This document shows, piece by piece, positions 1 through 36,253 of a stretch of DNA of 36,253 nucleotides. Under the pieces are notes generated by a model that searched no databases, had not been told where the DNA came from, and was given only the letters and a program-made list of their open reading frames with translations. The number at the start of each line of letters is the position of its first letter. Positions within the stretch are counted from its first letter, which is position 1. Both the position numbers and the translations under genes were made by a program. The stretch lies in the NCBI GenBank assembly GCA_024711125.1, contig JANJTM010000005.1:1-36253 (forward strand), read 5' to 3'. The stretch comes from Rhodothermales bacterium (GTDB lineage Bacteria > Bacteroidota > Rhodothermia > Rhodothermales > UBA10348).

Positions 1-537
1 CAGCGCCGCGGGTTTGCTCGGTGTCACCCGGATGAAGTGGTCCGCGGCGGCGGGCGCGGCGGCCGGTGCCGGCGCGCCCGGATCGAGCGTGGGGGTGCGG
101 AACGCGGCGAACGGATCCTGGCGGGCGGCCGGCGGACGACCGGATCCGTGGGGCACCACCTTGACCGCGATGGCCTCGGAAACGAAGTCGCGGTCGCCCA
201 CCCGGACGCGGACGGGCGCGATGCGCGCGTTGCCCTCCCGGACCGGCCGCAGGTACCACGTGAAGCCGATGCTCTGGCTGACGACGCCGTTGACGATCGA
301 GGTCTGGGAAGACTGCGAGGGAAACGGCTGCGACAGGACCAGGCCTTCGGCGTCCGGGGGTTCGGGTCGCACCACGGCCCCGATGCCCGAACCCTGGATC
401 TCGAGGGTATAGGTCACGGTCTCGTCCATACCCACCGTATTGCGATCGACCGAGGCCAGTACCCGCACATCCTGGGCGGCCACCGATCTGCACGAGAGGA
501 GGGCGACGAGAAACGCCCATCGAGCGAAGCGCGCCAT
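1..537 (-). CDS. batD: BatD N-terminal part (oxygen-tolerance protein), cut by window edge
   Basis: The frame is open from an ATG to the first base of the window, giving 179 residues of a protein whose family usually has 500-600. Residues 1-22 are a signal peptide (basic start MARFARW, a hydrophobic core, then a cleavage-like VAAQ). The following text (DVRVLASVDRNTVGMDETVTYTL) and the later run GFTWYLRPVREGNARIAPV are typical of the BatD beta-sandwich region, which is exported and anchored by a C-terminal helix in the family. It is the last visible gene of the Bat operon, 23 bp after batC. Family members are thought to form a membrane complex with the von Willebrand factor A (vWA) proteins BatA and BatB; the biochemical role is not settled. 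Identity rests on sequence character plus operon position. Confidence 0.85.
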   Translation of the reverse strand, partial: MARFARWAFLVALLSCRSVAAQDVRVLASVDRNTVGMDETVTYTLEIQGSGIGAVVRPEPPDAEGLVLSQPFPSQSSQTSIVNGVVSQSIGFTWYLRPVREGNARIAPVRVRVGDRDFVSEAIAVKVVPHGSGRPPAARQDPFAAFRTPTLDPGAPAPAAAPAAADHFIRVTPSKPAAL

Positions 538-560
538 GGCGGGGTTCCGGGCGACAGGCA

Positions 561-1250
561 CTACCAATCCTTCTCCACCCTGCGCGGGCGGGACTTCATC
601 TTCTGGACCTGGCGCAGCAGTTGCTCCTCCTCATTCTCCAGCGCTTCGAGCAGCCGCTCGGCTTCCTGACGGCTCAGGTCCTCCGGATTCTGTGGCTCCT
701 GCTGTTGCTGTTGATCCTGCTGCTGCTGGTCCTGCTGTTGCTGTTGCTCCTGCTGCTGCTGCTCCTGGTCCTGCTCCTGGTCCTGCTGCTGCTGGTCCTG
801 CTGCTGCTGGTTCTCCTGCTGTTCCTGCTTCTTCCGCTTCACGTACTCGTAATTGAAGCGGGCGGCCGCGTCGGACGGATCCCGAAGGAGAGTCCGCCGG
901 TAGTGGGCCAGGGCCCCGTCGAGGTCGTCCTTGCGGAATGACGCGTTGCCGGCGTTGTACGAAGCACGCGCCAGGTCGCCCGGCGAATCGGACAGCGCGG
1001 CCCCGCCCGTGAAAGCGGTCAAGGCACCTTCGAAATCACCCTGCCGGTACAGCGCGGCACCGAGGTTGTTCATCAGGCCGGACGACACCGGGCCCGGATC
1101 GCGATCGGGAAGAGCCGTCAGCCCCTCGCGGTACGCGGCCGCGGCTTCCTCGTATCGCCCCGCCTCGTAATGTGCATTGCCGCGCCGGCCGGCGCGCTTG
1201 TCGTCGCCGGTCACGAGGAGCAGGGCCGCGAGCAGGAGTATTCGGGTCAT
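561..1250 (-). CDS. batC: BatC-like tetratricopeptide protein with Gln-rich segment
   Basis: This 229-residue protein has a short hydrophobic N-terminus (MTRILLLAALLLVTG), probably a signal peptide. Two to three TPR-like units follow at about residues 22-135 (GNAHYEAGRYEEAAAAYREG, later NAGNASFRKDDLDGALAHYRR). Residues 142-187 are almost entirely Gln with interspersed Asp and Glu, and the C-terminus is charged and helical (residues 190-229). The ATGA junction overlaps the end of batB by 4 bp, so translation is probably coupled. BatC proteins are small TPR proteins between BatB and BatD in Bacteroidota operons; the Gln tract is unusually long and may vary between strains. Function within the Bat complex is unknown; TPRs suggest protein binding. 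Confidence 0.85.
   Translation of the reverse strand: MTRILLLAALLLVTGDDKRAGRRGNAHYEAGRYEEAAAAYREGLTALPDRDPGPVSSGLMNNLGAALYRQGDFEGALTAFTGGAALSDSPGDLARASYNAGNASFRKDDLDGALAHYRRTLLRDPSDAAARFNYEYVKRKKQEQQENQQQQDQQQQDQEQDQEQQQQEQQQQQDQQQQDQQQQQEPQNPEDLSRQEAERLLEALENEEEQLLRQVQKMKSRPRRVEKDW
690..827 (-). repeat. CAG/CAA-rich low-complexity tract inside batC
   Basis: The coding strand is a run of CAG and CAA codons interrupted by GAC and GAG codons, encoding residues 142-187 of BatC. On the plus strand it reads as CTGCTG repeats with GTC and CTC interruptions. Such tracts are prone to in-frame slippage by multiples of three bases. Confidence 0.9.
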
Positions 1251-2320
1251 GCGTCGACCTTCTTGGCGTACCGGCGGTCAACCGCCGAGGAAGGACCTGG
1301 ATCCCCCTTGCGACGTCGGTCCGGCACGGCGGCTTCCACGATGAGGAGGAGGAGACCGAGCGCCAGCGGCCACTGGAACCAGTCGTCGTATTCCTCGAAG
1401 GCTTCCGAGCCGAACTCCGTCCGGTCGAGGCGTTCGAGGGCCGTGGTGAGCTGGGACAGCGAGCTGGACGTTCGGGCGATTCGGAAGTAGGTGCCCTCTC
1501 CAGCCAATTCCTGGAGAGCATCTTCCTCGAGCCGCGTGGTGACGACGGCTCCGGACTGGTCCTTCTTGAAGTCGACGCGCCGTCCATCCCGGTAGATGGG
1601 GATCGGCACGCCCTCGGATTCCCCGACGCCGGCCGAGAAGATGACGACGCCCTCGGCCCGGGCCTGGCCAAGGATCTCGTCCACGTCGGCTACGTGGTTC
1701 TCCCCGTCCGACACGAAGAGCAGGGCACGCGTACGGGGTTCGTCGTCGGTTTCGCCGCCGGACGCCGGTCCCTTGAAGGCCTGCAACGAGACCCGCAGGG
1801 CCTCCGAGAAGTCGGTACCCGGCGTCGGGATCAGGGACGGGTCGGCAACGTCGAGGAACAGCCGCAGGGCGGAATAGTCGGTCGTCAGCGGAGCCTGGAC
1901 GAAGGCGTCCCCGGCGAACACCACCAGGCCGACCCTGTCGCCGCGCAGCGTTTCGAGCATTTTCTTGATCTCGTTGCGCGCGCGCTCGAGTCGGTTCGGT
2001 GCGACGTCCTCGGCCGTCATCGAGAGCGACACGTCGAGGGCGATCACCAGGTCGATGCCTTCCCGGGTGACTTCCCGGAGGCGGGTGCCGAAGCGCGGAC
2101 CGGCCAGGGACAGCGCGACGAGCAGGATGCCGAGCGAAGCGAGGGCGCCTTTCCAGCGACGGCGGCGGGGGCTGATGCCGGAAGCGAGCCGGTCGACGAG
2201 CACGGGGTCGCCCAGCGTGCGGGCGACGCGACGACGCGCGAGCGAGGCGTAGACGTGAAGACCCACGACGAAGGGAACCGCCGCCAACGTCCAGAGCAGG
2301 ATCGGGTGCAGCCAGGCCAT
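1247..2320 (-). CDS. batB: BatB, vWA-domain membrane protein
   Basis: The protein has 357 residues. The ATG was chosen because it opens directly into a membrane segment (residues 6-24, MAWLHPILLW) and lies 2 bp after the batA stop; the longer open frame upstream is only a shadow of batA. Helix 2 is at about 57-74. A vWA domain starts near residue 89 with the metal-ion-dependent adhesion site (MIDAS) D96-V-S98-L-S100, then T169 in PTPGTDFSEAL and the SDGENH loop. A last helix (WPLALGLLLLIVEAAVP) sits near residues 317-333, followed by a basic tail. All MIDAS positions are intact, so metal-dependent binding is plausible. It lies between batA and batC in a run of genes with almost no spacing. 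Confidence 0.92.
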   Translation of the reverse strand: MAWLHPILLWTLAAVPFVVGLHVYASLARRRVARTLGDPVLVDRLASGISPRRRRWKGALASLGILLVALSLAGPRFGTRLREVTREGIDLVIALDVSLSMTAEDVAPNRLERARNEIKKMLETLRGDRVGLVVFAGDAFVQAPLTTDYSALRLFLDVADPSLIPTPGTDFSEALRVSLQAFKGPASGGETDDEPRTRALLFVSDGENHVADVDEILGQARAEGVVIFSAGVGESEGVPIPIYRDGRRVDFKKDQSGAVVTTRLEEDALQELAGEGTYFRIARTSSSLSQLTTALERLDRTEFGSEAFEEYDDWFQWPLALGLLLLIVEAAVPDRRRKGDPGPSSAVDRRYAKKVDA

Positions 2321-2322
2321 GG

Positions 2323-3321
2323 TCAGGGGAACCGGCGGAACAGGGTTAGGGCCAGCAGGAGGTCCAGCAGGAGCAGGGCGAAGGCAGGCCCGAGGAATCG
2401 GGCATACCGCTCGGCATAGTCGGTGTACACCCGCTCCTCGATACGGGTCTTCTCGAGCTCGCCGATCTCGGCGTAGATGTCGCGCAGCGCCTGGTTGTTG
2501 GTGGCCCGGAAATACCGTCCCCCGGTAACCTCGGCGACCTGGTTGAGCATCTTCTCGTCGATGTCGACCTTCACCATCTGGCGTTGGCGGCCGGCAAACG
2601 GGTGGTCGATGACGAACGGCGCCTCCCCGTGCGCTCCCACGCCGATGGCATACACGCGCACGCCCAGGCTCTTGGCCACGTCGGCAGCGGTCTCGGGCGA
2701 CAATTCGCCGCGGTTGTTCTGCCCGTCGGTGAGCAGGATCACCACCTTGCTGACAGCCCTGGAGTCCTTCAAGCGGTTGACCGCCATGGCGAGCGCGGTG
2801 CCGATGGCGGTTCCGTCTTCGATGGCGCCCACCTCGACCTCGGCCAGCATGGCCTGCAGGAAGTCGTAGTCGAGCGTGAGCGGTGCCTGCGTGAAGGCCT
2901 TGGCGGCGAAGACCACCAGGCCGATGCGGTCGCTGGTGCGTCCGCGGATGAACTCGGCTCCCACCTGGCGCGCCGCTTCGAAGCGGTTCGGGCGGAAGTC
3001 CTCGGCCCGCATCGAGGTGGACGTGTCGAGCACCATGACGATGTCGACGCCTTCGGCATGCCGCTCCCGGGAGACGTTGCGCTCCTGGGGTCGGGCGAGG
3101 GCGAGGATTCCGAACGAGAGGGCGAGCGCCCTGACGATGGGCGGCACGAAACGCAACCGCACTCTCCAAGTCGGGCGCACCGTGCGCGACGCGGCTACCG
3201 AACTGAAGCGAAGCCCGGGCCGCGAGCGTTCGATCGCCCACTGCCAGGCCAGCACGATCGCCGGCAGCGGCAGCAGCCACAGCCAGTGCGGGTGAGCGAA
3301 TTCGTAGGATCCGAAGGGCAC
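2323..3321 (-). CDS. batA: BatA, vWA-domain membrane protein
   Basis: The 332-residue reading begins at a GTG one base after the stop of the preceding gene (junction TGACGTG). A start further upstream would overlap that gene by about 130 bp and add a basic, proline-rich stretch unlike the family. The protein opens with FAHPHWLWLLPLPAIVLAW, the usual BatA first helix (about 10-30). A second helix is at 58-76, then a vWA domain with MIDAS D99-T-S101-T-S103, DGTAIGTALA and LLTDGQNNRG. The C-terminal helix reads FALLLLDLLLALTLF. BatA and BatB are adjacent paralogues in this operon type and probably act together at the inner membrane. Confidence 0.92.
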   Translation of the reverse strand: MPFGSYEFAHPHWLWLLPLPAIVLAWQWAIERSRPGLRFSSVAASRTVRPTWRVRLRFVPPIVRALALSFGILALARPQERNVSRERHAEGVDIVMVLDTSTSMRAEDFRPNRFEAARQVGAEFIRGRTSDRIGLVVFAAKAFTQAPLTLDYDFLQAMLAEVEVGAIEDGTAIGTALAMAVNRLKDSRAVSKVVILLTDGQNNRGELSPETAADVAKSLGVRVYAIGVGAHGEAPFVIDHPFAGRQRQMVKVDIDEKMLNQVAEVTGGRYFRATNNQALRDIYAEIGELEKTRIEERVYTDYAERYARFLGPAFALLLLDLLLALTLFRRFP

Positions 3322-3322
3322 G

Positions 3323-4333
3323 TCAGCGGGGGGGTGCGGTGAAGGGCTCGTCGGGGTGGGCGGATTCCGGGGTGTCGAGGGGTAGCGCCGGACGACGGTC
3401 GCCTTCGAACCGTTCGACGGCAACCCTCGTCGCGCCGTGCGCCGACACGGCACGATCCAGCGGGGGTCGGAAATCGGCGAACTTGACGAGGTCGGCGGCC
3501 CGCAGCAGCTGATCGATCTCCCCCGCGCGTTCGGCCCGGACGTCCCTTCTCGAGCGAAGCGCGGCGACCAGTTCCGACGACGTCATCTCCAGGGCGTGCT
3601 CCCCCGTGGCGCGCGCGATATACGTGCGCAGCACGTCCGAGAGCTCGTCGAAGAACGGGGCCAGTTCGTCCGCCGAAGCGGGGAAGGCCGTCGCGAGCGC
3701 GTCGAGCCGCCGAAGTGCCTCGGAAACGGCAGTCTCGGGCTCGGGTTCGGGGGCCGGCGCCTCCTCGACCTCGGTCGGCCGGTTGCGGCGGCGGTATACC
3801 CACCATGCGGCAAGGCCGGCCAACGCGGCGGCGAGGAGCAGCCAGGGCCACCACGCCCGCGGAAACTCGGCGAGTTCGCGGAGATCCTGCACGTCCTGGG
3901 CGTCGTCGGGCACGGTGGAGCGAACCGGGAGGCGTATCGCCCCACCCTCGACCGGAATCGTGTCGGTTTCGGTCGCGAGCCCGGCGCGGGCGACCACGAG
4001 GGCCGAGTCCACGGCGAACGTCGTCGCTTCGTAGACGACCGAGTCGAGTCGCGATCCGTCCGGCAACGACCGGAACCCGGCCTCCAGGCGAACCAGCAAT
4101 TCGAGATCCCCGAGGGTGCCGAGCGCCTCGGGTGGCCTCGCGCCGGCCTCGTCGGGGAAAACGACCCTGCGACTTCCGTCGTGGGTCAAACGCACGGTAA
4201 CGGTCGTTCGACCCCCGATGTCGAGCGAATCCGCGGCGACGCGTACGGAGACCTGCTGCGCGCGTGCGGGAAGCGCTGCGGCCAGCAGGACGGTCGCGAG
4301 TGCGACTCCGAACGAAAGCGGGATGCGGATCAC
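3323..4333 (-). CDS. Bat-operon secreted/one-helix protein of unknown function (BatD-like or DUF4381-like position)
   Basis: A GTG start one base after the DUF58 stop gives 336 residues with a clear signal peptide (VIRIPLSFGVALATVLLAAALPARAQ, residues 1-26). Residues 27-155 form a beta-rich extracytoplasmic domain with text such as SLDIGGRTTVTVRLTHDG, reminiscent of the BatD sandwich. A transmembrane helix lies at about 161-180 (WWPWLLLAAALAGLAAWWVY), then a cytoplasmic part: a Pro/Glu linker and a helical domain around 200-310 (LDALATAFPASADELAPFFDELSDVLRTYI). Genes with this layout sit between DUF58 and batA in many Bat operons and are annotated as DUF4381 or hypothetical. The length, topology and position fit that role. 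Function is not known. Confidence 0.75.
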   Translation of the reverse strand: MIRIPLSFGVALATVLLAAALPARAQQVSVRVAADSLDIGGRTTVTVRLTHDGSRRVVFPDEAGARPPEALGTLGDLELLVRLEAGFRSLPDGSRLDSVVYEATTFAVDSALVVARAGLATETDTIPVEGGAIRLPVRSTVPDDAQDVQDLRELAEFPRAWWPWLLLAAALAGLAAWWVYRRRNRPTEVEEAPAPEPEPETAVSEALRRLDALATAFPASADELAPFFDELSDVLRTYIARATGEHALEMTSSELVAALRSRRDVRAERAGEIDQLLRAADLVKFADFRPPLDRAVSAHGATRVAVERFEGDRRPALPLDTPESAHPDEPFTAPPR

Positions 4334-4334
4334 G

Positions 4335-5210
4335 TCAGCGGCGACGGTTACGGGACCGGAAGAGCTGGACGAGCGGCTCGACGTAGTCCTGGTCGGTGTG
4401 CAGCTCGACGTGGTCGACACGAACGCGCCGGAGCAGGTCGCCGGTCGCGAGTTGCCGGGTCCGGGCCGCATGCTCGTAGGCTGACCGCTGGCGCAGTCCC
4501 GACAGGTCGACGGTCATGCGCTCCCCGGTCTCGGCGTCGACGAGATCGAGCAGGCCGAGCGCGGGTAACGCCTGCTCGGCCGGATCGACGAGCTGCATGG
4601 CGACCGTGTCGTGCCGCCGGGCGACAGCACGAAGCGCGTTCTCGTAACCCGAATCGAGGAAATCGGACAGGATCAGGACGATGGAACGCCGGCTCAACAC
4701 GTGTAGAGCGTGGTTCAGCGCCACGGACAGGTCCGTTCGGTGGCTGCGCACTTCGTGGGCGAACAGGTCGCGGACCAGGCGCAGCACGTGCTTGCGGCCC
4801 TTCTTGGGCGGAACGAACAATTCGACGGTATCGCTGAACAACACCAGCCCGACCTTGTCGTCGTTCTGGATCGCGCTGAACGCCACGACCGCGCAGATTT
4901 CGGCGGCCAGTTCCCGCTTGAATCGTCCGGCCGATCCGAAGTCGCCCGATCCGGAGACGTCGACGAGCAGCATGACGGTCTGCTCGCGCTCTTCCTCGAA
5001 GATCTTGACGTAGGTGTCCCCGTTGCGCGCCGAGACGTTCCAATCGATCGCCCGGATGTCATCGCCGACCTGGTACGGGCGTACCTCCGCGAATTCCATC
5101 CCCTGGCCCTTGAACGCGGAGTGGTATTCGCCCCCGAAGATGTTCGATACGAGACCCTTCGTGCGGATCTCGAGTCGTCGGATCGTGGCGAACAGCTCCC
5201 TGGGAATCAT
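4335..5210 (-). CDS. DUF58 domain protein of the MoxR/Bat operon
   Basis: The protein has 291 residues and no membrane segment. The conserved N-terminal DUF58 block is present (FGGEYHSAFKGQGMEFAEVRPYQVGDD, then RAIDWNVSARNGDTYVKIFEEERE), followed by a vWA-like core with D84-V-S86-G-S88. The family is usually encoded directly after a MoxR AAA+ ATPase and before batA, and probably links the ATPase to the membrane complex. Here it is the first gene of the operon: upstream is a divergent promoter region and yceI, with no moxR. It shares the 11-nt ending CCGCTGACGTG with the next gene junction. Identification is by strong family text. Confidence 0.93.
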   Translation of the reverse strand: MIPRELFATIRRLEIRTKGLVSNIFGGEYHSAFKGQGMEFAEVRPYQVGDDIRAIDWNVSARNGDTYVKIFEEEREQTVMLLVDVSGSGDFGSAGRFKRELAAEICAVVAFSAIQNDDKVGLVLFSDTVELFVPPKKGRKHVLRLVRDLFAHEVRSHRTDLSVALNHALHVLSRRSIVLILSDFLDSGYENALRAVARRHDTVAMQLVDPAEQALPALGLLDLVDAETGERMTVDLSGLRQRSAYEHAARTRQLATGDLLRRVRVDHVELHTDQDYVEPLVQLFRSRNRRR

Positions 5211-5265
5211 CTCGTCGCGGAAAGGTCCTACATACGCCGGACGGGGCTGCCGGTTGTCTCTCCGG

Positions 5266-5273
5266 GGAACTTA
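5266..5273 (-). promoter_or_regulatory. Promoter-like TAAGTTCC before the Bat operon
   Basis: Read on the minus strand, TAAGTTCC resembles the Bacteroidota -7 element TAnnTTTG and lies about 56 bp before the DUF58 ATG, inside the only strongly AT-rich stretch of the window. No TTG is seen at the expected -33 position, so this is a weak call. Confidence 0.35.
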
Positions 5274-5278
5274 AATAT

Positions 5279-5304
5279 TTGTTGTAACGTTTATTGTTGT
5301 GACG
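5279..5304. repeat. Direct repeats TTGTTGTAACG / TTGTTGTGACG in divergent promoter region
   Basis: Two 11-bp copies differing at one base start at 5279 and 5294, a 15-bp offset. They lie between the divergently transcribed Bat operon and yceI, in an AT-rich island in otherwise GC-rich DNA. They could be a tandem regulator site or a duplicated promoter element; nothing in the sequence identifies the binding protein. Confidence 0.5.
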
Positions 5305-5375
5305 ACTCATAACGGGCAAGCCGGGCGGATCTCACGCCGGTCAGCCAACCCAGCCATCAGCGACTCCAGACGACC

Positions 5376-5981
5376 ATGTCCCTCGCAACCCTGCTTTCCA
5401 TCCTTCCCTTAGCCGCAACCGCCATGTTCGCACCGTCCAACACCGTCGAAATCGACGAGCCCCGCACCTTCACCATCGACGTCGCCCACTCGAACGTCGG
5501 CTTCAAGGCGAAGCACCTCGGCATCCTGAACGTCAACGGACGCTTCTCGGAATACGAGGCGACGCTTTCCCTCGATCCGTCGGACCTTTCGACGCTGAAG
5601 GCCACGGCCTCCGTCCGGATCGCCTCGATCGATACCGGGGTCGAGCGGCGTGACGGCCACCTCAAGTCGGCCGATTTCTTCGACGCCGAGAACCACCCCA
5701 CCATGACGTTCGTGTCGAAGGAAGTCCGCAACGTAGCCGGTACCTCCTTCGAGCTGCACGGTGACCTGACGATCCGCGGCACGACCAAGCCGGTCGTCCT
5801 GAAGGGAGAGCTGCTCGGAACGGCCAACTTCATGGGCAAGGACCGCGTCGCGATCCAGGCGACGGGTTCGATCAACCGCTTCGACTACGGCCTGCAGTGG
5901 AACGCGCTGACCGAGGCCGGCGGTCTCGTCGTGTCGCAGGACATCGAGATCGTACTCGAAATCCAGGCGGTCGCCGACTGA
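5376..5981 (+). CDS. YceI family periplasmic protein
   Basis: This 201-residue protein has a probable signal peptide ([19 protein letters not shown]) and one YceI domain from about residue 28 to the end: [26 protein letters not shown], then [33 protein letters not shown] and a terminal block with [16 protein letters not shown]. YceI proteins are small lipocalin-like barrels that bind polyisoprenoid or similar lipids in the periplasm; the exact role is unclear and some are induced by alkaline or acid stress. The gene is monocistronic: divergent from the Bat operon and followed by an intrinsic terminator. Confidence 0.93.
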
Positions 5982-6010
5982 TCGGCATCCGTCGGATTCC
6001 GCGCGAACTA

Positions 6011-6042
6011 CGCGGCGTCGGTACCCCCGGCGCCGCGTTTTT
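6011..6042 (+). terminator. Intrinsic terminator after yceI
   Basis: CGCGGCG (6011-6017) pairs with CGCCGCG (6031-6037), with further G-C pairing inside the loop. A run of five T follows at once (6038-6042). It starts 30 bp after the yceI stop and ends shortly before the purQ promoter-like motif. Confidence 0.85.
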
Positions 6043-6045
6043 CGT

Positions 6046-6053
6046 TATGTTCG
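6046..6053 (+). promoter_or_regulatory. Promoter-like TATGTTCG before purQ
   Basis: TATGTTCG fits TAnnTTCG, the pattern seen before several transcription units in this window. It lies just past the yceI terminator and 70 bp upstream of the chosen purQ start. No -33 TTG is visible. Confidence 0.4.
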
Positions 6054-6123
6054 CGTCGTGGTGCCGCTGCCTCCAAGAGAGCGGTCACGCCCTTCCGGAC
6101 CCCGAACGAACAAGCTCCGCCGT

Positions 6124-6837
6124 ATGGCCGCCCGCGTCGCCGTCCTCGTTTTTCCCGGATCGAACTGCGATCACGATGCCTACCATGCCGTGAAGCACGT
6201 TTTCGGGCGCGACGCGCACTTCGTCTGGCACAAGGATACGGACCTCGGCGGCGCGGACCTGGTCGTGGTACCCGGCGGGTTTTCTTACGGGGATTACCTG
6301 CGTTCCGGAGCCATCGCCCGCTTCTCTCCCGTGATGCGCGAAGTGGTGAAGCACGCCGAACGGGGGGGGCTCGTCCTCGGCATCTGCAACGGCTTCCAGA
6401 TCCTGTGCGAGACCGGGCTGCTGCCGGGTGCGCTCCTGCGCAACGCATCCCTGCGGTTCGTCTGCGCCGACGTGAACCTTCGCGTGGAGACCACGGAATC
6501 GCCCTTCACGTCGACGCTGGCGGCAGGCCAGGTGATCTCGATCCCCGTCGCTCACGGGGACGGCAACTACTTCGCCGAACCGGACGTGATCGCAAGGCTC
6601 GAGGACGAGGATCGTGTCGTGTTCCGGTACTGCGATACGGACGGGGCGCTGACGGCCGAGGCGAATCCCAACGGCTCGACCGGCAACATCGCCGGCATCC
6701 TCGGCGCCGGCCGGAACGTCCTCGGCATGATGCCGCATCCGGAACGCCACGTCGAAGCGGTACTCGGCTGCGACGACGGCCGGTACCTGTTCGAATCGGC
6801 GTTCGCGGCGCTGGAAGGCTCGGCGGTCAGGACGTAG
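6124..6837 (+). CDS. purQ: Phosphoribosylformylglycinamidine synthase, glutaminase subunit PurQ
   Basis: The chosen ATG gives [20 protein letters not shown], the usual PurQ start; an ATG 66 bp upstream would add an unrelated basic leader. The 237 residues match the small-subunit length. It supplies ammonia from glutamine to PurL in step four of purine synthesis. The class I glutaminase triad is complete: nucleophile C88 in GICNGFQ, and H205 and E207 in [21 protein letters not shown] and the [12 protein letters not shown] region are also typical. No purS or purL is next to it, so the complex partners must be encoded elsewhere. Its last 11 bp overlap the end of the convergent sdhB. Confidence 0.96.
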
Positions 6838-7579
6838 CGGCCTTCAGATACTCGCGCCGCATGAGCGCGATGGCCGAAATCGAGATGCCCTTGGGGCAGA
6901 CGGCCTCGCATTCGGCGTGGTTCGAGCAGTCGCCGAAGCCCTCCTTGCGCATCTGCTCGACCATGTTCCGCACGCGCATCTTCCGCTCGGGGCTGCCCTG
7001 CGGCAGCTTGGCCAGGTGGGAGATCTTCGCGGCCGTGAAGAGCGACGCCGAGGCGTTCGGGCATGCGGCCACGCACGCGCCGCAGCCGATACAGCTCGCG
7101 TAATCCATCGCCAGGTCGGCGTCGACCTTCGAGATGGGAATGGCGTTCGCGTCGGGGGCGTTGCCCGTCGATACCGACACGTACCCGCCGGCGGCCATGA
7201 TGCGGTCGAAGGCCGAGCGATCCACGACCAGGTCGCGGATGGCGGGGAACGCCTTGGCACGCCAGGGTTCGACGGTGATCGTGTCGCCCGACTTGTAGTG
7301 GCGCATGTGCAGCTGGCAGACGGCCGTGCGGGGCTGGGGACCGTGCGCCACGCCGTCCACGACGACTCCGCACGATCCGCAGATGCCTTCGCGGCAGTCA
7401 TGGTCGAATTCGACGGGCTCCTTGCCCTCCTTGATGAGCTGCTCGTTCAACACGTCGAGCAGTTCGAGGAAGGACATGTGCTCGTTCGCGTTCTCGACCG
7501 TGTAGCTCTCGAAACGGCCGGGGGCGTTCGGGCCGGCCTGCCGCCAGACCTTGAGATGGATGCGCATCGAGTGTGACAT
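6827..7579 (-). CDS. sdhB: Succinate dehydrogenase/fumarate reductase iron-sulfur subunit
   Basis: The 250-residue protein carries electrons from the SdhA flavin to quinone. The N-terminal [2Fe-2S] ferredoxin domain has C62, C67, C70 ([10 protein letters not shown]) and C88. The C-terminal domain has C163, C166, C169 and C173 ([12 protein letters not shown]) and C218, C224 and C228 ([14 protein letters not shown]), which supply the [4Fe-4S] and [3Fe-4S] clusters. It is the third gene of sdhCAB, 27 bp after sdhA. MRIHLKV four codons downstream is an alternative start. The 3' end overlaps the convergent purQ by 11 bp, leaving no room for a terminator between them. Confidence 0.96.
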
Positions 7580-7606
7580 GGGAACCGGGTGCTGTCGTTC
7601 TGGGCC

Positions 7607-9526
7607 TCAGGCGTAGCTGCGCGTGGAAAGCTTGACGTTCTCGAACTCGAGCGTCTCCTTGTGCAGGACCGACGTACGCGGATCGCCGGTGAATTCCCAG
7701 GCCGACACGAACGTGAAGTCCCGGTCGTTGCGCACGGCCTCCCCGTCCTCGGTCTGGAATTCCTCGCGGAAATGCCCGCCGCAGGACTCCTCGCGCATCA
7801 GCGCGTCCCTGGCCATGAGCTCGCCGAGTTCGAGGAAGTCGGCGATGCGACCCGCGAATTCGAGGTTCTTGTTGTAGGTGGTCGGCTCTCCCGGCACGAG
7901 GACGTTCTGCCAGAATTCGTCGCGAAGGGCAGCGATGGCGTCGACCGCCTGCTCCAGGCCGTCCTTCGTACGGGACATGCCGACGTGGTCCCACATGATG
8001 CGGCCGAGGTCCCGGTGGAACTCGGTTACCGTGCGGGATCCCTTGACCGACAGGAGTTTGCCGATCCGCTGGCGGGCGTCGGTTTCGGCGGCCTCGAACG
8101 CATCGTGATCGGTCGATGCCGCCTCTATGCGCGTTCCGCCCAGGTAATCGCCGAGCGAGTAGGGAATCACGAAGTAGCCGTCGGCGAGGCCCTGCATGAG
8201 CGCCGAAGCGCCGAGGCGGTTGGCTCCGTGGTCCGAGAAATTGGCCTCGCCGAGCACGAACAGGCCGGGGATCGTCGACTGAAGGCCGTAGTCCACCCAC
8301 AGCCCGCCCATCGTGTAGTGGACGGCGGGATAGATGCGCATGGGCACTTCGTACGGGTTTTCGCCCGTGATGCGCTCGTACATCTCGAAGAGGTTTCCGT
8401 AGCGCTCCTCGATCTTGTTGCGGCCGAGCCGCCGGATCGAGTCGGCAAAGTCGAGGTACACGGCCAGCTGCGTCTCGCCCACCCCGCGGCCCTCGTCGCA
8501 CACGTACTTCGCATTGCGGCTCGCCACGTCGCGGGGCACCAGGTTCCCGAAGCTCGGGTAGCGGCGCTCGAGGAAGTAGTCGCGTTCTCCTTCGGGGATC
8601 TGCGACGGATGCCGGGTATCGCCGGGCTTCTTCGGAACCCAGACCCGGCCGTCGTTCCGCAGGCTCTCGCTCATGAGCGTGAGCTTCGACTGGTAGTCGC
8701 CCGAAACCGGGATGCAGGTCGGGTGGATCTGTGTGAAGCAGGGATTCGAGAAGTAGGCGCCCCGGCGGTGGCAGCGCCACGCGGCCGTGACGTTCGAGTT
8801 CTTGGCGTTCGTCGACAGGTAGTAGACGTTGCCGTAGCCGCCCGTCGCCAGCAGGACCGCGTCGCCGAGGTGGCGCTCGATCTTGCCCGTCACCAGGTCG
8901 CGCGTGATGATGCCGCGGGCGCGACCGTCGATGACGACGAGGTCGAGCATCTCGGTGCGAGGAAACATCGTGACCGTTCCGGCCGAGACCTGCCGCATCA
9001 TGGCCTGGTACGCGCCCAGCAGGAGCTGCTGGCCCGTCTGGCCCCGCGCGTAGAACGTGCGGGACACCTGCGCTCCGCCGAACGACCGGTTGTCGAGCAG
9101 GCCGCCGTACTCGCGGGCGAACGGAACGCCCTGCGCGACGCATTGGTCGATGATGTTGTTGGCGACCTGCGCCAGGCGGTAGACGTTCGCCTCGCGGGCC
9201 CGGTAGTCACCGCCCTTGATCGTGTCGTAGAACAGGCGCCAGATCGTGTCGCCGTCGTTCGGGTAGTTCTTTGCGGCGTTGATGCCGCCCTGCGCCGCGA
9301 TCGAGTGCGCCCGCCGGGCCGAGTCCTGGATACAGAACGCCTTGACGTTGTATCCGAGTTCGCCGAGCGCCGCCGCGGCCGAACCGCCGGCGAGGCCCGT
9401 TCCGACCACGAGCACCGTGTGCTTTCGCTTGTTGGCCGGGTTGACCAGCTTGATCGAGTTCTTGTAGAGATCCCACTTGTCCTTCAGGGGACCCGCGGGA
9501 ATCCTGGCGTCGAGTTTGGAGGCCAT
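7607..9526 (-). CDS. sdhA: Succinate dehydrogenase/fumarate reductase flavoprotein subunit
   Basis: This 639-residue catalytic subunit oxidises succinate to fumarate in the TCA cycle at the inner membrane. The Rossmann motif is [20 protein letters not shown] (about 40-59), and the covalent FAD histidine is H74 in [13 protein letters not shown]. Substrate-site segments include [25 protein letters not shown] and [25 protein letters not shown]. The [26 protein letters not shown] style is typical of the diheme, five-helix SdhC class found in Bacteroidota and related groups. It lies between sdhC and sdhB in one operon. Confidence 0.97.
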
Positions 9527-9583
9527 GACCGGTTCGTCTGGAGGTCGATCAGGAACGCACGTCCGTCGGGCTGGGCCGCGCCG

Positions 9584-10267
9584 TCATGCCCACTGGAAGT
9601 AGATGGCGATCGGAAGGAGCAGGAAGCCCACGCCGATGGCGAGGCCGAGCAGGCCGCCCACCAGGTACGTCGAAGCCGACGCCGTCGGCCGGACGAGGCC
9701 GAGCGACTGCAGGGCGCTCCACACGCCGTGGCGCAGGTGCACCGCGAGCAACAGCATCATCGCCGGGTACCCGAAGGCGTACATGGGATTGCCGAATACC
9801 TCGTCGACCAGTCGCGCGATATCCCGAACGACGGTTCCGTCTGCGAGCGTCGTCTCGTAGTAGGTCCCGTACTTGAAGGTGACGAGGTGGAAGACCGTCC
9901 AGACCGCGAGCAGGACGCCGGTGACGATCATGCTTCGGGACGACAGCGACTGCCGGCTGGCTCCCCCCGCCGTCCGGTAGACCGCGTAGGCTTCTGGCCT
10001 GGCGGCGCGCTTGCCGAGCCAGATCTGGATTCCGATGGTGGCGTGCAGCAGGAAGATCGCCAGGAGGCCGATCTCGATCAGGTAGAAGAGCGCACCCAGT
10101 TCGTGCGTCAGGAAGTGGGAGTAGGCGTTGTAGGCCTCGCCGGTATCGTCGGCGAAGTACGCCAGGTTACCGGTCATGTGGACGAGGACGAACAGCGTCA
10201 GGAAGATCCCCGTGAGTCCGGTCGTGACCTTCTTCAGGACCGGGCTGCCATAGAGTCGGCTCAGCAT
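9584..10267 (-). CDS. sdhC: Succinate dehydrogenase cytochrome b558 membrane subunit
   Basis: The 227-residue protein has five predicted helices, at about 13-33, 57-82, 112-131, 165-188 and 201-223. Histidines at helix positions suitable for two hemes are H30, H75, H127 and H177/H180, as in the single-chain diheme anchors (type B). It binds heme b and quinone and anchors SdhA and SdhB. It is the first gene of sdhCAB, 57 bp before sdhA. No separate sdhD is present, as expected for this class. Confidence 0.94.
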   Translation of the reverse strand: MLSRLYGSPVLKKVTTGLTGIFLTLFVLVHMTGNLAYFADDTGEAYNAYSHFLTHELGALFYLIEIGLLAIFLLHATIGIQIWLGKRAARPEAYAVYRTAGGASRQSLSSRSMIVTGVLLAVWTVFHLVTFKYGTYYETTLADGTVVRDIARLVDEVFGNPMYAFGYPAMMLLLAVHLRHGVWSALQSLGLVRPTASASTYLVGGLLGLAIGVGFLLLPIAIYFQWA

Positions 10268-10348
10268 GTCGCTGCGATCGGATTGGGTATGCGGGAGTGT
10301 CGTCCGCTCCGGGAACGGGCCCCGGCGATCCGTGGGACGGGCCGTAGC

Positions 10349-10356
10349 CGAAGGTA
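10349..10356 (-). promoter_or_regulatory. Promoter-like TACCTTCG before sdhC
   Basis: On the minus strand TACCTTCG matches TAnnTTCG and lies about 80 bp before the sdhC ATG in the gap after gltA. It is identical to the motif before the acyl-CoA carboxylase gene. It suggests sdhCAB can be transcribed separately from gltA. Confidence 0.4.
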
Positions 10357-10426
10357 AACGCGACGTTCGGCAGCGTCCGGTGGGGTGGTGTGCAGGTCGG
10401 ATGAATTCCGACCGCTTCCGCCGTCC

Positions 10427-11563
10427 TCAGCGGCGGTCGTCCAGCGGGGGAACCGTGCGGTCCGACGGGCCCACGTACGCCTCCCGCGGCCGGATGAGCC
10501 GGTTGTCGGACCACTGCTCGAGCAGGTGCGCCGTCCAGCCGGTCATGCGGCTTACGGCGAAGATCGGCGTGAAGAGGTCGCGCGGAATGTCGAGCATCGC
10601 ATAGACCGAGGCCGAGTAGAAGTCCACGTTCGGCTGCAGGCCTTTCTCGGCCTCCACGGTGTCCCGGATGCGGGTCGAGAGGTCGAGCCACGTGCGATCG
10701 CCCCGTTCCTCGCCGAGGTGTACGAGCAGGTCGCGCAGGATGGCTGCGCGGGGATCGAGCGTACGGTACACGCGGTGTCCGAACCCCATGATGCGCTCCT
10801 TGCGCGCGAGTCGGGCGCGAACCCAGCCTGCCGGATCCTGGCCCGACGAGCGGATGTCCTCCAGCATGGCCATCACCTCGATGTTGGCACCCCCGTGCAG
10901 CGGGCCGGCCAGCGCGCCGATCGCGCCGGAAATCGCGGCGTACATGTCGGCGAGCGTCGCGCCGATGACCCGGGCGGCAAAGGTGGAGGCGTTCAGCCCG
11001 TGTTCGGCGTGCAGCACCAGGCACGCGTCGAAGATGCGCTCTGCGGCCTCGCCCGGCACGCGGCCGGTCAGCCGATACAGGAAATCGGCCGCCGTCGAAA
11101 GGTCGCTCCGGGGCGCTACCGGGGCCCGTCCGCGACGTATGCGGTCGAATGCCGCGACGATGCCCGGCGTGCGTGCCGTGAGCCGGATCGCCTTGCGCAG
11201 GTTGGCGGCGGGCGACGCGTCGTCCCGCTCCGGGTCGACCAGGGCGAGCGCCGAGACCGCCGTGCGCAACACGCTCATGGGATCGGCAGAAGAGGGTGCC
11301 GACTCGAGCAGTTCGATCACCTGCGGTTCGAGCGCGCGGCCGGCCGCCAATCTTCCCTGCAGATCCTCGAGGGCACCCCGGTTCGGCAATTCGCCGTGCC
11401 AGAGAAGGTATGCCGTTTCCTCGAACGTGGTGTTTCGCGCGAGATCGCGGATGTCATACCCGCAGTAGACGAGTTCGCCGCGCTCGCCGTCGATGCGGCA
11501 GAGACGGGACTCAAGGGCAATGACGCCTTCGAGTCCACGGGCCGTGGGTGGTATGGACGACAT
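10427..11563 (-). CDS. gltA: Citrate synthase
   Basis: The chosen ATG gives 378 residues starting MSSIPPTARGLEGVIALESRL, a typical short citrate synthase N-terminus. The same frame stays open for 3 kb upstream, but that part is antisense to the RNase gene. It condenses acetyl-CoA with oxaloacetate. Catalytic histidines lie in GPLHGGANIEVM and GFGHRVYRTLDPRA, and the catalytic aspartate in NVDFYSASVYAMLDIP. Short enzymes of this type can include 2-methylcitrate synthases, but the sdh neighbours favour the TCA role. The stop codon sits in a hairpin-capable sequence (CGACCGC at 10409 with GCGGTCG at 10433) without a T-run. Confidence 0.94.
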   Translation of the reverse strand: MSSIPPTARGLEGVIALESRLCRIDGERGELVYCGYDIRDLARNTTFEETAYLLWHGELPNRGALEDLQGRLAAGRALEPQVIELLESAPSSADPMSVLRTAVSALALVDPERDDASPAANLRKAIRLTARTPGIVAAFDRIRRGRAPVAPRSDLSTAADFLYRLTGRVPGEAAERIFDACLVLHAEHGLNASTFAARVIGATLADMYAAISGAIGALAGPLHGGANIEVMAMLEDIRSSGQDPAGWVRARLARKERIMGFGHRVYRTLDPRAAILRDLLVHLGEERGDRTWLDLSTRIRDTVEAEKGLQPNVDFYSASVYAMLDIPRDLFTPIFAVSRMTGWTAHLLEQWSDNRLIRPREAYVGPSDRTVPPLDDRR

Positions 11564-12055
11564 GGGCGGAAGGGTGCGGACCGTCGGAAAATAGGGTGCG
11601 CCGGCGGCGGGATCATTTGTGCCCCGTAGGGGATTCACTGCGCACGTACGGGTGCCCCGCGCGCATCGAAGAGGCAGCGCGGCTCCGTCGCAGACCGATT
11701 TTCCCGTGCCAGTCCCGGAATTCCGGATGCCATCGGCTCTTCTCGCCCCAATTCCCGCATGGGTGCTTTCCGCGACGAGACTTCTCGCGGATCTGCTGGG
11801 CGCGCTGTTGTCAGGGACGTGGACACGGCTTTCGTTTCCTCTCGTTGCCGCGCGCGGCCGGCGCCGCCCGGGCACGGACCGCCTTCGCACCGGTCGACTC
11901 CCGTGGGTTTCCGGGACGCTCCGCGTGCGCATGGACGGTGTGCCGGGTTCCGCATGGACCCCTGGACGGTTGGGCGATTCCCGTGCGGCTTCGCGTCGCA
12001 CGATGCGGTTGCCCTCACCGGTTTCCCGCGCCGCGCGTGACCCCATTACCCTTCC
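11564..12055 (+). other. 492-bp non-coding divergent region; possible long RNase leader
   Basis: No open frame here looks like a gene: the candidates on both strands are Arg/Pro/Ala-rich GC shadows with no recognisable domain or signal peptide. The left end carries the gltA promoter candidate. The remaining roughly 450 bp precede the RNase E/G start. RNase E genes in other bacteria have long leaders through which the enzyme controls its own mRNA, so a leader is possible. No promoter or conserved structure was identified. Confidence 0.4.
11586..11593 (-). promoter_or_regulatory. Promoter-like TATTTTCC before gltA
   Basis: TATTTTCC on the minus strand lies 22 bp before the gltA ATG, implying a leader of about 15-20 nt if used. 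It fits TAnnTTCC, a one-base variant of the motif seen elsewhere here. Confidence 0.35.
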
Positions 12056-14917
12056 ATGTCCAAGCAGATCATCATCAATACGGACAGCCAGAAGACCCGG
12101 ATCGCCATCGTCGAAGACGGTGACCTGGCCGAGCTGTTCATCGAGACCGAGGAGCACGAGCGCACGCTCGGCAATCTCGTCGTCGGCCGGGTGCGGCGCA
12201 TCATGCCGAGCATCCAGGCCGCTTTCGTCGACATAGGGCAGAAGCAGGACGCGTTCCTCCACTTCTCTGACCTGGGCGACAACCTGGCCGACTGGCTGGC
12301 GTACCTGGGCGAACAGACGCCCGAGATCGGCGTCTTCAAACCGCAGCACCAGTCGACGCACAAGGGGCGCAAGCGCCGCCGGCCCCTGCACGGCCGTCCG
12401 CACGGAGAGGAGGTCGAGGAAGAGGAGGACGACGACCTCGAACTCGACGAAGACGTCGTGGACCAGGACGGCGACGACGAATCCGACGAGGGTGACGAAA
12501 GCGGACGCCACGCCATTCCGGGTGCCCGCCTCCGGGGCCGGCGCCGATCCATGCAGCGTCGGGTGCCGGCCGGCCGCGCCGAAGAGGACGAAGAGGACGA
12601 GGAATCGGACGGTCCTCCGGTCCACACGCTGCTGCAGCGGGACCAGGCGATCCTGGTGAAGATCTCGAAGGAGCCGATCGCCCAGAAGGGAAGCCGTATT
12701 TCCACGGATATCTCGCTGGCCGGACGCTTCCTGGTGCTCGTGCCCATGGCCAACTACGTGGCCGTCTCGAAGAAGATCGCCTCGTTCAAGGAGCGCCGTC
12801 GGCTGCGCATCCTCGCAAAGAGCCTCCTTCCCGACGGATTCGGCGTAATCGTACGCACGGTGGCGCAGGACCAGACCGCGAAGACGCTCGACACCGATCT
12901 GCGGCTGCTGGTCGAGAGGTGGAAAAAGATCGAAGCGAAGCTCGCAACGCACCCGAAGCCGCCGAGCGTCGTCTACGAGGACGTCAACATGGTGTCCTCG
13001 GTCATCCGCGACCTGTTCTCGGACAACTACGACAAGATCGTGGTCGACAACCCGAGGCTGTATCGGAACGTCAAGAGCTACATCCAGGCGGTGGCTCCCG
13101 ACATGGCCGTGTCGGTCCAGCTGCACCAGTCGGACGTTCCCGTCTTCCGTGCCGCCGGCATCGAGAGGAAGGTCGCCGAAGCGTTCGAGCGCCGCATCAA
13201 TCTGCCGTCGGGCGCCTACCTGTTCTTCGAGCAGACCGAGGCGATGCACGTCATCGACGTGAATTCGGGCCGGGCGGGCAAGGGCATGTCGCAGGAGGAA
13301 AGTTCGCTCAAGGTGAACCTCGAAGCCGCCCGCGCCATCGCGAAGCAGATGCGGCTGCGGGACCTCGGCGGTATCGTCGTGGTCGATTTCATCGATCTTC
13401 GGCACGAGCGCAACCGCCGCAAGGTGCTCGAGGAACTGAAGAAGGAATTCCGGAAGGACCGGGCCGTGACGAAGCTGCTCCCGATGAGCGACTTCGGCAT
13501 CATCCAGATCACGAGACAGCGTCTTCGTCCGTCGATCACGACGACGTTCTCGGATCTCCACGGCCAGGCGCCGGCTCCCGGGGTCGAGAGCCCGTCGTCG
13601 AGTTCGGAGCCGGCCGCTCACCGGGTTTCGCTCCCGGCGATGCACATGGCCGACGCGGCTACGCCCGAATCGCTCATAGGAGACTTCGAGGACTGGATCC
13701 GTGCCTACCGTCGGGCGGGGTTCAATGCCCCGGTCCGCCTGCGCGTACATCCGTTCGTGGCGGCCTTCCTGAACCGTCGCCTTCCGTCCCAGTCGTTTCG
13801 CTGGATGGTGCGCTTCCGCCAGCGGGTACGTATCGAGGCGGATACCGATTGCGACGTCGTCACGTGGCAGATGCTCGACCTCGAGACCGGCGAAGACGTG
13901 ACGCGCGTTCCGGTGCGCAGGCCGGCGCCGCGCTTCGAGGCGCCGGCCCCGTCGCCCGAACCGGAGTCCGATCGTGAATCGGATCGCGAGTCCAGGAGGG
14001 GTGGACGCCGTCGAGGCGGCCGCGACCGTCGTGGCCGAAGGGACGGCGATGGCCGGGAAGGACGCAGGCAGGAACAGGGTGACCGCCGCGGCGGCGGTCG
14101 CGGCGACGATCGGAGTTCGGATCGGGGCCAGGATCGGGGCCAGGAACGGGTGCCGGAGCGGCGCGACACGCGTCCGGGAGACCGCCGCGAGGAGCAGGGA
14201 GCAGGGCGAAGGGACGACGAGCGGCGAGGGCAGCGCGACGCGCGGCCCGAGCGTCGGCAGGGCCCTCCCCCCTCTTCCGGAGGTCGTGGACAGCAGCAGC
14301 CGCATCGCCCCGAGCGTGGACGGGTGGCCGACGAGGGGGTGCCCTCGGCAACCGGTGCGCCTCCACCCGAAGTCCCACCCGTCGTTCCCGCCAGGGAGCC
14401 GGTAGAGGCACCTTCTGCCCAGACGGCGCGTCTGCCGCGCGAAAAGGCGACCGGCAGCGGGCGCACGCCGCGTCCGGCGCGCATCGATCTCACCGGTCGC
14501 GCCCGTCCGGAATCGGCGGCTGGGTCCGTGCCGGTTCCCGGGGCCGGGGCCGAGCCCGCGCATTCCGACGAGCCGGCGCGGGCCGAGCATGCGGAAACGC
14601 CCGGGGATCCGGCAGCGGTTGATGCGGGCGCACGCGGCCGGGGGCGCGGTCGACGTGGTTCAAGCCGGGCGAAGCCGGTCGCGGACGCGGGTTCGCCCGC
14701 CGGTACGCCGGATGTCACGGAACCGGGTTTGGCAGACACGGCACCCGACGGGGCAGCCGACGTGGAGGAAGCCGGCGACGAGACGCGGGCCCGACGCACG
14801 CGTCGTCGGGGCGGCAGGGGGCGCGGCGGTCGTGGACGTAAGGGAGACGGCACCGCCCCGGGGGAAGACGCGTCGGACGGCGGGCCCGGTCCCGACGCGG
14901 GGACCGATCCCGGCTGA
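12056..14917 (+). CDS. Rne/Rng family ribonuclease with acidic S1 insertion and long disordered tail
   Basis: The 953-residue endoribonuclease is of the RNase E/G family. The N-terminus (MSKQIIINTDSQKTRIAIVEDG) leads into an S1 domain (about 38-235) interrupted at roughly 100-188 by a basic patch (KGRKRRRP) and long acidic runs. The RNase H-like and DNase I-like catalytic core follows. The metal-binding aspartates are D401 in HVIDVNSG and D444 in VVVDFIDL. The Zn-link CPxCxG normally found just after ITRQRLRPS is missing; the only cysteine in the protein is C599. Residues 620-953 are Arg/Gly/Asp/Glu/Pro-rich and probably disordered, with RGG-like runs near the end that could bind RNA or partners. 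It heads a plus-strand run of four genes. Confidence 0.93.
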   Translation: MSKQIIINTDSQKTRIAIVEDGDLAELFIETEEHERTLGNLVVGRVRRIMPSIQAAFVDIGQKQDAFLHFSDLGDNLADWLAYLGEQTPEIGVFKPQHQSTHKGRKRRRPLHGRPHGEEVEEEEDDDLELDEDVVDQDGDDESDEGDESGRHAIPGARLRGRRRSMQRRVPAGRAEEDEEDEESDGPPVHTLLQRDQAILVKISKEPIAQKGSRISTDISLAGRFLVLVPMANYVAVSKKIASFKERRRLRILAKSLLPDGFGVIVRTVAQDQTAKTLDTDLRLLVERWKKIEAKLATHPKPPSVVYEDVNMVSSVIRDLFSDNYDKIVVDNPRLYRNVKSYIQAVAPDMAVSVQLHQSDVPVFRAAGIERKVAEAFERRINLPSGAYLFFEQTEAMHVIDVNSGRAGKGMSQEESSLKVNLEAARAIAKQMRLRDLGGIVVVDFIDLRHERNRRKVLEELKKEFRKDRAVTKLLPMSDFGIIQITRQRLRPSITTTFSDLHGQAPAPGVESPSSSSEPAAHRVSLPAMHMADAATPESLIGDFEDWIRAYRRAGFNAPVRLRVHPFVAAFLNRRLPSQSFRWMVRFRQRVRIEADTDCDVVTWQMLDLETGEDVTRVPVRRPAPRFEAPAPSPEPESDRESDRESRRGGRRRGGRDRRGRRDGDGREGRRQEQGDRRGGGRGDDRSSDRGQDRGQERVPERRDTRPGDRREEQGAGRRDDERRGQRDARPERRQGPPPSSGGRGQQQPHRPERGRVADEGVPSATGAPPPEVPPVVPAREPVEAPSAQTARLPREKATGSGRTPRPARIDLTGRARPESAAGSVPVPGAGAEPAHSDEPARAEHAETPGDPAAVDAGARGRGRGRRGSSRAKPVADAGSPAGTPDVTEPGLADTAPDGAADVEEAGDETRARRTRRRGGRGRGGRGRKGDGTAPGEDASDGGPGPDAGTDPG

Positions 14918-14921
14918 GCTC

Positions 14922-15662
14922 GTGACGGCCCGATTCGCCACCGTGCTACTCGCCGTCCTGGTTGCGGCGGCCCCTGTCGAGGCCCGGCAGGGCCGGCGGG
15001 GAGGAGGACTGCCCAAGCAGGCGGCAGGGCCCATGGTACTCGTGTTCACGTTCGCTCCGGACGCTTCTGCCCGGTTCGCGCGGTTCGACCTGGACCAGGC
15101 AGCCCCCGGCGTCGCCTATTTCGGCCCCGGATACCTCTTGAGCCTGGCGCGGGCGACCTCGTCGGCCGATCTCGACGGCGAGCCGGCCGACCTGGAGTTC
15201 ACCGAATTCGCGTTGCGCCTGTCCAACGACGTCGTTCGGCGATCGCTGCGCAGAGGCGTGACGTTTTCCGTTCCGCTGGTCCTCGTCTCGAACTACCGGC
15301 GGGTGCGGTCGGAACAGGCAGGCGTGCAGCGCGAGATCTTTGACCATACCGCGGCCGGCGTCGGAACCGGCGCGGCGATCTCCGCGGCCGGCCGCCGGAC
15401 CCGGGTCGATGTGCGCGCCACGCCCGCGATCGGGTTGACGACGCGCAGTTTCGGCAATTCCCTCGGACGGTTCCTCGCTTTCGAGGTGGATGCGCAGCTG
15501 ACCGTGGCGAGATTGCGGGGGCGCATGGGCCTGTCGCTGGGATACGGGTGGGGCTGGCAGCAATGGCACGTTTCCGGCCTGGAGGCGTTCGCTTCGTCCG
15601 GATCGGGCAAGGTGAACTACTCGGGCACCGCCCACGCCGTTCGACTCGGCGTGGCGTGGTGA
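14922..15662 (+). CDS. Predicted outer-membrane beta-barrel protein, unknown function
   Basis: A GTG four bases after the RNase stop opens a 246-residue frame with a good signal peptide (VTARFATVLLAVLVAAAPVEARQ). A longer frame starting inside the RNase tail lacks this and is rejected. After a Gly-rich segment, alternating polar and hydrophobic strands run to the C-terminus (for example LRLSNDVVRRSLRRGVTFSVPLVLVSNY, MGLSLGYGWGWQQW, TAHAVRLGVAW). The last residue is aromatic (Trp), as in outer-membrane barrels. No known family was recognised. Tight spacing suggests co-transcription with the RNase gene, though a functional link is not obvious. Confidence 0.7.
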   Translation: MTARFATVLLAVLVAAAPVEARQGRRGGGLPKQAAGPMVLVFTFAPDASARFARFDLDQAAPGVAYFGPGYLLSLARATSSADLDGEPADLEFTEFALRLSNDVVRRSLRRGVTFSVPLVLVSNYRRVRSEQAGVQREIFDHTAAGVGTGAAISAAGRRTRVDVRATPAIGLTTRSFGNSLGRFLAFEVDAQLTVARLRGRMGLSLGYGWGWQQWHVSGLEAFASSGSGKVNYSGTAHAVRLGVAW

Positions 15663-15684
15663 TCGGCGGCTCAGGACGACTTCG

Positions 15685-15975
15685 ATGAAAGTGCAGCAGA
15701 TCGTGAGCGAACTGGAGGACGCGGCACGCCGGCTGGGCATCCAGGTGAGGCGGGAGAAGGGCTCCTTCCGCGGGGGATATTGCACGCGCAACGACGAGGA
15801 ACTGCTGATGCTCAACCGGAACCATCCGCCGGAGGCGCACCTGGCCATCCTGGCCGAGGCGCTGCGCTCGCTGCCGGTGGACTCGGTGTACCTGAAGCCG
15901 GCCGTACGTCGCGCGCTGGAGGATTCGTGGGCGCGCGGGGTCCGCGTGGACATCGGCGAGGCCGATGCCGACTGA
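15685..15975 (+). CDS. Small conserved-looking protein, unknown function (96 aa)
   Basis: This is a 96-residue soluble protein with no signal peptide or membrane segment. It has an N-terminal helix (VQQIVSELEDAARRLGIQV) and a central strand-rich part (RREKGSFRGGYCTRNDEELLMLNRN), followed by two helices. The pattern KGxFxGGYC followed by a hydrophobic strand and an Asn-rich turn resembles small uncharacterised proteins I recall from Bacteroidota, but this could not be checked. It starts 22 bp after the barrel gene and overlaps the hydrolase start region, so the two are probably translated together. Confidence 0.75.
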   Translation: MKVQQIVSELEDAARRLGIQVRREKGSFRGGYCTRNDEELLMLNRNHPPEAHLAILAEALRSLPVDSVYLKPAVRRALEDSWARGVRVDIGEADAD

Positions 15976-16765
15976 GGCCATGCCCACCGTCCGGGCCACG
16001 CTGCTGGGTACCGGGACCTCCACCGGCGTGCCCATCATCGGGTGCGGTTGCCGGGTGTGCCGGTCCGGAGATCCAAGAGATCGGCGCATGCGATGCGCCT
16101 GCCACGTCGAGGCGGGCGGGGTGCATCTCCAGATCGACACGGGACCCGATTTCAGGGCCCAGGCGCTGCGATTCGGCGTGGACCGGGTCGATGCCGTGCT
16201 CTTCACGCATCACCACTTCGACCACGTCGCGGGAATCGACGACCTGAGGCCGTTCCTGTTCGCGAACCGTACGCCGATTCCCTGCTACGCGCTTCCGGAA
16301 ACCGCCGAATCGCTCCGCCGGATGTACGGGTACATCTTCACGGACCGGACCTATCCTGGGGTACCGCACCTGGAGATTCGGGTCATCGACGGTCCGTTCA
16401 CCGTGCCGTCGCGCCACGACCCGGCCCTGGGCGTGGCGGGCGACCCGATCCCGGGGAGGCATGGCTCCCGTCCCGTTGCGGGATTCCGGATCGGCCGTTT
16501 CGCCTACCTGACGGACGTCAACCGGTTGGGAGCGGGCGCGGAAGAGCGTCTTGCCGGACTCGACGTGCTGGTCCTCGATGCGCTGCGGCGCGAGCCGCAT
16601 CCGACCCATTTCTCGATCGCGGAGGCCGTCGAAACGGCCCGTCGGATCGGCGCGGCGCGCACGGCCTTCGTGCACATGACCCACTCGGTCCTGCATGCCG
16701 AGGAGCAGGCCCGCCTCCCCGTGGGGATGGAACTCGGCTACGACGGACTCGTCCTCGACTGCTAG
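15965..16765 (+). CDS. PhnP-like MBL-fold metal-dependent hydrolase
   Basis: This 266-residue protein has the metallo-beta-lactamase fold. The signature is H82-H-H84-F-D86-H87 (THHHFDHVAG), with further ligands in YLTDVN and HPTHFSIAEA. Before it, C27-x-C29-x2-C32 (GCGCRVC) matches the structural zinc site of PhnP cyclic phosphodiesterases, and the opening LLGTGTSTGVPIIGCGC is typical of that group. Members hydrolyse phosphodiester bonds; the substrate here is unknown. The first ATG overlaps the upstream gene by 11 bp; ATG at 15980 (MPTVRATLLG) is an equally good start. Its stop TAG is part of the CTAG end of the inserted element. Confidence 0.88.
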   Translation: MPTEAMPTVRATLLGTGTSTGVPIIGCGCRVCRSGDPRDRRMRCACHVEAGGVHLQIDTGPDFRAQALRFGVDRVDAVLFTHHHFDHVAGIDDLRPFLFANRTPIPCYALPETAESLRRMYGYIFTDRTYPGVPHLEIRVIDGPFTVPSRHDPALGVAGDPIPGRHGSRPVAGFRIGRFAYLTDVNRLGAGAEERLAGLDVLVLDALRREPHPTHFSIAEAVETARRIGAARTAFVHMTHSVLHAEEQARLPVGMELGYDGLVLDC

Positions 16766-16784
16766 AGCGTGTTCGCACTCTCGG
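16762..16784 (+). repeat. Left terminal inverted repeat of the candidate MITE
   Basis: CTAGAGCGTGTTCGCACTC plus TCGG matches the right end with differences at A/G (position 5), G/A (position 14) and one extra T near the inner border. Confidence 0.65.
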
Positions 16785-16831
16785 TTGACGTCCGCTCCGG
16801 CACGTCCTGCTTGCGGGGGTCAGAGGGGGCG

Positions 16832-16876
16832 ATATTCCACTTCCGAGGCCTTTTTTTGCGCGCGGACGTGGAATAT
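16832..16876. repeat. ATATTCCAC inverted pair inside the element
   Basis: ATATTCCAC (16832-16840) and GTGGAATAT (16868-16876) are perfect inverted 9-mers around a spacer that contains a run of seven T. A degraded related copy (ATTACACTTCG) begins near 16885. Confidence 0.7.
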
Positions 16877-16915
16877 GGCCCCGAATTACACTTCGCGGCC
16901 CCGAAGAGCGGCTTC

Positions 16916-16947
16916 CGAAGTGGAATCTGCGGCATTATTCCACTTCG
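16916..16947. repeat. Perfect 11-bp inverted repeat CGAAGTGGAAT...ATTCCACTTCG
   Basis: Arms 16916-16926 and 16937-16947 are fully complementary around a 10-nt loop. The arm shares ATTCCACTTC with the copy at 16834. The hairpin could fold in either transcript and may act as a bidirectional terminator for the convergent flanking genes, though no T-run follows it directly. Confidence 0.8.
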
Positions 16948-17033
16948 TCGCGCCGAGAGCGGGGAATGGCGCCCCGCCAGGTCCTTCTTCCGCTCACCGT
17001 ATCGCATCACGCGCGTCGTAGAAGAACGAGTCC

Positions 17034-17055
17034 CCGGAGTGTGAACACGCCCTAG
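17034..17055 (-). repeat. Right terminal inverted repeat of the candidate MITE
   Basis: Read on the minus strand it is CTAGGGCGTGTTCACACTC plus CGG, the inverted partner of the left end. The CTAG also supplies the stop codon of the SDR gene. Confidence 0.65.
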
Positions 17056-17867
17056 AGCAGGGACTTGATCGCCCCGCCGTCGATCGGGAGCGCCGTCCCC
17101 GTGATGTACGAGGCACGCCTGCTCGCGAGGAAGGCGACCGCGGCCGCGAACTCGCTCTCGGTGCCGATCCGCTTCAGCGCCGAGCCGGCCGCCCATCCCG
17201 CCTCGATGTCCTCCACCGACCGCCCGGTACGCTCGTGCAACGAGTCGGAGAGGTGACGGAGCCGATCGGTCCGCGTATACCCCGGCAACACGGTATTCAC
17301 GGTAATGCCGGTCGGCCCCAGCTCTTCGGACAGGCTCTTGGCGAAGCCCTGTACCCCGGCGCGTGCGACGTTCGACAGGTACAGCGTCGCGATCGGCTGC
17401 TTGGCCGAGATGGACGAGATCATGATGACCCGCCCGAACCCGTCCTGTCCGGCCGCGGCCGCGCGCAGATGCGGCAGCGCGTGCCGCACGAGGTGGATCG
17501 TGCCGAGGAGGTTGAGTCGAATCGCCGCCTCCCAATCCGGGCCCGAGAAGTCGTCCACCTGCCCGGTAGGCGGTCCTCCGGCGTTTGTGACCAGGACATG
17601 CATCGGTCCGTACGCTTCCACGGACCGGGCCACGGCTTCGCGGATCGCGTCTTCGTCGGTCACGTCGCAGACCACGCCCTGCACGTCGGCGTGCGCGACC
17701 GAGTCCAGCGAACGCAGCCGCTCCACGGCCGCCCCGATGCGCGCGGCGTCGCGCGAACAGACGGTGACGCGGCATCCTTCCAGCGCGAGTTCACGCGCCA
17801 CGGCCAGCCCCAGCCCGCTGGACGCGCCGGCCACGAATGCGTGGCTTCCCTTGAGTCCGAGATCCAT
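17052..17867 (-). CDS. SDR-family oxidoreductase with degenerate active-site motif
   Basis: The ATG giving MDLGLKGSHAFVAGASSGLG was chosen; the frame extends further upstream but only into promoter-like DNA. The 271-residue Rossmann protein has the cofactor loop GASSGLG, NAGGPPTGQ (the NAG strand), the serine region MISSISAK and PGYTRTDRL. The usual YxxxK pair is not in place: the segment reads ATLYLSNVARAGVQGFAKSLSEEL, with Asn where Lys is expected and Leu where Tyr is expected (a Tyr is one residue off). This agrees with the group annotated as beta-ketoacyl-ACP-reductase-like SDRs that lack the standard tetrad. Substrate is unknown. It is divergent from ridA and ends in the candidate mobile element. 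Confidence 0.88.
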   Translation of the reverse strand: MDLGLKGSHAFVAGASSGLGLAVARELALEGCRVTVCSRDAARIGAAVERLRSLDSVAHADVQGVVCDVTDEDAIREAVARSVEAYGPMHVLVTNAGGPPTGQVDDFSGPDWEAAIRLNLLGTIHLVRHALPHLRAAAAGQDGFGRVIMISSISAKQPIATLYLSNVARAGVQGFAKSLSEELGPTGITVNTVLPGYTRTDRLRHLSDSLHERTGRSVEDIEAGWAAGSALKRIGTESEFAAAVAFLASRRASYITGTALPIDGGAIKSLL

Positions 17868-17918
17868 CGGTGCGGTTCTTTGAGCAGAATTCGACGGCCC
17901 GGGTGCGCGGGCCGGGTG

Positions 17919-17926
17919 CGAAGTTA
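17919..17926 (-). promoter_or_regulatory. Promoter-like TAACTTCG before the SDR gene
   Basis: TAACTTCG on the minus strand matches TAnnTTCG and lies about 52 bp before the SDR start, in the 94-bp divergent gap shared with ridA. The gap also holds a duplicated CCGGGTGCG. Confidence 0.4.
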
Positions 17927-17961
17927 CAATATTGCGGGCAACCCCCGGAACGTGAGGTGTC

Positions 17962-18363
17962 ATGCGCAAGAAGTCCGAATCGGTCGCGAGAATCCGCGTC
18001 AAGACGCCCCTGGCGCCCGCAGCCATCGGACCCTATTCCCAGGCGGTCCAGGTGGGGGACACGCTGTACTGCTCAGGGCAGATCGCGATCGACCCGAAGA
18101 CCGGGCACCTGGTGTCGACGGGTATCGAGGCGGAAACCGAACAGGTCCTGGAGAACCTCGGAAACGTGCTCCGAGCGGTCGGGCTGGACTACCGTAACGT
18201 GGTGCGCTGCACGGTCTACCTGGCCGACATCAACGACTACGCGCAGGTGAACGAAATCTACGCCCGCTATTTCAGCGACGATCCGCCGGCGCGCGAGGCG
18301 GTCGAGGTGTCGGCCCTTCCGCGCGGAGCCCGCGTCGAGATCTCCTGCATCGCGGTGCACTGA
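17962..18363 (+). CDS. ridA: RidA family enamine/imine deaminase
   Basis: The 133-residue protein covers the whole RidA (YjgF/YER057c/UK114) domain. Family text includes PLAPAAIGPYSQAVQVGDTLYCSGQI, VLENLGNVLRAVGLDYRNVVRCTVYL and PAREAVEVSALPRGARVEIS. The arginine in PAREAVEV is the one that anchors the substrate carboxylate in active RidA enzymes. It hydrolyses reactive 2-aminoacrylate and related imines made by PLP enzymes. GAGGTG lies 2 nt before the ATG, a close but plausible ribosome site. The gene is alone on its strand, between the divergent SDR gene and a convergent lipoprotein gene 12 bp away. Confidence 0.94.
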   Translation: MRKKSESVARIRVKTPLAPAAIGPYSQAVQVGDTLYCSGQIAIDPKTGHLVSTGIEAETEQVLENLGNVLRAVGLDYRNVVRCTVYLADINDYAQVNEIYARYFSDDPPAREAVEVSALPRGARVEISCIAVH

Positions 18364-18375
18364 GCACGCGCGGGT

Positions 18376-18963
18376 TCACAGGCCCGATACGGTGACGTGG
18401 AGCGTGAGGACCAGGTACAACTGGTAGCCGGCGGTCGCCTGCAGGCTCGACGCGTCGATCTGCAGTACCGGCTCGAAGGCCGGGCGCTCGACGAAGGCGG
18501 CCACGTTCCGGCCCGGCAGCACCGTGAGTGGCGCCTCGCGGGCGGACGGGAACGCCGACCGGTTCGCGACTTCCGTTGCCGAAAGGCCCTGGGCTTCCAG
18601 CTTGAGGTTCGCCTGGTCGAGGAAGGCGAGCGTCCCGGTCGGGGGTGTACCCATCACCAGTCGGGCCGACGCGACCTCGGCCGTTACCACGTCGGAGCGT
18701 GAGAATCCCTGCGTGGTCAGCCAGGGACCGAGGTCGATCGCGCAGCCGCAGCGTACGTCCACGAGCCTCCCGGTCGGCGTGGTACCCGCGAACGAGAAGG
18801 CGACCGGCGAGCCGTCGGCGTCCTCCTCGATCTCGACCGTGAGGCGCACCGTGTCGCCGCCGGGCGACACGGTATCGCATCCGCCGAGCGTGATCGCGGC
18901 CAGCAGGGCCGCAACGAACGACCTGCTGAAGGTCGCCAACGGGAGAAGGGGTGTTCGGAACAT
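18376..18963 (-). CDS. Predicted lipoprotein, unknown function
   Basis: This 195-residue protein has a type II signal peptide ending in the lipobox L-G-G-C29 (ITLGGCDT), so it should be lipid-anchored. The rest is beta-rich: DTVRLTVEIEEDADGSPVAFSF, DVVTAEVASARLVM, then an all-beta C-terminal part ending YQLYLVLTLHVTVSGL. One further pair of cysteines (RCGCAI) follows near residue 72. No family was recognised. It starts 51 bp after the end of the amidase gene on the same strand and may be co-transcribed with it. Confidence 0.75.
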   Translation of the reverse strand: MFRTPLLPLATFSRSFVAALLAAITLGGCDTVSPGGDTVRLTVEIEEDADGSPVAFSFAGTTPTGRLVDVRCGCAIDLGPWLTTQGFSRSDVVTAEVASARLVMGTPPTGTLAFLDQANLKLEAQGLSATEVANRSAFPSAREAPLTVLPGRNVAAFVERPAFEPVLQIDASSLQATAGYQLYLVLTLHVTVSGL

Positions 18964-19014
18964 GCGTGGACCACTCCCAGGGCTGCGGCCGGTTCCCGGC
19001 CCGCACCAGGGGCC

Positions 19015-20229
19015 TCAGTGCGCTTGGGCGACCTCGAGCGCGGCGTCGTGTGCGTCCCGGTAATCGCGGATGGCCCGGAAGATGGCCGAAGCGATGTGAT
19101 CCCGGCCCTCCTCGGTCGTGAGATAGCGGGCCTCGGAGGGATTGGAGATGAATCCGATCTCGGTCAGAATGGCGGGCATGCCGGCGGACCAGAGCACGTA
19201 GAGGTTCCCTTCCTTCACCTTCCGGTCCTTGCGACCCGCGCGTTCCCGATACTGTTCCTGGATGCGGGAAGCCAGGTCCTGGCTCTGTCGGAGGTGCGCA
19301 CTCTGGGTGAGGCGCAGCCGGGCGAGTTGCGCGGCGTTGTATTGTTCGTAGTGCTCCCGGTCCTCCTCGAGGTCGATGACCCGGTTCTCGCGTTCGATGA
19401 CGTCCCGGGCGGCGTCGGTCTTGTGGGTCCCGAGGAAGAACGTTTCCGTTCCGCTCGCCGCCCGATCGGGAGCCGAGTTCGCGTGTATCGACACGAACAG
19501 CTCTCCACCCGCCTCGCGGGCGATGCGCCCGCGGTCCTTCAGCGGGATGAACCGGTCGTCGTCCCGGGTATAGGCCACGCGGAATCCGGCCCGCTCCAGG
19601 TAGACGCCCACGCGGCGGGCGATGTCGAGCACGAGGTCCTTCTCGCGCATGCGATTATACCCGATGGTGCCCGGATCCGTCCCGCCGTGGCCGGCGTCGA
19701 GGACGACCGTGTCAAGCTTCAGCTTTTCCAGGTCGTCCTCACGGGCCACGGCCGCCGTGTCGTCGCTCGAGTTCCCCGGCGGGTCCACGGTCGAGGCGGC
19801 GACGGAGAGAGCGGGCGTCGCGGGAGCCGGCACCGGCCCGACGTGCACGTAGACGAGAAGATCGCCGGCCTCCGTGCCGTCACGGTAGGCGTCGGCGGCG
19901 AGCACCTGCCCGGCGGCCGAGAGCTCGAACAGGACGCCGTCGTTCACGGCGCGGATCGCGCACCGGCCCAACGATTCGGGAGCGATGCACGTCGCGCCGG
20001 ACCGCAGGCTGGCCGGTCGGGCGGTAAGCCGGACCGTCGCCGATCGGGCATCCCGCTCCAACGCGAATTCGGTGACACGGCCCGAGAACGCGAGTCGGAT
20101 GACGGTGCCGGGAAGGCGTGACGAGGCGGTGAACGTCACGCGCTCGAGCCGAGGGCCTGCGCCGTGGCCGCGGCCCGAGGGAGCGGGACCGGACAGCAGG
20201 AGCAGGAGACCGACGAGCGCTGAAACCAT
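19015..20229 (-). CDS. N-acetylmuramoyl-L-alanine amidase (AmiC-type, Amidase_3)
   Basis: The chosen start gives 404 residues with a signal sequence MVSALVGLLLLLSGPAPSG; an ATG 48 bp upstream is a possible alternative. Residues about 28-130 form a beta domain resembling AMIN, which binds peptidoglycan or outer-membrane lipoproteins in this family. The Amidase_3 domain (about 174-395) has zinc ligands H181 (DAGHGGTDPG), E196 (MREKD) and H249 (SIHANSA), and catalytic E357 (LTEIGFISN). Between H249 and E357 an inserted helical region (about 275-340) could be the autoinhibitory helix seen in EnvC/NlpD-activated enzymes; that is inference. It cleaves the amide between N-acetylmuramic acid and L-alanine, typically for daughter-cell separation. 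Confidence 0.92.
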   Translation of the reverse strand: MVSALVGLLLLLSGPAPSGRGHGAGPRLERVTFTASSRLPGTVIRLAFSGRVTEFALERDARSATVRLTARPASLRSGATCIAPESLGRCAIRAVNDGVLFELSAAGQVLAADAYRDGTEAGDLLVYVHVGPVPAPATPALSVAASTVDPPGNSSDDTAAVAREDDLEKLKLDTVVLDAGHGGTDPGTIGYNRMREKDLVLDIARRVGVYLERAGFRVAYTRDDDRFIPLKDRGRIAREAGGELFVSIHANSAPDRAASGTETFFLGTHKTDAARDVIERENRVIDLEEDREHYEQYNAAQLARLRLTQSAHLRQSQDLASRIQEQYRERAGRKDRKVKEGNLYVLWSAGMPAILTEIGFISNPSEARYLTTEEGRDHIASAIFRAIRDYRDAHDAALEVAQAH

Positions 20230-20303
20230 GGGCTGGAGAACGGATGGCGGATGACCCGACCGGACATCAAAATACATGCCGGAGCGCCATCAACCGGCAG
20301 GGA

Positions 20304-20355
20304 CCCTCGCCAGGCACAGGCGAGGGGGCCGGGGGCGGACATGCCCCCGGCCCCC
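20304..20355 (-). terminator. Two overlapping GC-rich stem-loops upstream of the amidase gene
   Basis: Stem 1: CCCTCGCC (20304-20311) with GGCGAGGG (20319-20326). Stem 2: a perfect 13-bp pair at 20324-20336 and 20343-20355 around the loop GGACAT. The stems share three bases, so they compete. They lie just after the stop of the coiled-coil gene above and before the amidase. There is no T-run, so they may be a terminator, an mRNA-stabilising structure or a leader element. Confidence 0.5.
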
Positions 20356-20383
20356 GGCCGGCATTTCCGTGCTTGGGAAAGGC

Positions 20384-21169
20384 TTACCAGTCGAGCGCGT
20401 CCCGCTGCCCGAGCAGTTCGCGCTTGCGGCGCGAGATCACCTCGTCCCGGGAGGCGTCTCGCTGCGCGAGCCGACTGCGCAGTTCTTCGAGGCGTTTCGC
20501 CAGCTCTTCGGCATCCTTCCGGTCGGCTTGCTGTTTGCGTTCGAAGGCGTCGCGCAGCCTGGCGTCGAGTTCGGCCTCGAGCGCGGCCCGATCGGCGGCC
20601 TCGGCCCGGCGCACCTGCGCGGCCAGTTCGCGTATTTCGCGCTCGATGGCGCGCACCTCTTCGTTCCGTTCGAAACGGGCGATCGGGTCGTCACCCATCC
20701 AGAATCCGCCGCGGCGCACACCCCGCTCGACCTCTTCGCGGATGCGGTCGGCATCGAGGGCGAGATTGCCGCGCAGACGGACCATCTCGCGCTCCTGTTC
20801 GCCGAACTGCTCGCGAAGCCGTTCCATGTGCTCCCGCATCGGTTCGGCGAACACCCGGAACTCGGCCGAATCCGGGCGAATGCCGCGGAAGGTGAACGCC
20901 CGGGCCTCCGGGCCGCCGTCGAACCACGCCATCGTGCGTCCCCCCCGTCCCTTCCGCACGAAAACGGTCACTTCCTCCCCGTTTTCGTCCTCCAACTCGA
21001 TGCGGCCTTCCGGATCGACGGCACGTTCCGTGCCGTTGACGAATACCTTGCCGTTGCGGACTTCCACGGTGACTTTCTTCTCGGTTTCCTGCGCGGACGC
21101 CGACGGCGCGGCGCACGCAAGGACCAGCGCGGCCGCCAGGAGGCCGCGGGACCATCGGGATGCGTTCAT
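20384..21169 (-). CDS. Secreted coiled-coil protein, unknown function (second paralogue of ECF unit)
   Basis: The 261-residue protein has a signal peptide (SRGLLAAALVLACAAPSASAQ). A small beta-rich N-terminal part follows (KKVTVEVRNGKVFVNGTERAV), then long charged helices from about residue 105 to the end. The C-terminal stretch AFERKQQADRKDAEELAKRLEELRSRLAQRD with RKRELLG aligns well with the end of the next gene upstream, so the two look like tandem paralogues. It is the last gene of the sigma/anti-sigma unit. The extended helical form recalls periplasmic stress sensors or chaperones in general, but no family was recognised. Confidence 0.8.
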   Translation of the reverse strand: MNASRWSRGLLAAALVLACAAPSASAQETEKKVTVEVRNGKVFVNGTERAVDPEGRIELEDENGEEVTVFVRKGRGGRTMAWFDGGPEARAFTFRGIRPDSAEFRVFAEPMREHMERLREQFGEQEREMVRLRGNLALDADRIREEVERGVRRGGFWMGDDPIARFERNEEVRAIEREIRELAAQVRRAEAADRAALEAELDARLRDAFERKQQADRKDAEELAKRLEELRSRLAQRDASRDEVISRRKRELLGQRDALDW

Positions 21170-21196
21170 GACTTTTTCGGTTGGCTGTGTGTGGGA

Positions 21197-22078
21197 TCAG
21201 GGATTGGGCAGGGGTCGCCGGTTCAGGGGGCCCAGGAGGTCCTTCATGCGTCGGTCGATGATCCGGGCTCGGTTGGCCTCCCGCGCCGCGAGCTGGGCGC
21301 GCAGTTCGGAGAGCTGCAGCTCCAGTTGGCTGATCTCGTCGCGGCGATTCTGCTGCTTGAATTCGAACGCCTGTTCCAGGCTGGCCCTGAGGGACCGCTC
21401 GAGTTCGCCGCGGACGCGCGAATCCCGCTCGGCGCGAATCCTCGCTGCAAGGCGGCCCGAGGCGTTTTCCATTTCGATTTCCTGGAGCAGCCGGGAGTGC
21501 AGCCCGGCGTCGGCGGTCTGAAGGCGGTCGAGATAGGTCTTCATCTCGATCCGGGGGAAGGCGCGCAGCACGAGAGCGGCCTCTTCGGCCTCCTTGTGCA
21601 GCCGGCTGACCGTGAGTTCCCGTTCGCTTTCCCGGCCTTCGGACAGTTCGGCCCCGAGGCGCTCGAGATGGGCAGCCTTTGCGTCCAGGACGCGGGCAAA
21701 CGATCCGAACGTGCGCGAGGGTGATCCGGTGAGCCGGACCGACGCGGCCGAGGGCGCCTCCTCCGAGCGCAGGCCGGCTTCGGCCGGGTCCACGAAAACG
21801 ACGATGGATTCGATGCCCTCGGGCTCGACTTCCACGATGCGTCCGTCCCGCACTGCATAGGGGATGCCGGCGATGTAGAACCGGGCGTCCCCGCTGAAGC
21901 GGAACCGGGCGTGCTGACCCTCCGTGCGCAGGGTGGAGGGGTATTCGGCGGCGGTCAGGCGCCGGTCGTCGATGTAGACGGCGCCGTTTTCGATGCGCAC
22001 CGTCGTACCGGCCTGCTGCGCCGCCGAGGGTACGGCGAACGAGAGCAGCAGGGCGAGGTGAAGGATAGGCAGTCGCAT
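21197..22078 (-). CDS. Secreted coiled-coil protein, unknown function (first paralogue of ECF unit)
   Basis: The 293-residue protein has a signal peptide (MRLPILHLALLLSFAVPSAAQQ). A beta-rich domain of about 110 residues begins TTVRIENGAVYIDDRRL, matching the start of its neighbour's mature part. Long Glu/Arg helices follow, and the C-terminal block AFEFKQQNRRDEISQLELQLSELRAQLAARE with RRMKDLLG pairs residue by residue with the downstream paralogue. It starts 13 bp after the putative anti-sigma gene and ends 27 bp before the paralogue, so all are probably one mRNA. Function is unknown. Confidence 0.8.
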   Translation of the reverse strand: MRLPILHLALLLSFAVPSAAQQAGTTVRIENGAVYIDDRRLTAAEYPSTLRTEGQHARFRFSGDARFYIAGIPYAVRDGRIVEVEPEGIESIVVFVDPAEAGLRSEEAPSAASVRLTGSPSRTFGSFARVLDAKAAHLERLGAELSEGRESERELTVSRLHKEAEEAALVLRAFPRIEMKTYLDRLQTADAGLHSRLLQEIEMENASGRLAARIRAERDSRVRGELERSLRASLEQAFEFKQQNRRDEISQLELQLSELRAQLAAREANRARIIDRRMKDLLGPLNRRPLPNP

Positions 22079-22091
22079 GGAAGGGAAGCGT

Positions 22092-22757
22092 CTAGTAGCG
22101 CGGCCGTACGGTGCCGGCGGGAGTCAGGAGTCCGTCGCGTCCGGACGGGATGGCTTCGAGGGGAACGGCCGGCGAGTCCCACGCGTCGAGCGGGATCTCG
22201 CGCAGGGTCGCGATGCGTCGGGACAACAGGCGCACTTCGTCGCCCGTGTCCCAACCGGGCTCGTCTGCCGATTCGGATTCGGACGCCGCCGGCGTTGTCG
22301 GAGGAGCCGGGGGCAGATCCCCGAGCAGACCTTCCGGAGACTCCGGATCGGCGCGGAATGCGACTTCGGGTTCGGCGGGAACGGGGGCCTGGGCGACCCG
22401 ATCGACCGTGGCAGGGGCCAGTTCGGTGCGCCAGGGCCCGACGATGACGAGCAGGAGCAGGGATGCCGCGATCGCCAGCGTGGGGAGCCACGCACGGCGC
22501 AGGGAAACGAGCCGGACGGCGGGTCGGTCCCGGCGCATGCCTTCCGGGGCGGGGTGCAGCGCGCGGGCCACCAACCGGTCGACGACGGCCGGGTCCGGGC
22601 GGTGACGCACGGTACCCTGTTCCAGGCGGAACCGGGTTTCACCGAGCGCCTCGTACTCCCTGCGCAGTTCGGGGTCCTGGAGGAGGGCGCCCAGGGGCTC
22701 GAGCTCCTCGACGTCCTCGTCGTACAGGTGAGCGATCAGTTGTAGCCTTTTATCCAT
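22092..22757 (-). CDS. Putative anti-sigma factor, single-pass membrane protein
   Basis: The 221-residue protein has a cytosolic helical N-terminus (MDKRLQLIAHLYDEDVEELEPLG, about 1-85), one transmembrane helix (about 89-109), and a Pro/Glu/Ser-rich periplasmic part ending in an ordered segment. Its ATG overlaps the last codons of the sigma gene by 8 bp, the usual arrangement for a cognate anti-sigma. There are no cysteines, so it is not the zinc-binding HxxxCxxC class; the N-terminal helices would have to bind the sigma factor in another way. The role is inferred from position and topology. Confidence 0.75.
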   Translation of the reverse strand: MDKRLQLIAHLYDEDVEELEPLGALLQDPELRREYEALGETRFRLEQGTVRHRPDPAVVDRLVARALHPAPEGMRRDRPAVRLVSLRRAWLPTLAIAASLLLLVIVGPWRTELAPATVDRVAQAPVPAEPEVAFRADPESPEGLLGDLPPAPPTTPAASESESADEPGWDTGDEVRLLSRRIATLREIPLDAWDSPAVPLEAIPSGRDGLLTPAGTVRPRY

Positions 22758-23427
22758 GAAATCCGGAGCCTGTCAGGTCGGCCTGGGGCGTCTGCATCGC
22801 CTTGCGAAGGTTGATCAAAGCGTACCGCATGCGTCCGAGCGCCGTATTGATCGACACGCCGGTCAGGTCGGCGATCTCCCGGAACGTCATCTCGGCTTCG
22901 TGACGCAGCAGGACCACTTCGCGCTGTTCGGGCGGAAGCCGGTCGATGCATGCACGCAGCGTTTCGCGTAGATCGGTGTCCTGCATGGCCACGTCGGCCG
23001 AAGGGGCATCGTCGGTGATCTGTTCCCAGAAGGACGCCGTGTCCTCGTCGGCCGTGCCTTCCACGTCCTGCCAGCGTTTCCTCAGGCGAAGGTGGTCGAG
23101 CGCGGCGTTGCGAGCGATGCGCAGGGCCCACCCGAGGAACTTGCCCTGGTCGTTGTACCCGGCTCGTTCGCTGCGGAGGGCCGACAGCACACGAAGGAAC
23201 GTCTCCTGGAAGAGGTCGTCGGCCACGGTCCGATCCCGTACCATGCCCAGCAGATAGCCGTACACCCGGTCCTGGTGGCGTTCCACCAGCGTACGCAGCG
23301 CAAGCTCGTCGCTTCGCTCGACGTACGCCGCGACGAGAGCCTCGTCGGTCGCCTGGATGGTGCCCGCGCTTTGCAAGAAGCCGTGTTCGGGGATCGTGTG
23401 GCTTCGGTCCTCGCCCATGTAACGCAC
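22750..23427 (-). CDS. ECF-type RNA polymerase sigma factor
   Basis: The 225-residue protein has sigma region 2 at about 28-115 (ALRTLVERHQDRVYGYLLGMV, ADDLFQETFLRVL, GWALRIARNAALDHLR). An acidic linker follows, then region 4 at about 160-212 (LPPEQREVVLLRHEAEMTFREIADLTGVS, INTALGRMRYALINLRK), which recognises the -35 element. Length and lack of region 1 and 3 fit the extracytoplasmic-function group. MGEDRSH three codons in is an alternative start. It heads a unit with a putative anti-sigma factor and two secreted proteins, and lies below the terminator of the lytic transglycosylase gene, so it should have its own promoter. Confidence 0.94.
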   Translation of the reverse strand: MRYMGEDRSHTIPEHGFLQSAGTIQATDEALVAAYVERSDELALRTLVERHQDRVYGYLLGMVRDRTVADDLFQETFLRVLSALRSERAGYNDQGKFLGWALRIARNAALDHLRLRKRWQDVEGTADEDTASFWEQITDDAPSADVAMQDTDLRETLRACIDRLPPEQREVVLLRHEAEMTFREIADLTGVSINTALGRMRYALINLRKAMQTPQADLTGSGFHG

Positions 23428-23499
23428 CGACGAAGCCGATTATTGTGCGGACGGAGGAACGGGAATTTCGTTGCGGGGAGCGCCCGTCGGCATCAAGCG

Positions 23500-23541
23500 A
23501 AAAAGCCGCGCGGGACCGGCGTTTCGGCGTCCCCGCGCGGC
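23500..23541 (-). terminator. Intrinsic terminator after the lytic transglycosylase gene
   Basis: On the minus strand a perfect 10-bp stem, GCCGCGCGGG with CCCGCGCGGC, encloses a loop with further pairing, and TTTTT follows immediately (23504-23500). It begins 74 bp after the stop and separates that gene from the sigma-factor unit. Confidence 0.9.
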
Positions 23542-23614
23542 GTTCGCTCGCGTTCCATCCCCGTGCTCCCCGTGCTCCCCGGCGACGCGGCCGGGGCCGT
23601 TCCTCGGTCCCCGC

Positions 23615-25918
23615 TCAGCGCGCGATGCGCAGCTCGTCGCCCGGGTTGATGCGCGACGAAGAGAGCCCGTTCCACGCCTTGATCTGGTCGACCTTCACCC
23701 CGTATCGGCGCGCGATCTCGATGAGCGTGTCGCCGCGAACCACGGTGTGGGTACGCGAGCCGCCGTCTCCGGTCGAACCCGGGTAGATCGTCAGGCGCTG
23801 GCCCGGGCGGATGGACGATCCGCGCAGGTTGTTCCACTGGCGTAGCTGGTCGACCGTGACGCCGTTGGCGCGAGCGAGGTCATACAGCGTATCGCCGCGC
23901 TTGACCCGGTACGTGACGCGCTCGGGAGCGGGCGCAACGGCCGGCGCGGCGGCCGCGGCGGGCTCCTGGGCGCCGTCCAGGTACAGCTTCAAGCGCGCGC
24001 CGGCCTTGATCGACGAGCCGCGCATGCCGTTCCAGCGGCGAAGGTCCTCCACCGACACGCCGTACTTGCGCGCGATATCGTTCAGCGTATCCCCGCGCCG
24101 AATCGTGTAGTCGACGACGGTGCCGGCCGAGGGGCGGCTTTCGGGGGTCGGCGACGCTGCCGGCGCCGCATCCGCAGGGAACGTCTCCGGTGCGACGGTC
24201 TCGGTCACGACATCGCCGGATCCGGTCTGCGCCGGAACGTCGGTCGAGGGTTCGACACCCGGCGTGGCACGCAGCGAGGCCGTGGTGACCGGGATGCGGG
24301 GCGAGGGAGAATTGTCGACGACGAGGTCGCCGACGAAGGGCTCGGACGGGGCGACAGGGCGCAACGCGAGCGTCCCGTACTGCACCTTCACCGGTTCGAC
24401 CCGAGCCGCAGGGTCCCGGGTCGGCGCCGGCGCGGCCTCGACGACCTGGGTCTCGTCGAACGGGACCTGGAGGACCTGTCCGATGCGCAGGCGGTCAGAC
24501 TTCAGCCCGTTCTCCCTTTTCAGCTCGGCGACGCTGGTGTCGTACTTCTGCGCGATGCGACCGAGGGTATCGCCCTTCCTGACGACGTATTCGTCGGGCG
24601 GCACGAAGGACTCGGGCGGAAGCGAGGCGTACGTCTCGACGAAAGCGGCCGAGCTGCCGATGGGAAGGCGCAGCGGGTATCCGTCCCGCGTGCGCGGCAC
24701 GAATCCGCGGTGGAGCGACGGATTCAGGAACTCGAGCGTGGCCTTATCCACACCGGCGTACTGCGCGACCTTGTCGAGCGAGATGGCCCCGTGGACGGGC
24801 ACGACCTCGTATTCGTACACCGGCGCCACCTCGTCGGTCGAAAGACCGTACGCCGACGGGTTGGACAACATGAGCGCGGTGGCGATGAACTGGGGCACGT
24901 ACCCGCGGGTCTCGCGCGGAAGGAACTCGTACATGTCCCAATACGAGGGATTCTCGTGGCCCTTGCGTTGCGCCGAGGCGATGGCGCGCTTGATGCACCG
25001 CGGGCTGCAGTTGTACCCCGCCAACGCCACGTGCCAGTCGTTGTTGTACTGGGCGTAAAGGTCCTTGAGGTGCCTTGCGGCGGCACGGGTCGCCTTCTCG
25101 GGGTCCATGCGATCGTCCACCCAGCGGTCCACCTTGAGTCCGTACGCGCCGCCGGTCGCCGCGATGAACTGCCACATGCCGACGGCCTTCGCGCGGCTCT
25201 TCACCGACGGGCGCAGGCCGCTCTCGATCATCGCCAGGTATTTCAGCTCGTCGGGCACTCCCTCTTCCGCGAAGATCTTCTCGATCATGGGGAAGTACGT
25301 GTGGGCCCGGGTGAGCCAGTTCTTCAGCGTGTTGGGCTTGCTGCGAAGCCAGTCCATCGTGGAGGTGACCGTCCGGTTGACGGTCATGGGCACGGTAGCC
25401 GTGATCGGCTCCACCGCGACCTCGCTGGCGCCGAGCGGATTCTCCAGCTCCACGAGCAGGCCCGCCAGTTCGTCCCGCACGGCGAAGACCTCGTCGTAGA
25501 ACGAAGATTCCGGAAGCGCCTCTCCGTAGAAGGTCTCGTACGAGGCCAGGATGTCGGAATGGACGGCGGCGAAGCGCGCGTCAGACCGGGCGTCCGGCTC
25601 GCGTACGAGGAACGCGAGTTCCGACATCGCTTCCGAGAGCAGGTCGGCGACGGCTTCGTCGTCGTTCGCGGCGAGGGCGCCGTCCAGCTGGCCGCTCAGT
25701 TCCTCGAGGTGCGAGATCCACTCGCGCACGTCGGCCCGGTGGGCTTCGTCGCTTCCGTCGAACGACCGGCGGAGACGGGGGAAGCCGGTCCGGGGCAACT
25801 CCGAGGGTGGCAGTACGCGCACGGGTGCGGACGGAGGGGCGACCTGGGCGGCCGACGGCGCGGCGCAGGCCAGGGTCAGGAGGAGTGCGGCGAGAACGGC
25901 GGTCGCGTGCGGGCGCAT
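23615..25918 (-). CDS. mltD: MltD-like membrane-bound lytic transglycosylase with four LysM domains
   Basis: The ATG giving MRPHATAVLAALLLTLACAAPSAAQ was chosen for its signal peptide, giving 767 residues. A helical N-terminal region (about 55-200) precedes the GH23 transglycosylase domain at about 205-350. The catalytic glutamate is E232 in AMIESGL, followed by GMWQFIAATGGAYGL and ALAGYNCSP. Four LysM peptidoglycan-binding domains lie at 443-486, 603-646, 669-712 and 723-767, each with a (K/R)GDTL core. The linker at 490-600 is Pro/Ala/Thr-rich. It cleaves glycan strands to 1,6-anhydro-muropeptides. SLAC at 15-18 is followed by Ala and is not a clear lipobox. A well-formed terminator follows, and a promoter candidate lies upstream. 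Confidence 0.95.
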   Translation of the reverse strand: MRPHATAVLAALLLTLACAAPSAAQVAPPSAPVRVLPPSELPRTGFPRLRRSFDGSDEAHRADVREWISHLEELSGQLDGALAANDDEAVADLLSEAMSELAFLVREPDARSDARFAAVHSDILASYETFYGEALPESSFYDEVFAVRDELAGLLVELENPLGASEVAVEPITATVPMTVNRTVTSTMDWLRSKPNTLKNWLTRAHTYFPMIEKIFAEEGVPDELKYLAMIESGLRPSVKSRAKAVGMWQFIAATGGAYGLKVDRWVDDRMDPEKATRAAARHLKDLYAQYNNDWHVALAGYNCSPRCIKRAIASAQRKGHENPSYWDMYEFLPRETRGYVPQFIATALMLSNPSAYGLSTDEVAPVYEYEVVPVHGAISLDKVAQYAGVDKATLEFLNPSLHRGFVPRTRDGYPLRLPIGSSAAFVETYASLPPESFVPPDEYVVRKGDTLGRIAQKYDTSVAELKRENGLKSDRLRIGQVLQVPFDETQVVEAAPAPTRDPAARVEPVKVQYGTLALRPVAPSEPFVGDLVVDNSPSPRIPVTTASLRATPGVEPSTDVPAQTGSGDVVTETVAPETFPADAAPAASPTPESRPSAGTVVDYTIRRGDTLNDIARKYGVSVEDLRRWNGMRGSSIKAGARLKLYLDGAQEPAAAAAPAVAPAPERVTYRVKRGDTLYDLARANGVTVDQLRQWNNLRGSSIRPGQRLTIYPGSTGDGGSRTHTVVRGDTLIEIARRYGVKVDQIKAWNGLSSSRINPGDELRIAR

Positions 25919-25994
25919 GGGTGCTCCGAAGCCTGGCTGGCGCGGAAAGTGGGATTCCGGGACCTGAAGTAGTTTCTCAACAGGCGACCCTATC

Positions 25995-26025
25995 CGAATA
26001 TACACGGCAGGGTTGAGTCGAGCAA
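25995..26025 (-). promoter_or_regulatory. Promoter candidate TTG-N20-TATATTCG for the lytic transglycosylase
   Basis: On the minus strand TTG (26025-26023) is followed after 20 bp by TATATTCG (26002-25995). Spacing and bases are close to the Bacteroidota consensus TTG-N19-TAnnTTTG, with one C for T. Transcription would start near 25988, about 70 nt before the ATG. It is the most complete promoter in the window. Confidence 0.55.
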
Positions 26026-26039
26026 AAGGGGACGGGGCA

Positions 26040-26061
26040 ATGCCCGACCCGGGCCGGGCAT
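26040..26061 (-). terminator. Weak terminator candidate after the carboxylase gene
   Basis: ATGCCCG (26040-26046) pairs with CGGGCAT (26055-26061), 10 bp past the carboxylase stop. On the minus strand TTTT comes only about 10 nt after the stem, so termination may be inefficient. Confidence 0.4.
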
Positions 26062-26071
26062 CCGACGCGGA

Positions 26072-27616
26072 TCAGAGAGGAATGTTGCCGTGTTTCTTGC
26101 GCGGGAGCGTCGCCACCTTGTGCCGCAGCATGTCGAGTGCGCGGACGAGCCGGACCCGGGTGTTCGAAGGGATGATGATGTCGTCGATGTAGCCGTACTC
26201 GGCCGCCACGTAGGGATTGGCGAACTTCTCCTTGTACTCCTCGATGATCCGGTTCTCGGTGGCCTCGGGGTCTTCCGCCTGGTCGATCGTGCGGCGGTAG
26301 ATGATCTCCACGGCGCCCTTGGGTCCCATGACCGCGATCTCGGCCGACGGCCACGCGAGATTCACGTCGGCAAGAATGTGCTTCGAGTTCATCACGTCAT
26401 AGGCCCCGCCGTAGGCCTTGCGCGTGATGACCGTGATCTTGGGTACCGTGGCTTCGCTGAAGGCGTACAGCAGCTTGGCGCCGTGCCGGATGATTCCCCG
26501 CCACTCCTGGTCCGTGCCCGGCATGAACCCGGGCACGTCCTCGAAGACGACGAGCGGAATGTTGAACGCGTCGCAGAAGCGGACGAACCGGGCACCCTTG
26601 ATCGAGCTGTTGACGTCGAGCACGCCGGCCAGCACCGCGGGGTTGTTGGCCACGATTCCGACCGAACGACGCCCGATGTGGGCGAATCCCACGAGCAGGT
26701 TCTCGGCATATTCCGCGTGGATCTCGTAGAACCGGCCGTCGTCGACGATGCGGCGGATCACGTCGCGCATGTCGTACGGCTTGTTCGGGTTCTCCGGGAC
26801 GACATGGTCCAGTTCGGGAATTCGGCGGTCAACGGGGTCGTCGGATCGACCGGCCGGGGGCGGATCCTCGCAATTCTGCGGGATGAAGTCGAACAGCTCG
26901 CGGATGCGCAGCAGGCACTCGGCGTCGCTGTCGCAGGCCATGTGCGCGACGCCGCTCTTGGTCGCGTGCGTCTCGGCGCCGCCGAGGTCCTCGAAAGACA
27001 CGTCCTCGTGGGTGACCGTCTTCACGACGTCCGGGCCGGTCACGAACATGAAGCTCGTGTTGCGGACCATGTAGACGAAGTCCGTGATCGCCGGGGAGTA
27101 CACCGCGCCGCCCGCACATGGGCCGAGAATCGCCGAAATCTGGGGCACGACCCCCGAAGCCAACGTATTCAGCAGGAAGATGTCGGCATACCCGCCGAGC
27201 GACACCACGCCCTCCTGGATGCGCGCGCCGCCCGAGTCGTTGAGCCCGATGACCGGAGCGCCGTTGTCCATCGCCAGCTTCATCAGGCGCACGATCTTCT
27301 GCGCGTGGGCCTGGCCGAGCGAGCCGCCGAAGACCGTGAAGTCCTGCGAGAACACGTACACGGTGCGCCCCTTGATCGTGCCGTAGCCCGTCACCACGCC
27401 GTCGCCGTAGGGCCGGGTCTTCTCGAGGGAGAAATCGTGCGACTGGTGCCGCACGAACATGCCCATTTCTTCGAACGAACCCTCGTCGAGCAGGAGGTCG
27501 ATGCGCTCGCGGGCCGTGAGCTTGCCCTTGGCGTGCTGTTTGGCGATGCGGTCGGCACCGCCTCCGAGTCGGGCCTCGGCCCGTCGCTCCTCGAGCTGCT
27601 TCAAGCGGTCGGTCAT
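26072..27616 (-). CDS. pccB: Acyl-CoA (propionyl/methylmalonyl-type) carboxylase beta subunit
   Basis: The 514-residue carboxyltransferase subunit has the usual length. The N-terminal half has [49 protein letters not shown] and [16 protein letters not shown]. The C-terminal half has [44 protein letters not shown] and [17 protein letters not shown]. It moves carboxyl from biotin to an acyl-CoA, probably propionyl-CoA, giving methylmalonyl-CoA. No biotin carboxylase, biotin carrier or mutase is adjacent, so partners lie elsewhere. The exact acyl substrate cannot be decided from sequence by eye. The upstream gene ends 42 bp away on the same strand. Confidence 0.94.
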
Positions 27617-27647
27617 CGTGGCGTCGGGTCTCTGCTGCGCTGAGCCC

Positions 27648-27655
27648 CGAAGGTA
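27648..27655 (-). promoter_or_regulatory. Promoter-like TACCTTCG before the carboxylase gene
   Basis: TACCTTCG on the minus strand, identical to the motif before sdhC, lies 31 bp before the ATG in a 42-bp gap. If used, any -33 contacts would fall inside the end of the upstream gene. Confidence 0.4.
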
Positions 27656-27658
27656 CGA

Positions 27659-28870
27659 TCAACGCGGCGACCGGAACCGGGCTTCGACGGCGTTCGTGAA
27701 GGCCACCGCGGTGGGGGAATAAATATCCACGCGGTGTCTCCGGAAGACCTCGTCGGCCAGCAGATGGGAAGCCTCCGGCCAGCCGCGTGCCTGCCTGAGC
27801 GCCCCCAACAGGCGCCCGTAGTCCTCGGAGGACCCGGCGAACAGGTCCCGCACGAATTCTGCCCTTCGATCGGCCGCGTCGCCGAGCAGGTCGCGTTCCA
27901 GCGCGGCCAACGCGCCCGACTCGGGCGCATCGTCGGCCGCCGCGCGGAATTTCTTCCAGAGCGGAAGGTGCGGTTCCGGTGCCGCGGGCTCGGCGGCCGG
28001 ATGTGCCGGGCGGCCGGCAAACTGCTTCCAGAGCGGTACGGGGTCGCCTGCCACCGCCGCCACCGGTGCCGACGCCTGGCCGGTCTCGGGGTCGGCCGGT
28101 GCGGGCCGGGGCGGTGGTGTGGGCTCCGGCGGAAGGAGGGCCCGGGTGAGGTCGTCGCTCGGGATATGATCCGTCCGGTGCGCCAGGGCCCAGGAGCGCA
28201 CGCGCGCGCCCAGGTCCGACCGGTCCTTCGCTTCGAAATAGGCCTCCACCAGCGGCAGGGGGATACCTCGGAATCCCGCCTCCCGGGACAGGCGATCCAG
28301 GGGGGCGAGCGCGCTGGACCAGTCGCCCGGCTCCCAATCCTCGGTCATCGCCCGGTCCACGTGGGCCAGCAGGTCGCCTACCTTGCGGCGGGAGAGTCGG
28401 GCCGACCCGTGCTTCTCGACGTAGGCGGACAGCGCCGTGCGCAGGTACGAGTACGCGAGAAACCACTCGGCGCGGCGTTCGACCTCGGCGGCCGGCAACT
28501 CGTCGGTCTCGTCGCCGAAGAGGAACTGCACCAGCGTCTGGACAGGGCGCACGAGGTGGGAGACGACCTGGAAACCCGCCTGGCGCAGGGCTTCGGGCCA
28601 TTCCGCGGCGGGAAATCGGGCATGCCGCGCAAGGACCCGTACGTAGGCCTCGCGCGCGAGCCGCACTTCCTCCTGCCTCGGATCCACCCAGCCGTCGGCG
28701 ACCCCGCTGAGCGGCTCGCAGGCCCGCTCCACCCGCCGGTCCAGCGCGCGGTCGAGGAAGTGGGCGATCGGAACGGGCAGGCGCTCCAGCCGGGCGCGAT
28801 CCACCGGACCCGAGCCGGGTACCTCACGGGAGATCTGTTCGAAAAGGGCGTCGGAGAAGGGGGTGATCAT
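27659..28870 (-). CDS. Protein of unknown function with duplicated PLWKxF motif
   Basis: The chosen ATG gives 403 residues (MITPFSDALFEQISREV); the frame continues upstream only as a low-complexity shadow. Residues 1-245 are helical and soluble-looking (REAYVRVLARHARFPAAEWPEALRQ, AEWFLAYSYLRTAL). A Pro/Ala linker (about 246-310) carries PLWKQF (279-284) and PLWKKF (303-308). A compact helical C-terminal domain (about 315-403) contains ERDLLGDAADRRAEFVRDLF and HRVDIYSPTAVAFTNAVEARF. There is no signal peptide or membrane segment. It follows a polysaccharide deacetylase by 88 bp and precedes the carboxylase. No family was recognised. Confidence 0.75.
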   Translation of the reverse strand: MITPFSDALFEQISREVPGSGPVDRARLERLPVPIAHFLDRALDRRVERACEPLSGVADGWVDPRQEEVRLAREAYVRVLARHARFPAAEWPEALRQAGFQVVSHLVRPVQTLVQFLFGDETDELPAAEVERRAEWFLAYSYLRTALSAYVEKHGSARLSRRKVGDLLAHVDRAMTEDWEPGDWSSALAPLDRLSREAGFRGIPLPLVEAYFEAKDRSDLGARVRSWALAHRTDHIPSDDLTRALLPPEPTPPPRPAPADPETGQASAPVAAVAGDPVPLWKQFAGRPAHPAAEPAAPEPHLPLWKKFRAAADDAPESGALAALERDLLGDAADRRAEFVRDLFAGSSEDYGRLLGALRQARGWPEASHLLADEVFRRHRVDIYSPTAVAFTNAVEARFRSPR

Positions 28871-28958
28871 CGGGCGTCGACGGTGCGTGCCCGGTTGAAC
28901 GCGGATTCGTTCGGGAGGATGCGGGTTTCCGAAATCAGGGGACGGCGGTCTCCGGGTG

Positions 28959-29657
28959 TCAGGGCGACGGCGTGCCGAGGGCGCCGTTCTGCACCGGACG
29001 CAGGCGCCACCGTGCAGCGAGCTCCGAGAACAACCGGTCGAGCAGGTCCCACTGGCCGAAACGTTCCACTTCCCACGCGTGACCCCACAGGTGGAAGGGG
29101 CGACCGCGATCATGGGCGCAGCGCGCCGCTTCGACCAGGAACGTCTCGCGGGTACGGGCCGCGGCAAGCAGCCGCAGGTCACCGAGGCGCAGCAGGCGGG
29201 GCAGATAGTAGACCTGCGGGAGGGTCTGCGAGGTCGTGCCGTCGAGCAACCGGTCTCCCGGCGGTCGCATCGACAGGTGCTCGATCGTGCGTCCGTAGGT
29301 GAAGCCGGTTTCGCGGGCGGTCTCCACCACCCGTGGCGTCCATTTTCCCCACGGGTAGCAGAAGGAGGTCGGAGGGATTCCCGTCACGTCGGCGAGCCAG
29401 GCCCGGGACCCCTCGATCTCGTCGCGGGCCTCGCGGCCCGTCACCCAGTCGAGCCGGACGTGCCGCAGCGTATGGCCACCGATCTCGTGGCGTCCGGAGA
29501 GACGACGGATGGCGGCCTCGGGAAGGCGCGGAGCCTCCGGGCTCACGCGCGAAACGTAGAACGTGCCGGCGAGTCCGTGTCGGTCGAGCAGGTCGGCGAG
29601 CCGTTCGCAGTGGACATCGCCGTCGTCCCAGCTCGTGGTGATCGTCAGTTCGTGCAT
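28959..29657 (-). CDS. Polysaccharide deacetylase family protein (NodB/CE4-like)
   Basis: The 232-residue protein has the CE4 layout. TTSWDDGD supplies the catalytic aspartate pair D11/D12 in place of the more usual TFDDG. GGHTLRH gives the metal histidines H62 and H66, and SFCYPWG is the third motif with the conserved proline. It would remove acetyl groups from an N-acetylated sugar polymer such as peptidoglycan or an exopolysaccharide. There is no signal peptide, which suggests a cytoplasmic or unusual substrate, such as a lipid-linked precursor. It is divergent from an outer-membrane protein gene. Confidence 0.88.
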   Translation of the reverse strand: MHELTITTSWDDGDVHCERLADLLDRHGLAGTFYVSRVSPEAPRLPEAAIRRLSGRHEIGGHTLRHVRLDWVTGREARDEIEGSRAWLADVTGIPPTSFCYPWGKWTPRVVETARETGFTYGRTIEHLSMRPPGDRLLDGTTSQTLPQVYYLPRLLRLGDLRLLAAARTRETFLVEAARCAHDRGRPFHLWGHAWEVERFGQWDLLDRLFSELAARWRLRPVQNGALGTPSP

Positions 29658-29754
29658 GGCGTGCGGTCTGCCCCGAGGGAATCGGCCGATCGGAAACGAT
29701 CTGAAGCCGCGTTCCCATGCGGGTCTTCAAACTCTCTTCGTGGCCGCGTGACGA

Positions 29755-29764
29755 TTTGCGCAAA
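29755..29764. promoter_or_regulatory. Palindrome TTTGCGCAAA in divergent promoter region
   Basis: This perfect 10-bp palindrome lies roughly midway in the 193-bp gap between the deacetylase and the outer-membrane protein gene. It is suitable as a dimeric regulator site for either gene. No regulator gene is nearby. Confidence 0.4.
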
Positions 29765-29850
29765 CTTGACCGGTAGCTTGGATCCCTCGGCCCGTCGGCC
29801 GGTCCCGTGGCCGGCGTCCCGGACGGCTCCACCCCATTTCCGCGCATCCC

Positions 29851-31161
29851 ATGCTCCGCTTGCCCTTCCTGCCCGTCGCGATCGTCGCGGCGCTCTTCAT
29901 GGCGTTCGCGAACGCGCGACCGGCCGGCGCACAGGTAGGGGTCGCCAACGGCCGGGATGCGGGGAGCGGAATCGCGACGATCCGGCTCTATCTCGACTGT
30001 CCGGGACGGGACGTGTGCGACCAGGAATTCCTCCGCACCGAGCTCAACTACATCGATCACGTCCGGGAGCAGGGCGACGCCGACGTGCACGTGCTGGTCA
30101 CGACCGAAGGAAATGCATCCGGCGGACGGGCCTATACGATCGCATTTCTCGGACACCGTCGCTTCGCGGCGGTAAGCGACACGCTGACGTACAGTTCGCT
30201 GGGTACCGATACGCCCGACGAGCGCCGAAGGGGGCTGACGCAGGTGATTGCGCTCGGCCTGACGCCGTACCTCGTGCGCACCGATCTCGCGCGCCGGCTT
30301 CGGCTGGGCGTGGAGCGCACCGCGGTGACGCGGGAGCCCATCCGCGAGGTGGATCCGTGGAACTACTGGATCTTCAACCTCGGCGTGTCCGGCTCGGTCG
30401 AGGGCGAGGAGTCCCGCAACAACTACCGGGGACGCGGCAACGTCTCGGCGAACCGGACCACCGAGGAGTGGATCCTGCGGCTGTCGGCCCGCGGCGACTA
30501 CCGCGAGTCGCGCTTCAACCTCGACGACACGACGATCGTGAGTTCGCAGCGGGACGGCAACTTCTTCGCGTTCGGGGCCAGGAGCCTGGGCCCGAAATGG
30601 TCGCTGGGGGGATCGACGAACGCCTCGACCTCGACGCGGAACAACACGAAGTACTCGCTGAATGCGGGTCCTGCGATCGAGTACAACCTGTTTCCGTATT
30701 CCGAATCGACCCGCAGGGAGTTGCGGTTCCAGTACGAATGGGACCTTACCTACGTGAACTACGAGGAGGAAACGATCTTCGGATACCAGGACGAGACGCT
30801 GCTTTCGCACGGATTCGAGATTCGGCTCGACCTGCGGCAACCCTGGGGCGGATCGCAGGCGGGACTCGAGATGAAGCACTACCTGACGAACTTCGATCGG
30901 GACCGGACGAAGTTCTACTCGGTGCAGCTGGAGGGCGGAATGAACGTGCGGCTGATCCGCGGCCTGAGTCTGAATTTCGGCGGCGAATTCAATTTCATAC
31001 ACGACCAGCTGTACCTGTCGAGCGAAGACGCCAGCGACGAAGACGTGCTGCTCGGTACGGTGCGCCTGAAGACGGCGTACGACTACCGGCTCGAGGTCGG
31101 TCTCAACTACTCGTTCGGCTCGATCTTCAACAACGTCGTCAATCCCCGATTCGGGTTCTGA
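29851..31161 (+). CDS. Outer-membrane beta-barrel protein, unknown function
   Basis: The 436-residue protein has a signal peptide (LPFLPVAIVAALFMAFANARPAGA). A globular N-terminal domain (about 40-165) follows, with two cysteines (YLDCPGRDVCDQEFLRTEL) that could form a disulfide, and DVHVLVTTEGNASGG. From about 170 onward alternating strands form a barrel (NYWIFNLGVSGSVEGE, EEWILRLSARGDYRES, YRLEVGLNYSFGS), ending in PRFGF with a terminal Phe as barrel proteins require. The two-part layout recurs, as far as I recall, in uncharacterised proteins of Bacteroidota and Gemmatimonadota. Strand content fits a barrel of about 14-16 strands; the substrate is unknown. Confidence 0.82.
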   Translation: MLRLPFLPVAIVAALFMAFANARPAGAQVGVANGRDAGSGIATIRLYLDCPGRDVCDQEFLRTELNYIDHVREQGDADVHVLVTTEGNASGGRAYTIAFLGHRRFAAVSDTLTYSSLGTDTPDERRRGLTQVIALGLTPYLVRTDLARRLRLGVERTAVTREPIREVDPWNYWIFNLGVSGSVEGEESRNNYRGRGNVSANRTTEEWILRLSARGDYRESRFNLDDTTIVSSQRDGNFFAFGARSLGPKWSLGGSTNASTSTRNNTKYSLNAGPAIEYNLFPYSESTRRELRFQYEWDLTYVNYEEETIFGYQDETLLSHGFEIRLDLRQPWGGSQAGLEMKHYLTNFDRDRTKFYSVQLEGGMNVRLIRGLSLNFGGEFNFIHDQLYLSSEDASDEDVLLGTVRLKTAYDYRLEVGLNYSFGSIFNNVVNPRFGF

Positions 31162-31225
31162 CCTCGGCCGGCGGCGATCCGGGACGCCCGTAGGCCCGGA
31201 CCGGCCGGGCAAAGGGAGCGTGCGG

Positions 31226-31417
31226 TAGGATCGGGTCCTACGCGGGTTTCCCAATTCGCCCGACGGCACCGCCCCGCGGGATTTCGTAGCCTCGCCTTCG
31301 AGGAGAAGGGCTCTGCGCACGGCGTGGGTGCATCGTCGTCCCCAGGATCCGTCCGCGATGCAGGGTCTTCATGGTGGGGAGCCCGCCGGAGCCCACGTCC
31401 GGCGGGCTCCCTTTGTT
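31226..31417 (+). ncRNA. Candidate small RNA ending at a strong terminator
   Basis: The 390-bp gap between two plus-strand genes has no credible coding frame. TAGGATCG (31226-31233) is one base from the TAnnTTCG motif. Downstream are several stems: CTACG with CGTAG (around 31238 and 31286), CCTCG with CGAGG (near 31291-31304), and TGCATCG with CGATGCA (near 31329 and 31356). All precede a very strong terminator 216 nt past the nearest stop codon. This fits an independent RNA of about 180 nt, or alternatively a structured 3' UTR. It was not recognised as 6S, tmRNA, RNase P RNA or SRP RNA. Confidence 0.35.
31377..31417 (+). terminator. Strong intrinsic terminator with 14-bp perfect stem
   Basis: GGGAGCCCGCCGGA (31377-31390) pairs fully with TCCGGCGGGCTCCC (31398-31411) around a 7-nt loop, followed by TTTGTT. 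It isolates the two oxidoreductase genes from upstream transcription. Confidence 0.92.
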
Positions 31418-31513
31418 CGCGGGGGGCCTGCGTTCCTTCGCCGGGTTGGCAGGCCACGGGGATTCCGGCTCGTTCCTGGGCCCTCGGGCAGGGCGGCGAG
31501 GGCGCGCGGAGGC

Positions 31514-31521
31514 TATCTTTC
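31514..31521 (+). promoter_or_regulatory. Promoter-like TATCTTTC before the first oxidoreductase gene
   Basis: TATCTTTC differs from the Bacteroidota -7 element TAnnTTTG only in the last base. It lies 38 bp before the ATG, between the strong terminator and the gene. Confidence 0.4.
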
Positions 31522-31551
31522 GACCGTGTTCCATCCAATGCGGGCAGGGTC

Positions 31552-32793
31552 ATGGCCTCGAGACGTCTCGGCGTGGGTTTCGTCGGAAGCGGATTCATCG
31601 CGCGGTTTCACATCCAGTCGTGGCAGGCGGTTCGCGACGCCGACGTCCTGGGCGTGTGGAGCCCGGATCGCTCGAAGGCCGAATCGGCGGCGGCGCTCGC
31701 CCGGCAGTGCCGCGTCGGCGAGGCGAGGGCCTACGGCTCGATCACCGAGATGATCGCCGACCCGGCGATCGACTGCCTGTGGATCTGCGGCCCCAACCAC
31801 CGGCGCATCGAGAACATGGAGGAGATCGTGCACGCCCTGAAGTCGGGGGTGGGCACGCTGGTCGGCATCGCCTGCGAGAAGCCATTGGCCCGCAACGTGG
31901 CCGAGGCGAAGCGGGTCGTGGAGCTGATCGAGGAGGCGGGCGTGCTGCACGGGTACCTCGAGGACCAGCTCTTTTCGCCGGGCCTGATGCGCGGACGCGC
32001 CCTCGCCTGGGCGCGGGGCGCCGCCATCGCCGGCCGTCCGTACCTGGCGCGAGCCGCCGAGGAGCATTCGGGTCCCCACGCGCCCTGGTTCTGGCAGGGC
32101 TCGCAGCAGGGCGGCGGCGTGCTGAACGACATGATGTGCCACTCGGTGGAGGTGGCCCGCTTCCTGCTCACCGAGCCCGGCGCCCCGCGTTCCAGCATCA
32201 CGCCCGTCAAGGTTTCCTGCCAGATCGCGAGCCTCAAGTGGTCCCGCCCCGAGTACGCCGACGAACTGGCCCGGAGGTTCGGGCCCGAGATCGACTATCG
32301 CCGCCGGCCGTCCGAGGACTTCGCCCGTGCGACGATCGAATACCGCGACGCCGCGGGACACACGCTGATCGCCGAGACGACGACCTCGTGGGCGTTCGTG
32401 GGCGCGGGGCTGCGCCTGTCGTCGGAACTCCTGGGCCCGGAGTACTCGATGCAGCTCAATTCGCTCGACGCGGGCGGAAAGCTGTTCTTCTCGCGCCGGG
32501 TGGTCGGCGCCGAGGGCGAGGACCTCGTCGAGAAGCAGAACGCCGAGCAGGGTGTGATGCCGTTCGTGGGCAACGAGGCCGCCGAGTACGGCTACGAGGA
32601 CGAGAACCGGCACTTCATCCGCGATTTCGTGGACGGAAGGCAGCCGGAACTCGGTTTCCATGCCGGGCTGGAGGTCGTGGAGCTCCTGATGACCTCGTAC
32701 ATGAGTGCCGAACAGGAGCGTGCCATCGCGTGGAAGCCGGAAGGGCTCGAGGGGTACGTGCCGCCCGTGGCGGCCGGGACGTGGCGGCCCTGA
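31552..32793 (+). CDS. Gfo/Idh/MocA family oxidoreductase (first of pair)
   Basis: The ATG giving MASRRLGVGFVGSGFIARFH was chosen because the NAD(P) motif follows at once (G7-x-G9-x2-G12); the upstream extension runs through the terminator. The 413 residues include GIACEKPLARNVAEAKRVVE, with the family EKP lysine and proline that position cofactor and substrate. The C-terminal alpha/beta domain has LNDMMCHSVEVARFLL, where the histidine is a usual catalytic residue. Family members oxidise or reduce sugars, inositols or related polyols. There is no signal peptide and the substrate is unknown. A second family member starts 62 bp downstream. Confidence 0.92.
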   Translation: MASRRLGVGFVGSGFIARFHIQSWQAVRDADVLGVWSPDRSKAESAAALARQCRVGEARAYGSITEMIADPAIDCLWICGPNHRRIENMEEIVHALKSGVGTLVGIACEKPLARNVAEAKRVVELIEEAGVLHGYLEDQLFSPGLMRGRALAWARGAAIAGRPYLARAAEEHSGPHAPWFWQGSQQGGGVLNDMMCHSVEVARFLLTEPGAPRSSITPVKVSCQIASLKWSRPEYADELARRFGPEIDYRRRPSEDFARATIEYRDAAGHTLIAETTTSWAFVGAGLRLSSELLGPEYSMQLNSLDAGGKLFFSRRVVGAEGEDLVEKQNAEQGVMPFVGNEAAEYGYEDENRHFIRDFVDGRQPELGFHAGLEVVELLMTSYMSAEQERAIAWKPEGLEGYVPPVAAGTWRP

Positions 32794-32855
32794 GGCCCAT
32801 GTGACGGGGCAGCCGTGCGCTTCGGGCGCCACGGTTCGCCCGGAGCCAGCCGAAC

Positions 32856-33857
32856 ATGCCTGACATGAACCGACCCCTGCGCTGGGGCCTGCTCTCGACG
32901 GCCCGGATCAACCGGCGCCTGATCGACGCGGTGCGCGCCGCGCCCCGGAGCGAGGTGTTCGGCGTGGCCAGCCGGTCGCTGGACGCGGCCTCGGCGTTCG
33001 CCGACGCCCACGGGATTCCGTGCGCCTACGCCACGTACGAGGACCTCGTCGCGGACCCCGACATCGACGTGGTCTACAACCCGCTGCCGAACCGGCTGCA
33101 CGCGCCGTGGACGGTGCGCGCGCTGAAGGCGGGCAAGCACGTGCTCTGCGAGAAGCCGATGGCGCTCTCCATCGTGCAGGGCCAGATCATGGGTCGCGCG
33201 GCCGACAAGGCGGGGCGGGTGCTGGCCGAGGCGTTCATGTACCGGCACCACCCCCGCACGGCCGAGGTGCGCGATCTCGTGCGGAACGGGGCGATCGGCC
33301 GCCTGCGCCGCATCCACGGCGCGTTCACCTTCCGATTCGACCGGGACGGCAACTGGCGGTGGGACCCGGACGAGGGCGGCGGCTCGCTCTGGGACGTCGG
33401 CTGCTACCCGGTGTCGTTCGCGCGCTATGTGACGGGGGCGGAGCCGCTGCACGTCTGGGCCGAACAGCACCGGGCAGAGAGCGGCGTCGACGACGCCATG
33501 ACCGGGTTCCTGCGCTTCCCCGACGACGTGCTTGCCACCTTCGACTGCGGCTTCGATGCCGCCTTCCGATCGGAAATGACCTTCGTGGGCACCGAGGGCG
33601 TGCTCCACGTGCCGATGGCCTTCCGACCGGAGGGGCGGATGCCGATCGTGCTCGAGCGGGACGGGCAGCGGGAGGAGCGGTTCGTCGACGGGCCCACGCC
33701 GCTGTTCCTGGGAGAGGTACTCGACATGGAGGCCGCGATTCTCGACGGACGCCCGCCGGCCGTTCCGGTCGCCGATTCGCTCGGCACGATCGCGGCGCTC
33801 GTGGCGATCCTGCACGCGGCGTCGACGGGGCACGTGGCGGTGCCCGAGCCCGTCTGA
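32856..33857 (+). CDS. Gfo/Idh/MocA family oxidoreductase (second of pair)
   Basis: The 333-residue protein has a Rossmann start RWGLLSTARINRRLI, the variant glycine motif seen in xylose-dehydrogenase-like and dihydrodiol-dehydrogenase-like members. E99-K100-P101 lies in VLCEKPMALS, and FMYRHHPRTAEV and LWDVGCYPVSFAR are in the C-terminal domain. MNRPLRW three codons in is an alternative start. It is clearly different from its neighbour in sequence, so the pair is not a recent duplication and probably acts on related or successive substrates. It ends 10 bp from a convergent gene. Confidence 0.93.
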   Translation: MPDMNRPLRWGLLSTARINRRLIDAVRAAPRSEVFGVASRSLDAASAFADAHGIPCAYATYEDLVADPDIDVVYNPLPNRLHAPWTVRALKAGKHVLCEKPMALSIVQGQIMGRAADKAGRVLAEAFMYRHHPRTAEVRDLVRNGAIGRLRRIHGAFTFRFDRDGNWRWDPDEGGGSLWDVGCYPVSFARYVTGAEPLHVWAEQHRAESGVDDAMTGFLRFPDDVLATFDCGFDAAFRSEMTFVGTEGVLHVPMAFRPEGRMPIVLERDGQREERFVDGPTPLFLGEVLDMEAAILDGRPPAVPVADSLGTIAALVAILHAASTGHVAVPEPV

Positions 33858-33867
33858 CGCGGGTTGT

Positions 33868-34398
33868 TCAGCCCCGCGCGGCCACCAGCTTCGACTGCGC
33901 TTCCGCGAATTGCTCCAGCGCCTTCGTGATGTATGCGTGCGCCTCGTCCACGTAGCCGTCGGCCGAGGCGCTCCACACCCGGTTGAGGTACCGCTCTCCG
34001 CCGGCGTACGGGCCCATGACCCGCGCGAAGACCTGGAGCCCGTAGGCCGTCTTCATGGCGTCGCGCACGGCCACGAAAGCGTTGAGGTGCGGTACGATGC
34101 GTTCGTCGATGATCGTCGGGAAGGCGTAGACGTGGGTGTCGGCCTTGTCGGAATCGAGGCGCGATACCTCGGCGATGATCGTGGCGATGCTCTGTTCGAG
34201 CTGGCCTACGTTCGAGCGCAGGGTTTCGGAGTGCGAGGCGGTCGACCGCTCGGCCATCCGCGCGAGCGCCACGCCGACGAACCCGAGCGCGACGGCCGGG
34301 ACGAACCACGCCCAGGACACCTCGGTCGGGTGCTGGACGGCCAGCCATGCGCCCGCGAGGAAACCCAGCGCGATGAGGAGAAGTCCGATGCGTTTCAT
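33868..34398 (-). CDS. Small membrane protein coupled to OPT transporter, unknown function
   Basis: The 176-residue protein has two helices (about 4-21 and 29-47) joined by a short loop (QHPTEVSWAW), followed by a cytosolic helical domain (ARMAERSTASHSETL, QLEQSIATIIAEVSRL, and a C-terminal EAHAYITKALEQFAEAQSK). Position, spacing and coupling to the transporter suggest an accessory or regulatory partner; this is inference. No family was recognised. Confidence 0.78.
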   Translation of the reverse strand: MKRIGLLLIALGFLAGAWLAVQHPTEVSWAWFVPAVALGFVGVALARMAERSTASHSETLRSNVGQLEQSIATIIAEVSRLDSDKADTHVYAFPTIIDERIVPHLNAFVAVRDAMKTAYGLQVFARVMGPYAGGERYLNRVWSASADGYVDEAHAYITKALEQFAEAQSKLVAARG

Positions 34399-34402
34399 GC
34401 GT

Positions 34403-36133
<1,731 letters not shown>

Positions 36134-36158
36134 GGGCGGAATCGGTTGGAGTCCGCCG

Positions 36159-36166
36159 GGAAGGTA
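36159..36166 (-). promoter_or_regulatory. Promoter-like TACCTTCC before the transporter operon
   Basis: TACCTTCC on the minus strand lies 25 bp before the transporter ATG, giving a short leader if used. It fits TAnnTTCC. Confidence 0.35.
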
Positions 36167-36253
36167 GGCTGCGGCAACGAACCGCGCGACCGCAGGGCGT
36201 GGGAGCGCGCGCCCTGGCGCTCAGCCGGTCCGACTCAGTTCGTGCTTGAGGCA

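Follow-up and report, generated by a model that had tools for sequence, protein, structure and literature searches.

Autoregulation is a hallmark of the sigma-E response of Escherichia coli, as are BamA, SurA and DegP-type proteases. Metals are sensed by some ECF systems whose periplasmic partners are helical, for example CnrYXH. In the Cupriavidus CnrY-CnrX-CnrH system, as with the CpxP/Spy-type sensors, the parts comparable to the locus described here are an ECF sigma factor, a membrane anti-sigma factor and a co-encoded helical periplasmic protein. The RpoE circuit of E. coli (RpoE-RseA-RseB-RseC/DegS-RseP), reviewed in PMC8103513, combines an ECF sigma factor, a single-pass anti-sigma factor and one or more secreted partners in an autoregulated operon. 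ECF regulation is also known from the Bacteroidota, where the regulons of Flavobacterium SM6 and Porphyromonas SigP centre on type IX secretion (PMC9723704, PMC4800418); the -10 box of SM6 promoters contains CGT, and an ECF/anti-sigma pair is among the SM6 targets (PMC9723704). The monitoring of outer-membrane assembly has been little described in Bacteroidota beyond the gut and flavobacterial models, and searches of one collection of papers found none on such an outer-membrane stress system in the present lineage.

The locus presented here was found in a 36,253-nucleotide stretch of DNA from a Rhodothermales bacterium (Bacteroidota), referred to as the window. It encodes an ECF sigma factor, a membrane anti-sigma factor and two secreted coiled-coil proteins, cc1 and cc2. 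The locus resembles the sigma-E envelope-stress response of E. coli and appears to be its independent counterpart. Like the E. coli system it has bamA, surA and htrA/degP among its predicted targets and RseP is present, but it differs in its promoter (CAATAAT-N14-CGTT), in its coiled-coil partners, which belong to no known family, and in its Bacteroidota host. Unlike CnrYXH and CpxP/Spy, it has no metal-sensor or LTXXQ Pfam match and its predicted regulon concerns outer-membrane assembly; the latter, together with bamA, also sets it apart from the SM6 and SigP regulons. A sigma-E-like function is very probable from the sequence comparisons below. The fuller proposal, an autoregulated stress system for outer-membrane assembly that is sigma-E-like and not orthologous to proteobacterial RpoE/RseA/RseB, is probable. 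If it is true, BamA came under sigma-E-like control through regulatory proteins that are unrelated.

Gene organisation and promoter

The initial annotation described four same-strand genes with spacings of -8, 13 and 27 bp, with which the open reading frame coordinates agree (Table 1). The stem-loops that follow cc2 have a folding energy of -67.4 kcal/mol (z -3.6 versus shuffles), with no T run in their region. Given these stem-loops and the conserved promoter at the sigma gene, the four genes are read as one autoregulated operon. The neighbouring genes in the window encode cell-wall enzymes (a LysM/SLT transglycosylase and an Amidase_3 protein) and have no promoter motif of their own.

Table 1 Features of the sigma factor operon and its products.
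Feature	Position	Strand	Description
Sigma gene (ECF sigma factor)	22750-23427	minus	225 aa with the drawn GTG start
Anti-sigma gene	22092-22757	minus	221 aa; 8-bp overlap with sigma gene
cc1 gene	21197-22078	minus	293 aa; 13-bp gap after anti-sigma gene
cc2 gene	20384-21169	minus	261 aa; 27-bp gap after cc1
Two strong G+C-rich stem-loops	20275-20383	minus	Directly 3' of cc2 stop codon; likely operon end
-35 element GCACAATAAT	23439..23448	minus	Conserved ECF promoter of operon
-10 element CGTT	23421..23424	minus	Same ECF promoter; spacing AATA-N16-CGTT
Anti-sigma domains			N-terminal M-D-K-x-L..LY-G-E, one TM, periplasmic WD...hRRI...PLE.LP (orthologue alignment)

Searches for promoters used exact patterns, with shuffled and reversed-pattern controls. 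Of the 36 complete loci of the order, that is, loci not cut by a contig end, 34 have the motif RCAATAAT-N13/14-CGTT before the sigma gene, and 11 of 13 distant loci have the same element there in the form ACAATAAA-N14-CGTTTAC. The operon promoter is the sole match to the motif in the 36-kb window, where 0.06 would be expected, and CGT in the -10 box is typical of ECF promoters (cf. PMC9723704). Because the motif is constantly placed before the sigma gene, as the logic of autoregulation would have it, we infer that this sigma factor reads RCAATAAT-N13/14-CGTT; another ECF sigma factor could share the motif.

The start of the sigma gene as first drawn, GTG 23427, did not hold. It sits across the -10 box (23421-23424) of the promoter kept in 34/36 relatives, and translation should therefore begin further in, probably at TTG 23376 (208 aa), which is most likely and is in register with the relatives' sigma factors beginning MHPSDE.L, or else at ATG 23418.

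The sigma and anti-sigma factors

The sigma factor has regions 2 and 4 only, both above the curated cut-offs (Pfam PF04542, Sigma70_r2, 60.5 bits, cut-off 24; PF08281, Sigma70_r4_2, 46.5 bits, cut-off 25.7; TIGR02937, 115.2 bits, cut-off 42.9), and so belongs to the ECF class (sigma-70 group 4). Its nearest solved relatives are the Pseudomonas-type sigma-H (6in7), SigW and RpoE, and CnrH is a distant relative. Identity with RpoE itself was ruled out with the equivalog model TIGR02939 (60.0 bits versus a cut-off of 236).

The anti-sigma factor has a single membrane span, marked by a strongly hydrophobic stretch around residues 89-107. Two regions are conserved among its orthologues, M-D-K-x-L ... 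L-Y-G-E ... R-P at the N-terminus and W-D ... RRI ... P-L-E in the periplasmic part. The absence of a zinc motif, remarked on in the initial annotation, is borne out, as the protein contains no cysteine and Hx3Cx2C occurs in none of the 37 anti-sigma factors of the order (0/37), which places them outside the ZAS. About half of the membrane-bound class I anti-sigma factors lack the zinc motif (PMC7406223), and a zinc-free anti-sigma factor is therefore ordinary. The protein resembles the zinc-free class I members of the RskA and RseA type (PMC7406223) in its small N-terminal domain, its one transmembrane span and its lack of Hx3Cx2C, but differs from them in having its own conserved periplasmic WD...RRI...PLE segment and no Pfam model match.

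Searches of Pfam and NCBIfam returned only sub-threshold or unrelated matches for the anti-sigma factor, of which NCBIfam NF052375 'antisigma' was weak and below its cut-off (E 7.6e-8) and was the only match bearing on the class I (ASD) fold, a three-helix domain that would lie between sigma2 and sigma4; RseA was rejected as an identity, there being no match to that family in either collection. Among the anti-sigma factors of the distant class, Hx3Cx2C is present in 5/11 and absent from 6/11, and the zinc motif is thus optional in the module. Profile-profile comparison of the order's anti-sigma factors with those of the distant class detected no similarity, leaving a derivation of the cysteine-free form from the zinc form unsupported.

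The secreted coiled-coil proteins

Each of cc1 and cc2 begins with a hydrophobic, signal-like N-terminal stretch. cc1 consists of a small N-terminal beta region followed by long C-terminal helices, and cc2 is of the same build. The two share the motif V-x-I/V-x-N-G-x-V-F/Y and a C-terminal helix, over which 54 residues are 48% identical (E 6e-10 for that comparison); the common beta start and matching helix proposed earlier are confirmed by this alignment. Based on these sequence comparisons, cc1 and cc2 are true paralogues. In the tree of the C-terminal part one supported branch parts cc1 from cc2, which places a single duplication before the radiation of the order.

The view that the pair fits no family also stands, since searches of Pfam and NCBIfam gave nothing above cut-off, only sub-threshold and unrelated matches. 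No Pfam match was obtained to RseB or RseC, nor to the OmpH/Skp, LTXXQ/Spy, CpxP or CnrX/metal-sensor models, and a PDB sequence search with the cc1 profile found nothing credible. In AlphaFold models built from four sequences, confidence was confined to the C-terminal helix and low elsewhere (pLDDT 58 and 66), and Foldseek comparison of these models gave no fold match in the PDB. cc1 and cc2 are accordingly described as a new family of predicted exported coiled-coil partners. The C-terminal residue of cc2 is Trp in 32/32 complete copies, mostly as -DW, and in the distant class 10 of 11 single-copy proteins finish with W or W-D/E.

Conservation of the module

The gene order sigma, anti-sigma, cc1 on one strand was conserved in all 36 complete loci, from about 15 families of the order. 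cc1 is the core partner gene, being present in every complete locus, while cc2 accompanies it in 27 of the 36, with a third copy in one, and is absent from some families that retain the rest. Matches to cc2 were found in 74/100 relatives and to the anti-sigma factor in 73/100, and among 296 sampled genomes of the phylum all members of the order gave a match to the cc1 profile. A single-copy version of the module (sigma factor, one-span anti-sigma factor and one cc protein) was present outside the order in 13/13 loci, the cc gene again coming directly after the other two; the sources of these distant loci are two families belonging to another class of Bacteroidota and two genomes of the same class as the order. 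Whether the paralogues usually lie away from sigma factors, the point on which the initial annotation had made its case depend, is answered by the ECF sigma operons that surround them in 36/36 loci of the order and 13/13 distant loci, and the paralogues are therefore sigma-linked and not scattered.

The predicted regulon

With no site picked beforehand, the search took in the region before each bamA orthologue recovered. Throughout the order one nearly invariant ECF promoter is common to the sigma gene and bamA: of 28 genomes of the order, 22 have the motif before bamA, against 0.01 for shuffles and 0 for the reversed pattern; the background, 4 non-sigma matches in 914 kb of strand around the modules, corresponds to about 0.04 per 28 upstream regions. 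The bamA gene of this genome carries the motif 125 nt before its start. The gene for RseP (257 bits, cut-off 148) lies just before bamA, with the promoter for the sigma factor between the two. The motif also precedes surA in 9/30 genomes and htrA, which encodes a Do-family protease, in 7/30. The predicted regulon is thus of the sigma-E outer-membrane type, as it comprises the sigma factor's own gene, bamA and genes for chaperones and proteases. Genomes of the distant class have bamA directly behind uppS with no motif upstream, and the link to bamA is therefore shown for the order only.

A scan of this genome with CAATAW-N14/15-CGTT gave 10 sites versus 1 for the reversed control, and relatives give similar ratios. 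Among the genes preceded by the motif are those for the sigma factor and BamA, for one GLPGLI and one TonB-like protein, for a vWA lipoprotein and an M28 peptidase, and for a small TM/coil protein. Family assignments of targets were supported by BamA (TIGR03303, 331 bits, cut-off 297), the Do protease (TIGR02037, 445 bits, cut-off 416), GLPGLI (TIGR01200, 144 bits, cut-off 50) and the Pfam families SurA_N, Rotamase and TonB_C. In several relatives (L137-L149) motif matches lie beside DnaA-box-like repeats with no clear downstream gene, and these were left out of the set of targets. A second motif of ECF type, TACGAA-N14/15-CGTT, lies upstream of htrA in 16/30 genomes and of bamA in two; its occurrence at these 16 further protease loci suggests a second ECF sigma factor with an overlapping programme.

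The initial annotation had proposed an envelope-stress module, which the occurrence of the sigma factor's promoter motif at bamA and at subsets of surA and htrA genes now backs. With a defined sigma factor, a promoter sequence and a regulon centred on bamA, the question of outer-membrane monitoring becomes directly testable.

Proposed mechanism and alternatives

In the unstressed cell the sigma factor would be kept by the anti-sigma factor at the inner membrane, and cc1 together with cc2 would bind in the periplasm, most likely to the conserved periplasmic helix of the anti-sigma factor, as co-inhibitor and sensor. Failing assembly of outer-membrane proteins may then pull cc1/cc2 off, or expose a PDZ ligand, upon which an HtrA protease and then RseP would cleave the anti-sigma factor; several HtrA-type PDZ proteases and RseP, a site-2 protease, are encoded in this genome. 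Once free, the sigma factor would transcribe bamA and its own operon along with other envelope genes (depending on the lineage, surA, htrA, TonB-like and GLPGLI genes), and fresh anti-sigma and cc protein would reset the switch. The role of co-inhibitor and sensor is favoured because the cc genes never leave the anti-sigma gene. An RseB-like role for cc1 and cc2, as periplasmic partners of the anti-sigma factor, is put forward tentatively; in such a role they would be a new kind of partner in a sigma/anti-sigma switch.

The same proteins may instead be effectors that merely share the operon, that is, periplasmic chaperone-like or scaffold proteins with a Skp-/Spy-like role, made abundantly to protect outer-membrane proteins. 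The cc genes are predicted to be transcribed with the sigma gene from its stress promoter, long secreted helices would fit a holdase, and outer-membrane proteins have an aromatic end to which the C-terminal Trp is similar. Two genera (L037, L043) have a second promoter of ECF type no more than 100 nt upstream of cc1, and the cc genes can therefore be switched on apart from the sigma gene. However, cc1 stands beside the anti-sigma gene in every complete locus and never alone, which is commoner for regulators than for effectors, and the OmpH/Skp, LTXXQ/Spy and CpxP models were unmatched; we consider this reading somewhat unlikely.

Another envelope signal, such as metal, cell-wall damage or osmotic stress, could be what the sigma factor answers, with bamA only one co-regulated housekeeping target. 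Metal sensing by ECF systems with helical periplasmic partners and the cell-wall enzymes encoded next to the operon would agree with this, but those neighbours carry no motif, no metal-sensor family was matched and, of the targets found, bamA is the one shared most widely, alongside surA and htrA, so that such a signal appears unlikely.

The identity of cc2 as an activating ligand is improbable. As a mimic of outer-membrane proteins, cc2 would attach by its C-terminus to BamA or to the PDZ domain of a protease of the HtrA/DegS type and would start cleavage of the anti-sigma factor when no longer occupied. Such a ligand would suit the nearly invariant Trp ends, the presence of HtrA and RseP homologues and the activation of DegS by C-terminal peptides of outer-membrane proteins (PMC8103513), but some families without cc2 keep the rest of the module, cc1 there does not always end in Trp, and -DW, unlike YxF, has an acidic residue in the penultimate position.

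A bolder form of the co-inhibitor and sensor reading, to which we give little credence, is that cc1/cc2 are a new family of periplasmic stress sensors that clamp the anti-sigma factor and, through the outer-membrane-protein-like C-terminal Trp, would read the state of BamA or of the PDZ protease directly, by a route evolved independently of DegS/RseB.

A scan of genome contigs recovered one locus only, in a metagenome-assembled genome labelled Bacteroidetes. Some relatives of the coil part or of the beta part, few in number, are encoded away from a sigma gene (L096, L097, L098).

Promoter elements and predicted targets

A second ECF-type promoter element, TACGAA-N14/15-CGTT, is conserved upstream of the Do-family (HtrA/DegP) protease gene htrA in 16 of the 30 genomes, and is found upstream of bamA, the outer-membrane assembly machine gene, in two (L184, L185). 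It is probably read by another ECF sigma factor, with an overlapping envelope regulon. A TACGAA-type element also lies inside the operon, less than 100 nt upstream of the first coiled-coil gene, cc1, in two genera (L037:2258, L043:4959), so that the cc genes may be served by a second promoter.

In several genera the operon's sigma promoter (RCAATAAT-N13/14-CGTT) is followed by a gene whose small product has one membrane span and a coiled tail; it is a conserved predicted target, and no Pfam family was matched. Conserved copies of the motif CAATAA-CGTT adjoin DnaA-box-like repeats (TTATCAACA, TTTTTGTCCACA) at L137-L141, L144-L149 and L154, without a clear gene downstream; they perhaps belong to a replication-origin region, or the proximity is perhaps coincidental.

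Positions of the second promoter element, of the predicted target gene and of the enzymes flanking the operon
Feature	Position	Strand	Context
LysM/SLT transglycosylase	window 23615-26005	same as operon	upstream flank
Amidase_3	window 19015-20277	same as operon	downstream flank
Small single-span coiled-tail protein	L107:909-1499, L118, L123, L227, L248		downstream of sigma promoter
TACGAA-N14/15-CGTT	L192-L196, L200, L202, L203, L205-L208, L211-L214		before Do-family protease genes

Operon neighbours and cc-like proteins elsewhere

Two cell-wall enzymes enclose the operon in the window, and at several same-family loci the end of a LysM-like coding sequence lies just upstream of the sigma gene. 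Exported proteins of about 410 residues, expanded in tandem in two genomes (L098, L099; G050, G071) and encoded away from sigma genes, have an N-terminus similar to the beta part of cc1. In genomes of family f4 (L096, L097), an exported protein of 416-464 residues carries a cc-like C-terminal helix, in a neighbourhood without a sigma gene.
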